From positions 310,001 through 374,000 of the forward strand of contig NZ_CP091138.1 in assembly GCF_021582875.1 (NCBI RefSeq): a stretch of DNA of 64,000 nucleotides, given 5' to 3'. The notes under the pieces are model-generated. The model saw nothing but the letters and a program-made list of their open reading frames with translations, was not told the DNA's origin and searched no databases. The position numbers and the translations under genes are program-made. Positions 1 to 64,000 of this stretch are shown piece by piece. Origin of the DNA: Microbacterium sp. KUDC0406. GTDB lineage: Bacteria > Actinomycetota > Actinomycetes > Actinomycetales > Microbacteriaceae. Every line of letters starts with the position of its first letter. Position 1 is the stretch's first letter.

Positions 1-236
1 GTCCGCACGTCATGTCCGGCGACGGTTGCGTGCCCGGAGGTCGGGCGCGACAGAGTGGTGAGGATCTTGGTGGTGGTGGACTTGCCGGCGCCGTTGGGGC
101 CGAGCAGGCCGAAGACGCGGCCGGCCGGCACGACGAATCCGAGTCCGTCCAGTGCGCGGACCGTCGTACGGCGTCGGCGGCCCGGATAGACCTTGACGAG
201 GTCCTCGGCGACGATCGCCGAGCTGTTCTCGGGCAT
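1..236 (-). CDS. ABC transporter ATP-binding protein, DrrA type (3' end outside window)
   Basis: Only the first 78 codons are visible; the gene runs off the left edge. The protein starts [17 protein letters not shown] and has a clear Walker A (GPNGAGKST, residues 46-53), followed by the [17 protein letters not shown] stretch typical of daunorubicin-resistance-type (DrrA) exporter ATPases. It is the third gene of a run with the PadR regulator and the membrane protein just upstream, so it probably powers a drug or lipid exporter whose permease lies outside the window. Known of the family: ATP hydrolysis on the cytoplasmic face, paired with a DrrB-like permease. Substrate cannot be told from this fragment. 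The Q-loop, signature and Walker B motifs are not in the window. Confidence 0.85.
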
Positions 237-303
237 GACGAGACATCCCTTCCTGTTCTGAGGGTTCTGAGGGTCCTGAGGGAGGTGCCGAGTTCTGGCG
301 GTG

Positions 304-1196
304 CTACCGGTCGCTGCGCGAGCCGAACAGCATCCTCGCCAGGAGGAGCATCATGGCGGCGAAGCCGCCGACGAAGGCGAGCGGGGCCCACCACCATCCG
401 ACCGTGAACACCAGCACGGCGATGACCGCGAAGGTGACGATCCAGATCACGGCGGTGTAGATGCCGAACCGCGCGGCGGTCTCGGGCTCCTGCTCGAAGC
501 GGTTCGGAGGCATGTCGGAGTATGCGGCCCGCGTCCACGCCTTGTGGCGGTTCGTCTGGGTGGCGCCGAGGAAGGCGAACAGGATGATCGAGGCGATCCC
601 CCTGAGGCGCCGAACACCACGCACCACACCGGCAGGGACTGCAGCACGACGAGCCCGATGAAGCCGAGGCCGTAGAGCCCCAGGAAGCTCGCGAGGGCGT
701 ATGAGGCGGCGCGATTCTGCGGCATCGGATGGTTCGTCGTCGTCTCCTGCGAGAGCGAGTCGCCGACGAGGAGCCCCACGCCGGTCGCGGCGACGCCGAG
801 CAGCCCGATGATCGGGCCCGCGGGCAGGGGGAGCGCGCCGGTCGCGCCGAGGACCGACAGCGTGACTCCGATCACGACCAGGGCCGACCAGAGGACGGCG
901 CGCACGATGAAGCCGGGCTTCGGGCGCACCCTGTTCCGCTGGGCGATCGCGATGTAGTCGGGCGTCGTGACGCCTCGGCCCGAGTCGGTGCTGGCGTCCT
1001 CGAGCAGGTCGCGCACGTCGCCGAGGTCGGAGATGGCGCGCCGTGCGGCCTCGTCGGGGGAGGTGCCCGTTGCGGTGAGCTCGTCGACCTGGGCGACGAG
1101 GTTGGCGCGGATCTCCTCCTTCAGGTCCTGGGCGGCGGGGGTCATCTCGACGCCGGCGAAGGCCTCGTCGAGCAGGCGGTGGATGTCGGTGTTCAT
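304..1196 (-). CDS. Permease-prefix-domain membrane protein, broken by a one-base frameshift
   Basis: Reading from the ATG at 1196 gives an amphipathic N-terminal region ([17 protein letters not shown]..., residues 1-80) like the 'permease prefix' / DUF1700-type domain commonly found next to PadR regulators, then several hydrophobic segments. The frame is lost near 598-602, where the plus strand has a CCCCC run. Adding one base restores ...[21 protein letters not shown] and continues to the stop at 304, giving about 297 residues with a further membrane segment near the end. The start overlaps the PadR stop by 4 nt (ATGA), so the two are translationally coupled. Inference: the break is a homopolymer sequencing error, not decay, because both sides are intact. 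Role: membrane partner of the adjacent PadR/ABC exporter system; exact function unknown. Confidence 0.75.
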
Positions 1197-1546
1197 CGGT
1201 CGTTGTCCTTCACGTCGAGCAGGGAGTCGATGATGCGGCGGGTGGCGACCCAGGCCGCGACGTTGCCGCGGTAGACCGCGCGGCCGGCGTCGGTGATCCG
1301 GTAGTACTTGCGGCGGCCGCCCTGCGTCTCGTCGCCCCAGTAGGACTCGACGAGCCCGTCCTTCTCGAGGCGGCGGTACGTCGCGTAGAGGGTGGCTTCC
1401 TTGATCTCGTGGTCGCCGCCTGTGGCGTCGCGGATGCTCTTGTAGATCTCGAAGCCATAGCGATCGCCGTCGCGCAGCACCCCGAGCACGATCGTGTCGG
1501 TGTGCCCGCGCAGCAGGTCGGCCGCGAACGCATCTTCTCTTGCCAT
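1193..1546 (-). CDS. PadR-family transcriptional regulator
   Basis: 117 residues with the PadR winged-helix fold: LRGHTDTIVLGVLRDGDRYGFEIYKSI, then the recognition region KEATLYATYRRLEKDGLVESYW, the wing (GGRRKYYRITDAGR) and a short C-terminal dimerisation helix. Known of the family: small repressors, often of adjacent drug-efflux genes, released by the ligand. It leads the run PadR - prefix-domain membrane protein - ABC ATPase, which fits self-regulated efflux. Two TCAAGTACT direct repeats lie immediately upstream of the start codon. The -10-like TACAGT ends 7 nt before ATG and there is no ribosome-binding site, so the transcript may be leaderless. Confident in family, unsure of ligand. Confidence 0.92.
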   Translation of the reverse strand: MAREDAFAADLLRGHTDTIVLGVLRDGDRYGFEIYKSIRDATGGDHEIKEATLYATYRRLEKDGLVESYWGDETQGGRRKYYRITDAGRAVYRGNVAAWVATRRIIDSLLDVKDNDR

Positions 1547-1547
1547 G

Positions 1548-1573
1548 TCAAGTACTGTATCACATCAAGTACT
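1548..1573 (+). promoter_or_regulatory. Direct repeats upstream of padR (candidate PadR operator)
   Basis: TCAAGTACT occurs at 1548-1556 and again at 1565-1573, 17 bp apart, immediately upstream of the regulator's start codon and covering the presumed -10 (TACAGT on the minus strand). The position suggests autoregulation. This is inference from position and repetition only. Confidence 0.5.
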
Positions 1574-1612
1574 CGATAAGGCAAGGAATCTGCGCAGTCC
1601 GATGTGCGCCGG

Positions 1613-1618
1613 TAACGT
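1613..1618 (+). promoter_or_regulatory. -10 element of ispDF, leaderless geometry
   Basis: TAACGT followed by exactly 6 nt and the GTG start at 1625; no Shine-Dalgarno sequence is present. The same spacing recurs at many genes in this window. Confidence 0.55.
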
Positions 1619-1624
1619 GAGAGC

Positions 1625-2851
1625 GTGACACTGCAGCCGGTACCGGACACCGCGATCATCGTCGTCGCCGCAGGCTCGGGAACCCGCCTGGGCGCCGACG
1701 CGCCCAAGGCCCTGGTCGGCATCGATGAGCGCACCATCCTGCGCCATGCCCTCGACGGCGTCTTCTCCGCCGCACCCATGCAGGTCGTCGTCGTCGCCCC
1801 CGCCGGATACGAGGGGGTGGCTGAGACGGTGCTGCACGCAGCGGCCGGCGACCGCGCAGACCTGGGGCGTGTGGTGACCGGCGGCGACACACGACAGGGC
1901 TCCGTCGCCCGCGGACTCGCCGCGCTGTGGGGCGATGTGAGCACCGTGCTCGTGCACGACGCGGCGAGGGCGCTCACGCCCGCAGCCCTGATCGACGCCG
2001 TCGCGCGGGCCGTGCGGGACGGCGGGGCGGATGCCGGCGTCATCCCGGCCCTTCCGGTGGTGGACACCCTGAAGCGGGTCGAGGCGGCGGACGTCGTCGA
2101 CGCGGTGGACCGCAGCGCCCTGGCCTCGGCCCAGACGCCGCAGGGATTCCGCCGTGAGCCGCTCGAGGCCGCCTACGCCGTGGCGCTCGCGGCCGGTGCC
2201 GAGTACACCGACGACGCCGCGCTGTACGCCGCGGCAGGGCATCCCGTGCGGCACATCCCCGGTTCGGAACGGGCCTTCAAGATCACCGTGCCGGCTGATC
2301 TGGAGCGCGCGCGGCACCTGCTGGCGGGCGCTCCGGCAGCACGGACGCCGCCCCCGCCGTCCTCGTCCGGCCTGCCCCGCATCGGCGTGGGCACCGACGT
2401 GCACGCCTTCGGCGGCGAGGGGAACCTCTGGCTCGCCGGGCTCGAATGGCCGGGCGAGCAGCCGCTCTCCGGGCACTCGGACGGCGACGCCGTCGCACAC
2501 GCGATCGTCGACGCACTGCTCGCGGCTGCCGGACTCGGCGACATCGGCGAGCACTTCGGCACCGCGCATCCGGAATACGCCGGTGCGCACGCCGACGTCT
2601 TCCTCGCCCGCACTCGGGAGCTGCTCGGCGCGGCCGGATTCGTGATCGGCAACGTCTCTGTGCAGTTCCAGGGGAACCGGCCGCGGTTCAGCCCGCGCCG
2701 CGCAGAGGCGGAGCGGGCGCTGTCCGCCGCGCTCGGCGGCGCGCCGGTGGCCGTGGCCGCCACGACCACCGACGGCCTGGGGTTCCCCGGACGTGGCGAG
2801 GGCGTCGCCGTGACCGCCGTTGCGCTGGTGGTCCCGTACCCCGGTCGTTGA
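1625..2851 (+). CDS. ispDF: Bifunctional IspD/IspF (MEP isoprenoid pathway)
   Basis: 408 residues, two enzymes fused. Residues 1-235 are IspD (2-C-methyl-D-erythritol 4-phosphate cytidylyltransferase), with the nucleotidyltransferase start [13 protein letters not shown], later [10 protein letters not shown] and TPQGFRR. After a proline-rich linker (TPPPPSSSG), residues 250-408 are IspF (MECDP synthase), with GVGTDVHAF (zinc ligands D and H), [12 protein letters not shown], the FGTAHPEY loop, and the [15 protein letters not shown]-terminus. Both act in the cytoplasm, making the cyclic diphosphate intermediate of isoprenoid synthesis. The GTG start is chosen because it directly precedes the IspD motif and lies 6 nt after a -10. 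The fusion occurs in several lineages; here it keeps all key motifs. Confidence 0.97.
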
Positions 2852-2990
2852 GCGAGGGAGCGCAGCGACCGAGACGAAACGCCTTCAGCTGACCGTGGAC
2901 CGTTTCGTCTCTGCGTTTCGACTCGCTGGCGCTCGCTCAACGACCATCGATCGCTCAACGACCCGCGGGGCGGACTGCCGCTCGCTCAAC
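2842..2990. repeat. Cluster of dispersed repeats (GTCGTTGAGCGAG family) after ispDF
   Basis: The stretch contains a GTCGTTGAGCGAGGGAGCGC...GAGACGAAACG copy running out of the ispDF stop codon. An inverted copy follows (TTTCGACTCGCTGGCGCTCG then CTCAACGACC), and two further partial copies of GCTCAACGA. The same family recurs at 15470, 21288 and inside hutI. It forms an imperfect inverted repeat and may act as a terminator or REP-like element. Confidence 0.75.
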
Positions 2991-3006
2991 GATCAGGGGC
3001 GCCCGG

Positions 3007-3012
3007 TAGTCT
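3007..3012 (+). promoter_or_regulatory. -10 element of cysS, leaderless geometry
   Basis: TAGTCT, then 6 nt, then the GTG start at 3019, with no ribosome-binding site. Confidence 0.5.
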
Positions 3013-3018
3013 TGTGCG

Positions 3019-4443
3019 GTGACTCTCCGCCTGTACGACACCCGCGCTCAGCAGCTGCGCGACTTCGTCCCTCTCGACTCCGAGAACGTGACGATGTACG
3101 TCTGCGGGCCGACCGTGCAGTCCGGGCCCCACATCGGGCATGTCCGGGGAGCGCTGAGCTTCGACATCCTGCGCCGCTGGCTCGGCCGGCGGTACGGGAG
3201 GGTCACGCTGGTGCGCAACGTCACCGACATCGACGACAAGATCCTCGTGAACGGCACGGATGCCGAGCCGTGGTGGGCGCTGGCCTACCGCATGGAGAAG
3301 GAGTTCACGGCGGCGTACGAGGCCGTCGGCATCCTTCCGCCGACGTACGAACCCCGGGCGACCGGGTTCATCCCGCAGATGCACGAGCTCATCGAGCGGC
3401 TCATCGAACGCGGGCACGCCTACCCGGCGCCGGACGGATCCGGCGACGTCTACTTCGACGTGCGCTCCTGGCCCGACTACGGCGACCTGACCCATCAGTC
3501 TCCGGATGCCATGGAACCACAGGAAGACTGGGTCCCTGAGCCTGTCGAAGGGCCGCGCGGCAAGCGCGCGCCGCAGGACTTCGCACTGTGGAAGGGCGCC
3601 AAGCCGGGAGAGCCTGCGGACGCCACCTGGGACTCGCCCTGGGGTCCGGGGCGCCCGGGATGGCACATCGAGTGCTCGGCGATGTCGCGGCGCTATCTCG
3701 GCGCCGAGTTCGACATCCACGGCGGCGGTCTCGACCTGCGCTTCCCGCACCACGAGAACGAGCTCGCGCAGTCCACCGCGGCCGGCGACGGCTTCGCGCG
3801 GTACTGGGTGCACAACGGCCTGGTCACGGTCGACGGTCAGAAGATGTCGAAGTCGGTCGGCAACTTCACGCTGGCCGCGGACGTGCTCGCGAAGCACGAC
3901 CCGCTGGTGGTGCGCTACGCACTCGCCGCCGCGCATTACCGGTCGAGTCTCGATCTCAGCGACTCGTCCTTCGCTGAGGCCGAGGCGGCACTCGGACGCA
4001 TCAGGACGTTCCTCGCGACAATGTCGCGGGTGGCCGATCCGGAGCTTGTGCCCACGCTGCCCGCCGCGTTCGCTGCGGCGTTGGATGATGACCTGAACGT
4101 TCCACGGGCACTCGCGGTTCTTCACGAGACGATCCGCGCTGGCAACAGCGCGTATGACTGGTCAGGAGATCCGAGCACTGAGCTGGAGCACTTCGTGGCC
4201 GATGTTCTCGGTATGACCACCGTGCTGGGCATCAACCCGCTCTCGCCCGAGTGGCAGACCGGAAGCACCGGCGCCGAGGCATCCGCCCTGGATGCCCTGG
4301 TGCGCACGATGATCGACCAGCGCGCGCAGGCGCGCGCTGACAAGGACTGGACCTCGGCCGATCGCATCCGCGATGCGATCGCCGCCGCAGGCATCACTCT
4401 GGAGGACACTCCGGACGGAACGCATTGGAGCATCGATGGCTAA
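3019..4443 (+). CDS. cysS: Cysteinyl-tRNA synthetase
   Basis: 474 residues, class I aminoacyl-tRNA synthetase charging tRNA-Cys in the cytoplasm. Motifs seen: [16 protein letters not shown] (zinc-ligand Cys and HIGH) near residue 30, the central zinc region WHIECSAMS with [15 protein letters not shown], and KMSKSVGNF. Length is normal. Odd feature: just before the conserved [13 protein letters not shown] region there is an in-frame VPEPVEGP peptide. It is encoded by a copy of the dispersed repeat GGTCCCTGAGCCTGTCGAAG (3531-3554) and looks like a later insertion in a surface loop. The stop overlaps the start of the downstream methyltransferase by 8 nt, so the two genes are coupled. Confidence 0.97.
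3531..3554 (+). repeat. Dispersed repeat (GAGCCTGTCGAAG family) inside cysS
   Basis: 24-bp copy, GGTCCCTGAGCCTGTCGAAG plus GGCC, read in frame as VPEPVEG. Related copies are in hutH, hutU (two) and the DUF445 gene. Confidence 0.8.
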
Positions 4444-5431
4444 GCCGAGTCGCCCGGGAGCGGGCAACAGCAAGAAGAAGGGCGCCTCGAAGGGCACCGG
4501 CGGTCACAGCCGCAAGGCCCTGGAAGGGCGGGGGCCGACCCCGAAGGCCGAGGACCGCGCCTGGCACGTCGCCGGCAAGCGCAAGGCCGCTGCCGAGCGC
4601 TATGCCGCAGCCGGCGGCAAGGGCCGGCCCGGGCAGAAGCCGCAGGGCGGCAACATGAACCGTCAGGGCAGGGCGAAGCCGGCCGACGACACCGAGACCG
4701 TCACCGGGCGCAACTCCGTGCTCGAGGCGCTGCGCACGAAGATCCCGGCGGCCACGCTGTACATCGCGCAGCGCGTCGAGATGGACGACCGTGTCAAGGA
4801 GATGCTGGCGATCGCGCGACACCGTGAGATCCCGATGCTCGAGGTCACCCGGCAGGAGCTCGACCGCATGGCCGGCTTCGACGGCGTGCACCAGGGTGTC
4901 GCGCTGAAGGTGCCGCCGTACGAGTACGCGCACCCGCAGGACCTGCTCGAGCAGGTCATCGACCGCGGCGAGACTCCGCTGTTCGTGGCGCTGGACGGCA
5001 TCACGGATCCGCGCAACCTCGGTGCGATCATCCGCTCCACCGCCGCCTTCGGCGGGCACGGCATCATCCTGCCGCAGCGCCGTTCCGCGAGCGTGAACTC
5101 GGCGGCGTGGAAGACCAGCGCCGGCGCGGCCGCGCGGCTGCCCGTCGCCCTGGCGTCGAACCTGACCACGCAGCTCAAGGAGTTCAAGAAGCAGGGCGTG
5201 TTCGTGCTGGGTCTGGACGGAGGGGGAGACGTGGCGCTGCCCGCGCTCGAGCTCGCCGACCGACCGGTCGTGATCGTCGTCGGCTCCGAGGGCAAGGGCC
5301 TTTCACGCCTGGTCACCGAGACGTGCGATCAGGTCGTGTCGATCCCGATCTCGGCGGCCACCGAGTCGCTGAACGCCGGCATCGCGGCATCCGTCGCGCT
5401 CTACCAGGTCGCCACGCTGCGCGGGGCTTGA
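4436..5431 (+). CDS. rlmB: 23S rRNA (guanosine-2'-O-)-methyltransferase RlmB (TrmH/SpoU family)
   Basis: 331 residues from the ATG at 4436, which overlaps the cysS stop. An 80-residue basic N-terminal tail rich in K, R, G and P is followed by the RNA-binding substrate domain ([17 protein letters not shown]...). The SPOUT knot then carries [33 protein letters not shown] and [22 protein letters not shown], the three TrmH motifs that bind SAM. Known role: 2'-O-methylation of a guanosine in the 23S rRNA peptidyl-transferase region. The long basic tail is typical of actinobacterial members. Coupling to cysS is a common actinobacterial arrangement. A tRNA substrate cannot be excluded, but RlmB is the best fit. 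Confidence 0.93.
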
Positions 5432-5535
5432 CTGAGAGCGCACGGTTCCGCAGGCAGGGAATGATGCGGGTCGGCGCTCCGTTGCCGACTGTGTGCCGCG
5501 ATCGCGGCGCGTCCGTCTGAGAAAGAGGAAAACGC

Positions 5536-6177
5536 ATGGCCCGCATCATCGTCGTCGGAGGAACCGGATACGCCGGAGCGCACATCGTCCGCGAGGCGGT
5601 GACCCGGGGACATGACGTCGTCGCCATCGCGCGGAACACACCGGACGCTCCGATCGAGGGCGCGACGTACGTGCAGGGCTCCGCGCTCGACGTGAACGGA
5701 CTCGGCGACGTCTTCGACGGTGCGGATGCCGTGGTCTCGGCGATCTCGCCGCGAGGGGACATGACCGACAAGGCGCTCGACGCGCTGGCGGCACTCGCGG
5801 CGAAGCTGACCGGCACGTCGACCCGACTCGGCGTCGTCGGCGGTGCCGGCGGCAGCCTGGTCGCTGCCGGCGGTCCGCGTCTGTTCGATCAGGGTTTCCC
5901 CGCGGAGTACAAGCACGAGGCGCAGGTCGGCATCGACGGGCTCGCCATGCTGCAGGACACGGATGCCGGTCTGGACTGGTTCTTCGTGCACCCGGCCGAG
6001 GTGTTCGGCCCGTGGGCCGAGGGCGAGCGCACCGGTGCCTACCGCGATGGCGGGGACGTGCTCGTGCGCGCCGAGGACGGCACCTCGACGATCTCCGGCG
6101 CCGACTTCGCTGTGGCGATCGTCGACGAGATCGAGACGCCGAAGCACCGTCGCGAGCGCTTCACCGTCGGGTACTGA
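5536..6177 (+). CDS. NAD(P)-binding oxidoreductase (NmrA/atypical SDR-like)
   Basis: 213 residues with an N-terminal Rossmann motif MARIIVVGGTGYAGAHIVREA, then VVAIARN, a diacidic DVNGL stretch and GGAGGSL, as in the NAD(P)H-binding family of small atypical SDRs. There is no YxxxK catalytic pair of classical SDRs. A good ribosome-binding site (AGAGGAAAA) precedes the ATG. Stands alone on the plus strand, closed by a very strong inverted repeat shared with the convergent gene. Substrate unknown; members are often linked to redox or electrophile stress. Confidence 0.85.
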   Translation: MARIIVVGGTGYAGAHIVREAVTRGHDVVAIARNTPDAPIEGATYVQGSALDVNGLGDVFDGADAVVSAISPRGDMTDKALDALAALAAKLTGTSTRLGVVGGAGGSLVAAGGPRLFDQGFPAEYKHEAQVGIDGLAMLQDTDAGLDWFFVHPAEVFGPWAEGERTGAYRDGGDVLVRAEDGTSTISGADFAVAIVDEIETPKHRRERFTVGY

Positions 6178-6185
6178 TCCTCCGC

Positions 6186-6250
6186 GAAACTGCACGCCCG
6201 CGCCGAGACCAGGGTGCTGCGCCCCCGTCTCGGCGCGGGCGTGCAGTTTC
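6186..6250. terminator. Perfect 24-bp inverted repeat, bidirectional terminator
   Basis: Arms 6186-6209 and 6227-6250 are perfectly complementary over 24 bp (GAAACTGCACGCCCGCGCCG...), with a 17-nt loop. It sits between convergent genes and overlaps the last bases of the DUF4032 gene. No long T-run follows on either side. Confidence 0.75.
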
Positions 6251-7571
6251 AGACCAGGTCGCGCCAGTCGACCTCACCGGTGTCGTCGGACACGTCCACG
6301 GCGCCGGTGATGACCGGCAGGCTCATCGTCTCGGTCGGCGGGCCCATGATGGTGGCCTCGTCGCGACGGTGCCGCAGCACCTCATTGATGTAGCTCGTCA
6401 GAACCTCGGCGATCGGCACCGAGCGGCCCTGCGCCTGCGACAGGTACCAGCGGTGCTCGAGCACCTGGTGGAACACCTCCGCAGGTTCGAGTTTGGCGCG
6501 CAGGTCGTAGGGGATGGCGCGGACGACGGGCTCGAACACGCGGGTGAGCCACTCGTGGGCATACATCTCCTCGTCGGCCCACTGCTTGGTCGAGCGGGCG
6601 CGGAACTCGTCCAGGTCGTTCAGCAGCCGGCGCGCCTGATTCTCCTCGACGTCGAGGCCGGTCAGCCGGATGAGGCGGCGCTGATGGTGCCCCGCGTCCA
6701 CCACCTTCGGCTGGATGTGCACGACAGCGCCGTCGGCGGTGGTCTTCATCGACATCTCATCGATGTCGAACCCGAGAGCGTTGAGACGCTCGACGCGCTC
6801 GGTGATGCGCCACGTCTCGTTCGCCGAGAACGACTCCTCGGCGGTCAGCGCCGCCCACAGCGCGCGGTACGACGAGACGATGCCGTCGGCGATCGCCACC
6901 GCGTCGACGCCGTTCTCGAGCCGTCCGCCGGCGGCGAGGTCGAGGATCTCCCCGGCGATGTTCGTGCGGGCGATGTCCAGGTCGTAGGAGCGCTGGCCGT
7001 CGGTCAGGCCCTCCTCATGCAGCTCGCCGGTCTCAGCATCCACGAGGTATGCGGCGAACGCGCCCGCATCCCGCCGGAAGAGCGTGTTCGACAGCGACAC
7101 GTCGCCCCAGTAGAACCCGACGTTGTGCAGGCGCACCAGGAGCAGCGCGAGGGCGTCGACCAGCCGCGTGGCGGTGTCAGGACGCAGCACCCGGGTGAAC
7201 AGCGCGCGGTACGGCATCGAGAACTTCAGATGCGAGGTCACCAGGGCGGCGGGCAGCTCTCTGCCGTCGGCATCCTGCCTGCCCGCGATCACCGCGACCC
7301 GGCTCACGCAGGGCACGTCGAGACGGGACAGGCTGCCGAGCATCTCGTACTCGCGCTGCGCCATCTGCGCCGTGGTCTCCTTGACGGCGACCACGCGTCC
7401 GGACAGGTCCGCGAAGCGCACCAGGTGACGCGACAGGCCCTTCGGCAGCGACACGATGTGCTCGCTCGGCCACTTGCCCAGCGGCGTCGACCAGGGCAGC
7501 GACAGCAGGCCGGGGTCGACCGTGCTGGCGGTGATGCGCAGGGTGCTGGAAAGGCGTCCGGTCTCGGCCAT
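6249..7571 (-). CDS. DUF4032 domain protein (kinase-like fold)
   Basis: 440 residues. The N-terminal half reads like a small-molecule or lipopolysaccharide-kinase fold: VVAVKETTAQMAQREYEML (lysine and glutamate of the ATP site), LHNVGFYWGDVSLSNTLFRR (catalytic loop-like) and YLVDAETGE (DFG-like). The C-terminal half contains the DUF4032 region (LTSYINEVLRHRRDEA). The family is widespread in actinobacteria and has no firm function; kinase activity is inference from the motifs. Convergent with the oxidoreductase. The hairpin at 7615-7654 lies just beyond its start and ends the next upstream gene, so it has its own promoter. Confidence 0.85.
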   Translation of the reverse strand: MAETGRLSSTLRITASTVDPGLLSLPWSTPLGKWPSEHIVSLPKGLSRHLVRFADLSGRVVAVKETTAQMAQREYEMLGSLSRLDVPCVSRVAVIAGRQDADGRELPAALVTSHLKFSMPYRALFTRVLRPDTATRLVDALALLLVRLHNVGFYWGDVSLSNTLFRRDAGAFAAYLVDAETGELHEEGLTDGQRSYDLDIARTNIAGEILDLAAGGRLENGVDAVAIADGIVSSYRALWAALTAEESFSANETWRITERVERLNALGFDIDEMSMKTTADGAVVHIQPKVVDAGHHQRRLIRLTGLDVEENQARRLLNDLDEFRARSTKQWADEEMYAHEWLTRVFEPVVRAIPYDLRAKLEPAEVFHQVLEHRWYLSQAQGRSVPIAEVLTSYINEVLRHRRDEATIMGPPTETMSLPVITGAVDVSDDTGEVDWRDLV

Positions 7572-7614
7572 GCGCGCTCCTTCGATGCTCGGTGCGGGAC
7601 TGCGAGGAAAGACG

Positions 7615-7654
7615 ACGCGGCGCGGGCGACCGAAGTGGTCGACCCGCGCCGCGT
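7615..7654 (-). terminator. Hairpin terminator of the ABC ATPase gene
   Basis: ACGCGGCGCGGG pairs with CCCGCGCCGCGT, with an inner CGACC/GGTCG pair and a GAAGT loop. It sits right after the stop codon at 7666. Confidence 0.7.
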
Positions 7655-7665
7655 GTGCGAGGAGA

Positions 7666-8772
<1,107 letters not shown>

Positions 8773-8868
8773 TGGTTTCTCCTTCACCGGCAGGTACGTG
8801 CCGGACGATCCGTTGTGATGGAAGCGGCGGAACGACCCGCCGTGGCCCGCCATCGGGCCAGGATCAGT

Positions 8869-8888
8869 ATGGCATGCCGCCGTGCCAT
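8869..8888. promoter_or_regulatory. Inverted repeat in the divergent promoter region of the ABC ATPase
   Basis: ATGGCA at 8869-8874 and TGCCAT at 8883-8888, 8 bp apart, in the 233-bp gap between divergent genes. On the minus strand it overlaps a -10-like CATACT. Possible operator, weak evidence. The rest of the gap shows an extended -10-like TGGATAACAT before the plus-strand gene. Confidence 0.3.
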
Positions 8889-9005
8889 CTGGGTAACTTC
8901 CCAGGAGGTCTGGATAACATCGAACCCGGTGCTGCTTCATGCGGCCGCCGGTCGCCTCGGGCGGCCATCGGGGAGACCCGTCCCCACCGGACTTCAAGAG
9001 GAACG

Positions 9006-9974
9006 ATGTCGAGCGACGAAACGCCGAACGTCCCCACCGCGACCTCATCACGTGAGGCGGTGCGGGAGAAGGCTCAGCAGGTGCATTCCCGTCAGCGTCG
9101 GGCGCGCGCGATGCGACGGATCATCATCGGCCTCGTCGCGATCGTCGCCGTCGGCGCCGTGGGCACGGCCGTCACCTGGGCGGTCACCTCCTCGGTCTCC
9201 AAGCCCACGCTGAGCCCGGCCGGCATGGACGGCGATGGAGTCACCGTGCGCGAGGTCACCGTCACCTCGCCGCAGGCCGCGCCGGCGGAGACCCCGACCC
9301 CCGACCCGAGCGAAGCGGGTGCGACCGCCTCGGCCACGCCGACGCCCGAGCCGACGCCCATCGAGGGCGCGGTCGACGTCCACATCTACGTCGACTACCT
9401 CTCGCCCGACGCGGGCGAGTTCGAGCGGGCCAACGCGCGCCAGCTCACGGGATGGATCACCGAGGGCGCGGTCAACGTCACCTACCACCCGGTCTCGCTG
9501 CTGACCGCGAGCTCGAACGGCACGAAGTACTCGCTGCGCGCCGCCGCGGCATCCGCCTGCGTCGCCAGCCACGCGCCGGACTTCTTCTACGCGTACAACC
9601 ACGAGCTGCTCGTCGATCAGCCCAAGGTCGACAGCGACGGCCGCACGGACGTCGAGCTCGCCGACCTCGCCGGCGCCGTGGGGATCGACAACGCCGAGCA
9701 GGTGCGCTCCTGCATCGAGGACGGCGACTACCTGACCTGGGCGAAGGATGCCACGACGCGTGCGCTCGAGGGTCCGCTCCCCGGGTCCAAGAAGCTCAAG
9801 CTGAACGCGGCGCCGATGGTCGTGGTCAACGGCGAGACGTACGTCGGCGCGATGGACGACCCGGCGGAGTTCTCGCAGTTCGTGATGACGGTCGCCAGCG
9901 ACGCCTACTACGGCGAGTCGACGCCGACCCCCTCGCCGACGACCGCCCCGACGCCGACCACGCCGGCGAAGTGA
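9006..9974 (+). CDS. Membrane-anchored DsbA/thioredoxin-fold protein lacking the CxxC motif
   Basis: 322 residues. A basic cytoplasmic N-terminus (RQRRARAMRR) precedes one membrane helix (IIIGLVAIVAVGAVGTAVTWAV, about residues 38-60). A proline/threonine linker leads to a DsbA-like domain: VDVHIYVDYLSP at the first strand, the helical insert with ADLAGAVGIDNAEQVRSCIEDG, and APMVVVNGETYVGA with the cis-Pro. The usual CPxC at the start of helix 1 reads SPDA, so the redox pair is missing. The C-terminus is a low-complexity TPTPSPTTAPTPTTP tail. Outside-facing role is likely; thiol exchange is unlikely. A short AGAGG ribosome-binding site precedes ATG. Confidence 0.85.
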   Translation: MSSDETPNVPTATSSREAVREKAQQVHSRQRRARAMRRIIIGLVAIVAVGAVGTAVTWAVTSSVSKPTLSPAGMDGDGVTVREVTVTSPQAAPAETPTPDPSEAGATASATPTPEPTPIEGAVDVHIYVDYLSPDAGEFERANARQLTGWITEGAVNVTYHPVSLLTASSNGTKYSLRAAAASACVASHAPDFFYAYNHELLVDQPKVDSDGRTDVELADLAGAVGIDNAEQVRSCIEDGDYLTWAKDATTRALEGPLPGSKKLKLNAAPMVVVNGETYVGAMDDPAEFSQFVMTVASDAYYGESTPTPSPTTAPTPTTPAK

Positions 9975-10007
9975 GGCTCCCGGTCGCCACTATGCTGGTG
10001 ACCGTTC

Positions 10008-10080
10008 GCCTCCTTAGCTCATCTGGTAGAGCAGCGGCCTTGTAAACCGCAGGTGGCCGGTTCGAGTCCGGCAGGAGGCT
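10008..10080 (+). tRNA. tRNA-Thr (anticodon TGT)
   Basis: 73-nt cloverleaf with every stem paired: acceptor GCCTCCT/AGGAGGC, D-stem GCTC/GAGC, anticodon stem GCGGC/ACCGC (one mismatch or wobble) with loop CTTGTAA, T-stem GCCGG/CCGGC. The anticodon TGT reads ACA codons. CCA is not encoded. A -10-like TATGCT lies at 9991-9996. Confidence 0.97.
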
Positions 10081-10117
10081 CCGAATCTCTCGGCGCGCCC
10101 CGTTCGGGCCGCCCTGT

Positions 10118-10773
10118 TCAGAACAGCATCCCGTCGCCGCCCTTGTCGTCGGCGCGCGCGACCGCGGCGATGCGCTCATCGAGGGATGCCGCAGCGATCA
10201 GCGCCTCATCGATGAGCCCACGCGATCCGTCGGCCGTGAGCCAGTCGCTCTGGAGCGAGGACGGCAGCAGCAGCGGCACCCGGTCGTGGATGTGCGCGAT
10301 CTGCGGGGGCGCCGGGCGCATGATGATCGAGTAGCAGGTGCGCCACTCACCGTCGGGATCCTTCCCGCGCTGGGTGATGGCGGCCATGCCGAACAGCACC
10401 CGCGGCCCAGTCCGAACTCGTGCCAGACGCGCTCGGGCTTCTGCATCTCGTACCAGCCCGTGGACGGCACGATCGCCCGGCCGCGCAATGCCCCGGGCTT
10501 CTCCTGCAGTCGCTCCGATCGGGTGTTGATCGAGGGGAACCGTGCCGGCGCACCGTTCACGAGGAACCCCCACCAGGCCTGCTCGAGCGCGGCTGCGCCG
10601 TCATCGGGCAGGACGACCGGGTTGAGGTTGCGCAGGTTGCGGCCGGTGGGACGCAGTGTCTCGCCGGCGTTCTGCTCGGCCCAGTGCCGGAGGCCCTCCA
10701 GCATCGCGGCATCCGCGGCGGCGAGCTCCTCGGCGTCGGTGAACCGCGGGTCGAGACCATAACTGGCGCACAT
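10118..10773 (-). CDS. SOS-response-associated peptidase, YedK/HMCES family (frameshifted)
   Basis: About 218 residues after repair. It begins MCASYGLDP with Cys2, the residue that forms the thiazolidine cross-link to abasic sites in single-stranded DNA once Met1 is removed. It continues with NLNPVVLPD, WWGFLVNG, SINTRSERL, CIVPSTGWYEM-like RAIVPSTGWYEM (active-site region), then after the break RVLFGMAAITQRG, MRPAPPQIAHIHDRVPLLLP (catalytic His). The frame breaks near 10404: adding one base restores FGLGPRVLFG. Likely a sequencing error. Known function: suicidal shielding of abasic sites at replication forks. Divergent from the transporter, both with leaderless-type promoters. Confidence 0.88.
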
Positions 10774-10779
10774 GCCGCC

Positions 10780-10816
10780 AGCGTAGACCCGGCCGCCGAC
10801 GTCCGACCGATAGGGT
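10780..10816. promoter_or_regulatory. Divergent leaderless promoters (yedK-like gene and DMT transporter)
   Basis: Minus strand: TACGCT (10780-10785), 6 nt, ATG at 10773. Plus strand: TAGGGT (10811-10816), 6 nt, GTG at 10823. Both genes lack a ribosome-binding site. Confidence 0.5.
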
Positions 10817-10822
10817 CGGTCG

Positions 10823-11767
10823 GTGACCCGATCCCGCCGTCTTCCCGCCCCCGTCGCCCTGGGCGGCGCCGTGTCGATCGGCGCCATGACCGCCGTGCAG
10901 GCGCGCATCAACGGAGTGCTGGGCGTACGGCTGGGCGACGGGATCGTCGCCGGACTGGTCTCGTTCCTCGCGGGGCTGATCCTGCTCGTCGTGGTCATCG
11001 CCGTGATGCCGGCAGGGCGAGCCGGGGTGCGTCGCCTGGCATCCGGCGTGCGCAGCCGCAGCGTCCCGGTCTGGATGCTGCTCGGAGGCGCGTGCGGCGC
11101 TCTCACCGTCTCCACCCAGGGGCTGGTCGCCGGGGTGCTCGGGGTGTCGCTGTTCACCGTCGGCGTCGTCGCGGGTCAGACCGTGCACGGACTGGTGCTC
11201 GACCGCATGGGCGTCGGGCCGGCGGGCGTGGTCGCGGTCACGCCCGGCCGGGTCGCCGGCGGGGCGCTCGCTCTCGCCGCCGTCGGCATCTCGCTGGGCG
11301 GGGGAGTGCTGGCCTCGGCGCCGCTCTGGCTCCTGCTGCTGCCCTTCCTCGCCGGAGCCGGCATCGCCTGGCAGGCCGCCGCGAACGGGCGTCTGGCTCA
11401 GCGCGTGGAGTCGCCGCTCGCGGCGACGCTGATGAGCTTCATCGCGGGAACGCTGGTGCTGCTGGTCGCCGCTGCTGTGAGCGTCGCGGTCGACGGCCCG
11501 CCGGCGCCGCTGCCCGCCGAGCCGTGGCTGTACCTCGGCGGGCTGCTCGGCTTCGCCTACATCCTGCTCGGGGCGTTCCTGGTGGCGCAGACCGGTGTGC
11601 TGCTGCTCGGACTCGGATCGGTCCTGGGGCAGCTGAGCACCTCGATCGTGATCGATCTCATCTGGCCGCCGCCGGCCGGGCCCGCGGCCTGGCAGCTCAT
11701 CCTGATGGTCCTGGTCGCCGTCGCGTCGGTCGTCGTGGCGCTGCCGCGCCGCCGTCGCCGGGACTAG
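10823..11767 (+). CDS. DMT-superfamily transporter (YdcZ/DUF606 type)
   Basis: 314 residues with about ten hydrophobic helices in two repeated halves, each starting with a GGAVSIGAMTAVQARINGVLG- or AGAGIAWQAAANGRLAQ-type motif, the hallmark of the DUF606/EamA-like duplication. Ends in a short arginine-rich tail (ALPRRRRRD) expected inside the cell. Cytoplasmic-membrane exporter or importer of small metabolites; substrate unknown. GTG start picked because it lies 6 nt after a -10 and gives the full first helix. Its stop overlaps the convergent nitroreductase stop by 4 nt. Confidence 0.88.
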   Translation: MTRSRRLPAPVALGGAVSIGAMTAVQARINGVLGVRLGDGIVAGLVSFLAGLILLVVVIAVMPAGRAGVRRLASGVRSRSVPVWMLLGGACGALTVSTQGLVAGVLGVSLFTVGVVAGQTVHGLVLDRMGVGPAGVVAVTPGRVAGGALALAAVGISLGGGVLASAPLWLLLLPFLAGAGIAWQAAANGRLAQRVESPLAATLMSFIAGTLVLLVAAAVSVAVDGPPAPLPAEPWLYLGGLLGFAYILLGAFLVAQTGVLLLGLGSVLGQLSTSIVIDLIWPPPAGPAAWQLILMVLVAVASVVVALPRRRRRD

Positions 11768-12303
11768 TCCCGCGGCATCCGGCCGAGCACGCTCTCGGCA
11801 TCGATCGCCTTGCGGCGACCTCCGCCCTTGCCCGCGGGCTTTCCGCCGACGTACAGCCAGCCCAGCAGCTGCTCCTTCTTCTTCAGGCCGTGCGCCTTCG
11901 CGACGGCCTTCGAGCGGGTGTAGTGGCCGGTACGCCAGATCACGCCCCAGCCGGCCTCGTCCAGCAGCAGGCTCAAGGTGTGCGCGACACCGGATGCCAC
12001 GGCCTCCTGCTCCCAGTACGGCACCTTCTCGCTCTTGCGCGGGCTGACCACGACGGCGATCAGCAGCGGGGCGCGCAGCGGCTTCGAGGAGGGCCTGTCA
12101 TCACCCTGCGCCTTGGCGATCGCGGCCCCCAGGCGGTCGCGGTCGGTGCCGCGCAGCTCGATGAGGCGCCACGGGCGCAGCGACGAGTGGTCGGCCACCC
12201 TGCCCGCCGCTCCGACCAGAGACAGCAGCTGCTCGTGCGTCGGGGCGTCGTCGGTGACCTTCGACCAGGACTGCCGCGACCGTACGGCGTCGAGGGCGCT
12301 CAC
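11764..12303 (-). CDS. Nitroreductase-family protein
   Basis: 179 residues from a GTG start that overlaps the msrB stop by 4 nt (GTGA), so it is translated with msrB. Features of the FMN-dependent nitroreductase fold: LDAVRSRQSWSKVTDDAPT at the N-terminus (conserved R-x-S), VADHSSLRPWRLIEL, VAVVVSPRK, EQEAVASGVAHTLSLLLDEAGWGVIWRTGHY and the C-terminal LGWLYVGGK. Likely an NAD(P)H-dependent flavin reductase in the cytoplasm, possibly acting on quinones or nitro compounds. Pairing with methionine sulfoxide reductase suggests a redox-stress context. Confidence 0.88.
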   Translation of the reverse strand: MSALDAVRSRQSWSKVTDDAPTHEQLLSLVGAAGRVADHSSLRPWRLIELRGTDRDRLGAAIAKAQGDDRPSSKPLRAPLLIAVVVSPRKSEKVPYWEQEAVASGVAHTLSLLLDEAGWGVIWRTGHYTRSKAVAKAHGLKKKEQLLGWLYVGGKPAGKGGGRRKAIDAESVLGRMPRD

Positions 12304-12704
12304 GACTCGTCGGGGCTGAACGACAGCGCCAGCGAGTTCATGCAGTAGCGGTCGCCGGTCGGGGTGCCGAATCCGTCCGGGAACACGTGACCGAGATGCG
12401 AGCCGCACGCCGCGCAGCGCACCTCGGTGCGCACCATGCCCAGGCTGCGGTCCTCGATCAGCTTCACCGCCTCGGGGCGGACCGACTCGTAGAAGCTCGG
12501 CCACCCGCATCCGCTGTCGAACTTGGTGCCGCTCTGGAACAGCTCGGCGCCGCAGGCGCCGCACCGGTACAGGCCGTCCCGCTTCTCGTCGAGCAGCTCG
12601 CCGGTCCACGGGCGCTCGGTCGCCGCCTCGCGCAGCACCGCGTACTCGGCATCGCCGAGCTCGTCCCGCCATTCCGATTCCGTCTTGTCCACGTCGTAGG
12701 CCAT
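12300..12704 (-). CDS. msrB: Peptide-methionine (R)-S-oxide reductase
   Basis: 134 residues, normal MsrB length. Two zinc-binding pairs (CGAC and CAAC), GCGWPSF, SHLGHVFPDGFGTPTGDRYCMNSLALSF with the catalytic Cys and substrate-binding residues. Reduces the R-epimer of methionine sulfoxide in proteins, using thioredoxin. Start at 12704 lies 6 nt after a -10-like GACAAT (12711-12716 on the minus strand), another leaderless arrangement. Coupled to the nitroreductase downstream by a GTGA overlap. Confidence 0.97.
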   Translation of the reverse strand: MAYDVDKTESEWRDELGDAEYAVLREAATERPWTGELLDEKRDGLYRCGACGAELFQSGTKFDSGCGWPSFYESVRPEAVKLIEDRSLGMVRTEVRCAACGSHLGHVFPDGFGTPTGDRYCMNSLALSFSPDES

Positions 12705-12813
12705 GCATCCATTGTCTCTCGCTTCGCGACGAGCGGCGCGACCGCGCGATTCCGGCCGCGCTCTCCCTCGCGCAGCTCGGGAGTGGCGCGCAGGCACGAG
12801 AGCGGATGCCGCG

Positions 12814-12819
12814 TAGCCT
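12814..12819 (+). promoter_or_regulatory. -10 element of the DUF3263 gene, leaderless geometry
   Basis: TAGCCT, 6 nt (GGGGCC), then ATG at 12826. Confidence 0.5.
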
Positions 12820-12825
12820 GGGGCC

Positions 12826-13083
12826 ATGCTCGGAGATCTCACCGATCGCGACCGCGCGATCCTCGCCCTCGAAGCCGCGTGGCCGCGGCACGGCGGCGCG
12901 AAGGAGGAGACCATCCGAGCCCAGCTCGGGATGAGCCCGGCGCGGTACTACCAGCTGCTCGGTCGTCTCATCGAGACGGAGCAGGCGGTCGAGTTCGATC
13001 CGCTGCTGGTGCGCCGGCTGCGTCGCATCCGCGACGCCCGCACCGACCGGCGCGTCGCGAGGATGCGCGGTTTCGTCGGCTGA
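12826..13083 (+). CDS. DUF3263 protein, small HTH-like
   Basis: 85 residues: LTDRDRAILALEAAWPRHGGAKEETIRAQLGMSPARYYQLLGRLI, matching the actinobacterial DUF3263 family. The ARYYQLLGRL stretch looks like a recognition helix, so DNA binding is a reasonable inference. It sits directly before the LytR-C-domain protein, with which it is usually found in actinobacteria. Function not established. Confidence 0.88.
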   Translation: MLGDLTDRDRAILALEAAWPRHGGAKEETIRAQLGMSPARYYQLLGRLIETEQAVEFDPLLVRRLRRIRDARTDRRVARMRGFVG

Positions 13084-13106
13084 CGGCCCGGTACAGGATC
13101 GTGCCC

Positions 13107-13112
13107 TAGCAT
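13107..13112 (+). promoter_or_regulatory. -10 element of the LytR_C gene, leaderless geometry
   Basis: TAGCAT, 6 nt, then GTG at 13119. Confidence 0.5.
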
Positions 13113-13118
13113 CGAGGG

Positions 13119-13691
13119 GTGTCCAAGCCCAGTCATGACCGGTTCGACGACGTCCCTCACGCGACGGGACGCGTCGGAGCGCACCGCGCAGAGGCCCCGG
13201 GCATGAACGGATGGGTCGTGCTGCTGTGGTCCGCCGCTGCCGTGCTCGTGCTCGTCGTCCTCGGGATCTTCGGCTCGCTGCTGGCGATGGGACGCATCTC
13301 GTTCGGCGGCGACACGCCGCCCAGCCAGGTCGCGACGGCCGCGCCGGAGGAGACCGGCGTCGTGGACACCTCGTACGCCGTGCTGATCCTCAACGCGACC
13401 TCGGACGGCAGCCTGGACGGCCAGGTGCGCGATCAGCTGATCAAGGCGGGCTGGGACGGCACCAGCATCTCGAGCAGCGACGCCTCCACCAGCGACTTCC
13501 CGACGACGACCGTCTACTACGTCGAGGACGCCGATGAGGCGGCCGCGATCGGGCTGGCGGGGGCGATCGGCGGCGCCGAGGTGCAGAAGAGCGACGTCTA
13601 CAAGGACCTCAACGATTCCGGCGGCAAGCAGCTCACCGTGGTGATCGGCACCGACCGAAGCACGAAGGCTCCGGAGACCCCGGCCGAGTAG
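13119..13691 (+). CDS. LytR C-terminal-domain membrane protein
   Basis: 190 residues. A charged N-terminus is followed by one membrane helix (WVVLLWSAAAVLVLVVLGIFGSLLA, about residues 32-56). The outside domain resembles LytR_C: SYAVLILNATSDGSLDGQVRDQLIKAGWDG, TTVYYVEDADEAAAIGLAGAIGG, LTVVIGTD. The domain is found in cell-envelope proteins of actinobacteria, its ligand unknown. It precedes groL but is separated by the heat-shock promoter, so it is a separate unit. Confidence 0.85.
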   Translation: MSKPSHDRFDDVPHATGRVGAHRAEAPGMNGWVVLLWSAAAVLVLVVLGIFGSLLAMGRISFGGDTPPSQVATAAPEETGVVDTSYAVLILNATSDGSLDGQVRDQLIKAGWDGTSISSSDASTSDFPTTTVYYVEDADEAAAIGLAGAIGGAEVQKSDVYKDLNDSGGKQLTVVIGTDRSTKAPETPAE

Positions 13692-13702
13692 CGTCCTCGC
13701 GG

Positions 13703-13763
13703 CTTGCACTCTCCATGGTCGAGTGCCAGAATGGCGTTAGCACTCGCTTACTGCGAGTGCTAA
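13703..13763 (+). promoter_or_regulatory. groL promoter with two CIRCE elements (HrcA operators)
   Basis: A perfect CIRCE, TTAGCACTC-N9-GAGTGCTAA, lies at 13737-13763. An imperfect one, CTTGCACTC-N9-GAGTGCCAG, lies at 13703-13729 and overlaps a -35 TTGCAC (13704-13709) and, 17 bp on, a -10 CAGAAT (13727-13732). The predicted transcription start falls inside the perfect CIRCE, so HrcA would block both polymerase binding and initiation. Confidence 0.93.
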
Positions 13764-15416
<1,653 letters not shown>

Positions 15417-15423
15417 CGCGCGA

Positions 15424-15454
15424 GGGCTCAATGACGCGAAGCGGCGTTGAGCCC
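15424..15454 (+). terminator. Hairpin after groL
   Basis: GGGCTCAA (15424-15431) pairs with TTGAGCCC (15447-15454), with a second small GCG/CGC pairing in the loop. A copy of the GTTGAGCGAGCGAAGCGAG repeat follows at 15470-15493. Confidence 0.5.
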
Positions 15455-15469
15455 GAGTCGGGTCAAGGT

Positions 15470-15493
15470 TGAGCGAGCGAAGCGAGTCGAAAC
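15470..15493 (+). repeat. Dispersed repeat (GTTGAGCGAG family) after groL
   Basis: GTTGAGCGAGCGAAGCGAG followed by TCGAAAC. Same family as the copies at 2842, 21288 and in hutI. Confidence 0.7.
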
Positions 15494-15510
15494 CCTAGAC
15501 CGACACACAC

Positions 15511-15542
15511 AGAACGCCCCCGGCTGCGGCCGGGGGCGTTCT
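15511..15542 (+). terminator. Strong groL terminator
   Basis: AGAACGCCCCCGGC-TGCG-GCCGGGGGCGTTCT: a perfect 14-bp stem with a TGCG tetraloop. Confidence 0.85.
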
Positions 15543-15554
15543 GCGTTCCGTTTG

Positions 15555-15611
15555 GGGCGGATTCTCACAGATGGGGCGGTGCTGCGCTGCCCCGAACGCG
15601 AGAATCCGCCC
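15555..15611 (-). terminator. Terminator-like inverted repeat of the WXG100 gene
   Basis: GGGCGGATTCTC (15555-15566) pairs with GAGAATCCGCCC (15600-15611); the loop holds an inner GGGGC/GCCCC pair. It lies just past the stop of the convergent gene at 15622. Confidence 0.6.
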
Positions 15612-15621
15612 GAACCCGGGC

Positions 15622-15909
15622 TCAGCGGAACAGGTTCGCCGAGTACTGGTCGGCATCGGCGTACTGCGTGGCAGCCGAGCCCAGTGCCGTGCCGATCGAC
15701 GCGAGCACCTGCTCGACGTGCAGCTGCGCGCCGCGCCACTGCTCGCTGCAGTTCTGGAATGCGACCGAGGCGCTCCCCGTCCACGACGACTGCAGCTGGG
15801 TCAGCTGCGACATCAGCGCGGCCGACTCGGACTGCAGGCGTTCGATCGTGGCGCGTGTCGCGCCGTGCGCGGCGTGGACGGCGTCGGTGTCGACGGTGAA
15901 GACGGACAT
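15622..15909 (-). CDS. WXG100-family protein (orphan)
   Basis: 95 residues, helix - WTG turn - helix: the central SWTGSASVAFQNC carries the W-x-G motif, and the two flanking amphipathic helices match ESAT-6-like WXG100 proteins. Members are usually secreted as dimers by type VII systems; the typical C-terminal YxxxD/E signal could be YADADQYSANLF near the end. No EccC ATPase, other ESX gene or toxin is adjacent, so the export partner must be elsewhere if it exists. GAGGAGACC ribosome-binding site before ATG. Confidence 0.88.
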   Translation of the reverse strand: MSVFTVDTDAVHAAHGATRATIERLQSESAALMSQLTQLQSSWTGSASVAFQNCSEQWRGAQLHVEQVLASIGTALGSAATQYADADQYSANLFR

Positions 15910-16025
15910 GAGGGTCTCCTCTCGTTGGGGCTTCCGACGATAGGGCGAGGCGGGGCAGCGGGAACGCCGGATTCGCGGCATCCGGGAGAGTCCGCGAGAA
16001 TCGCCGAAGGGGGAGGACGAGTGGG

Positions 16026-17731
16026 TCAGAGATCCAGCGGCTCGATCGGCTGGGTCTCCTCGAGCAGATGCTCCGGCGTCGCCCTCGGCGGAGCCAGCGG
16101 CAGCGCGACGATGAACGTCGCGCCGCCTCCGGGAGTCTCCTCGACGCGCACCGAGCCGTTCAGCGCCTCGATGATCGACGACACGATCGCCAGGCCGAGT
16201 CCGGAGCCGCCGGTCTCCCTGGCGCGCGAGGTGTCCGCGCGCCAGAACCGCTCGAAGATCTGGTCCCTGATCTGCGGCGGTACGCCCTCGCCGTGGTCGG
16301 CGATCGCGATCGTGCCGATCCCGCGCAGCCTGTCCACACCGACGATGATCTCGATCGGGCTGTCCTCGGGCGAGAAGCGCCGTGCATTGCCGAGCAGGTT
16401 GGTCACGACCTGCCGCACCTTGTTGTCGTCGCCGAGCACGATCGGCGGTGTGCGCACGGGGATGTCCAGCGTCTCGTGGAAGTCGATCTGCGGGACGATC
16501 TCGGTGCGCGGGCGACGACGCAGGCGCGCGAAGGTGGCACCGGTGAGGCCGCGTGGCCTCTGCCCGTCCGGAGCTGATGAGACCGGCGGTGCCGGCTGCG
16601 CGACCGGAGGCTCGGCCTGGTCGAGGGTGTTGTCGACGACGGTCACGGTCCGCCCAGGTGCGGTCACACGCATGTCGAGCGCGGCGTCGCGGGCGATCGG
16701 ACGCAGGTCGAGGGGCATGATCTCGAGCGAGCGGCCGGAATCCTCGTCCAGTCGTGCGAGCGCGAGCAGATCCTCGACCATCGCGCCCATGCGGATGGCC
16801 TCCTTCTCGATCCGCTCCATCGCTCTCGCGACATCCTCATCGCCGCGGATGGCGCCCATGCGGTACAGCTCGGCGTAGCCGCGCACGCTGACCAGGGGGG
16901 TGCGCAGCTCGTGGCTGGCATCGCCGATGAACCTGCGCATGTGCTGCACCGTGCGATCGCGCTGTGCGATCGCGCCGTCCACGCGATCGAGCATGGTGTT
17001 GATCGCCGAGTTGAGCCGGCCCACCTCTGTGGTCGGCTCGAGATCGGTGAGGCGCTGGCTGAGATCGCCGGCGGCGATCGACATGGCCGTGGATTCGACC
17101 TGTCCCAGTCGCCGGAAGGTCAGGGTGACCAGCCCGCGGGTGAGCAGCGCGGCGATGAGGATGGTCACCAGGGCGACCGTCGTGTACACGCCGAAGTACG
17201 TCGCGACGATCCGGTCGGCCTCGTCCAGCGGAAGCGCGACGATCTGCACGTAGGTCACCGAGGCGCCCACCGCCACCTGCGTCGCCGCAGCGGCGCTGAA
17301 CGCGCCGCCGTCCTCGCCCTGCAGCGGGATCACCTGATCGGCGGAGGACTGCGCCTGTGCCAGCGTATAGGTCTCCGGGAACACCGGGCGCTCCGCCCCG
17401 GCTGGCCGCCGGCCTCGGCGATCTTCGTCCCGGACGTGTCGTAGAAGGCGGCGAAGTAGTCGGCGCGGGAGACCGCGCCGTCACGCGGCGCGAAGGCGGG
17501 CTCGCCCTCTTCGACGGTGACCGCGAAGAATCGGTCGGCCTGGCTGGTCGAGACCAGACCGGGCAGCTGCGCGTTGATGTTGCCGATCATCGCGTTGCGC
17601 AGGATGGGCACGGTGCCGATCCCCGCGACCAGCAGTCCGAGGGCCAGGACGGCGACGGTGACGCCGGTGACCTTGGCGCGCAGGCTGATGCGCCGCCACC
17701 ACGAGGTGACGGCATCTGACCTGTGCGCCAT
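16026..17731 (-). CDS. Sensor histidine kinase (frameshifted)
   Basis: About 568 residues after repair. N-terminal membrane helix (VTGVTVAVLALGLLVAGIG), an extracytoplasmic sensor region, a second helix (YTTVALVTILIAALLTRGL), HAMP, HisKA with FIGDASHELRTPLVSVRGYAEL (phospho-His), and the ATPase domain with TNLLGNARRFS, DHGEGVPP and GGSGLGLAIV. The frame breaks at a CCCC run at 17396-17399; one added base restores AGGQPGAERPVFPETY. A proline-rich stretch of about 60 residues (AEPPVAQPAPPVSS...) is inserted within the ATPase domain before the N box. It follows the response regulator, 15 nt away. The stimulus is unknown. Confidence 0.9.
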
Positions 17732-17746
17732 GGGGGTCTCCGGGCG

Positions 17747-18439
17747 TCAGACGGTCTTGCCGACCTTGAGCATGTACCCGAAGCCGCGCTTGGTCTGGAT
17801 CAGCGACTCCTCGGTGTGCGGATCGATCTTGCGGCGCAGGTATGAGATGTAGCTCTCCACGATGCCGGCGTCGCCGTTGAAGTCGTACTCCCACACGTGG
17901 TCGAGGATCTGCGCCTTCGACAGCACGCGGTTGGGGTTGAGCATGAGGTACTTCAGCAGCTTGAACTCGGTCGGGCTGAGCTCGATCGGCACCTTGCCGA
18001 CGAACACGTCGTGGGTGTCCTGATCCATCGACAGCTCGCCGGCGCGGATCACCGACTCCTCGTCGGCCTGCATGGTGCGGCGCAGGATGGCCTGCGCACG
18101 GGCGACGATCTCGTCGAGGCTGAACGGCTTCGTGACGTAGTCGTCGCCGCCGGCGTTCAGGCCCTCGATCTTGTCCTGCGTGTCGTCCTTGGCGGTGAGG
18201 AACAGGATCGGCGCGGTGAACCCGGCGCCGCGCAGTCGCTTGGTGACGCTGAAGCCGTTCATGTCGGGCAGCATCACGTCGAGGATGATGAGATCGGGTT
18301 CCTCTTCGAGGACGGCGGAGATGGTGGCCGCTCCGTTGGCGACGGTCTTCACCTGGAATCCGGCGAAGCTGAGACCCGTGGAGAGCAGGTCGCGGATGTT
18401 CGGCTCGTCGTCGACGACCAGGATGCGCGCATCAGTCAT
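17747..18439 (-). CDS. OmpR/PhoB-family response regulator
   Basis: 230 residues: receiver domain with ILVVDDEPNIRDLL (acidic pocket), phospho-acceptor Asp in LIILDVMLPDMNG, FLTAKDD (Thr switch) and YVTKPFS (Lys). The winged-helix domain follows (IELSPTEFKLLKYLMLNPNRVLSKAQILDHVW...YISYLRRKID...TKRGFGYML). Cytoplasmic transcription factor paired with the kinase immediately downstream. The start lies 6 nt after CATAAT (18446-18451, minus strand), a near-consensus -10, with no ribosome-binding site. That -10 overlaps the end of the TetR gene. Confidence 0.96.
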   Translation of the reverse strand: MTDARILVVDDEPNIRDLLSTGLSFAGFQVKTVANGAATISAVLEEEPDLIILDVMLPDMNGFSVTKRLRGAGFTAPILFLTAKDDTQDKIEGLNAGGDDYVTKPFSLDEIVARAQAILRRTMQADEESVIRAGELSMDQDTHDVFVGKVPIELSPTEFKLLKYLMLNPNRVLSKAQILDHVWEYDFNGDAGIVESYISYLRRKIDPHTEESLIQTKRGFGYMLKVGKTV

Positions 18440-18446
18440 GACCCCA

Positions 18447-19044
18447 TTATGGTGACTCGGCCCGCGCCGTGGCTGATTGTCCGCGGAAGTCGGCAGGACT
18501 CGCCGTGCCGGGACGCAGGGCTCCGGCCACGGCGGCCGCGACTATCGGCCGCACCGGCGCGCCCGGATCGACGGTGATCCGGTGCAGCAGCAGCCCCTCT
18601 CCGGCGGCCATCAGGAAGGGCGCCCTGGCGGCGGCATCCGCACCGCCGAGCGTGCCGAGGATGGCGCGGGTCCATTCCTCGAAGCGTGCGCGCTGGTCGC
18701 GCAGGGGGCCGGATGCCGGCGGCATCCGCCTCGAGGAAGAGGGCGTAGCGCGCCCTGGTCCTGGCCGCGAGCGGGCCGGACTGCACCTCGATCATCCGAG
18801 TGAGGGCCTCCACCAGCTCCTGTTCCGTGGTGATCCGCAGGATGCCGCCGTCCGCACGCTCCTGCTCGGCGATCCACTCGATGACACCGGCGACCAGGGC
18901 AGCGCGGGTGCGGAAGTGATTGGAGGTGGAGCCGGGAGGGATGGCGGCCGCAGCATCCACCCGTCCGTGCGTGAGCGCGCGCACGCCCTCGGTGCCGACG
19001 AGGGTGACGGCCGCGTCGAGGACACGCTGACGGATGCTGCTCAC
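18447..19044 (-). CDS. TetR/AcrR-family regulator (frameshifted)
   Basis: About 199 residues after repair. N-terminal TetR helix-turn-helix: RQRVLDAAVTLVGTEGVRALTHGRVDAAAAIPPGSTSNHFRTRAALV. The ligand domain continues YALFLEADA, then jumps frame near 18711-18726 (one surplus base) into ASGPLRDQRARFEEWTRAILGTLGG. GTG start at 19044. Divergent from an epoxide-hydrolase-like gene with a perfect palindrome between them, so it very likely represses that gene and itself. The frameshift is probably a sequence error. Confidence 0.85.
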
Positions 19045-19056
19045 GCGTCGAGCCTA

Positions 19057-19080
19057 TTGTCACTAGAGGCATAGTGACAA
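19057..19080. promoter_or_regulatory. TetR operator palindrome and hydrolase promoter
   Basis: TTGTCACTA-GAGGCA-TAGTGACAA is a perfect 9-bp inverted repeat in the 66-bp divergent gap. It covers a -35-like GTGACA (19074-19079), which is 17 bp from a -10-like TACGAT (19097-19102). The start would fall at or next to the hydrolase ATG (19111), so that transcript looks leaderless. Confidence 0.8.
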
Positions 19081-19110
19081 GGAACTACGAACGTAGTACG
19101 ATCATGTGGC

Positions 19111-20022
19111 ATGAACGAGCACAGCGAGTGGGAGCCGCCGCTGCCGGACGCGCCGGGGTTCGAGCATCGGGTTCTCCGACTGCCCGGCGTGCGGATGCAC
19201 GTCGCGACGATCGGCGAGGGTGAGCCGGTGCTGCTGCTGCACGGTTTCCCCGAGCACTGGTGGCAGTGGCGGCGGATCGCCCCGGAACTGGCCCGGCACG
19301 GATACCGCGCGGTCTGCCCCGACCTGCGCGGATGCGGCTGGACCGCCGCCGATGCGCCGGGTATGGACCGGGAGAGCCACCTGCGGGACGTGATCGCGCT
19401 GCTCGATGAGCTCGGGATCGTGCGCACCCGAGTGATCAGCCACGACATGGGTGCCATCTCGGCGATGCAGCTCGCGTACGCCCATCCGGAGCGGGTCGGC
19501 CCGATGGTGCAGCTCTCGGTTCCACCAGGGTTCTTCGCCTTCACGCCGGGGATCGTGCCGGCGTTCCGGCACATGCCGAAGCTGCTCGTGCATCGTCCGC
19601 CCGCCTCCATGCGCTACCTGTTCGGGCCCGCCTACCTGACGCATCCGCTGACCGAGGACGAGCTGTCGTCCTATCTGGTCGTCGAGCGGCGGCCGGAGGT
19701 GCTCGCGAGCGTGCGCACCATCTTCCGCGGCCTGGTGATCCCCGAATCGATGCGGCTCGCGGGCGGCACCTATCGGCGGATGCGGCTGCGGCCGCCCACG
19801 CTCTGCGTGTTCGGGAGGGACGACGGGCCGTTCTCCGAGAAGAACGTGCGCCGGATCACGCGCGGACACGAGCGGTTCGCCGACCGGATCGAGTTCGCGT
19901 ACGTCGACGACGCCGCGCACTTCCTCACGGATGACGCACCGGAGGAGGTCGCGGAACTTGCGCTGGAGTGGTTCGCGCGGACGGACGAGCCCACGACGCT
20001 CGATGCGGAGACGTCGTCCTGA
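19111..20022 (+). CDS. Alpha/beta hydrolase, epoxide-hydrolase-like
   Basis: 303 residues. GEPVLLLHGFPEHWWQWRRIAP (oxyanion HGFP), nucleophile elbow VISHDMGAISAMQLAY with Asp as nucleophile (HDxG, as in epoxide hydrolases and haloacetate dehalogenases), and AAHF with the catalytic His near the C-terminus. The cap region (PPGFFAFTPGIVPAF...) is present. Likely hydrolyses epoxides or related xenobiotics. Control by the divergent TetR regulator fits an inducible detoxification gene. Substrate not determinable. Confidence 0.88.
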   Translation: MNEHSEWEPPLPDAPGFEHRVLRLPGVRMHVATIGEGEPVLLLHGFPEHWWQWRRIAPELARHGYRAVCPDLRGCGWTAADAPGMDRESHLRDVIALLDELGIVRTRVISHDMGAISAMQLAYAHPERVGPMVQLSVPPGFFAFTPGIVPAFRHMPKLLVHRPPASMRYLFGPAYLTHPLTEDELSSYLVVERRPEVLASVRTIFRGLVIPESMRLAGGTYRRMRLRPPTLCVFGRDDGPFSEKNVRRITRGHERFADRIEFAYVDDAAHFLTDDAPEEVAELALEWFARTDEPTTLDAETSS

Positions 20023-20071
20023 TCCGGATCGCGAAGATGCGTCGGCCGCTCCGATCCGCGAGGATCGAAGC

Positions 20072-21133
20072 ATGCTTCCCTCGGACCCTGCCGCGCCCTC
20101 CTTCCCGCCGCCCCCGCCGCCGGCGCCGAGCGTCTCGCCATCCGCATCGAGGTCTGCTGTCACTCCGCCGCCCGCGCCGATCGGCTCGGCGTCGTGGCCC
20201 GAGGTCACCCTGGAGGCCGAGTACCATCGGCTGAACGTCGCCCGCGCGCGACGGCCGCGCTGGTGGCGGCCTCTCCTCGTGGCGCTGCTGGGGATCGCCC
20301 TGTACATCGGCATGGTCGTCGTGCTGGCCATCCCCTTCGCCGTGATGGCGGCCTTCGTGCCGGAGGTCGCCACCGTGGCCCTGCGCCTGGCCGACCCCGA
20401 CGGCCTCGACCTGAACGAGCCCGTGACGTTCGTGATCGCGATGCTCTCGATCATCCTCATGCTGCCCGCGCTGCTGATCGCCTCGCGCGTGGTCGCCGGC
20501 CGCGGCGTCGGCCTGCTCTCATCGGTGACGGGGAGGCTGCGCTGGGGATGGATGCTGCGCTGCCTCGGTCTCGCCGCAGCGGTCTTCGCCGTGGGGACCG
20601 GCATCCAGACCGCCGTCTCCGCGCTGCGGGGCGACGACCTCGTCGTCACCGGCGGCGCTTCGCAGCCCTGGCCGATGCTGCTGCTGGTCGTCCTGCTCGT
20701 GCCGTTGCAGTCCGCGACCGAGGAGTACGTGTTCCGCGGATTCCTCATGCAGACGATCGGCTCCTGGCTGAAGCATCCGGCCTTCGCGATCCTGCTGCCT
20801 CTGCCGCTGTTCGTGTTCGGCCACCTCTACGACGTCTGGGGTCTGCTCAGCGTCGGTGTCTTCGCGCTCGCCGCAGGATGGCTGACCTGGCGCACCGGTG
20901 GTCTGGAGGCGGGCATCGCCCTGCACGTGGTCAACAACGTCAGCATCTTCCTGCTGTCGTCATTCGGGCTCGCGGACGCGAACTCGTCCGGCGGCGGCCC
21001 CGTCGACCTGCTGGTCTCGGTGCTCGTGCTCGGCGCCTCGGTGGCGGCGATCGAATGGCTGCAGCGCCGCACGCCGGTCGTGCGGACGCGCGTCCTGCGC
21101 TGGCCGGCCCCGACCGCACCCGCGCAGGCGTAG
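20072..21133 (+). CDS. CPBP-family intramembrane metalloprotease
   Basis: 353 residues. A proline-rich cytoplasmic N-terminus (SFPPPPPPAPSVS) leads to about eight membrane helices. The Abi/CPBP motifs are present: ATEEYVFRGFLMQ (EExxxR), the second-motif histidine in VFGHLYDVW, and HVVNNVSIF. Known of the family: glutamic or metal-type intramembrane peptidases related to Rce1, often linked to peptide or bacteriocin maturation and immunity. ATG at 20072 chosen because MLPSDPA gives a natural start 6 nt after GAGGAT, a variant of the leaderless layout seen nearby. Confidence 0.9.
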   Translation: MLPSDPAAPSFPPPPPPAPSVSPSASRSAVTPPPAPIGSASWPEVTLEAEYHRLNVARARRPRWWRPLLVALLGIALYIGMVVVLAIPFAVMAAFVPEVATVALRLADPDGLDLNEPVTFVIAMLSIILMLPALLIASRVVAGRGVGLLSSVTGRLRWGWMLRCLGLAAAVFAVGTGIQTAVSALRGDDLVVTGGASQPWPMLLLVVLLVPLQSATEEYVFRGFLMQTIGSWLKHPAFAILLPLPLFVFGHLYDVWGLLSVGVFALAAGWLTWRTGGLEAGIALHVVNNVSIFLLSSFGLADANSSGGGPVDLLVSVLVLGASVAAIEWLQRRTPVVRTRVLRWPAPTAPAQA

Positions 21134-21136
21134 CAT
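21131..21136 (+). promoter_or_regulatory. -10 element of the zinc-ribbon gene
   Basis: TAGCAT, 7 nt, then GTG at 21144. It overlaps the stop codon of the preceding gene. Confidence 0.45.
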
Positions 21137-21143
21137 CCGGAGA

Positions 21144-21296
21144 GTGGACGAGGACGAGTGCGGCGGGGACTCCGCGTGCTGGCTCGCGCAGGTCTGCCCG
21201 GAGTGCGGAGCACTGCTCAACGACCTCGCCGGACCCTGCTGGCGGTGCGGCCTGACGCCCGGCGAGGAGCCCGGACCGCTTCCGGCCGTCGAGTGA
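21144..21296 (+). CDS. Small zinc-ribbon protein
   Basis: 50 residues from a GTG start. Two knuckles, CPEC and CWRC, 14 residues apart, in ...VCPECGALLNDLAGPCWRCGLTPGEE..., a compact zinc ribbon. Acidic ends. Function unknown; it could be a nucleic-acid or protein adaptor. It lies 10 nt after the CPBP gene and has its own -10. Its last codons run into a copy of the dispersed GAG(T/C)GAGGGAGCG repeat. Confidence 0.65.
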   Translation: MDEDECGGDSACWLAQVCPECGALLNDLAGPCWRCGLTPGEEPGPLPAVE

Positions 21297-21323
21297 GGGA
21301 GCGGAGCGACCGAGACGGAATGC
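21288..21323 (+). repeat. Dispersed repeat (GTCGAGTGAGGGAGCG family)
   Basis: GTCGAGTGAGGGAGCGGAGC followed by GACCGAGACGGAATG. It begins inside the last codons of the zinc-ribbon gene, so it supplies the stop codon. Confidence 0.7.
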
Positions 21324-21338
21324 CTGACGGAGTCAGGC
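21322..21338. terminator. Short hairpin between convergent genes
   Basis: GCCTGAC-GGA-GTCAGGC, 7 bp, overlapping the stop codon of the XPB gene. Weak, with no T-run. Confidence 0.4.
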
Positions 21339-22975
21339 CGCCTGCAGGTCGGTGGCGTCCATGATCGTGTAGCTGTATCCCTGCTCGGCGAGGAAGCGCT
21401 GTCGGTTCTGCGCGTAGTCCTGATCGACGGTGTCGCGCGCCACCAGCGTGTAGAAGCTCGCCGTGTGATCGGTCTGCTTCGGACGCAGCAGCCGGCCGAG
21501 GCGCTGCGCCTCCTCCTGCCGGGAGCCGAACGACCCGGAGACCTGGATCGCCACCGACGCCTCCGGCAGGTCGACCGAGAAGTTCGCGACCTTCGAGACG
21601 ACCAGCACCTTGATCTCGCCGGTGCGGAACTGCTGGTACAGCACCTCCCGCTCGTCCACCGGCGTGGCGCCGGTGATCTGCGGAGCGCCGAGAGCATCGG
21701 CCAGCACGTCCAGCTGGTCGAGGTACTGCCCGATCACGAGCACCTGCTCGTCGGGGTGCTTCTCGATGAGCTCCTTCACCGCGCGGATCTTCGCCGGAGC
21801 GGATGCCGCCAGACGGTAGCGCTCGTCGTCGGTCGCCGCGGCGTACTCCAGCCGGTCTCCCGGCGGCAGGTCGACGCGCACCTCGTAGCAGGCGGCCGGC
21901 GAGATGAAGCCCTGCGCCTCGATCTGCTTCCAGGGGGCGTCGAATCGCTTCGGCCCGATCAGGCTGAACACGTCGCCCTCGCGGCCGTCCTCGCGGACCA
22001 GCGTCGCGGTCAGTCCCACGCGGCGACGCGCCTGCAGGTCGGCGGTGAGCTTGAAGACCGGGGCGGGCAGCAGGTGCACCTCGTCGTAGACGATGAGGCC
22101 CCAGTCCATCGCATCCAGCAGTGCGAGGTGCGCGTACTGTCCCTTCCGCTTCGCGGTGAGGATCTGATAGGTCGCGATCGTGACCGGCCTGACCTCCTTG
22201 GCCTGACCGGAGTACTCGCCGATCTCCTCGGGGGTGAGCGAGGTGCGCTTGAGCAGCTCGTCGCGCCACTGCCGGGCCGAGACCGTGTTGGTCACCAGGA
22301 TGAGGGTGGTGGTCTTGGTCGCGGCCATGGCGGCGGCGCCCACGATCGTCTTGCCGGCGCCGCACGGGAGCACGACGACCCCGAGCCGTCCTTGGCGAAG
22401 GCGTCGACCGCCTCGCGCTGGTACGGGCGCATCGCCCAGCCGTCCTCGTCGAGTTCGATCTCGTGCGGGGTGCCCGGCGTGTAGCCGGCGAGGTCCTCCG
22501 CGGGCCAGCCGATCTTCAGCAGCTCCTGCTTGATCTGGCCGCGGGCCCAGGCGTCCACGACGAACGTGTCGGGGGAGGGATGCCCGATCAGCAGAGGCTG
22601 GATGCGCTTGTTGCCGGCGACCTGGGTGAGCACGGCGGGGTCGGTGGAACGCAGGATGAGCGCGCCCTCGTCGTCGCGCTCGATGACGAGCCGGCCGTAC
22701 CGGTTCACGGTCTCGCGCAGATCGACCGCCACCGACGGCGGCACCGGGAAGCGCGACCAGCGGTCGAGGGTCTCGATCATGTCCTCGGCGGAATGCCCGG
22801 CGGCGCGGGCGTTCCACAGCCCCAGCCGGGTGATCCGGTAGGTGTGGATATGCTCGGGCGCCCGCTCCAGCTCGGCGAAGATCGCGAGCTCGTGCCGGGC
22901 GGTCTCGGCGTCGGCGTGCGCGACTTCGAGCAGCACGGTGCGGTCGCTTTGGACGATGAGGGGGCCGTCAGACAT
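21333..22975 (-). CDS. DNA repair helicase XPB (frameshifted)
   Basis: About 547 residues after repair. N-terminal damage-recognition-like region (MSDGPLIVQSDRTVLLEV...HIHTYRITRLGLWNARAAG). RecA-like domain 1 has RPYQREAVDAF, Walker A VVLPCGAGKTIVGA, and IVYDEVHLLPAPVFK (DEVH). Domain 2 has VLVIGQYLDQLDVLADAL, VSKVANFSVDLPEASVAIQVSGSFGSRQEEAQRLGRLLRPK. This is the bacterial XPB/Rad25 type, a 3'-5' SF2 helicase. The frame breaks at CCCC 22379-22382; one base restores DGSGVVVLPCGAGKT. It lies downstream of the helicase-associated gene, in the same direction, 26 nt apart. Confidence 0.92.
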
Positions 22976-23000
22976 AGCTGTCCAGTCTAGCGGTCGCTCA

Positions 23001-24694
23001 TCACCCCGGCGTCGTGGCGTCGGCCAGGCGCACGGCCCGGATGCTGCGCACCGGCAGCGTCCGCTCGACATCCGCGCCGCGGTCCAGGCCGCGCAGGCGA
23101 CCGCCGCCGAGGCCGGTGGCCTCCAGGACGAGTTCCCGTGTCGAGCCGTCCGGCATCCCGACGTCGACGATCAGCAGGGCCTTGGCCCGCACCGCGGCCT
23201 CCAGCTCGCGATCCAGCCAGGCGGCATCCGCATCCGGACCCTGACGCTCGCGCAGGCGGGCGATCAGCGCCGCGTAGGACGGCGCAGGGCGAGGGATCGT
23301 GTCGACCGGAGGCGTACGACGCATCGAGACCGCCGCACCCGAGGAGTCGACGAGCGTCGCCGGGTAGCGCGCGTCCACCATCGCCCAGTACACCGTCTCG
23401 GCGCTGACGCGCGAGACCAGCATGCCGTCCTCGGCGGTGAGGCCGAGCGGACGCAGGCCCCTGTCGACGCCGATGGCCTCGACCAGGTGCGGGTCGCTGC
23501 TGGTGACCACGGTTCCGGATTCCGACGCCCACACCCGCACCAGACCGTGACGCTGCGCGGTCTGCCCGACCAGGTACGCCAGCGGCTGGGGCAGGCCGGT
23601 GAGCGAGAGCGCCCGAGGAAGTCGAGGACGGATGCCTCGGTCTCGCCCTCGATCAGTGCGCGATCGATCGACTCCGCCGTGAAGCGGTACGACGAGGACT
23701 GCGCGGAGTCGCGTTCGGCCATGCCCCGCAGCCGGACCTCGAGTCCCGACTGCAGCGGTCCGGGCGCGATGGCGGTCAGATCGTTCTGCAGGAACACCCT
23801 GTCGACCTCGGCGGGCACCAGCCGCTCGAGAGCCGTCGTGTCGACGCGATCGCCGCGTCGCAGTGCCGCAGCCCACTCCGGCTCGGTGCCGGCCGCCGTC
23901 ATCAGCCCGAGCAGGAGCGCACGGCGCCGCAGTCCCTCTCCCCGCTCCGGCCAGGACGGGTCCCAGGGGTAGGCGTGCAGCCAGGCGGCGGGTGGCAGCC
24001 AGCCGTCCCCGTCGCGAGCGCCCGCCGGAAGCGCCTCTCGGAACGCTGTGGCCAGCCGCGCCCACCTGTCGGCGAAGGGCAGGCTCAGCCAGGCATCCGC
24101 CTCGGTCGTCACCTGCACCCGGCGCTCGCTCGCACGCAGCAGCCCGGCATCCTCGGCGATCGTGCGCAGATCGTCGGCGTCCTGACCGATCCCCGCCTCT
24201 GCGAGACGCTTCTTCTCCCCGGCGGCGAGCGAACCGGTCGCGAGCAGCCCCAGCGGGGCCTCGCGAGCGACCAGGAGCATGTCGGCGATGCGTGATGCGG
24301 TGGTGAACGCGCGCTCGGCGATCGGGGCGGACTCCGATTCGGACGCCGCGACCGGGGGCTTCTCGTCGGCGGTGTCCGGCAGTGTGCGCCCGGCGACATG
24401 CTCCGCCACGGGAACCGGCACAGCCCCGGAAGGATCCTGCAGGGCGAGCGCGGTCAGGCGGAGGACGGACTGCGCGCCGCCTCGGGTGGCGTCCAGCAGC
24501 GCAGCGGCGTCGGCCAGGGGCAGGGAGACCAGCGCACGCTCGATCGAGGCCGGTTCGAGCAGCGCCTCGGCCGCGTCGAAGAAGTCCTGCCAGGGAGCGT
24601 CGGTTCTGACACCCCGTGCCAGGAACAGTGCGGTCAGCTCGTCATCGCTCGCCGCAGCCAGCCTGACGGCGAGCGGGCGCGCGTGGGTGCTCAT
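23001..24694 (-). CDS. Helicase-associated protein with XPB/Ssl2-like N-terminal domain (frameshifted)
   Basis: About 564 residues after repair. No helicase motifs. The first half is a row of small helical repeats (SDDELTALFLARGVRTDAPWQDFFDAAEALL..., WARLATAFREALPAG). The middle and end match the XPB/Ssl2-like helicase N-terminal domain: FLQNDLTAIAPGPL, FLGALSLTGLPQPLAYLVGQTAQRHGLVRVW, SDPHLVEAIGVD, and LGLTAEDGMLVSR. The frame breaks at CCC 23612-23614, one base missing. Encoded just before XPB, it is probably a partner or regulator of that helicase; this is inference from adjacency and domain relation. Confidence 0.82.
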
Positions 24695-24703
24695 TCCTCG
24701 TCC

Positions 24704-25009
24704 TCAGGACCGCTTCGCCGCGCGTCCCTTGCGGACGAAGCTCATGATCAGCAGAGCGATGATCATGACGAACGCCAGTGGCAGTCCGTACAGGGGCAGT
24801 CCGGCGATGAACGGCCACGCTCCGTGGGCGAACGCCTCCTGGCTCATGCCCGTGGCCGTGCCGATGATGATCGCGAAGAAGCAGAGCACGGATGCCCCGG
24901 CGAGCCCGAGCGCGGTGTAGGCGAGGATCTTGTCGATCGTGCGGACCGGGACGTCGGGCACCTCATCGCTCGGCTTCCTGTCGTCCGGCCTTCTCCGCTG
25001 CGCACTCAT
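24704..25009 (-). CDS. Small two-helix membrane protein
   Basis: 101 residues. Hydrophilic start (MSAQRRRPDDRKPSDEVPDVPVRTIDKI), then two membrane helices (AYTALGLAGASVLCFFAIIIG and FIAGLPLYGLPLAFVMIIALLIMSF) and a basic tail (VRKGRAAKRS). No known catalytic motif. It ends 9 nt before the start of the helicase-associated gene and may be its operon leader. A GAGAAGG ribosome-binding site is adjacent to ATG, and TAGTCT lies 7 nt from ATG. Resembles short actinobacterial proteins sometimes labelled multidrug ABC transporter ATPase without basis. Confidence 0.75.
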   Translation of the reverse strand: MSAQRRRPDDRKPSDEVPDVPVRTIDKILAYTALGLAGASVLCFFAIIIGTATGMSQEAFAHGAWPFIAGLPLYGLPLAFVMIIALLIMSFVRKGRAAKRS

Positions 25010-25121
25010 CCTTCTCAGACTAGTCCCTGCCCGCGGCCCGGGCTGCGCTCACCCGGTAGGCTTGACGGTGTCGCGCAGCCGCGCGACGTCTTCGTCTTGC
25101 ACATCAGAAGAGGTTGTTCGC

Positions 25122-25502
25122 ATGCCCACCGGCAAGGTCAGGTTCTACGACGACGAGAAGGGGTTCGGCTTCATCTCCACCGATGACGGCCAGGACGTCT
25201 TCCTGCACGCCTCTGCCCTGCCCGCGGGGACGGCCGTGAAGTCCGGCTCCCGGGTGGAGTTCGGAGTGGCGGACGGCAAGAGAGGTCTTCAGGCGCTGTC
25301 GGTGCGCGTCCTGGACGCTCCGCCGAGCCTGGCCAAGGTCAAGCGCAAGCCGGCCGACGACATGGCGATCATCGTCGAGGATCTCGTGAAGCTGCTCGAC
25401 GGCATCGGCGGCGACCTGCGTCGCGGCCGCTACCCCTCGTCCGCCCAGGGTCGCAAGATCGCGGCCGTGCTCCGCAAGGTGGCTGATGACCTCGACGCCT
25501 GA
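25122..25502 (+). CDS. Cold-shock-domain protein with C-terminal extension
   Basis: 126 residues. The cold-shock domain covers residues 1-65: MPTGKVRFYDDEKGFGFISTDDGQDVFLHASAL with RNP1 (KGFGFIS) and RNP2 (DVFLHAS). A further 60-residue helical extension (DMAIIVEDLVKLLDGIGGDLRRGRYPSSAQGRKIAAVLRKVADDL) is typical of one actinobacterial Csp type. Single-stranded RNA/DNA binding in the cytoplasm. AGAAGAGG ribosome-binding site. The last 17 nt overlap the DUF3027 gene, so the two are coupled. Confidence 0.93.
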   Translation: MPTGKVRFYDDEKGFGFISTDDGQDVFLHASALPAGTAVKSGSRVEFGVADGKRGLQALSVRVLDAPPSLAKVKRKPADDMAIIVEDLVKLLDGIGGDLRRGRYPSSAQGRKIAAVLRKVADDLDA

Positions 25503-26004
25503 AGACCTCGCCACCGCCTCTCGTGAGCTGGCGCTCGCCGCACTGCACGAGGTCACGGCGCCCGCGACCGTCGGCCCGGCCGCCGGTCACACCGTCGAGG
25601 ACGACGGCGCCGTCTCGCTGCGCTTCGAGAACCGTCTTCCCGGGTATCCGGGCTGGTACTGGACGGTGACCGTCGCTCAGCTCGACGGCGCGGAGCCGAC
25701 CGTGCTCGAGGTCGAGCTGCTGCCCGGCGACGGCGCGCTGCTCGCCCCGGACTGGGTGCCGTGGGCCGAGCGTCTCGCCGAGTACCGCGCGCACCAGGCC
25801 GAGCTGGCCGAGAAGGCGGCTTCCGGCGAAGCCGTGGAGGAGGCCGAGGGCGACCTGGATGCGGAGGATGACGAGCTCGATTCCGACGACGACGTGTCCG
25901 ATCTGCTGCACGCCGGCGATCTGGACGGCGTCGACATCGACGAGCTCGATGAGTCGTCCGACGATGACTCGTCCGCCGACGAGGAAGCCGACGAGGAAGA
26001 GTAG
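25486..26004 (+). CDS. DUF3027 protein
   Basis: 172 residues. N-terminal helix, then the DUF3027 core: FENRLPGYPGWYWTVTVAQLDGAEPTVLEVELLPGDGALLAPDWVPWAERLAEYR. The last 70 residues are almost entirely acidic and low-complexity (DAEDDELDSDDDVSD..., SSDDDSSADEEADEEE). Conserved in actinobacteria beside the extended cold-shock gene; function unknown. The acidic tail might mimic nucleic acid or bind basic partners (inference). Confidence 0.88.
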   Translation: MTSTPEDLATASRELALAALHEVTAPATVGPAAGHTVEDDGAVSLRFENRLPGYPGWYWTVTVAQLDGAEPTVLEVELLPGDGALLAPDWVPWAERLAEYRAHQAELAEKAASGEAVEEAEGDLDAEDDELDSDDDVSDLLHAGDLDGVDIDELDESSDDDSSADEEADEEE

Positions 26005-26023
26005 TCGGAACCCGATTCCGTCG

Positions 26024-26063
26024 CCGAGGCCCCTTCTGATTCGCCGATCAGGAGGGGCCTCGG
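26024..26063 (+). terminator. Strong terminator after DUF3027
   Basis: CCGAGGCCCCTTCTGAT (26024-26040) pairs with ATCAGGAGGGGCCTCGG (26047-26063), with one G-T wobble and a 6-nt loop. Confidence 0.85.
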
Positions 26064-26104
26064 CGCTGGGGAGACCACCGGCGGTGCGACGAGCGGCCAC
26101 CACA

Positions 26105-26225
26105 GTTCGCGCTGCTCTTCTCCGCTCGCGCTGCAGATCGCTGCGTCACGGCCGGTTCGCGCTGCTTCTCCCTGCTCGCGCTGCGCCGATACGCGGCGCG
26201 CAGGCAGGAAGGAGTGGCGCGAACC
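26105..26225. repeat. Direct repeats and long imperfect hairpin downstream of serC
   Basis: Two 30-nt units starting GTTCGCGCTGCT and ending GCTCGCGCTGC lie at 26105-26134 and 26155-26184. The second unit, extended to 26154, also pairs imperfectly with 26196-26225 (ending GGCGCGAACC), giving a hairpin with arms of about 30 nt. No gene lies in the 183 bp between the DUF3027 terminator and serC. It could serve as the serC terminator. Confidence 0.65.
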
Positions 26226-26246
26226 CGCTGGAGGTCCGGCCGGAAC

Positions 26247-28161
<1,915 letters not shown>

Positions 28162-28208
28162 GCCGTGCCTCGGGGGACCCGGCTGATCTGCGACGACCTT
28201 CAACCTTC

Positions 28209-28228
28209 AACCTGGGGATTGCCAGGTT
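28209..28228 (+). terminator. Small hairpin after the dtxR gene
   Basis: AACCTGG-GGATTG-CCAGGTT, a perfect 7-bp stem. The remaining bases to 28434 form the leader of the M23 gene. They hold a CGTTA-N8-TAACG inverted repeat (28245-28262); I see no recognised riboswitch. Confidence 0.45.
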
Positions 28229-28434
28229 CTCAGGGTGACAGAATCGTTATCTTCCGGTAACGTCGTTCGGGTTATCGGCGAAGAAGCCCGCCGATGACTG
28301 ACGTGAAGATCGCCTCCCGGGCTCGTCGTCTTCGCGGAGAACGCACAACGTGCCGCAACATCTGCGTGCGCGACTGACGACTTGTTGACGAGCCTGCGCT
28401 TGCCCGAAGCGCGGAGGCGCAGGAGGACCACCTT

Positions 28435-29247
28435 TTGGCCGCAGACATCGAGAAGCCCGACACGACATCTGAACAGCGCACCCCCGCGAAGCGCGGGGCG
28501 AAGCCCAGGACCCGAAACGTGAAGCCGATGCGGACCGTGGCGATCTTCGCTGCTGTCGGCGCTCTCGTCGCCGCTGTCGCCCTCCCCGCCTACGCCGCGA
28601 CCTCAGCGCCTGCCACTTCCGCAGCCACGTCGCTGCGCCAGGCGGCCGTCGACGATGCGCAGTCGCTGGTCGTGGCGTCCGAAGCCACCGCGGCGCCGAT
28701 CGCGCGCGGCAACTACTCGGCGACCACGCCGCAGGAGATCGCGAAGAAGAAGGCCGAAGAGGCCGCCAAGAAGCGCGCGGCGGCCGAGGCGAGGCTCGCA
28801 TCGGCCGGCAGCTCCTACAGCACCGCCGATCTGCAGCTCGTCGCCGCGGGCTCGGGCGAGGTGCGCTACCCGCTTCCGCGAGGCTCCTACACCGTCAGCC
28901 GTACGCTCGGCAGCGGCCACAACGGCGCCGACATGGCCGGCCCTTCCGGCACTCCCATCTTCGCCGCCACCAGCGGACGCGTCCGGGTCTCGAGCGAGAG
29001 CTACTACGGCTACGGCGTGGCCGTCGTCATCGACGGCGTGGTGGGCGGCAAGCGCGTCTCCACCACGTACGCGCACATGATCTACGGCTCGCGGGCCGTG
29101 CAGGCCGGTCAGACCGTCACCGCCGGCCAGTTCATCGGCAAGCGCGGCAACACCGGCCGCTCCTACGGCTCGCACCTGCACTTCGAGGTCGAGGTCAACG
29201 GCTCGCTGGTCGAGCCGATCGGCTGGCTGGCCGCGAACGCGGGCTGA
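28435..29247 (+). CDS. M23-family peptidase (LytM-type, secreted or anchored)
   Basis: 270 residues from a TTG start behind a GGAGGA ribosome-binding site. Basic N-terminus, then a signal or anchor helix (TVAIFAAVGALVAAVALPAYAATS). A coiled, Lys/Ala-rich linker follows (AKKKAEEAAKKRAAAEARLA). The LytM/M23 domain is last: GHNGADMAGPSGTPIFAATSGRV (His and Asp zinc ligands), AHMIYG, and SYGSHLHFEVEVNG (HxH). Acts outside the membrane as a peptidoglycan endopeptidase. The 273-nt gap before it is long for this window and suggests post-transcriptional control. Confidence 0.92.
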   Translation: MAADIEKPDTTSEQRTPAKRGAKPRTRNVKPMRTVAIFAAVGALVAAVALPAYAATSAPATSAATSLRQAAVDDAQSLVVASEATAAPIARGNYSATTPQEIAKKKAEEAAKKRAAAEARLASAGSSYSTADLQLVAAGSGEVRYPLPRGSYTVSRTLGSGHNGADMAGPSGTPIFAATSGRVRVSSESYYGYGVAVVIDGVVGGKRVSTTYAHMIYGSRAVQAGQTVTAGQFIGKRGNTGRSYGSHLHFEVEVNGSLVEPIGWLAANAG

Positions 29248-29343
29248 TCCGCCGACACGCCACCGGGCGTTCATCGCGATTTCGCCCGGGCGTGTCGCGC
29301 ATGCGTTAGCCTGAACCCGTCGTCGTACAGGCGGGAGAAGCCG

Positions 29344-29454
29344 ATGGATCAGAAGCCGAGCATCCGAACCATGGATGCGCTTGGCCGTCTGGTGCTCCGG
29401 CATCGTCCGCACGGATGCCTCGGTTCCACCGAGCGCGAAGGGCGCTGTCTCTGA
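29344..29454 (+). CDS. Small ORF with AbrB-like N-terminal motif, ending in a terminator
   Basis: 36 codons (MDQKPSIRTMDALGRLVL...CL) behind a GGGAGAAG ribosome-binding site. The IRTMDALGRLVL stretch resembles the first hairpin of AbrB/SpoVT/MazE swapped-hairpin proteins (xVRKVDELGRIVIP), but the rest of that fold is missing. The TGA stop lies in the loop of an intrinsic terminator. Either a real small protein, a leader peptide, or a piece cut short by an indel. Not recognised with confidence. Confidence 0.4.
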   Translation: MDQKPSIRTMDALGRLVLRHRPHGCLGSTEREGRCL

Positions 29455-29468
29455 GACGGCGCCTTTTT
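29441..29468 (+). terminator. Canonical intrinsic terminator
   Basis: GGCGCTGTCTC (29441-29451) pairs with GAGACGGCGCC (29453-29463) with one T-G wobble, then TTTTT (29464-29468). Confidence 0.88.
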
Positions 29469-29555
29469 CGTCATCCCGTGGTCGTCTGCTGCCTGCACGA
29501 CGTCGTGTGAGTCGAGAGTGCCGGGAAGCCATCCCGGCGGATCGAGAGGATGACG

Positions 29556-30052
29556 ATGCGCACACTGGTATTGAACGCCGGCTACGAACCGCTCGCGGTG
29601 GTCTCATTCAAGAGAGCCCTCGTCCTGGTGATGAACGAGAAGGCCACGGTCATCGAGCGGGTGGAGGGCGATCCCGTCTGGGCCTCCCACGGCTCCTACG
29701 ATCGTCCCGCGGTGATCATCCTGTCGAGATACGTGCGCGTCCCCTTCTCGCGCCGGGTGCCGGTCACGAGGCGCGGCGTGCTGCGCCGGGACAGTCACAG
29801 ATGCGGGTACTGCGGCAAGGCGGCCTCGACCATCGACCACGTCCTGCCCCGTTCCCGCGGGGAGTGGACTCCTGGGAGAACCTCGTGGCCTGCTGCCTGC
29901 GCTGCAACAACGTCAAGAGCGACCGCACTCCGCAGGAGATGGGCTGGGAGCTGCGCAGCACGCCGCGCCCGCCGCACGGCACCGCCTGGACGGTGCGGGG
30001 CACCGAGCGCAGCGATCCGTGCTGGGAGCCGTACCTGGCGCTGGCGGCGTAG
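29556..30052 (+). CDS. HNH endonuclease (frameshifted)
   Basis: About 165 residues after repair. MRTLVLNAGYEPLAVVSFKRALVLV at the start; ATVIE; [34 protein letters not shown] (HNH core with zinc-binding CxxC and catalytic His), then after the break VDSWENLVACCLRCNNVKSDRTPQEMGW (second CxxC and the N/H segment). One G is missing from GGGG 29859-29862. ATG 29556 preferred because GAGAGG lies 6 nt before it. Very common actinobacterial stand-alone HNH; a role in DNA processing is likely but unproven. Confidence 0.9.
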
Positions 30053-30217
30053 GAGCGCCGCACCGGGGCGTGCCGGGACGCCACCTGCGGCGGCGCGTGC
30101 CCTCGCGTCCCCATCGCGCCCTCCACGCGCCGCCGATGGCAGGAAGAGGTCGCGTTGCGCGAAAGGGGCGGCGCGCGGAGCCTCCTGCGCGACGGGGCCC
30201 CGCCTGACGAGGGGTGA

Positions 30218-30260
30218 GGATGCGTAAAGGGCCACCCTCCGGGCGGCCCTTTACGCATCC
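30218..30260. terminator. Perfect 16-bp hairpin terminator next to tRNA-Arg
   Basis: GGATGCGTAAAGGGCC (30218-30233) pairs perfectly with GGCCCTTTACGCATCC (30245-30260), 11-nt loop. It is placed directly at the 3' end of the minus-strand tRNA. The 160 bp before it (30053-30217) hold no supported gene. Confidence 0.8.
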
Positions 30261-30261
30261 G

Positions 30262-30335
30262 TGCCCTCGACAGGATTCGAACCTGCGACCTGCCCTTTAG
30301 GAGAGGGCTGCTCTATCCAGCTGAGCTACGAAGGC
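30262..30335 (-). tRNA. tRNA-Arg (anticodon CCT)
   Basis: 74-nt cloverleaf: acceptor GCCTTCG/CGAGGGC, anticodon stem GCCCT/AGGGC with loop CTCCTAA, T-stem GCAGG/CCTGT. Reads AGG codons. CCA is not encoded. -10-like TAGACT on the minus strand at 30344-30349. Confidence 0.97.
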
Positions 30336-30427
30336 GCAGGACAAGTCTAGAGCGAGAAACTCGCATGTCATGATTCGAGTGCAGCCGACACTTCAGAGTG
30401 AGAGCCCACCGAACCCCGTGAGGACGC

Positions 30428-30955
30428 ATGTACGACGACGCCGACGCCGAGCTGATCAGGCTTGCCCGGCGCGGGGATCGTGGGGCGTTCTCGGCGCTGT
30501 ACGCGCGGCACGCGAAGGCGGTCTACCTGTATGCGTGGAGCATGCTCCGCGCCGATGACGACGCCGAGGACGTCGCGCAGGAGGTCTTCGTGGTCGCCTG
30601 GCGGCGGCTGAAGCAGGTGCGGGTCGTGGATTCCTCCGCACTGCCCTGGCTGCTCGTCACTGCCCGCAACCATGCCCGGAACGTGATCCGAGGCCGTCGT
30701 GCGGCGCTGCCGCTGGACGAGTCCCTGCTTCCCGGCGACGCCACGAGGCAGGAGCGGGTCGAGGAGCTCAGCTGGGTGCGTCAGGCGGTCGAGAGACTGG
30801 GTGGGATGGATCAGCGGATCATCCAGCTCTGCCTCGTCGAGGGGTACTCCTACGATGAGGCGGCCGAGCACCTGGGTCTCAGCACGACGGCACTCGCGAA
30901 ACGTCTGCAGCGTGCGCGTGCCGGCATCCGGCTGTCGCTGCGGGGCGAGTCATGA
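30428..30955 (+). CDS. ECF-type RNA polymerase sigma factor
   Basis: 175 residues. Region 2: ELIRLARRGDRGAFSALYARHAKAVYLYAWSMLRADDDAEDVAQEVFVVAWRRL (core binding and -10 recognition). Region 4: LGGMDQRIIQLCLVEGYSYDEAAEHLGLSTTALAKRLQRARAGI (HTH for -35). It heads a four-gene run in which each stop overlaps the next start by 4 nt. It probably drives this operon in response to an envelope signal, with the next gene as anti-sigma partner (inference). Confidence 0.95.
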   Translation: MYDDADAELIRLARRGDRGAFSALYARHAKAVYLYAWSMLRADDDAEDVAQEVFVVAWRRLKQVRVVDSSALPWLLVTARNHARNVIRGRRAALPLDESLLPGDATRQERVEELSWVRQAVERLGGMDQRIIQLCLVEGYSYDEAAEHLGLSTTALAKRLQRARAGIRLSLRGES

Positions 30956-31554
30956 GCGAGCGGCCCAAAGAGGGCGTCTACCTGGATGCCGCGCTCGCCG
31001 TGATCGGCGAGCAGGTCGAGGAGCGCATCGACGAGCTCGACCGCCGTCGCCGTCGCCGCGCCCGCGTCGGCGTCTCCGCGCTGGTCGCCGCGACCCTGCT
31101 GAGCGGCTCGGCGGCCGCGTACGCGATCGCGCAGAGCCATCGGCCGCCGCACCAGGCACCGATCGTGGAGGTGTCGGAGACTCGGCAGCTCAGCTGCGTG
31201 GAGGGTGCGGATGCTTCGGCCCCGGCCTACTTCACCGTGTCCTATCGGGCGGACCCGGCGGCATCCGTCGACGCGATGGCGGTCTGCGCGGACGCCCGCT
31301 CGACTCTGGCGTCCGAGACCGCGCGCATCGCACGATCCAGTCCGGTGCAGCTCGTCGCGATCGCGACGAGGCTTCTGAAGGCGGATGCCGCAGATCGCTT
31401 CACCGTGGAGGCGGCGTCCTTCGGCACCATCTCCGCAGACCCCGCCACCCCGGTGCGAGTCTGCGGGGACGGGGACGCGACGGTCGTGCTGGTCGCACCG
31501 CCGGATGCGGGGTCCTCGCCTCCGATCGTGGTCTGCTCGGCGGGCTCACGGTGA
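30952..31554 (+). CDS. Single-pass membrane protein, candidate anti-sigma factor
   Basis: 200 residues overlapping the sigma gene by ATGA. A 45-residue cytoplasmic part (EQVEERIDELDRRRRRRARVG), one membrane helix (VSALVAATLLSGSAAAYAIA) and an outside domain with four Cys (LSCVEG, AVCADA, RVCGDG, IVVCSAG) that could form two disulphides. No zinc-type HxxxCxxC anti-sigma motif. Position and topology suggest a sensor/anti-sigma factor; sequence alone does not prove it. Confidence 0.7.
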   Translation: MSERPKEGVYLDAALAVIGEQVEERIDELDRRRRRRARVGVSALVAATLLSGSAAAYAIAQSHRPPHQAPIVEVSETRQLSCVEGADASAPAYFTVSYRADPAASVDAMAVCADARSTLASETARIARSSPVQLVAIATRLLKADAADRFTVEAASFGTISADPATPVRVCGDGDATVVLVAPPDAGSSPPIVVCSAGSR

Positions 31555-34462
31555 GCCGCACTCGCGTACCCGGCGCTCTGCGCCGACTGCTGCGCCAGCC
31601 GCTGCGGGTGACCGCCGTCGTGCTCCTCGCGGCGACGGCGCTCGCAGCAGCGGGTGTGCACGGCAGTGCGGCGACGATGCTGGCGAGCACGGTGGATGAG
31701 AACTGGCGCGGCGACTACGACATCCTCGTCACCGCGACCGACCAGCTGGCCGATGTCGACGGGATGCTGCCGCCGAACGCCCTCGCCGGCGGCGAGAAGG
31801 GGATGACCCTCGCCCAGTGGCAGCGGGTGCAGGGGCTCGACGGAGTGGATGTCGCGGCGCCGATCGGGGAGGTGCTGGTGCCCGCGCTGAAACGGGCCGA
31901 TGTGTGGCTGGCCATCCCTAAGGAGAAGGTGCGAGCGGCGGCGGACCAGCCGGAGGCCTTTCGCCTGACGACGACGTACACGACCGACGATGGGCTGGGG
32001 GAGAGGATCGTCGACAGGCGCAGCATCCCGCTCGTGCTCGACGGCACCGGGACTCCGCCGCCCACGGCCGAGGACGTCGAGACCTGTCGTGCCAATGCCG
32101 GAACAGTGGCGTACGGACTGACCGACACCGTGGAGGTCTACGTCGATCCCGCTCGCTATCCCGCCCTCGTCGAGCGCATGTGCGGTGGCGAGGGATGGCG
32201 GATGTTCGGAACCGGTCCCTCGGTGAACTTCCCCTCCGACGATGCCTGGGGCGCGCGTTTCGCGACGTCCGGCGACGACGCGATCGCCTTCAACCTGCCG
32301 GCCGTCCCGGATTCGACCACGCGGATCACCCTGGTCGATCCCGAATCGGAGCGGCGTCTCCTCGGCGACCGGGGCGACTTCCTCGACCCGCTCGTCGCGG
32401 TCGACACGACGACGCCCGTCGACATGGCTCGGGTATCGGCCTGGGCGCACCGGGAGGGCGGCGCCTTCGCCGACCGATTCGACGGCATGCTGCGCGACAT
32501 GGTGCATCCGGAGGGCACCGATGAGGAGATGCTTCGCGAGTGGCGGCAGCTCTACTCCGAGAACGCTCTCGACTACGACGCCACGATCCGCCAGAGCTTC
32601 GAAGGCGAGGGAATCACCCCGCTCATCATCAGCGAGGCGCAGATCGCACAGCTCACCGTCCGCATCGACCTGGAGGCCTTCGGCCCCACTGAGCGCGCGG
32701 CGACGGTCGGATACGTCGTGCCGGACAGCGTGTCGTCGGGTGCTCCCGGCGAGGAGATCGGCAGCACTGTCGCCGACGTGTCCAGCATCCTGAATCCGTT
32801 CTCCTCGGCAGCGGACGTCCTCACCTGGCCGGGGAGGACCCCGCAGCGAACAAGGCGGTGACGCTGTCGGCATACAGCCAGTACATCCGCGTCGTCGGCA
32901 AGCAGAGGGGCGCGGGCTATGCGGAGCAGGCCGGCGGGGGCATCGGTCTGGACGACGTCGGGTTCATCGATCCCGTGCGACCGCCGAACGCACCGGAGGG
33001 CAAGCTCCACCTCGTCGGTGACGGCGCCGAGCCCGGCGCCGAGTCGATGTACGCCGAGCCGCAGATCATCAGCGACGCATCCATGCGGAACGAGGACTAC
33101 TCGCTGGCCGTCCCGATCGGATCCTTCGACCCCGCCGACCTCGGAGTCGACGAGGAGGCCGCGAATCATGTGCCACTCGGCGCCTACGCCCCGGTCGACA
33201 CGACGCTCACCGGGGGCGAGCACGCCGGTGAGACCATGCGACCCAGCCTGTCCGGCCTGGGACTCGTCTCAGCACGGACCGTGGCGATCGGATCCATCCA
33301 TTCTGCGACCTATTGGAAGGACAAGACCCCGATCAGTGCCATCCGGGTGCGGGTGAGCGGCCTCGACCGCTACGACGCCAGCGGCCGGCAGCATGTCGTC
33401 GACGTCGCCCAGCGCATCGAGGATCTCGGCCTCACCGCGACGATCGTCGCAGGCTCGAGTCCTGCTGACGCCGACGTGCTCGTGGGCGGCTACGCGTTCG
33501 GCACCGACGACCCGAGCGCGGCGCAGCGGGTCCGCTCGCTGGGGACGATGACGCAGAAATGGTCGGAGCTCGGCGCTGCGGCGCGGGTCTCGCTGTCGAT
33601 CTCCGCCGCATCCTGGACCATGCTTGCGATCGCGCTCGGGTCGGGCGTCCTGCTGATGATCTCCACGCAGCTCGCCGCCGTCCCCGCTCGCCGGGCGCAG
33701 TCCGTCGTGATGCGGGAGATCGGCTTCACGCGGCAGAAGGTCGTGCGCTGGTTCGCGGCGGAGGAGCTGCCCGGCGCTCTGGTCGTCGTGGTCATCGCCG
33801 TCGGCGCCTGGCTGCTGTCGGGCCGCAGCGGGGTGAGTGCGATCACCTCAGGCTGCGCGATCGCCGCCATCGCCGCAGGATCCACGGTCGCGGTCCTGTC
33901 CTCCACCCGAACGCACCCGGCGCGCGCCAAGGACGCTCGCTCGCGCAGACTCGGTGCGCGCACGGTGTTCGGGTTCGGTGTCCGACAGGTGGGCGTGCAC
34001 CCGTTCACCGCGGTCGTACAGCTGCTTGCGACCATCGTGATCGGGCTCGCCGCCGGGACGCTCGCCGAGTCCGTGCGCACCGCGCAGTCGGCGATCGGCG
34101 CCAGCGGCCTCGCCGTGCTGATCGGTGCGCAGCAGCTCGGTCCGCAGCTCGCGCTCGGCGTGATCGGCGTCATCGGCGGGATCATGCTCGCGCGGATCAC
34201 CCGCCGGACAGACCTCGCCCGTCGGGCCGAGCAATGGCGGGCGCTGCGCGCCATGGGCTGGACCGGCCGTCAGATCGCGCGCGCGCAGCGGGCCGAGGGC
34301 CTGGCGATCGCCCTGCCCGCGATGCTCGGCATCGCCGCGCTCGCCGCGCTGACGGTCGTGCTCCTCGATGTGGCGTGGGTCTCTGCAGTCGTCGCGCTCG
34401 CCGCCGCAGCGTTGAGCGCGTTCATCACATTCGGATTCCGCCACGGAGGGGGCTCACGATGA
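31551..34462 (+). CDS. FtsX-like ABC permease (frameshifted)
   Basis: About 970 residues after repair, starting GTG and overlapping the previous stop (GTGA). One helix at the start (VTAVVLLAATALAAAGVHGS), a 570-residue outside domain, then membrane helices (SWTMLAIALGSGVLLMISTQLA, ALVVVVIAVGAWLL, IVIGLAAGTL, LGVIGVIGGIMLA, ALPAMLGIAALAALTVVLL), with the FtsX motif RAQSVVMREIGFTRQKVVRWF seen twice (EQWRALRAMGWTGRQIARAQRAEG). The frame breaks at GGGG 32831-32834, one G missing. Exporter or mechanotransmitter of the MacB/FtsX class; substrate unknown. Confidence 0.88.
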
Positions 34463-35161
34463 CCACGGAGACGCAGCATGCCGTGCCCGCGGAGCGGCGG
34501 ATGATCGAGGCGGAGCCGCCCTGGAGCTGCGCGGAGTCGGCATCCAGTTCGAGCGACCGGGTGTCGATCCACTGCGCATCGTGTCGGACTACGACCTGCT
34601 TCTCGACCGCGGCGGCATGCACTGCCTCGCTGGGCGCAGTGGTTCCGGCAAGACCAGCATCCTGCGGGTCGCCGCTGGACTGGTGCCTCCGGCCGCGGGC
34701 GCGGTGCGCTGGGCGGGGTTGGAGATCACCGGGCTGGCGGACGATGTCGTGACGACGCGTCGACGGCAGCACGTCGGCTATCTCGACCAGCGCGGCAGCC
34801 TGGTGCCGGGGCTCACCGCCCTGGAGAACGTGCTTCTCCCGCAGTGCCGGATCGGCGCACTCGAGCGCTGTCGCGTCGCGCCAGGGATCTGCTGCACAGG
34901 CTCGGTGTGGGCCCTCGCTCCACGCACTATCCGGACCGGCTCTCCGGCGGCGAGCGTCAGCGGGTCGCGTTCGCCCGGGCGCTGCTGCTGCAGCCGGCCG
35001 TGATCATGGCGGATGAGCCGACGGCGAGCCTGGACCGGGCCACCGCCGATCAGCTGATCGCGCTGCTGCGCGGACTCGCGGACGACGGCATCGCGGTGCT
35101 CGTGGCATCGCACGACCAGCATCTCATCGACGCTGCGGACAGCAGGACGGTCCTCGCCTGA
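34459..35161 (+). CDS. ABC transporter ATP-binding protein (two frameshifts)
   Basis: About 234 residues after repair; ATG overlaps the permease stop by 4 nt. Walker [10 protein letters not shown], then [23 protein letters not shown] (Q-loop), [32 protein letters not shown] (signature, Walker B) and [10 protein letters not shown] (switch His): the LolD/MacB/FtsE class. Frame breaks at CCC 34519-34521 and near 34860-34868, one base missing each. All motifs are intact in the three pieces, so error is likelier than decay. Powers the FtsX-type permease. Confidence 0.88.
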
Positions 35162-35172
35162 GCTTGGACGGG

Positions 35173-35215
35173 ACGAGGGCCCGGGACCCGCGCGATGCGG
35201 TGCCCGGGCCCTCGT
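35173..35215 (+). terminator. Operon terminator
   Basis: ACGAGGGCCCGGG (35173-35185) pairs with CCCGGGCCCTCGT (35203-35215), 13 bp; the loop has a further CCGC/GCGG pair. Confidence 0.8.
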
Positions 35216-35222
35216 CGAGGCA

Positions 35223-35567
35223 TCAGTGCGCGGCGCGGTAGGCCTCGACGATCTCCGCGGAGATGCGGCCGCGCTCGGACACCTTGTAGCCGTTCGCGCC
35301 CGCCCACTCGCGGATGGCGGCGGTGTCGGAATTGCGCGGTGCGCTGCGTCGCGCGGATGCGCTGCGGCCGGCGCCGGCGGAACCGGCGCGGCGGCCCGCC
35401 TGGATGTAGGGAGCGAGAGCGGCGTGGAACTCCTCCGCGTGCGCGTCGTTCAGGTCGATCTCGTAGGCGGTGCCGCCGATCGAGAAATGGATGGTTTCGC
35501 CGTCGCCGACCTCGAGCAGGGTTCCGTCGATATCGTCGACCAGCTGGTGCACAATTCTTCGAGCCAT
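35223..35567 (-). CDS. lsr2: Lsr2 nucleoid-associated protein
   Basis: 114 residues. N-terminal dimerisation strands MARRIVHQLVDDIDGTLLEVGDGETIHFSIGGTAYEIDLNDAHAEEF. A basic linker follows (GRRAGSAGAGRSASARRSAPRNSDTAAIREWA) with the C-terminal DNA-binding helices ANGYKVSERGRISAEIVEAYRAAH; the AT-hook-like R-G-R lies in SERGRIS. Xenogeneic silencer that binds AT-rich DNA in actinobacteria. TACGTT (35575-35580, minus strand) stands 7 nt before ATG with no ribosome-binding site. Confidence 0.96.
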   Translation of the reverse strand: MARRIVHQLVDDIDGTLLEVGDGETIHFSIGGTAYEIDLNDAHAEEFHAALAPYIQAGRRAGSAGAGRSASARRSAPRNSDTAAIREWAGANGYKVSERGRISAEIVEAYRAAH

Positions 35568-35586
35568 GCCGTCAAACGTAAACGAC

Positions 35587-35610
35587 GGAATTCACGTTCG
35601 CAAGAATTCC
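35587..35610. promoter_or_regulatory. Inverted repeat between lsr2 and the LuxR gene
   Basis: GGAATTC (35587-35593) and GAATTCC (35604-35610), perfect 7-bp arms, 10-bp spacer, in a locally AT-rich gap. Possible operator, or a self-binding site for Lsr2. Confidence 0.4.
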
Positions 35611-35619
35611 CGCCGCGTT

Positions 35620-36474
35620 TCAGGGAAGAAGATTCGCGCGTCGTGCGCGGGTGACCGCGGAATGCCGTGTCGATGCGTCGAGTTTCGACATCGCCGTACC
35701 CAGATAAGCCTTGACGGTGCCTTCTCGCAGACCCAATTGCGCGGCGATCTCGGCATTCGTCGATCCGAGTGCGGCGCAGGAGAGCACATCGAGTTCCCGA
35801 GGGGACAGATGCACCGTCGGGATGGGCGATGTCTGCGGCGGATGAGCGTCTCCGGTGAGCGCCAGCAGGCGATTCTCCACACGTGCCAGCCGCGCGCGGA
35901 GTTCCGCGTCCTCGACGGATGCCGCCACGCTGCGCAGCTCGGCGAAGCTCTCCCGCAGCTCCTCTTTCTGCGACGGGGCCAGATCCGTCGGGGCGGACAG
36001 CTCGGTGATGCGTCGTTCGACCTCGTCTCTGACGCGCAGCTCGCTCGAGAGCGATTGCGCCACCGTCATCGCGGGTGCCGTGGTGATGCCGCCGATCTGC
36101 GACTCCTCCCACGCACCTGCATAGAGCACTCCGCGTGGGCGGCCTCCGACGATGATGGGAACTGCCAGCAGGGTCCGCAGCCCCTCCCCGAGCACGAACA
36201 TGTCGTAGTCGTGGGTGATCTGCTGCGACGTGCGGTAGTTGTTCGTCATGCGCGGGCGCAGCTCGGACATCGCCCGTCCGCCGAGTCCGCGATCCGGTCG
36301 CACACGCAGACCGTCCAGGCTGCGCGTGCGGTTTCCGACGATGGTGGTGACCGAGACCACGCCCCGCTCGACCAGCCCCCCGAACGCCACGGGGAACCGC
36401 GTACGACGGGAGAGCTCGCGCACCGCGCCGGCGACGAGTTGTTCTTCGGACTCCATCTGAGAAGTCGTGCTCAC
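35620..36474 (-). CDS. LuxR-type regulator with GAF-like sensor domain
   Basis: 284 residues from the GTG at 36474 (an ATG at 36456 is an alternative). Residues 20-150 are GAF-like (VAFGGLVERGVVSVTTIVGNRTRSL..., LLAVPIIVGGRPRGVLYAG). A helical linker follows (ELREELRESFAELRSVAASVEDAELRARLARVENRL). The LuxR HTH closes it: LSPRELDVLSCAALGSTNAEIAAQLGLREGTVKAYLGTAMSKL. Divergent from the DUF485/symporter pair, so it probably controls acetate or organic-acid uptake. Confidence 0.9.
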   Translation of the reverse strand: MSTTSQMESEEQLVAGAVRELSRRTRFPVAFGGLVERGVVSVTTIVGNRTRSLDGLRVRPDRGLGGRAMSELRPRMTNNYRTSQQITHDYDMFVLGEGLRTLLAVPIIVGGRPRGVLYAGAWEESQIGGITTAPAMTVAQSLSSELRVRDEVERRITELSAPTDLAPSQKEELRESFAELRSVAASVEDAELRARLARVENRLLALTGDAHPPQTSPIPTVHLSPRELDVLSCAALGSTNAEIAAQLGLREGTVKAYLGTAMSKLDASTRHSAVTRARRANLLP

Positions 36475-36584
36475 CGAGTACCAACTTTCGGGGGTGACGG
36501 CACCGTTCGCCCCTTTCGTAGCGTCGACCCTATCACTCGTGAGGCGCACCGCTGCGCCTCGTCGACATGCGGCAAGGAGGCCCC

Positions 36585-36932
36585 ATGACAGATCAGAATG
36601 ACACCGTTCCTCCGGACGGGATCGATTACCTCGCGATGCAGGAATCGGAGCGGTTCCAGCGGCTGAGACGGACCCAGCGCTCGTTCATCTTCCCGCTCGC
36701 GGCGTTCTTCCTCGTCTGGTATTTCGCGTATGTGCTGCTGGCCGCATTCGCCACGGACTTCATGAGTCAGCGCGTGTGGGGTGACATCACTGTCGGCCTG
36801 CTGTTCGGGCTCGGTCAATTCGTCACAACATTCGCGATCACGATGTGGTACGTCTCGTTCGCGAATAAGCGCCTCGATCCGCAGGCGTCGGCGATCAGGG
36901 AAGAACTCGAGAAGGTGCAGGCCGAGGTATGA
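36585..36932 (+). CDS. DUF485 membrane protein
   Basis: 115 residues with two membrane helices (SFIFPLAAFFLVWYFAYVLLAAFA and ITVGLLFGLGQFVTTFAITMWYVSFANKRLDP), the conserved DUF485 layout. Usually encoded directly before acetate/solute:sodium symporters, as here, with a 4-nt overlap. AAGGAGG ribosome-binding site. Likely a small subunit or stabiliser of the symporter. Confidence 0.93.
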   Translation: MTDQNDTVPPDGIDYLAMQESERFQRLRRTQRSFIFPLAAFFLVWYFAYVLLAAFATDFMSQRVWGDITVGLLFGLGQFVTTFAITMWYVSFANKRLDPQASAIREELEKVQAEV

Positions 36933-38546
36933 GCATCCATTCCGCCGTCACCACGGTCGAGAACAATCCGATCCTGAACATCGCGATCTTCGGCGCATTC
37001 GTCGCCGTGACGCTGTTCATCGTGATCCGCGCGAGCCGCAACAACAAGACCGCAGCGGACTACTACGCAGCCGGACGCTCGTTCAGCGGCCCGCAGAACG
37101 GCTTCGCGATCGCGGGAGACTATCTCTCCGGCGGCATCCTTCCTCGGCATCTGCGGCGCCATCGCGGTCAACGGCTATGACGGATTCCTGTACTCGATCG
37201 GATTCCTGGTCGCCTGGCTGGTCGCCCTGCTGCTCGTCGCCGAGATGATGCGCAACACCGGCAAGTTCACGATGGCCGATGTCCTCTCGTTCCGGCTCAA
37301 GCAGCGTCCGGTGCGGATGGCCGCGGCGATCACGACCCTGGCGGTCTGCTTCTTCTACCTGCTGGCGCAGATGGCCGGCGCCGGTGGTCTGGTGTCGCTG
37401 CTGCTCGGCATCGACAACAAGGTCGGGCAGTCGATCGTCATCGCTGTCGTCGGCGTGCTGATGATCGTCTACGTGCTGATCGGCGGCATGAAGGGCACCA
37501 CCTGGGTGCAGATCGTGAAGGCGGTGCTGCTCATCGCCGGTGCGATCGCGATGACGGTGTGGGTTCTCGCGCTGAACGGGTTCAACCTGAACACCCTGCT
37601 CGAGGCCGCCGTCGCCGAGTCGCCGGCCGGCGACAAGATTCTCGGGCCCGGACTGAAGTACGGAGCCAACCCCGTCGACTTCCTGTCGCTCGGCATGGCA
37701 CTGGTGCTCGGCACCGCCGGTCTGCCACACGTGCTGATGCGCTTCTACACGGTCCCCACGGCCAAGGAGGCTCGTCGATCGGTGGTGTGGGCGATCTGGC
37801 TGATCGGCATCTTCTACCTGCTGACTCTGGTGCTCGGCTACGGTGCCGGCGCGCTGGTCGGTCCGGACAACATCCTCGGCGCGCCCGGCGGCGTGAACTC
37901 GGCGGCTCCGCTGCTGGCACAGGCGCTCGGCGGCCCGATCCTGATGGGCTTCATCTCCGCGGTGGCGTTCGCGACGATCCTCGCGGTCGTCGCGGGTCTC
38001 ACGATCACTGCGGCGGCCTCGTTCGCACACGACATCTACGCGAACGTCATCAAGAAGGGCAAGAAGGGTGACGGCGTCTCCGATCCGAACGGCGAGGTCA
38101 AGGTCGCGCGCCGCACGGTGATCGTGATCGGCATCGTGGCGATCGTCGGTGGCATCGGCGCTCAGAGCCAGAACATCGCGTTCCTGGTCGCGCTCGCCTT
38201 CGCAGTCGCTGCATCCGCCAACCTGCCGACGATCCTGTACTCGCTGTTCTGGAAGCGGTTCAACACACGCGGCGCGGTCTGGAGCATGTACGGCGGCCTG
38301 ATCGCGGCGATCGGCCTGATCGTGATCTCCCCGGTGTTCTCCGGCTCGGAGACCTCGATGATCCCCGGTATCGACATCGCGGTCTTCCCGCTGAGCAACC
38401 CGGGCATCGTCTCGATCCCGCTCGGCTTCCTCCTCGGGTGGCTGGGCACGGTCACGTCGAAGACCGCCGAGTCGCGCACGCTGGCGGCCGAGATGGAGGT
38501 GCGCTCGCTCACCGGCTTCGGAGCCGAGAAGGCTGTGGAGCACTGA
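36929..38546 (+). CDS. Sodium/solute symporter, cation-acetate (ActP) type, frameshifted
   Basis: About 538 residues after repair; 12-13 membrane helices. [62 protein letters not shown] matches ActP/SSS (sodium-binding region). GLPHVLMRFYTVPTAKEARRSVVWA follows, with FATILAVVAGLTITAAASFAHDIYANV after it. The frame breaks at 37128-37140, where one G is surplus. Takes up acetate or short organic acids with Na+. Coupled to DUF485. Confidence 0.9.
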
Positions 38547-38561
38547 GCGAGAACCACGATC

Positions 38562-38598
38562 ACGCGGACCCCGGCGGCCTACACGCCGGGGTCCGCGT
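38562..38598. terminator. Bidirectional terminator
   Basis: ACGCGGACCCCGGCG (38562-38576) pairs perfectly with CGCCGGGGTCCGCGT (38584-38598), 7-nt loop, between convergent genes. Confidence 0.85.
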
Positions 38599-38601
38599 CG
38601 T

Positions 38602-39122
38602 TCATGCGGCGACCTGCTGTTCGAGGTCGAGCAGGAACCGCTTGCGCTCCGGGTGGGCTCCGTAATGGCCGGGTGTGCCGTCGGAGCGGATCACGCGGTG
38701 CACGGGCACGACAATCGAGAAGGGCGTGTTCCGGCACGCGGTGCCGACCGCTCGGGCCGCCCCGGACTGCCCGCCAGCACCGCGACCTCGCCGTAGCTGA
38801 GGGTCTCGCCCCACGGGATGCCGCAGATCGCCTGTAATGCGGCACGGGGGAACCCCTCGATCAGGCGCCAGTCCAGCCGCACCTGCTCGTCGAACCTGAT
38901 GGGCTCGCCCTCGAAGTAGCGGTCCAGCAGATGCGCGAGTTCGTCGGCCGCACCCGGATCCGGCTCGGGCATCTGATGCAGGCGCTGGGAGATGTCATCA
39001 AGGAGCCACGGCGCCCGGGGATCGACGGTCTCGGAGAGGTCGAGGCAGACCAGGCCGTCGTCGGAGAAGACGGTGAGAGCATCGCCGAACGGCGTCTGCG
39101 CGAAGTCGTAGCGGAAGGTCAT
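38602..39122 (-). CDS. Methylated-DNA-protein-cysteine methyltransferase family protein, PVHR instead of PCHR (frameshifted)
   Basis: About 173 residues after repair. N-terminal alkyltransferase domain (MTFRYDFAQTPFGDALTVFSDDGLVCLDLSE), then the DNA-binding and active-site domain: FPRAALQAICGIPWGETLSYGEVAVLAG (recognition helix after repair: AARAVGTACRNTPF), IVVPVHRVIRSDGTPGHYGAHPERKRFLLDLE. One base is missing from CCCC 38760-38763. The methyl-acceptor Cys of the PCHR motif reads Val, so repair by alkyl transfer is not expected. Either an alkyltransferase-like (ATL) damage sensor, or two compensating base errors next to the site (see findings). Confidence 0.85.
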
Positions 39123-39301
39123 GGGTCCATCCTGTCGCTGTGCGCGGACGGCGCGCGGGGCTGAACCGCAGGATGCTCCGCATCTGTGGAGCACTCATCG
39201 CCGCATCCGACCTGTGCAGTGAAGGTCGAAACCCCCGGGAATACCGGAAAACCGGCCGGGGATACCAGCGTGAGCACATCGGCGCGCCTAGTCTGTGACG
39301 T

Positions 39302-42300
39302 GTGTGGCGACGTGAAGGGAAACCGGCGGGAGACGCAGAGACGGATGCCGCGGTGACCCTGGGCGAGCTCGGCGAGAACGGCACCGGGGTGGACATCGCG
39401 CATGCCGCCGAAGCAGAGCGCACCCGTCTGCGCGCCGAGGCGGCGGATCTCGGCGGTCGGTCCTCGCTCACCGGGTTCCGCGATCGTGGCGACAACGGCA
39501 TCGACATATCGAAGGCGCACCCGGGCAGCCTGCCCCAGTTCATCACCGGCCGCTCCACACTGCTCTCGAACCTGTTCCGCGACGAGGTCGGCCTGCGCAC
39601 CGCGCGCCTCGCCGCAGAACGGATCACCGCGCGCAACACCGAACTGCGCACCGTGCGCGGCATCGACGCGGTGCGACTGGCGGTCGGCATCGCGCGCTGG
39701 CGGATCGGGGGACGGACTTCTCCGCCCCGGTGCTGCTGCGTCCACTCGCGATCCGCCGGCACCATTCGGACTTCGAACTCAAGCTGCACGGCGTCTTCGA
39801 GGTCAACCCCGAGATCGTCCGCCTGGCCCGAGAGCACTTCGGACTCTCCCTCGACGCCGCCGATCTCGCGACGCTCGCCTACGACGGGGGCATCTTCAAG
39901 CCTCAGCCCGTCATCGATCAGCTCCGTGCTCTGACCAGGCACATCGACACCTTCTCGGTGCAGCCCCGCCTGATCGTCTCGACCTTCGCCGATGTCGCCA
40001 GCCCGATGGCCCGGGACATGGCCGATCTCGATCACCCCGTGCTGAACGCGCTCGCCGGGCACGTCGACGATCGCGAGAGCCTCGCGGAGCGGCGCGCCGC
40101 GGTGCCGGTCAGCAGCCCGGACGACCGCGCACCGGCATCCGACACTCTGCTCCTCGATGCCGACGGCGAACAGGAGACCGTGCTGGCGCGGATCACCTCC
40201 GGTCAATCGCTCGTCGTCGCCACTCTGCCCGGCACCGGCGGCACTCAGACGGTGATCAACGCCCTCGGCGAACTGGTGCGCGCGGGCAAGCGGGTGCTGG
40301 TCGTCTCGGCCCGCCGATCGACGCTGGACGGAGTCCGGCACAGGCTCAGCGGGATCGGCCTGGACGGACTCGCCGTGTCACCGGCATCCATCCGCCGCGA
40401 CCTGGTGCGCGCGATCGCACGCTGCGAGAAGGCCACTCAGCCGAAGGTGGCGGACGTGGACGACGCCCTGGTGCGTCTGCGCACCGTGCTGCGCTCGTAC
40501 CGGCAGGCACTGATCTCGCCAGTCGGAGCGACGGGCGCCTCCGTGCTCGAGGCCACGCGCAACCTCACCCGTCTGGCCTCCCTGCCCGTGCCACCCTCCA
40601 CCACAGCGCGGCTGGGGCTTCCCGCTCTCGAGCGACTCGCGGGGGAGCGCAGTGCCGCGGCCGACCGCCTCACTCAGGCCGCTCGGCTCGGGGAGTTCCG
40701 GTTCGGACCGGATGATTCGCCCTGGTACGGAGTCACCTTCGAGACCACCGAGGCGGCGCGCAGCGCGCACGCCCTCGCCGGACGCCTGCACGGCACCGCC
40801 GTTCCCGCCCTGCTCGAGCGCGGGTACGAGCTGATCGCCCAGACCCGGATGCGTCCGTTCGCCACGATCGACGAGATGGGCGAGTACCTGCGACTGCTGC
40901 AGGGGATCAGGGACACGCTCGACAGGTTCAGCCCCACCGTCTTCGAACGTCCGCTCGGCGAGCTGATCCAGGCGCACGGCTCCCGGCGGGACGCGCCCGG
41001 GATGTCATCGGCTTCCCGCCGGCAGCTCAAGCGGCTCGCCCGGGAGTACGTGCGGCCCGGCGCGCACGTCTCCGAGATGCATGAGGCGCTGCTGCGCATC
41101 CAGCAGCAGCGCACGCAGTGGCAGCGCTACGTCGAGGCCGGCGTCGCGCCGGAGGTTCCGCTCGGCCTCGCCGACGTGCAGGTCGCCTGGCAGCGCGTGC
41201 ACGCCGAGCTCGGAGAGCTGGATGCCGCGATCGGGCGTCGAGAGCCGCTCTCGTCTCTGCCCGTCGCACGTCTCGTGCGCACGCTCTCCGGGCTCGCGGC
41301 GAAGTCCGACGTCTTCGACAACCTCGTCGAGCGGGCGACGCTGCGCGATGAGCTCGCCGCGCTCGGCCTCGAGCCGCTGCTGACCGAGCTCTCGGTGCGT
41401 CACGTGCCGGAGGACCGCGTCGCCGACGAACTCGAGTTCGCCTGGTGGCAATCGCTGCTGGAGCGCTCGCTGCAGGACGAGCGGGCGCTGCTCGGCGCGA
41501 ACACCGCCGTCGTAGATCGGCTCGAGAAGGACTTCCGCCTCGTCGACGAGGCCCATGCCGCGATGTCCGGTCCGCTGCTCGCGTGGAACCTCGCGAACCA
41601 GTGGCGCATCGCCGTGGTCGACGAGCCGCAGGAGGCGCAGCACCTGCGCAGCGCCCTGAAGCAGGGGCAGGCGACGGCGGCCGAGATCGTGTCGGCCGCG
41701 CCGCGCCTGACCGAGGTGCTCGCTCCGGTGTGGATCTCGTCGCCCTACGAGGTGCCGGACATCCCCGAGCAGATCCGGTTCGACGCCGTGCTGCTGGTGG
41801 ATGCCGCGGCGATCAACCTCGCGGAGGCCGCTCCCGCAATCCGGCGCGCCAGGCAGGTCGTGGCGTTCGGCGATCCGGTGACCCAGCGTCCGACGCCGTT
41901 CGAGGTGGCCACCGACCGGGACGAGTCCTGGGAGCCCGAGGTGGCCTTCGACGACGTCTCGGTGTTCGAGCGGCTCGCGGAGCTGTTCCCCGTGACAACG
42001 CTCACCCGCAGCTACCGCGCGGGCGGTGAGGACCTCGCCGAGCTGATCAACGACGCCTTCTACGGCGGCGAGATCGTGTCGCTTCCCTGGGCCGGATCCT
42101 ACCTGGGTCGCGGAAGCCTGACCGTCGACTACGTGGAGCGGGGCGTCGGAGCGCCCGATCCGGTGACCGGTGCGGTCGAGAGTCCGGATGCCGAGGTCGC
42201 CAGGGTGGTCACGCTCGTCGTCGAGCATGCGGTGCACCGGCCCGAGGACACGCTGATGGTCGTGACCGCGAGTCGTCGTCATGCCGAACGCGTGCGCGCG

Positions 42301-43014
42301 GCCGTGACGACCGCGTTCGCCGGCCGGTCGGACGTCGCAGGCTTCGTCGGCCGCGACACCGCCGAGCCGTTCGCGGTGCTCACCCTTGAGGAATCCGTCG
42401 CCGAGAGCCGCGACCGGGTGATCTTCTCGCTGGGTTACGGCCTGACCAAGCACGGCCGGGTGCTCAGCGACTTCGGCGACCTGTCGTCGTCTGACGGCGA
42501 GCGGCTGCTCACGGTCGGAATGACCCGGGCGCGCCGTTCGATGGTGATCGTGTCCTCCATTCGGCCGTCGGCGTTCGATGAGGGCCGGCTGGAGTACGGC
42601 GCGGCCACGCTGATGTCGATCCTCGGCGGTCTCGCCGTGCGCGGGCGTGACGCCAGGCTCGAGGATCTCGCCGACCCGCTGACCCTGGCCCTGGCTCGTG
42701 AACTGCGCCGGCTCGGCGCATCGGTCGACGTGGACTACCGAGGACTGCTGCCGCTGGTCGCGCAGTACTCGGGCAAGGCGGTCGTCATCGAGCCCGACCC
42801 GGAGTCGCGCGGCGAGTCGCTGCGTGAGAGCCTGCGGCTGCGCCCGCACGTGCTGCGCCGGCTGGGCTGGCACTACGTGCGCGTGCACGCCTTCGACCTG
42901 TACAGCGATCCCGCGACCGTCGCCGGCCGCATCGCCGAGGTGCTCGGCATCTCGGCCGAGACCGCGCGCGCCGAGCACGACACCGAGCCGATGGACCTCG
43001 GCAGGGATGGCTGA
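39302..43014 (+). CDS. DUF4011/SF1-helicase-like protein with degenerate ATPase motifs (frameshifted)
   Basis: About 1237 residues after repair. N-terminal DUF4011-like region (ISKAHPGSLPQFITGRSTLLSNLF..., FSAPVLLRPLAIRRHHSDFELKLHG...VNPEIVRLARE). RecA-like core: Walker A place reads ATLPGTGGTQTVINAL (Lys lost), Walker B place FDAVLLVDAAAINLAEAAPAIRRARQVVAFGDP (DE lost). The second half keeps TRSYRAGGEDLAELIN and LLTVGMTRARRSMVIVSS. The tail (ALARELRRLGASVDVDYRGLLPLVAQ...VLRRLGWHYVRVHAFDLYSDP) resembles a restriction-endonuclease-like fold. One G is missing from GGGGG 39707-39711. GTG start 7 nt after TAGTCT. The 179 bp upstream hold no other gene. Confidence 0.75.
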
Positions 43015-43192
43015 CGGGGAGCGTCAGCATGTCGTGCGGGTCCCGGGTTCGCGCCGCGCGAAGCTGACGCCCGCGCCCGACACCTGGGCGGAGCCGGACG
43101 AACGGGATCGGGACGCCGCGGCATCCGATGAGACCGCAGAGAAGGGACCCAACGACGAGCGGATGCGGCGCGAGGTGCCGCCGCACTACTGA
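43007..43192 (+). CDS. Small charged hypothetical protein
   Basis: 61 residues (MADGERQHVVRVPGSRRAKLTPAPDTWAEPDERDRDAA...RREVPPHY); starts inside the end of the helicase-like gene (8-nt overlap) and is probably translated with it. Strongly charged, no membrane segment, likely disordered. Ends just before a strong terminator, so the pair forms one unit. Function unknown. Confidence 0.6.
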   Translation: MADGERQHVVRVPGSRRAKLTPAPDTWAEPDERDRDAAASDETAEKGPNDERMRREVPPHY

Positions 43193-43204
43193 GGGCACAG
43201 ACGA

Positions 43205-43234
43205 AGAAGGCCGCTCCCGGAGGAGCGGCCTTCT
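43205..43234. terminator. Bidirectional terminator
   Basis: AGAAGGCCGCTCC-CGGA-GGAGCGGCCTTCT-type stem of 13 bp with a 4-nt loop, between convergent units. Confidence 0.85.
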
Positions 43235-43246
43235 CGAAGACGGGTG

Positions 43247-43654
43247 TCAGTTCGCGGCGTTCCTGCGCAGCGCGTCGCGGATCTCGATGAGCAGTTCCTG
43301 CTCGGAGGGGAGGGTCTCCTCCTCGACGGCGGGGTTCTTCGCGGCCTGGTGCTCCTTGTACTTGTTCATCGGAACGACGAACACGAAGTAGACCACTACG
43401 GCGACGGCGAGGAACGAGATGATCGCGCTGATCAGCTCTCCGACCGGGAATGTGACCTCCTGGCCGTAGATGCCGTGGATGGTCCAGCCGACCTTCCCGG
43501 TCGCATCGGCGTCGAAGAACAGCGACACGAGCGGGTTGATGATGCTCGAGACCACTGCGTTCACGATCGCGGTGAACGCAGTGCCGATGACCACGGCGAC
43601 GGCCAGGTCGATGACGTTGCCCTTGGTGATGAATTCCTTGAATCCCTTGAGCAT
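43247..43654 (-). CDS. mscL: Large-conductance mechanosensitive channel
   Basis: 135 residues. MLKGFKEFITKGNVIDLAVAVVIGTAFTAIVNAVVSSIINPLVSL is the MscL N-terminal helix and first membrane segment; ISAIISFLAVAVVVYFVFVVPMNKYKEH is the second. The C-terminal helix (LPSEQELLIEIRDALRRN) forms the cytoplasmic bundle. Opens on membrane tension to release osmolytes. Confidence 0.97.
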   Translation of the reverse strand: MLKGFKEFITKGNVIDLAVAVVIGTAFTAIVNAVVSSIINPLVSLFFDADATGKVGWTIHGIYGQEVTFPVGELISAIISFLAVAVVVYFVFVVPMNKYKEHQAAKNPAVEEETLPSEQELLIEIRDALRRNAAN

Positions 43655-43685
43655 GGATGTTCCCCCTGTTTCTCGGTATCGGGCC

Positions 43686-43964
43686 TCAGCTCGAGGCCGG
43701 GGTCTTCGCGGCCGCCGATCCGGCCGACGTCGAAGCACCCGCCTTCGATGATGCCGAATCGCCGCTCGATGCACCAGAACCAGCGTTCTTGCGCGAGTCG
43801 GTGCGGTAGAAGCCGGCACCGTTGAAGGTCACCCCGATCGAGCCGTACTGCTTGCGCAGAGCGCCGCCGCATTCCGGACAGACGGTCAGGGAGTCGTCCG
43901 AGAAGCTCTGGACGGCATCGAAACTGTGGCCGCACGACGTGCAGGCATAGGCGTAGGTGGGCAA
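43686..43964 (-). CDS. FmdB-family zinc-ribbon protein
   Basis: 92 residues. MPTYAYACTSCGHSFDAVQSFSDDSLTVCPECGGALRKQYGSIGVTFNGAGFYRTD: two CxxC knuckles and the FYRTD end typical of FmdB regulatory-type proteins. The last 35 residues are a low-complexity Ala/Ser tail. Role unknown, probably nucleic-acid or protein binding. Confidence 0.93.
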   Translation of the reverse strand: MPTYAYACTSCGHSFDAVQSFSDDSLTVCPECGGALRKQYGSIGVTFNGAGFYRTDSRKNAGSGASSGDSASSKAGASTSAGSAAAKTPASS

Positions 43965-43979
43965 CGTTCCCCCGGGTGT

Positions 43980-44576
43980 TCAGTGCCGCGGCAGCGGCAG
44001 CGTGATGGTCTGCGTGGGGGTGACGACGCCGGTCACCGGCTGGTCGTGCACCTCGCTCGGCAGCGAATCGAGTACCTCGGAATCATAGATCACCGCGTAC
44101 ACCGGAGGGCATCCCTGCATCGATCCGATCGTCTTGTCGTAGTAGCCGCGACCCCAGCCGAGCCGCATTCCGTGGCGGTCGACCGCAGCGGCGGGGATGA
44201 TCATGAGGTCGACATCGTTCACGGCGATCGGGCCGAGCACCTCCCCGGTGGGCTCGGGCAGTCCGAACAAGCCCTCGGCGACCTCGTCCGAGTCGTCGGC
44301 GACGGCCCAGTCCAGCAGCCCGTCCGCACGCGTGACCGGCAGCAGCACCCGGATGCCGCGCGCGACGGCGCCACGGACGAACTCCCGGGTGCCCGGTTCG
44401 GTCGTGGTGGAGAGGAAGCACGAGAGGGAGGAAGCACCGTGCGCGGCCACCAGGGCGTCGAGCTGCGCGGTGACACCGGCCCCGGCCGCTTCGCGCTGCG
44501 CGTCGGAGAGCAGCTGCCTGCGCTCTCGCAGCTCTGCGCGCAGCGCGCGCTTCTCCTGCTCGACCTCGTTCGGCAT
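43980..44576 (-). CDS. 5-formyltetrahydrofolate cyclo-ligase
   Basis: 198 residues. EQEKRALRAELRERRQLLSD (phosphate-binding KxxxR), FLSTTTEPGTREFV, VLLPVTRADG, and DLMIIPAAAVDRHGMRLGWGRGYYDKTI, the family signature near the ATP site. Converts 5-formyl-THF to 5,10-methenyl-THF with ATP. Divergent from galU; TACGAT (44584-44589, minus) lies 7 nt before ATG. Confidence 0.95.
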   Translation of the reverse strand: MPNEVEQEKRALRAELRERRQLLSDAQREAAGAGVTAQLDALVAAHGASSLSCFLSTTTEPGTREFVRGAVARGIRVLLPVTRADGLLDWAVADDSDEVAEGLFGLPEPTGEVLGPIAVNDVDLMIIPAAAVDRHGMRLGWGRGYYDKTIGSMQGCPPVYAVIYDSEVLDSLPSEVHDQPVTGVVTPTQTITLPLPRH

Positions 44577-44615
44577 GCCTCCGATCGTACAGGCGGGCTC
44601 TGCGCGGCTCCCCGC

Positions 44616-44621
44616 TAAGCT
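44616..44621 (+). promoter_or_regulatory. -10 element of galU, leaderless geometry
   Basis: TAAGCT, 6 nt, ATG at 44628; no ribosome-binding site. Confidence 0.55.
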
Positions 44622-44627
44622 TGCCGA

Positions 44628-45515
44628 ATGGCGAAGTCCCCCATGAAGGCTGTCATCCCGGCGGCGGGTCTCGGCACCCGCTTCCTGCCCGCCACCAAGG
44701 CGATGCCCAAGGAGATGCTGCCGGTCGTCGACAAGCCGGCCATCCAGTACGTGGTGGAAGAGGCCGCGGGTGCCGGCATCGACGATGTCCTCGTCATCAT
44801 CGGGCGCAACAAGAACGCCATCTCGAATCATTTCGACTCCGTGCCCGAGCTCGAGGTGAAGCTCATGGAGAAGGGCGACACCGGCCGTCTCGAGCGCGTC
44901 ATGGCCTCGAGCGACATCGCGGACATCCACTTCGTCCGCCAGGGCGAGCCCAAGGGACTCGGGCACGCCGTGCTGCGCGCCCGCACCCATGTCGGCGACA
45001 GCTCGTTCGCCGTGCTCCTGGGCGACGACCTGATCGACGAACGCGACCCCCTGCTGGTCGACATGATCGCTGCGCACGAACGCAGCGGGGCCGCGGTGAT
45101 CGCGCTCATGGAGGTCGATCCCGCCAGCATCCACATGTATGGAGCGGCCGCAGTCGACCCCACCGACGACGCGGACGTGGTCCGCGTGACGGGGCTCGTG
45201 GAGAAGCCTGCGGCGGCGGACGCACCGTCGAACCTCGCCGTGATCGGGCGCTACGTGCTGCCGGCATCCGTCTTCGAGATCCTGGAGCGCACTCCGCCGG
45301 GCAAGGGCGGCGAGATCCAGCTCACCGACGCACTGCAGGAGCTCGCGACCGCGTCCGGCGGGCCGGGGGTCGTCGGTGTGATCTTCCGCGGCCGCCGTTA
45401 CGACACCGGCGACCGGCTGGACTACATCAAGGCGATCGTGCAGCTCGCCGCAGACCGCGATGACCTCGGCCCCGAGCTGCGGCCCTGGCTGAAGGACTTC
45501 GCGGAGCGCCTCTAG
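44628..45515 (+). CDS. galU: UTP-glucose-1-phosphate uridylyltransferase
   Basis: 295 residues. KAVIPAAGLGTRFLPATKAMPKEMLPVVDKPAIQYVVEEA (nucleotide site), QGEPKGLGHAVLRA, LLGDDLI, GLVEKP, GGEIQLTDAL, and RYDTGDRLDYIKAIV: all GalU signatures. Makes UDP-glucose for cell-wall and glycan synthesis. Ends 19 nt before the GNAT gene, which is probably cotranscribed. Confidence 0.97.
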   Translation: MAKSPMKAVIPAAGLGTRFLPATKAMPKEMLPVVDKPAIQYVVEEAAGAGIDDVLVIIGRNKNAISNHFDSVPELEVKLMEKGDTGRLERVMASSDIADIHFVRQGEPKGLGHAVLRARTHVGDSSFAVLLGDDLIDERDPLLVDMIAAHERSGAAVIALMEVDPASIHMYGAAAVDPTDDADVVRVTGLVEKPAAADAPSNLAVIGRYVLPASVFEILERTPPGKGGEIQLTDALQELATASGGPGVVGVIFRGRRYDTGDRLDYIKAIVQLAADRDDLGPELRPWLKDFAERL

Positions 45516-45534
45516 GCGGATCGCGAAGAAGACC

Positions 45535-46200
45535 ATGCCCTTCGACGCTCCCGCCCCTCTGCAGCACGGTCCGATCGGACTGCGCCTGGTGCGCTCGCGG
45601 GATGCCCGCGTGCTGCAGCACGAACTGCTCGCCAACCGTTCCTGGCTGCAGCCCTGGGAGGCGACGATCCCTGGGGGTGTCGCCACTTTCGACATGCGCG
45701 TCGGCATCCGCCGGCTGCTGCAGCAGTACCGCGACGGCGCGGGGTACCCCTTCGTCATGGAGTACGACGGCGAGGTGGCCGGACAGCTCAATGTCTGGGG
45801 AGTCGCACGCGGCTCCCTGTGCTCGGCGACGATCGGATACTGGGTCAGCGAGCGGTTCGCAGGAAAGGGCATCACCCCGACCGCGGTCGCTCTGGCCACC
45901 GACGCCTGCTTCACGCAGTTCGGGCTGCACCGCATGGAGATCTGCATCCGGCCCGAGAACCGGGCCAGTCTGCGCGTGGTGCAGAAGCTCGGCTTCCGGT
46001 ACGAGGGGCTGCGGCGCCGCTACATACACATCGACGGCGACTGGCGCGATCACCACGCGTTCGCGCTGACATCGGAAGATGTCCCGCAGGGCGTGCTGGC
46101 GCGGTGGCTGCAGGGCGGTGTGCCGAAGGACGCCGGCGCGGTGCCGTCGCTGCCGGCCGAACCGGACGGCGACTCCACTACGGGTCCGATCGCGAGCTGA
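45535..46200 (+). CDS. GNAT acetyltransferase, RimJ-like
   Basis: 221 residues. LVRSRDARVLQHELLANRSWLQPWEAT, GQLNVWGVARGSLCSATIGYWVSERFAGKGITPTAVALATDACF (acetyl-CoA loop in the GKGI region), HRMEICIRPENRASLRVVQKLGFRYEGLRRRYIHIDGDWRDHHAFAL, the RimJ/RimL pattern of N-terminal protein acetylation. The last 40 residues are a variable tail. GAAGAAG ribosome-binding site. Confidence 0.93.
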   Translation: MPFDAPAPLQHGPIGLRLVRSRDARVLQHELLANRSWLQPWEATIPGGVATFDMRVGIRRLLQQYRDGAGYPFVMEYDGEVAGQLNVWGVARGSLCSATIGYWVSERFAGKGITPTAVALATDACFTQFGLHRMEICIRPENRASLRVVQKLGFRYEGLRRRYIHIDGDWRDHHAFALTSEDVPQGVLARWLQGGVPKDAGAVPSLPAEPDGDSTTGPIAS

Positions 46201-46245
46201 CGCGACACGCGACCCGACTGCGCGCGCCGCGCCGATGCCGTCGCT

Positions 46246-46251
46246 TACCGT
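46246..46251 (+). promoter_or_regulatory. -10 element, leaderless geometry
   Basis: TACCGT, 6 nt, ATG at 46258. Confidence 0.5.
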
Positions 46252-46257
46252 TGAGCT

Positions 46258-47106
46258 ATGAACGGGCCGGTCCTGAGTGGGGGAGTGATCGTCCTCGTGG
46301 CTGCGCTGCTGTGGATGCTCTATCTGCTGCCCAGCTGGCGGGGCCGCTATCAGTACAACGCCGCAGAGCGTAACGCCGTGCGGCTCAATCAGGCGCTTCG
46401 TGTGCTCGCCGAGACCAGTGAGACGCCCGAAGAGGTCCGCCTAGAACTGAATGCTCGCACAGCTCTGGCCCAGCAGAAGCTGGCCAAGCGCGTGCAGAGC
46501 GAGCGGGAGAACGTCGAGCTCGCCAGACTGCGCGAGGAACTCGCTGCCACTCGGAACGATCCGGTGCTGCGCCAGGCGCGTGCCCGACGCCGGACGCGTC
46601 AGGTGGCGCTGGGGGTGCTGGTGCTCGGACTCGGTATGGCCGGCGTCGGTGGATGGCAGCTGGCGACCGGCGGGAGCATCGGCTGGCTGATCGCCGGGGG
46701 AGCGACGATTCTCACCAGCATCCTCGTGCTGGCGCAGATGTCTCGCGTCGCCACCCGTGCGCACCGACGGGTCGTGGTACCTGTCGTGGCAGACGCCCGC
46801 GTGTCGCCGCCCCTGCACGACCAGGGCGCCGCGACCTGGACGCCCAGGCCGGTGCCGCAGTCGATGGCGCAGGTCGCCGGCTCGCGCACCCAGGTGGCTC
46901 AGGCGCAGCGGGCGGCTCAGGAGGAGCTGCGGCGGGCGGCCCGGCGCGAAGAGCTCCGCCGACGCGCCGAGGAGATCGCGCCGCCCGAGCCGGTGCGTCT
47001 GCCCGCAGCCGAAGCATCCTCGCCGTACACACGGATGGGCTTCGTCGACGACGCGGAGATCGAGGCGCACGTGCGTCAGCTGCTCGAGCGGCGTGCGGCC
47101 GGCTGA
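46258..47106 (+). CDS. Conserved actinobacterial membrane protein of unknown function
   Basis: 282 residues. Helix 1 at the N-terminus (GGVIVLVAALLWMLYLLPSW), then a coiled-coil-like region (LNQALRVLAETSETPEEVRLELNARTALAQQKLAKRVQSERENVELARLREEL). A basic stretch leads into two more helices (VALGVLVLGLGMAGVGGWQLATGG, IGWLIAGGATILTSILVLAQ). A long Arg/Ala-rich tail follows (AAQEELRRAARREELRRRAEEIAPPEP). No catalytic motif recognised. Sits after galU and the GNAT gene, and before tRNA-Ala. Confidence 0.8.
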   Translation: MNGPVLSGGVIVLVAALLWMLYLLPSWRGRYQYNAAERNAVRLNQALRVLAETSETPEEVRLELNARTALAQQKLAKRVQSERENVELARLREELAATRNDPVLRQARARRRTRQVALGVLVLGLGMAGVGGWQLATGGSIGWLIAGGATILTSILVLAQMSRVATRAHRRVVVPVVADARVSPPLHDQGAATWTPRPVPQSMAQVAGSRTQVAQAQRAAQEELRRAARREELRRRAEEIAPPEPVRLPAAEASSPYTRMGFVDDAEIEAHVRQLLERRAAG

Positions 47107-47132
47107 ACACGTGATAGTGTGGCTGAGTCCTC

Positions 47133-47207
47133 GGGCCCATGGCGCAGTTGGTAGCGCGCTTCGTTCGCAATGAAGAGGTCGGGGGTTCGAATCCCCTGGG
47201 TCCACCA
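47133..47207 (+). tRNA. tRNA-Ala (anticodon CGC), one base short
   Basis: Acceptor GGGCCCA/TGGGTCC, D-stem GCGC/GCGC, anticodon stem CTTCG/TGAAG with loop TTCGCAA, T-loop TTCGAAT, CCA encoded at 47205-47207. Reads GCG codons. The T-stem reads GGGGG on one side but only CCCC on the other before the acceptor strand begins. The molecule is one base short, most simply one C lost from a run. -10-like TAGTGT at 47115-47120. Confidence 0.92.
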
Positions 47208-47214
47208 GACAGAG

Positions 47215-47240
47215 AAGCCCCGGCAGTCGCCGGGGCTTTT
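47215..47240 (+). terminator. tRNA-Ala terminator
   Basis: AAGCCCCGGC-AGTC-GCCGGGGCTT followed by TT: 10-bp stem with the T-run beginning in the stem. Confidence 0.85.
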
Positions 47241-47308
47241 CGCATTCCTGTTCGCGCCGCACCGGGAGAGCAGTGGGCATCGGCCGCGATCTTTGCGAGG
47301 ATCGACGC

Positions 47309-47719
47309 ATGTCGAGTGACGTGCCTGCGGGCTGGTACACGGACCAGGATCCCGGACAGCTTCGCTACTGGAACGGTTCGGCCTGGACCGAGCACGTCTC
47401 GCCGATCCCCGAGGCCCAGGCGGCTCCTGTCGAGGCCCGTGCCTCATCGCCGGTTGCGGATGCTCCGCACCGCAGCGTGATCGGATACATCGGCATCGCA
47501 CTCGCAGTGATCGGAACCGTCGGTGTCTGCACGCCGTGGATCCTGCCCGAGCTGCTGGGCGGGCTGGTCCTGGTGGTGGGATTCGTGCTGTCGATCGTCG
47601 CGGTGTTCCGGCGACCGCGATGGGCGGGCATCGCGGGCATAGTGATCAGCGTCATAGGCACTCTTGCCGCGGGGCTGCTCTTCGCACAGGGGTTCGTCGC
47701 GGGTTATACGGGCGGCTGA
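47309..47719 (+). CDS. DUF2510 membrane protein
   Basis: 136 residues from ATG 47309. Starts with the DUF2510 motif PAGWYTDQDPGQLRYWNGSAWTEHVSP. Three membrane helices follow (VIGYIGIALAVIGTVGVCTPWIL, LLGGLVLVVGFVLSIVAVF, WAGIAGIVISVIGTLAAGLLFA). The motif binds an unknown partner in many actinobacterial membrane proteins. GAGGAT lies 6 nt before ATG. Function unknown. Confidence 0.85.
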   Translation: MSSDVPAGWYTDQDPGQLRYWNGSAWTEHVSPIPEAQAAPVEARASSPVADAPHRSVIGYIGIALAVIGTVGVCTPWILPELLGGLVLVVGFVLSIVAVFRRPRWAGIAGIVISVIGTLAAGLLFAQGFVAGYTGG

Positions 47720-47773
47720 TCCGCGTCGTCCCGGGGGAGCGGACGCGCGACACGCCAGAGAGTCGCGCCCGAT

Positions 47774-47924
47774 TTGCCGGATGTCCGGGATCCGCGTAAC
47801 TTAGTACCTGTTCGCCCCAAGCGGTTGAGCGGAAGGCCGGAAGGCCCAGCTCCCCTCCAAGCGGCGGACATGCTTCCTCCTCCTCAGGTCCGTCGAGTTG
47901 ACAGACCGGGCGAGATGGATAACA
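47774..47924 (+). promoter_or_regulatory. rRNA operon promoters
   Basis: Upstream: TTGCCG (47774-47779), 17 bp, TAACTT (47797-47802). Downstream: TTGACA (47897-47902), 16 bp, TAACAT (47919-47924), a near-consensus pair. Confidence 0.75.
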
Positions 47925-47987
47925 TAGTGAAGTTGCCCTGCGCGTCTCTGTCACGGTTTGTGGTGGGTGTGTGGGTGCGTCCGATCC

Positions 47988-47997
47988 TTGAGAACTC
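47988..47997 (+). promoter_or_regulatory. boxA-like antitermination element in the rRNA leader
   Basis: TTGAGAACTC, the actinobacterial rrn leader motif; a related TTTGAGAACT is at 49962-49971 before 23S. The rest of the leader to 48165 is AT-rich and holds no gene. Confidence 0.65.
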
Positions 47998-48165
47998 AAC
48001 AGCGTGCACTTGTCAAATGCCAAATAACCTCGACTCTGCTTCGGCAGGGTGAGATTCCTTTGGATCAATTTATATGGATGTCAGCAATGATGTTCGTTTT
48101 TTGGTCATGGTTGAACTCGCTGCCTGTTCGCCGTTTTCCCGGTGGATGGGTTTGCATCTGTTTTT

Positions 48166-53149
<4,984 letters not shown>

Positions 53150-53251
53150 CTTTCTGCGAGATGAACGCGTCCACTTTGTGGTTCTCGACGTACGGTCGGA
53201 ACCCAAACAACACACACTTACGCGTGTGATGTTGCTTGAAACGTCAATAGT

Positions 53252-53370
53252 GTTTCGGCGGCCATAGCGTGAGGGAAACGCCCGGTCACATTCCGAACCC
53301 GGAAGCTAAGCCTCACAGCGCCGATGGTACTGCAGGGGGGACCCTGTGGGAGAGTAGGACACCGCCGAAC
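53252..53370 (+). rRNA. 5S ribosomal RNA
   Basis: GTTTCGGCGGCCATAGCG at the 5' end pairs with CACCGCCGAAC at the 3' end; the core CCCGGTCACATTCCGAACCC is typical. About 119 nt. Confidence 0.95.
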
Positions 53371-53380
53371 TCCTTCTAAA

Positions 53381-53414
53381 CGAAAGAGCCACCCAAAGCA
53401 GGGTGGCTCTTTCG
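53381..53414 (+). terminator. rRNA operon terminator
   Basis: CGAAAGAGCCACCC-AAAGCA-GGGTGGCTCTTTCG: perfect 14-bp stem. Confidence 0.9.
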
Positions 53415-53416
53415 CG

Positions 53417-54184
53417 TTAACGCACCCGTTTCGCCAGCAGGGCAGCGGCTTCGACGACGGCCCGTGCCGTGTGATCGGCGTCGACCGCAGCATCCGTCCA
53501 CGTCACCGCGATCGCCGCGACCGGCCAGCCGGCGTGATCGGTCACTGCCGCAGCGACCGATCGGAATCCCTCGGTGATCTCGCCGTCCTCCGTCGCGACG
53601 CCCGTCTGCCGCACGCTGCGAAGCAGCTCGCGCAGTTCGGAGGGCTTCTGGGGTCCGCGTCCGGTGCGCTCCGTGAAGGACGAGGCGTCGGGATACAGCG
53701 CGCGCACCTGCACCCTCGGCAGCGCGGCGAGCATCGCGCGCCCCGTCGCGGTCAGGTGCGCCGGAAGACGCACGCCGACATCCGTCACCAGCGCAGGCCG
53801 GCGCACGGCGCGCTCCTCGACGATGTACAGCACGTCCCGCCCGCTCATCACAGCGAGGTGAGCGCTCTCGCCGAGCCGGTCGGCGAGCCCCGCGACCAGC
53901 GGCCGTCCCAGGCGCGCCAGTGGCTCCTGTCTGGCATAGCCTCCGGCCAGTTCGAACGCGGACGTGCCGAGGCCCCACCGGTGATCCTGCGCGAGGTGCA
54001 CCACGAAACCGTGCTCCTCGAGCGTCGCCAGCAGATGGTAGATCGTCGACCGCTGGATGCCGAGATCCCGTGCCAGGGCGGATGCGGCGATCGGCGCCGG
54101 CCGGCGTGCGAGATGGCGCAGGATGCGCAGGGTCTGGTCCGCCGCGGGCACCTGTGCCCTTCGCTCCGAGTTGTCTGAGATCAC
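53417..54184 (-). CDS. IclR-family regulator, probable hut operon repressor
   Basis: 255 residues from GTG 54184. Winged helix AADQTLRILRHLARRPAPIAASALARDLGIQRSTIYHLLATLEEHGFVVH, then the effector domain with GRPLVAGLADRLGESAHLAVMSGRDVLYIVEERAV and HLTATGRAMLAAL...GPQKPSEL..., GVATEDGEITEGFRSVAAAVTDHAGWPVAAIAVTW. Divergent from hutHUIG, so it likely senses a histidine-pathway intermediate. A palindrome overlaps its start codon. Upstream in-frame codons exist, but this start is favoured because the family begins close to here. Confidence 0.9.
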   Translation of the reverse strand: MISDNSERRAQVPAADQTLRILRHLARRPAPIAASALARDLGIQRSTIYHLLATLEEHGFVVHLAQDHRWGLGTSAFELAGGYARQEPLARLGRPLVAGLADRLGESAHLAVMSGRDVLYIVEERAVRRPALVTDVGVRLPAHLTATGRAMLAALPRVQVRALYPDASSFTERTGRGPQKPSELRELLRSVRQTGVATEDGEITEGFRSVAAAVTDHAGWPVAAIAVTWTDAAVDADHTARAVVEAAALLAKRVR

Positions 54185-54190
54185 AGACAA
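54171..54190. promoter_or_regulatory. Palindrome over the IclR start codon (candidate operator)
   Basis: TTGTCTGAGATCACAGACAA, 7-bp arms TTGTCTG/CAGACAA, in the divergent gap 60 bp before hutH. Position suits control of both units. Confidence 0.7.
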
Positions 54191-54242
54191 AGGATGCCAC
54201 ATCGCTCTGTTCCCACGGTGAGCGCAGGTGTGGAATCGAATC

Positions 54243-55799
54243 ATGCCCCAGAACTCCTCTGTCGTCGTCGGCGCCGCACCCCTCGCGCCGGCCGACGTCG
54301 TCGCCATCGCCCGTCATCACGCTCCTGTCGTCATCGACGAGGGCGCCCTCGGCCGCGTGGCGGAGTCGCGCCGGGTCATCGACGCGATGGCCGCCGACCC
54401 GGTGCCGCACTATGGCGTCTCGACCGGTTTCGGCGCTCTCGCCACGACCTTCATCGCCCCGGACCGCCGCCGCCAGCTGCAGGTCAGCCTGATCCGCTCG
54501 CACGCCGCAGGCACCGGCCCCGAGGTCGAGACCGAGGTCGTCCGCGCGCTGCAGCTGCTGCGCCTGCAGACCCTCGCCTCCGGCCGCACCGGCGTGCGCC
54601 CCGTCGTCGTGGAGACCTACGCGGCGATGCTCAACGCCGGCATCACGCCGCTGGTCCGCGAGTACGGCTCGCTGGGCTGCTCCGGCGACCTCGCGCCGCT
54701 CGCGCACGTCGCCCTGGCCGCCATGGGCGAGGGGGACGTCCGCGTCTGCGACCCCTTGACAGGCTCGGGGACCAGGATCCCGGCATCCGACGCCCTCGCC
54801 GACGCCGGCATCGTTCCGCTCGTGCTGGAGGAGAAAGAGGGCCTCGCCCTCATCAACGGCACCGATGGGATGCTGGGCATGCTCGTGCTCGCCCTGCACG
54901 ACCTCGAGATGCTGGTCACCACCGCCGACCTGTCCGCCGCGATGTCGATCGAGTCGCAGCTCGGCACCGATGCCGTGTTCGCAGAGGATCTCATGGCGCT
55001 GCGTCCGCAGGTCGGCCAGGCTGCGTCTGCTGCCAACCTGCGCGCGTTCCTCGGGAACTCGCCCATGGTCGCCAGCCACAAGGGACCGGACGACGGTCGG
55101 GTGCAGGACGCCTACTCGCTGCGCTGCTCGCCGCAGGTGCACGGCGCCGCCCGCGACACCATGGCGCACGCCACCATGATCGCCGAGCGCGAGCTCGCCT
55201 CGGTCGTCGACAACCCCGTCGTCACCGTGGACGGACGCATCGAGTCCAACGGCAACTTCCACGGTGCGCCCGTCGCCGCCGTGCTCGACTTCCTCGCGAT
55301 CTCGGTCGCCGATGTGGCATCCGTCTCGGAGCGCCGCACCGACCGCGCCCTCGACCCGGCGCGCAGCCACGGGCTGCCGCCCTTCCTCGCCTCCGAGGTG
55401 GGCGTCGACTCCGGTCTGATGATCGCACAGTACGCCGCGGCCGGCATCGTGTCCGAGCTGAAGCGTCTCGCCGCCCCGGCATCCGTCGACTCGATCCCGT
55501 CGTCGGCGATGCAGGAGGACCATGTCTCGATGGGCTGGGCCGCCGGCCGCAAGCTCCGTCGCGCGATCGACGGGCTCGCCCGCGTGCTCGCGATCGAGAT
55601 CCTCACCGGCGCTCGTGCCCTCGACCTGCGTGCCCCGCTCGTCGCAGGACCCGCGACCGGCGCGGTGCGCGACCTGGTCCGCACCGTCGCCGGCGGCCCC
55701 GGCCCCGACCGGTTCCTCTCGCCCGAGATGGAAGCCGTCACCGAACTCGTCATCTCGGGCGCCGTCGCCCGCACCGCCAAGGAGAACGCGAATGTCTGA
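54243..55799 (+). CDS. hutH: Histidine ammonia-lyase
   Basis: 518 residues from ATG 54243 (a GTG at 54228 is an alternative). The MIO-forming triad is in [15 protein letters not shown], so the tripeptide reads Cys-Ser-Gly in place of Ala-Ser-Gly. [11 protein letters not shown] (Tyr site region), [29 protein letters not shown] and [18 protein letters not shown] complete it. Converts histidine to urocanate. A degenerate dispersed repeat (54753-54773) encodes the DPLTGSGT loop. Stop overlaps the hutU start by 8 nt. Confidence 0.96.
54753..54773 (+). repeat. Degenerate dispersed repeat inside hutH
   Basis: CCCTTGACAGGCTCGGGGAC plus C, a diverged CTTCGACAGGCTCAG copy. Confidence 0.55.
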
Positions 55800-57516
55800 C
55801 ACTTCGACAAGCTCAGTGACCCGGCCGGGCAACGGCCCCACTCTGCACGACCCGTCCCGCAGCATCCGTGCCCCGCGCGGCAACGAGCGCACCGCGAAGA
55901 GCTGGGGCGCCGAGGCGGCCAAGCGGATGCTGATGAACAATCTCGACGCAGAGGTCGCCGAGCACCCCGAAGACCTCGTGGTCTACGGCGGCACCGGCCG
56001 CGCCGCGCGCTCGTGGGAGGCGTACGACGCGATCGTGCGCACCCTCGACGAGCTCGAGCCCGACGAGACCCTGCTCGTGCAGTCCGGCAAGCCGGTCGGG
56101 GTGTTCCGCACCAACGAGTGGGCGCCGCGCGTGCTGATCGCCAACTCCAACCTGGTCGGCGACTGGGCCACCTGGCCGGAGTTCCGCAGGCTCGAGGAGC
56201 TCGGGTTGATGATGTACGGCCAGATGACGGCCGGCTCCTGGATCTACATCGGCACGCAGGGCATCCTGCAGGGCACCTACGAGACCTTCGCCGCCGTCGC
56301 TCGCTCGCTCGGCGCTTCGACAGGCTCAGCGACCCGATCCCTCAAGGGAACGCTCACTCTCACAGCCGGGGCCGGCGGCATGGGCGGCGCCCAGCCGCTC
56401 GCCGTCACGCTGAACGAGGGCGCTGTGCTGATCGTCGATGTCGACGAGACTCGGCTGTCGCGCCGCGTCGACCACGGCTACCTGGACCTCTACTGCACCG
56501 ATCTCGATGAGGCCGTCACCCGCGCGGTCGCCGCGAAGGATGCCGGGGAGGCGCTGTCCGTCGGCATCGTCGGCAACGCCGCCGAGGTGTTCCCCGAGCT
56601 GCTGCGTCGCGGCGTGCCGATCGACATCGTCACCGACCAGACCAGCGCGCACGACCCGCTCGCCTACCTGCCGATCGGCATCACCGTCGAGGACTGGAAG
56701 GCCGAGGCGGAGCGCGACCCGGAGGAGTTCACCCGTCGCTCGCGCGATTCGATGGCCGCGCACGTCGCCGCGATGGTCGCATTCCAGGATGCCGGTGCCG
56801 CCGTGTTCGACTACGGCAACTCGATCCGCGCCGAGGCTGCGCTTGGCGGCTTCGATCGCGCCTTCGAGTTCCCCGGCTTCGTGCCGGCGTACATCCGGCC
56901 GCAGTTCGAGGAGGGCCGCGGCCCGTTCCGCTGGGCGGCGCTCTCCGGCGACCCGGAGGACATCTACAAGACCGACCGCGCCATCGCCGAGCTGTTCCCC
57001 GAGGACGAGGCCCTGCACCGCTGGCTGGAGAAGGCGGGCGAGAAGGTGCACTTCGAGGGACTGCCCGCGCGCATCTGCTGGCTGGGGTACAAGGAGCGCC
57101 ACCTGGCGGGCCTGAAGTTCAACGAGATGGTCGCCTCGGGCGAGCTGTCCGCACCGATCGTCATCGGCCGCGACCACCTGGACTCGGGCTCCGTCGCGAG
57201 TCCGTACCGCGAGACCGAGGCCATGAAGGACGGCTCCGACGCGATCGCCGACTGGCCGCTGCTGAACGCGCTGCTCAACACCGCATCCGGCGCCAGCTGG
57301 GTGTCGCTGCACCACGGCGGCGGCGTCGGCATCGGCCGCTCCATCCACGCCGGTCAGGTCACCGTCGCCGACGGCTCCGAGCTGGCTGCGGAGAAGCTCG
57401 AGCGCGTGTTGACCAACGACCCGGGCACCGGGGTGATGCGGCACGTCGACGCGGGGTACGACCACGCCAAGGACGTCGCGCGCGAGCGCGGCCTCACGGT
57501 GCCGATGGGGCTCTGA
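55792..57516 (+). CDS. hutU: Urocanate hydratase
   Basis: 574 residues. [99 protein letters not shown] (NAD site), [44 protein letters not shown]. Adds water to urocanate. Odd: two dispersed repeats sit in frame. One is 10 nt after the start ([10 protein letters not shown]). The other is inside the conserved core ([15 protein letters not shown] just before TLTLTAG), where the family normally has a shorter linker. Overlaps hutH by 8 nt and hutI by 1. Confidence 0.96.
55802..55821 (+). repeat. Dispersed repeat at the 5' end of hutU
   Basis: CTTCGACAAGCTCAGTGACC, in frame, 10 nt past the start codon. Confidence 0.8.
56315..56334 (+). repeat. Dispersed repeat in the core of hutU
   Basis: CTTCGACAGGCTCAGCGACC, in frame, encoding STGSATR-type residues. 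Confidence 0.8.
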
Positions 57517-58712
57517 TGTCCATCCTCATCACGAACATCGGCGAGCTGACGACCAACGTTCCCGCCGGCGAAGACCGGCTGGGCACCCGGCACGACGCGG
57601 CGGTACTGATCGAGGACGGCAGGATCGCGTGGGCGGGGGCCTCGGAGGAGGCTGAGGGCGTTTCGTCTCGCTTCGCTCGGTCAACGACCGAAGAAGTCGA
57701 CGTCGTGGATGCCGGTGGCGGCGCCGTCATCCCCGGTTTCGTGGACAGCCACAGCCACCTCGTGTTCGGCGGTGACCGTGCCGCGGAGTTCGAGGCCCGA
57801 ATGGCCGGCCAGAAGTACGCCGCCGGCGGCATCCGCTCGACCGTCGCGGCGACGCGCGCCGCCACCGATGACGAGCTGCGGGAACGGCTTCGCGGATTCG
57901 TTCACGAGATGCGCGCCCAGGGCACCACAACCGTCGAGATCAAGAGCGGCTACGGACTCGATGTGGCGACCGAGGAGCGCCTGGTGCGCCTGGCATCCGA
58001 GGTGACGCCGGAGGTGACCTTTCTCGGTGCGCACGTCGTGCCGGCCGAGTACGCCGAGAGAGCCGACGAGTACGTCGACCTCGTCGTGGGGGAGATGCTG
58101 GATGCCTGCGCGCCGCACGCCCGCTGGATCGACGTGTTCTGCGAGACCGGTGCCTTCACCGTCGCGCAGTCCCGGCGCGTGCTCGAGGCGGGCATCGCCC
58201 GAGGTCTGAGGCCGCGGGTGCACGCCAGTCAGCTCGGCCCGGGGGAGGGCGTGCGGATGGCGGTAGAGCTGGGCGCGGCATCCGTCGACCACGGCACGTA
58301 CCTGACCGATGCCGACGTCGCGGCGCTCGCCGCGAGCGACACGGTGCTCACGCTGCTGCCCGGCGTGGAGTTCTCCACCCGGCAGCCGTACCCGGACGCC
58401 CGCCGGCTGATCGATGCCGGAGTGACCGTCGCGATCGCCTGCGACACCAACCCGGGGTCGAGCTTCACGAGTTCGATGCCGTTCTGCATCGCCGTCGCGG
58501 TGCGCGACATGCGGATGACGGTGGCCGAGGCGGTCTGGGCGGCGACGGCCGGGGGAGCGGCGGCCCTGCAGCGCGATGACATCGGAGCGATCGCTCCGGG
58601 CATGCGCGCCGACCTGGTCCTGCTCGATTCGCCGACCCGGGTGCACCTCGCCTACCGGCCCGGTGTCCCGCTCGTGAAGCAGGTCTGGAAGGACGGGGCC
58701 GCGACGCTCTGA
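57516..58712 (+). CDS. hutI: Imidazolonepropionase
   Basis: 398 residues. [18 protein letters not shown] (metal HxH), [46 protein letters not shown]: the metal-dependent hydrolase motifs of HutI. Opens imidazolone to formiminoglutamate. ATG shares a base with the hutU stop (TGATG). An in-frame GTTTCGTCTCGCTTCGCTCG repeat copy (57660-57690) adds [10 protein letters not shown] in a loop near residue 50. Confidence 0.96.
57660..57690 (-). repeat. Dispersed repeat (GTTGAGCGAG family) inside hutI
   Basis: GTTTCGTCTCGCTTCGCTCG followed by GTCAACGACC, the inverse orientation of the 2842 and 15470 copies. Confidence 0.8.
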
Positions 58713-58746
58713 GCGGCGCTCGTCTCCCATCCGACGAAGGAGAACC

Positions 58747-59634
58747 ATGGCACTCTCGCACGACGACCTCTGGCCCCGCGCCGGTGGCTGGCCGGTGTTC
58801 GACGGCACCGCCGACGCCGTACTGCTCGGGATCCCCGCCTGGCGGTCGTCGCTCTCACCCACCGGCGCGCACGCCACCCCGGCCGCGGTGCGCGAAGCAC
58901 TGCAGCGCTACAGCGCGACCCTGATGACCAGTCCACCGCTCGACCTGAACGCCGCACTGCGCATCGCCGATGCCGGTGACGTGACAGAACCGGACGGGGA
59001 AGAGGGCGTCGAGCGGGCAGTGGCGCGCGTCGCAGAGCTCGCCGCGGCCGTCGATCTCACGATCGCGATCGGCGGCGACAACTCCGTGACCTACGCGGCT
59101 GCCCGCGGATCGCGGGCAGACGGGCTGATCACGATCGACGCGCACTTCGACCTGCGCGACGGCGTCTCCAACGGATCTCCGGTCCGGCGGCTCGTGGAGG
59201 ACGCCCCGGAGCCGATCGACCCCGCCCGCATCGTGCAGATCGGGATCGCCGACTTCGCGAACTCGGCCGCCTACGCCCGGCGGGCGGCGGACTGGGGCAT
59301 TCGGGTGATCACCCTCGACGAGCTCCGCCGGCGAGGGATCGAGGACATCGCCGCGGAAGCGCTGGAGATCGCGGGCGCCGGATCCCGCATCCACTTCGAC
59401 ATCGATGTGGACGCCTGCGACCGGTCCGTCGCCCCCGGGTGCCCTGCGAGCGTCCCCGGAGGGCTCGCCGCCTGGGAGCTGCGCGCGCTGACGCGTCGGA
59501 TCGCCGCGGACCGCCGGGTGATCAGCGCGGACATCGCCGAGGTCGATGCGACAGCGGACACCGAGGATGCCAGGACCGTGCGCCTCGCGGCGCTGTGCGT
59601 GCTCGAACTGCTCGCAGGCCTCGCCGCGCGCTGA
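58747..59634 (+). CDS. hutG: Formimidoylglutamase
   Basis: 295 residues of the arginase/agmatinase fold. Manganese motifs GGDNSVTYAA, TIDAHFDLRD, and HFDIDVDACDRSVAPGCPASVPGGL, with SADIAEVDA. Splits formiminoglutamate to glutamate and formamide, the last step of the four-gene route. AAGGAGAACC ribosome-binding site; 34 nt after hutI. Confidence 0.93.
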   Translation: MALSHDDLWPRAGGWPVFDGTADAVLLGIPAWRSSLSPTGAHATPAAVREALQRYSATLMTSPPLDLNAALRIADAGDVTEPDGEEGVERAVARVAELAAAVDLTIAIGGDNSVTYAAARGSRADGLITIDAHFDLRDGVSNGSPVRRLVEDAPEPIDPARIVQIGIADFANSAAYARRAADWGIRVITLDELRRRGIEDIAAEALEIAGAGSRIHFDIDVDACDRSVAPGCPASVPGGLAAWELRALTRRIAADRRVISADIAEVDATADTEDARTVRLAALCVLELLAGLAAR

Positions 59635-59651
59635 ACCGTTCGGCGGGGCGG

Positions 59652-59670
59652 CCGGCGCGGATGGCGCCGG
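59652..59670. terminator. Hairpin between hutG and the convergent gene
   Basis: CCGGCGC (59652-59658) pairs with GCGCCGG (59664-59670), 5-nt loop. Confidence 0.5.
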
Positions 59671-60012
59671 TCAGGGGACCTGCGACCAGGCGATCATGGT
59701 GCACACAGCCAGTCCGACCAGCGCGACCACGGCCATCGTGAGCATCAGGACGGCCATCCAGCGCAGCCGCCTGACGTGGTCGGTCACGCCGAGGCGTGCG
59801 AAGACGATGCCGGCGTAGAGCAGCAGCGCGGTGATCAGCGTCGCCCAGGCCACCGGAACAGCGGCGCCCGGTGTGAACACGATCAGTGTGAGCGGGATCG
59901 CGCACAGCACCAGGAAGATCCCGCCGACGACCAGCCAGATCCGGCCGGTCGACGTGCGGAGCGCCGGCTGGTTCCGCACCAGCGTGGGGTCGTCCTCCTG
60001 GTCCTCTGACAT
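59671..60012 (-). CDS. Small membrane protein
   Basis: 113 residues: hydrophilic start (MSEDQEDDPTLVRNQPALRTSTG), then three membrane helices (IWLVVGGIFLVLCAIPLTLIVF, VAWATLITALLLYAGIVFA, WMAVLMLTMAVVALVGLAVCTMIAW). No motif recognised; probably an operon with the small protein upstream (5 nt after a 14-codon ORF). Confidence 0.75.
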   Translation of the reverse strand: MSEDQEDDPTLVRNQPALRTSTGRIWLVVGGIFLVLCAIPLTLIVFTPGAAVPVAWATLITALLLYAGIVFARLGVTDHVRRLRWMAVLMLTMAVVALVGLAVCTMIAWSQVP

Positions 60013-60060
60013 GTCATCACGCCCGATCGGCGGACTCGTCGGTGGTGGCGTCGTCGCTCA

Positions 60061-60288
60061 TCAGTGATCCTCGCCGGGTTCGGCGAGGCGGTCGCGCAGC
60101 ATCCGCTTGCCCTGCTCGCCGGCCTTGAGGCTGTTGTGCTGGATCTTGCGGAACCATTCGGCCAGCTCCGCGTCCTCGGCGAACTCCGCGTCCTCGATGT
60201 AGGTCTGCATGGTCCAGGCGTTGCGCAGCGACGCCTCCAGCACGCAGACGAGGTTGTAGTTCTTGTCCTTCATCGTGCTCTCGGGCAT
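60061..60288 (-). CDS. Small soluble hypothetical protein
   Basis: 75 residues (MPESTMKDKNYNLVCVLEASLRNAWTMQTYIEDAEFAEDAELAEWFRKIQHNSLKAGEQGKRMLRDRL). Mostly helical, with a ferritin-like or four-helix flavour in YIEDAEFAEDAELAEWFRKIQ. Start at 60288 chosen because GGAG lies 9 nt before it; an in-frame ATG at 60297 is too close. The family is known as a short actinobacterial protein of unknown role. Confidence 0.7.
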   Translation of the reverse strand: MPESTMKDKNYNLVCVLEASLRNAWTMQTYIEDAEFAEDAELAEWFRKIQHNSLKAGEQGKRMLRDRLAEPGEDH

Positions 60289-60421
60289 GTCGTCCATCTC
60301 CTTCTCTCGTCTTCCGTGATCCCTCAGAGTCGGTCTCGCATCGGGTTCCGGGCAGGGGGTGGCGCACGCCCGACCGACGGCGTATCCTCGGCCGGCGGTG
60401 CCGCCCGCCCGCCTGCGCGAG

Positions 60422-60427
60422 TAGCGT
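60422..60427 (+). promoter_or_regulatory. -10 element, leaderless geometry
   Basis: TAGCGT, 6 nt (which also read GGAGGC), ATG at 60434. Confidence 0.45.
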
Positions 60428-60433
60428 GGAGGC

Positions 60434-61078
60434 ATGGCTCGGATACTGATCGTCGGCGGCCACGGAAAGATCGCGCTGCTGCTCGCTCCCCTTCTCGTCT
60501 CACGCGGCGATGACGTCACGGCGGTGATCCGCAATCCGGCACATGCCGCCGAAGTGCGAATCACGGGCGCGGACCCCGTGGTCTTCGACATCGAGCACGA
60601 GAACCGCGAAGCCCTCGCACGCCTCATGGCCGGGCATGACGCCGTCGTCTGGTCGGCAGGTGCCGGTGGCGGCGACGCAGCGCGCACGCACGCCGTGGAC
60701 TTCGAGGCCGCGGTGCGTTCCATGGATGCGGCGAAGGATGCCGGCGTGCGTCGCTACGTGATGGTGTCCTACTTCGGATCCTCGCCGCAGCACGGCATTC
60801 CCGCGACGGACTCCTTCCACGCCTACGCCGAGGCGAAGGCGGCGGCCGACGAGTATCTGCGGGCGACCGCGCTCGACTGGACGGTCCTCGGGCCGAGCCG
60901 GCTCACTCTCGGCGAGAGCACGGGGCGCATCGACGTCGAGCCGGCAGCATCCGGGGAGGTCTCCAGGGCGAATGTCGCTCAGGTCATCGCACAGACGCTC
61001 ATCGAACCCATCACAGTCCGCCGGACGATCCGCTTCAACGACGGTGAGCGGCAGATCGCCGAAGCGCTCGCGGGCTGA
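60434..61078 (+). CDS. NAD(P)-binding atypical SDR
   Basis: 214 residues. MARILIVGGHGKIALLLAPLLVSRGDDVTAVIRN (Rossmann GGxGKI), VVFDIEHE, DAVVWSAGAGGG, YVMVSYFGSS, HAYAEAKAAADEYLRAT (YxxxK-type), LDWTVLGPSRLT. Matches NAD(P)H-binding sugar-epimerase-like proteins. Reaction unknown. Related in type to the gene at 5536. Confidence 0.88.
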   Translation: MARILIVGGHGKIALLLAPLLVSRGDDVTAVIRNPAHAAEVRITGADPVVFDIEHENREALARLMAGHDAVVWSAGAGGGDAARTHAVDFEAAVRSMDAAKDAGVRRYVMVSYFGSSPQHGIPATDSFHAYAEAKAAADEYLRATALDWTVLGPSRLTLGESTGRIDVEPAASGEVSRANVAQVIAQTLIEPITVRRTIRFNDGERQIAEALAG

Positions 61079-61082
61079 GCGA

Positions 61083-61442
61083 TCAGCGCAGGACGGCGAT
61101 CGCGATCCGATCCAGCGCCCAGGCGCTGAAGAGCGCGATCCCTGCGCCACCGATCCCGGTGACCCAGAGAGCGACTCCGGCGCCCCCGAAGAGCACGGCC
61201 TCGAGTACGACGCGAGCGGGCACCGGTATCGTGATCCGCGCCTGGGGAGAGAGGAACGCACCCCAGATGACGGCGATCAGCACCACCGCCGCGAGAGCGG
61301 TGACCCACGCCCAGCCGCCTGGTGTCAGCCGCCAGGCGGCCGCAGCGGCGCCGGCGAGCAGAGCCAGCTCGAGCAGGAACCGCGCCACGAGCGCCGTGCG
61401 CAGGCCGGGGCCGCCGGTGGTGAACGCGTCGCCGCCGGTCAT
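61083..61442 (-). CDS. DUF2568 (YrdB-like) membrane protein
   Basis: 119 residues, four membrane helices (ALVARFLLELALLAGAAAAAW, WAWVTALAAVVLIAVIWGAFLSP, ARVVLEAVLFGGAGVALWV, GIALFSAWALDRIA). Typical of the YrdB family; function unknown. ATG 61442 lies 10 nt after GGAG and overlaps by ATGA a 31-codon ORF upstream. Confidence 0.85.
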   Translation of the reverse strand: MTGGDAFTTGGPGLRTALVARFLLELALLAGAAAAAWRLTPGGWAWVTALAAVVLIAVIWGAFLSPQARITIPVPARVVLEAVLFGGAGVALWVTGIGGAGIALFSAWALDRIAIAVLR

Positions 61443-61534
61443 CCGGCGGACATCTCCATGACCGTTCGGCGCGACCGTTCGGTCGCCGATCGGCCTCGTC
61501 CTGTCCAGGCGAAGACACACGCGGGGTCGATCAT
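61439..61534 (-). CDS. 31-codon leaderless ORF coupled to the DUF2568 gene
   Basis: MIDPACVFAWTGRGRSATER...MSAG, 31 residues. TAGGCT stands 6 nt before its ATG, as at other leaderless genes here, and its TGA overlaps the DUF2568 start (ATGA). May be a leader ORF that delivers ribosomes, a real small protein, or an out-of-frame N-terminus. No similarity recognised. Confidence 0.45.
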   Translation of the reverse strand: MIDPACVFAWTGRGRSATERSRRTVMEMSAG

Positions 61535-61569
61535 GGTGCCAGCCTAGGGGCCGATCGCACGCCGGCGGG

Positions 61570-62866
61570 TCACACCGGGATCACGGCATGCGCGACCGCG
61601 AAGATCGCGAGACCCGCGAGAGCGCCGACGACGGTGCCGTTCAAGCGGATGTACTGCAGGTCACGGCCGACCATGAGCTCGATCTTCTCGGTGGTCTCGG
61701 CGGGATCCCAGCGCTCGATGGTGTCGGTGATGATCGACGCGATGTCGTGCCGGTAGCGGTCGACGGCGAAGACCGCGGCGTCGGTCACCCACCCGTCCAC
61801 GCGGCGCTGCAGGGCGGCATCCGTCGTCAGCCTCGTGCCGATGTCGGCGATGGCCGACGCCGCCCTGGTGCGCAGCCCGCTGTGCGGGTCGTCCAGCGCG
61901 TGGATCAGCCCGGTCTTCGCGGCCTGCCACGTCTCGGCCGCGAGGGCGGCGACGCGCGGGCTGTCGAACAGCCCGGCCTTGGCGTTCTCCAGCCGCGTGC
62001 GCATGGACGGATCGTGCTGCAGACGGTCGGCGAGGCGGGTGAGGTAGCCGTCGATCGCGATCCGGGCCGGATGCCGGGGATCGGCCTGGACGGCGTGTGC
62101 GAACTTCACGGCCTCGCGATAGACCGTCTCGTCCACCATCCGATGCCCGATGGACGGCACCCAGGATGGCAGGCGCCGCGACACCAGACCTCGGAACGCC
62201 TGCGCGTTCGCATCGAGCCAGGTCACGATGCTGTCCACAGCGAGATCGACGGCGCCGTGGTGCGCGCCGGAGTCGACGATGCGCTCGAGCCATGCCCCGG
62301 CGGGTGGCCCCCATTCCGGATCGACCAGATGCTGGCGCGCGAGGTCGGCGATCACGTCGCGGACGTCGTCGTCGCTCAGCGCGTGCAGCACGGCGGTCGC
62401 GACCGTCGCCCCCTCCGGCGGCGACGCGCTCCGCGTGCGTCTGGGTCGCGGAGCCCGTCGAAGGGTCGCTCAGCCATTCGCCGAGACGCCGCGCGACCTC
62501 GGTCTGCTCCAGCTTGGTGCGCACGACCTCGCCGGAGAGGAAGTTCGTCTCCACGAACTCGCCCAGGCTGCGTCCGATCTCGTCCTTTCGGTTCGGGATG
62601 ATCGCGGTGTGCGGGATCGGCAGGCCGAGCGGATGCCGGAACAGTGCGGTGACTGCGAACCAGTCCGCCAGGGCGCCGACCATGCCGCCCTCGGCCGCGG
62701 CCCGCACGTACGCGAGCCACGGCAAGCGCTCCTGGAACGCGAACGCGAAGACGAACGCGACGGCCATGAACAGGAGCGCGCCCAGCGCGACGGCCTTCAT
62801 CAGCCGCAGACCGCGCAGCCGCTCCTGATCGGCGGCGGACAGCTCCGCCATCGGGGTACGCGACAT
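61570..62866 (-). CDS. DUF445 membrane protein (frameshifted)
   Basis: About 431 residues after repair. N-terminal helix (LMKAVALGALLFMAVAFVFAFAF), YVRAAAEGGMVGALADWFAVTALFRHPLGLPIPHTAIIPNRKDEIGRSLGEFVETNFLS (DUF445 signature), a long helical middle, and a C-terminal helix (LNGTVVGALAGLAIFAVAHAV). One base is surplus in 62409-62420; removal gives VAAEGATVATAVLHALSDDD. A dispersed repeat (62444-62464) encodes LSDPSTGSATQ just before the break. Function unknown; membrane or envelope. Confidence 0.87.
62444..62464 (-). repeat. Dispersed repeat inside the DUF445 gene
   Basis: GGTCGCGGAGCCCGTCGAAG plus G; diverged copy of the cysS/hutU repeat. Confidence 0.65.
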
Positions 62867-62904
62867 GCCCTCATCCTTTCATGCGCCACAGGCGCGTAGA
62901 GTGT

Positions 62905-62920
62905 GTAGTACTATCACTAC
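62905..62920. promoter_or_regulatory. Palindrome before the toxin-antitoxin pair
   Basis: GTAGT-ACTATC-ACTAC, 21 nt before the antitoxin start; likely its autoregulatory operator. Confidence 0.55.
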
Positions 62921-62940
62921 TTCTTTCGGGGAGGGGCACG

Positions 62941-63231
62941 ATGTTCACCATGAGTGCACGGGAGTTCAACCAGTCGGTGGCGAAAGCGCAGCGCGTCGCT
63001 GACGACGAACCGGTGCTGGTCACGCGACACGGTGAACCCGCCTACGTGCTGCTGAGCGTCGCCGAGTACCAGAAACTTCGACCACAAGCGGCTGGAGGTG
63101 GCTCGCTTCTTGAGTTGCTGGCGATGTCGGCTGAGGACCTCGAGCATGATGACGGGGAATTCGATCGCATCATGGCTGAAATCGAGACTGATCGAAAGAC
63201 GGACTTCGGCCGTCCGCCGATCGAGTTCTGA
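62941..63231 (+). CDS. Phd/YefM-type antitoxin
   Basis: 96 residues. MFTMSAREFNQSVAKAQRVADDEPVLVTRHGEPAYVLLSVAEYQKL is the Phd/YefM DNA-binding N-terminus; the acidic C-terminus (LAMSAEDLEHDDGEFDRIMAEIETDRKTDFGRPP) would wrap the toxin. GGGAGGGG ribosome-binding site. Toxin gene 2 nt downstream. Codon use is slightly less GC-rich than neighbours. Confidence 0.92.
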   Translation: MFTMSAREFNQSVAKAQRVADDEPVLVTRHGEPAYVLLSVAEYQKLRPQAAGGGSLLELLAMSAEDLEHDDGEFDRIMAEIETDRKTDFGRPPIEF

Positions 63232-63233
63232 CC

Positions 63234-63647
63234 GTGTACCTGCTCGATACCAACGCGTATTCCGAATCACGTCGCCCCGGCTTGCTCGGTGAGACCATGC
63301 GGACCTGGCTCGCAGACACGCCTCCCGAAGTCACGTTCATGAGTGCGATCACCGACTACGAGCTGGAACGCGGCGTGCTGCATCTGCAACGTCGAGATCC
63401 GCGCCAGGCGACAGCGCTACGTGGTTGGTTGACGACCGTGCGATCGGGTCTGGAAGGTCGCATCCTGTCGGTCACTCCGGAGATCGCGAGGGTCTTCGCA
63501 CGGTTGGACGTACCCGACCGTCGACCATGGGCGGATGCGCTGATCGCCGCCACCGCTCTTCACCACGACCTGACCGTCGTCACTCGGAACGAGAAGGACT
63601 TCGACGTGCCGGGGCTGCGGGTGATCAACCCGTTCTCAGGTGATTGA
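63234..63647 (+). CDS. PIN-domain toxin (VapC type)
   Basis: 137 residues from GTG 63234. MYLLDTNAYSE (first Asp), SAITDYELERGVLHL (Glu), RRPWADALIAATALHHDLTVVTRNEKDFDVPGLRVINPF (third and fourth acidic residues). RNase toxin, probably of tRNA or rRNA, held by the antitoxin directly before it. Confidence 0.93.
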   Translation: MYLLDTNAYSESRRPGLLGETMRTWLADTPPEVTFMSAITDYELERGVLHLQRRDPRQATALRGWLTTVRSGLEGRILSVTPEIARVFARLDVPDRRPWADALIAATALHHDLTVVTRNEKDFDVPGLRVINPFSGD

Positions 63648-63764
63648 TGCCTTCTGGCAGCCTCAGTCAATGTCGTAGACCTTCATGACCTCGTCGCCGT
63701 AGTAGCGCCTTCGACTCATCCTTCTGGCGTCCGAAGGACCGCATCGCCTGACAGCCACGCCGGG

Positions 63765-63770
63765 TAACCT
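63765..63770 (+). promoter_or_regulatory. -10 element of the metal-sensor gene, leaderless geometry
   Basis: TAACCT, 6 nt, GTG at 63777. Confidence 0.5.
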
Positions 63771-63776
63771 CGATCT

Positions 63777-64000
63777 GTGATCGAAGACATCAAGAAGCGT
63801 GCTCTGCACCGCACCAGCATCCTCGAGGGGCAGCTGCGCGGCATCGCGCGGATGATCGAGAACGACGAGTACTGCATGGACATCATCACCCAGTCCAGGG
63901 CCGTCCAGCGCTCTCTCGAGTCGCTGAACCGACTGCTTCTCGAGAACCACCTGCGCACCCACGTGACGGACATGTTCGAGGAGGGCGGCGAACAGCGGGA
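63777..64000 (+). CDS. CsoR/RcnR-family metal-sensing repressor (3' end outside window)
   Basis: First 74 codons: MIEDIKKRALHRTSILEGQLRGIARMIENDEYCMDIITQSRAVQRSLESLNRLLLENHLRTHVTDMF. The four-helix DUF156 fold, with Cys33, His58 and His62 in the spacing of the CsoR C-H-C ligands; the last ligand is His as in RcnR. Represses metal-export genes until metal binds. The protected gene would lie beyond the right edge. GTG start after the leaderless -10. Confidence 0.92.
   Translation, partial: MIEDIKKRALHRTSILEGQLRGIARMIENDEYCMDIITQSRAVQRSLESLNRLLLENHLRTHVTDMFEEGGEQR

Follow-up and report, generated by a model that had tools for sequence, protein, structure and literature searches.

Tagged hairpin repeats of the REP type inside the hut operon and other genes of a Microbacterium chromosome

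The window (the whole stretch of DNA analysed, 64,000 nucleotides) is part of a 3.61-Mb Microbacterium chromosome and contains a histidine-utilisation (hut) operon with a divergent regulator gene. The arginase-family protein probably represents a later step of this operon.

53417..54307, - strand: IclR-family regulator, divergent from the hut operon (PF01614, PF09339)
54228..55799, + strand: hutH, aromatic amino acid lyase family (PF00221)
55792..57516, + strand: hutU, urocanase (PF17391, PF01175, PF17392)
57516..58712, + strand: hutI, imidazolonepropionase-like amidohydrolase (PF01979)
58747..59634, + strand: arginase-family protein (PF00491)

A sequence-only reading of this DNA had reported two families of short repeats lying in frame inside hutH (54753), hutU (55802 and 56315) and hutI (57660), with further copies in cysS and in a DUF445 gene. 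All of these copies are present, and alignment and translation gave the in-frame readings described for HutU, HutI, HutH and CysS. The hutH copy proved to be degenerate, and the hutI copy belongs to family 2.

3529..3552, - strand: family 1 element in cysS, matching the 25-nt consensus with 0 edits, in antisense orientation, giving WVPEPVEG and a net gain of 6 residues
54753..54775, + strand: degenerate family 1 element in hutH, 3 edits from the 25-nt consensus, read as PLTGSGTR, the weakest copy
55800..55823, + strand: family 1 element near the hutU start, exact core, read as TSTSSVTR, a few codons after the likely ATG at 55792
56313..56336, + strand: family 1 element in hutU, exact core at 56315-56329, read as ASTGSATR, net +6 residues relative to most relatives
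62442..62465, - strand: family 1 element in the DUF445 gene, two core mismatches, read as PSTGSATQ, net +7 residues
57658..57689, - strand: family 2 element in hutI, 2 edits from the 32-nt consensus, 11-residue reading on the gene strand
2913..2945, - strand: family 2 element, 2 edits from the consensus, among several GTTGAGCGAG cores (2847, 2932, 2981)
15461..15495, + strand: family 2 element, 4 edits from the consensus

The family 1 core itself occurs exactly at 3536 (-, cysS), 55802 (+, hutU start) and 56315 (+, hutU), and with two mismatches at 62449 (-, DUF445) and 32009 (+).

Orthologues were compared for the window genes, with relatives that were all other species, and no insertion was caught within one species. 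In these alignments, the repeat residues of HutU, CysS, DUF445 and HutI read as insertions because most relatives lack them. The stretch at the hutU core copy had been suspected of being unusually long, and indeed 39 of the 46 relatives' rows are six residues shorter (1 is four shorter, and 6 are equal or longer); the extra residues are likewise absent from the urocanase of PDB 2fkn. In an AlphaFold2 model of HutU (mean pLDDT 78, about 66 in the block 161-170), inserted residues 164-171 are predicted to run from the last part of helix 144-166 into the loop that precedes strand 177-181. At the other hutU copy, where the start of the gene overlaps the end of hutH (stop at 55797-55799), two relatives (L113 and L115) have MSEPTLHDP in place of the 21-residue stretch found here, and the N terminus is variable in other relatives. 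HutH is 4 to 6 residues shorter in 36 of 40 rows at the element site. HutI has up to 11 residues more than its relatives at the family 2 element; at this loop L134 has nearly the same DNA and L133 a version that has diverged further, and the other 42 of 44 rows have no element. The cysS element is absent in both relatives whose cysS was compared (G021, G014), and at the DUF445 site seven of eight rows are seven residues shorter while L037 aligns gap-free. The DUF445 copy is in frame, and the reading frame of this gene shifts a few dozen bases downstream of it.

A few other species carry copies at the same HutU, HutH or HutI loops. Equally long loops are also encoded by non-repeat DNA, for HutU in L037, L038, L128, Arthrobacter relatives, and for HutI in several relatives, which indicates that these loops tolerate length change generally and were not lengthened by the repeat alone. 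According to the sequence-only reading, the same residues encoded by unrelated DNA would speak against insertion; this applies to loop length in some relatives, and most relatives are without the residues. The net gains amount to 18, 18 and 21 nt and the junctions are not base-precise, so that a 21-24-nt insertion unit would require the loss or change of a few bases to fit these gains. There is no clear sign of a target-site duplication, and a 3-bp duplication was rejected since a left GTC was matched by a right GTC in 13 of 48 cases.

The genome-wide counts proposed in the sequence-only reading put the copies far above background. The pattern CTTCGACA(A/G)GCTCAG has 190 exact copies in the genome (276 with at most one mismatch), against 0 (2 with at most one mismatch) for a reversed-pattern control, and the family 2 13-mer GTCGTTGAGCGAG is found 327 times exactly, its reversed control not once. 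Within the window, the family 1 pattern at two mismatches or fewer is expected by chance 0.28 times on average (maximum 2 in 100 shuffles). Dinucleotide shuffles of the window gave no match for family 1 in 25 shuffles at limits of 3 to 5 edits, and none for family 2 in 8 shuffles at 6 or 7 edits; real-window counts from this edit-distance search are lower bounds, as the search mode missed 55802 and 62449. With one mismatch allowed, the bare decamer GTTGAGCGAG is only weakly above chance: the window has 15 matches against a shuffle mean of 8, and 15 is attained in 2 of 100 shuffles. Copy numbers differ greatly across Microbacterium, where 74 of 119 genomes have at least one exact family 1 core (range 0 to 559 copies per genome). 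The two families vary separately, with 559 family 1 and 2 family 2 copies in G063 and 0 and 179 in G008. Beyond the genus, Actinomycetota rarely carry the core (16 of 245 genomes, with a maximum of 6 copies each).

The REP-like palindromic nature proposed for the repeats is supported by their structure: copies could fold into hairpins that leave a GGGT tag unpaired, and changes in the stem compensate one another. The family 1 core forms the inside of a 24-nt hairpin, in which the tag is followed by a stem of 4 + 2 bp with a GA bulge, and the outer stem pairs covary. The pair adjoining the core is Watson-Crick in 63 of 72 copies (CG 33, GC 27, AT 3) and G-T in 4 more; the next pair outward, examined in Microbacterium genome G063, is CG in 40 and GC in 35 of 78. 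The tag is conserved in three genomes: positions -4 and -5 are G in 0.89-1.00 of copies, and position -3 is T in 0.78-0.93. In G063 this T is paired with an A in 42 of 78 copies, so that part of the tag may join the stem there. A search for the motif GGT-N4-GA-loop-TCGA-N'4 returned 58 matches, versus 1 for a shuffled version and 0 and 1 for altered bulges, with GCCTG or GCTTG as the loop in 45 of the 58 places. Family 2 has long loops on the same plan. Tag, stem size and bulge are common to the two families reported earlier, which suggests that both branched from a single kind of element.

These repeats are REP-type elements: short hairpins in many near-identical dispersed copies, with a conserved unpaired tag at one end and, in part, inverted pairs resembling BIMEs or REPINs. 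Neighbours within 120 bp comprise 17 inverted pairs (14 with the tags inside) and 17 direct pairs, many of the latter spaced 17, 18 and 21 bp, and 70 of 128 copies are single. We consider it likely, with a probability of roughly 0.82, that a short hairpin element of this type, a passenger that has no gene of its own, spread through the genome by inserting at new sites, through an enzyme acting in trans and subsequent selection.

Two transposase families were screened for the mobiliser, Y1 (PF01797) and IS110-type (PF01548), and neither was found in this genome. Five of 14 control genomes were positive for Y1, and the lone match to this RAYT-type transposase among 119 Microbacterium genomes is in G041, which has one core copy; a Y1 transposase was therefore rejected as the mobiliser, and it is improbable that a Y1 (RAYT/IS200) enzyme encoded in the same genome moves the element. 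IS110-type enzymes were rejected too: PF01548 occurs in 24 of the 119 genomes and in 2 of the 12 with at least 100 core copies (G064, G110). Spread by phage was likewise rejected; Microbacterium was not among the 25 records from a phage collection, which by first name fell under Caulobacter, Burkholderia, Mycobacterium, Pseudomonas and one other.

The missing Y1 transposase is compatible with spread that needs no dedicated enzyme, through template switching during replication, repair or gene conversion via short matches such as GACCC. GCGACCC borders the DUF445 copy on both sides, and half of the neighbour pairs are direct repeats. However, some species hold hundreds of dispersed copies and congeners few or none, which suggests active bursts, and the tag is conserved although unpaired, so that we regard enzyme-free spread as unlikely.

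Insertion by a trans-acting enzyme with later selection can also be considered in the light of where copies lie. In 854 kb (evenly spaced samples plus the window), 38 of 66 family 1 copies are in predicted genes and 26 are intergenic, with densities of 55 per Mb in coding and 158 per Mb in intergenic DNA (56 versus 177 without the window); the samples were unequal, as genes contain 22 of 31 copies in the first, with which the window was counted, and 16 of 35 in the second. Family 1 copies are about threefold depleted in coding DNA, yet present there. A region-chosen sample (21 of 62 copies in genes) was excluded from this estimate. Gene prediction relied on codon usage and is least sure near gene ends; 14 of 59 in-gene copies are no more than 20 codons away from one. 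Mismatch-bearing copies are commoner in genes (20 of 59 versus 7 of 64 intergenic, p 0.002), which suggests that many in-gene copies may be old. Several copies in one operon had been thought notable, but an even spread predicts about 11 stretches of 6.2 kb in the genome with at least three in-gene copies, both families counted; the hut operon was rejected as a special target, because copy density explains its copies.

In 1.25 Mb of the genome, 34 of 40 same-strand in-gene family 1 copies read as (P/A)STGS(G/A)T, with all three sense frames open; counted once per gene and frame, the bias is 29 of 34 (p ~6e-10). Family 2 in genes prefers VVERA (14 of 17). It had been proposed that the elements insert in frames that avoid stops. 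Copies do occur in genes and the consensus element is open in five of six frames, but this is insufficient as an explanation, given that one sense frame accounts for 34 of 40 copies. The in-gene and frame pattern varies in strength by species: genes contain only 9 of the 110 copies of G063 (100 are intergenic), and in G029, with 33 of 52 copies intergenic, the STGS frame accounts for 9 of 15 sense copies.

Such a bias could arise from a preference for targets in a certain codon phase and not from selection on the peptide, as GAC or GGC lies upstream of 20 of the 40 sense copies and GRC is in codon phase in 54% of cases in the genome's genes. This is quite improbable, since 18 of these 20 copies are in the preferred frame, more than the 54% expected (p 8e-4), and the same bias is seen in copies without upstream GRC (16 of 20 versus 33% expected).

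DNA uptake sequences are not known to be length insertions, unlike the copies tested here. Signals of this kind, or segregation motifs, arising by point mutation and kept for recognition, are also hard to reconcile with covarying hairpin stems and with strand counts per 600-kb bin that are near even, with one exception (21 + versus 5 -). That bin is rich in regions picked from the + strand copy list. Uptake sequences resemble the present repeats in being short, abundant and partly intragenic, and they show an orientation bias inside genes (PMC2346458). We consider a signal function very improbable. Finally, equally long loops from unrelated DNA in some relatives could suggest ancient functional protein parts that resemble the repeat by chance; with no matches in shuffles, hundreds of copies elsewhere in the genome and the residues missing in the closest relatives for HutU, CysS, HutI and DUF445 (HutH being the weakest case), the likelihood of this is negligible.

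Insertion of a REP-type element places these repeats beside several known systems. The GTAG REPs associated with RAYT (PMC3733652) are likewise hairpins of 20-40 nt with an unpaired tag at one end, occurring in pairs and clusters and unevenly between species; however, the tag here is (T)GGGT or AGGT in place of GTAG, the stem is bulged, and Y1 (PF01797) is absent from this genome and from 118 of 119 Microbacterium genomes. The CGTC REPs of the same paper share inverted pairs with tags inside, intragenic copies and a 5-nt loop (family 1 falls within their range of 4-5 nt); no dedicated transposase is known for them, and of the two families searched here, PF01797 and PF01548, neither was found in this genome. 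They differ in their CGTC, TGTC or CCTC tag and 8-9-bp stem starting with AT, as opposed to GGGT and a bulged 6-bp stem without that start here, and in that direct repeats are as common as inverted pairs in the present element. A Pseudomonadota genome (L246) has the same inner hairpin preceded by a CCTC tag, and there the stem does start with AT. The Rickettsia palindromic elements RPE-1, RPE-4 and RPE-6, as mentioned in PMC3733652, are also palindromes inserted in many unrelated proteins, and in-frame insertion in unrelated genes with absence from orthologues was likewise found here for the window genes; the present elements differ in being 24-32 nt long, actinobacterial and subject to a strong measured frame preference.

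Intragenic REPs are already published (PMC3733652). In the literature searched, with most subscription journals outside its scope, the core sequence had no match in either orientation and the encoded peptide words no related description, and among the matches listed no REP of Microbacterium appeared in titles or the beginnings of abstracts. The present element looks like a new version of a known REP kind with an unusually strong preference for one frame.

In-gene copies are in frame, and those tested lie in variable loops or at a terminus, where alignment with most relatives shows them as added length. The tagged hairpin would be copied to new sites, with little regard for coding DNA, by an enzyme acting in trans, and selection would purge most genic insertions and retain those in tolerant loops or ends. 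The favoured orientation and frame would add a short, flexible peptide of the Ser/Thr/Gly kind, PSTGSGT, and VVERA in the case of family 2. Most likely, the hut enzymes just tolerate the added peptides, and no benefit to the host is implied.

That a non-Y1 enzyme moves a REP family tuned for survivable genic insertion, open in five of six frames and with a flexible Ser/Thr/Gly linker in the preferred one, is a tentative idea that we find more doubtful than credible; if true, species would keep gaining in-frame loop insertions from such a family, independently of one another and at the same protein loops. More generally, one short element in many genes with measurable frame selection allows the tolerance of proteins to a standard insert to be read from nature. 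Predicted proteins of this group that contain peptides such as PSTGSGT, VPEPVEG, LRQAQGP or VVERA can be suspected of repeat insertion, and an abundant REP kind without a known transposase, beside the CGTC REPs, sharpens the question of what moves such elements.

The genome that holds the window is a single contig of 3.61 Mb, in which the window occupies positions 310001–374000. Pfam assigned hut genes, an arginase-family gene, an IclR regulator, cysS, and DUF445 in the window, and HutU has its best named relatives in Microbacterium. The sequence-only reading had placed copies of two short repeat families inside several of these genes, and pattern searches of the window found them at the sites named. 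The exact core of family 1 (the inner part of its hairpin), CTTCGACA(A/G)GCTCAG, occurs 190 times genome-wide (105 and 85 by strand), and 276 times with at most one mismatch, versus 2 for the reversed pattern used as a control; the family 2 13-mer GTCGTTGAGCGAG occurs 327 times (control, 0). Copy numbers of the two families vary independently among species (family 1/family 2: 190/327 in the window's genome, 559/2 in genome G063, and 0/179 in genome G008).

Alignment of 72 exact copies from the window's genome yielded the family 1 consensus, tag first, TGGGT-C-N-CTGAGC(C/T)TGTCGAAG-N'-G. In this sequence, CNCT can pair with AGN'G and GA with TC, which leaves a GA dinucleotide bulged out and a loop of GCCTG or GCTTG; the N/N' pair is Watson-Crick in 63/72 copies and G-T in 4/72. 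The outer stem in G063 is CCCT (40) or GGCT (31), each with the matching complement. The 559 exact copies of that Microbacterium genome also have AGGT as tag and, in many cases, an extended stem, in contrast to the window's genome. The minimal layout (GGT, then four bases, GA, a loop of 3–18, TCGA, and the complement of the four) was matched at 58 places in a search of 864 kb of the window's genome, versus 1 for a shuffled control and 0 and 1 for altered bulges; the stems were CCCT, CGCT, CGTT, CACT, TGCT, TCCT, and three single ones. The family 2 layout, GGT-CGTT-GA-(long loop)-TC-GA-AACG, corresponds to the family 1 plan. Because many family 2 copies are without a perfect inner pair, CGTT stems make up only 4 of the 58 matches, and for both reasons we infer, rather than observe, that the two families are kin.

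Gene calls came from a codon model, with the sampled stretches as its training set. Density was estimated in 854 kb (81% coding) comprising the window and two sets of stretches at roughly even spacing, with cores of at most one mismatch. Among 66 family 1 copies, 27 were in genes, 11 were in genes but less than 20 codons from an end, 26 were intergenic, and 2 were partial (55 per Mb coding vs. 158 per Mb intergenic). These 38/66 copies in genes, together with the genome-wide count, uphold the proposal that the elements enter coding DNA. With the window excluded, 36/63 copies were in genes (56 per Mb coding vs. 177 per Mb intergenic); the two evenly spaced sets disagree (22/31 vs. 16/35). A third set, picked from a list of plus-strand copies and thus used for frames only, had 21/62 in genes. 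Over all 1.254 Mb, the 128 family 1 copies were internal (45), terminal (14), intergenic (64), or partial (5), and 166 family 2 copies (at most one mismatch) were in genes (34), intergenic (113), or partial (19). The presence of several copies in one hut operon had been considered notable, a view that did not hold: the operon itself is not special.

Copies within genes favor particular reading frames. The 40 sense family 1 copies in the 1.254 Mb are read as (P/A)STGS(G/A)T (34), LRQAQ (4), or FDxLR (2), and the 19 antisense copies as EPVE (12) or LSLSK (7); the sixth frame of the consensus contains a stop. The STGS frame still represents 29/34 sense copies when each combination of gene and frame is counted only once, and VVERA represents 14/17 sense copies of family 2. 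The frequent upstream trinucleotide GRC, considered as a cause, did not account for the family 1 bias. The window's genome is at the strong end of the three genomes compared, since sense copies in genome G029 split between STGS (9) and LRQAQ (6), and G063 has only 9/110 sampled family 1 copies in genes (100/110 lie between genes). Eight copies of family 1 and further copies of family 2 lie in a single called gene of 1610 codons (L161, G000:C1:60001-80000); those of family 1 differ in frame and orientation and include VPEPVEG units in tandem.

The expectation that the added residues would be absent from relatives was confirmed, for most of them, by alignment for HutU (39/46 rows), CysS (2/2), DUF445 (7/8), and HutI (42/44); judging from these sequences, the copies in the compared genes are insertions. 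In HutU, the loop of close relatives is SLGKESLKG or SLGRDSLKG, six residues fewer than in the window. Of the remaining rows, one is four residues shorter and six are equal or longer; among these six, L033 has the family 1 core without mismatch at this position, L126 has a decayed-looking copy (ASQGSAT), and L037, L038, L128, and L137 have long loops that do not clearly derive from the repeat. The loop of L137 is coded by repeated units of GGCAGGCTCG type. The copy at the start of hutU, at the hutH/hutU overlap, lengthens the N terminus. The urocanase of PDB 2fkn, presumably from Bacillus subtilis, is without the residues of the HutU loop insert. In an AlphaFold2 model of the window's HutU, built from a 23-sequence alignment, this insert spans the end of a helix and the next loop, ahead of the strand leading to the GGMGG motif.

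CysS (DWVPEPVEG) is six residues shorter in genomes G021 and G014, the only two relatives available, and five of the insert residues are absent from CysS of PDB 1li5. The seven-residue difference in the DUF445 protein (DPSTGSATQTHAERV) separates it from all rows except L037, which aligned gap-free. The DUF445 gene (61570-62866) is split over two reading frames. The switch occurs a few dozen bases beyond the repeat copy, on its downstream side, and may reflect an inactive gene or an assembly error. For the family 2 insert of HutI, nearly identical DNA occurs at the same loop in L134 and a more changed version in L133; several of the other rows have other long loops. In HutH of L133, the loop that holds a degenerate copy in the window contains an exact family 1 core, read in another frame (LRQAQ). 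The same HutH and HutI loops are very long in Microbacterium allomyrinae (L038; 56 and 32 residues beyond those of the window). Elsewhere, L167:8340 (window's genome) and L189:2362 (G063) look like the same gene, and in both a family 1 copy sits in frame at one and the same site, preceded by CQVDVG.

No PF01797 protein (Y1 transposase) was found in the window's genome by a search that was positive in 5/14 control genomes; 1/119 genus members has one. The presence of IS110-type enzymes, considered as mobilizers, does not follow copy number. Neighboring copies no more than 120 bp apart form 34 pairs: in 14 the copies face each other and have their tags inside (29–36 bp apart in 12 of these), in 3 they face away from each other, and 17 pairs are direct, many spaced by 17, 18, or 21 bp. 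The family 1 core is rare in Actinomycetota beyond Microbacterium. Elsewhere, the same inner hairpin occurs with other flanks: it follows GTTCG in a Sphingobium and a Variovorax plasmid, while in a Pseudomonadota genome it comes after a CCTC tag and a stem that starts with AT. An Anaerolineaceae genome has 21 copies of the core.

REPs within reading frames are not new, because Di Nocera and colleagues (PMC3733652) describe GTAG and CGTC REPs, many within genes, the latter without a dedicated transposase. The bulged stem of family 1 matches their remark that REP families with bulges may have been missed by detection; the word Actinobacteria is absent from the main text of that paper. The present analysis adds the tag with its bulge, the host group, a measured preference for one frame, and recurrence at the same protein loops in different species; for the last of these the same paper offers a parallel in recB of two Xanthomonas species. 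Decoration of proteins by a REP-type element is real and well-supported.
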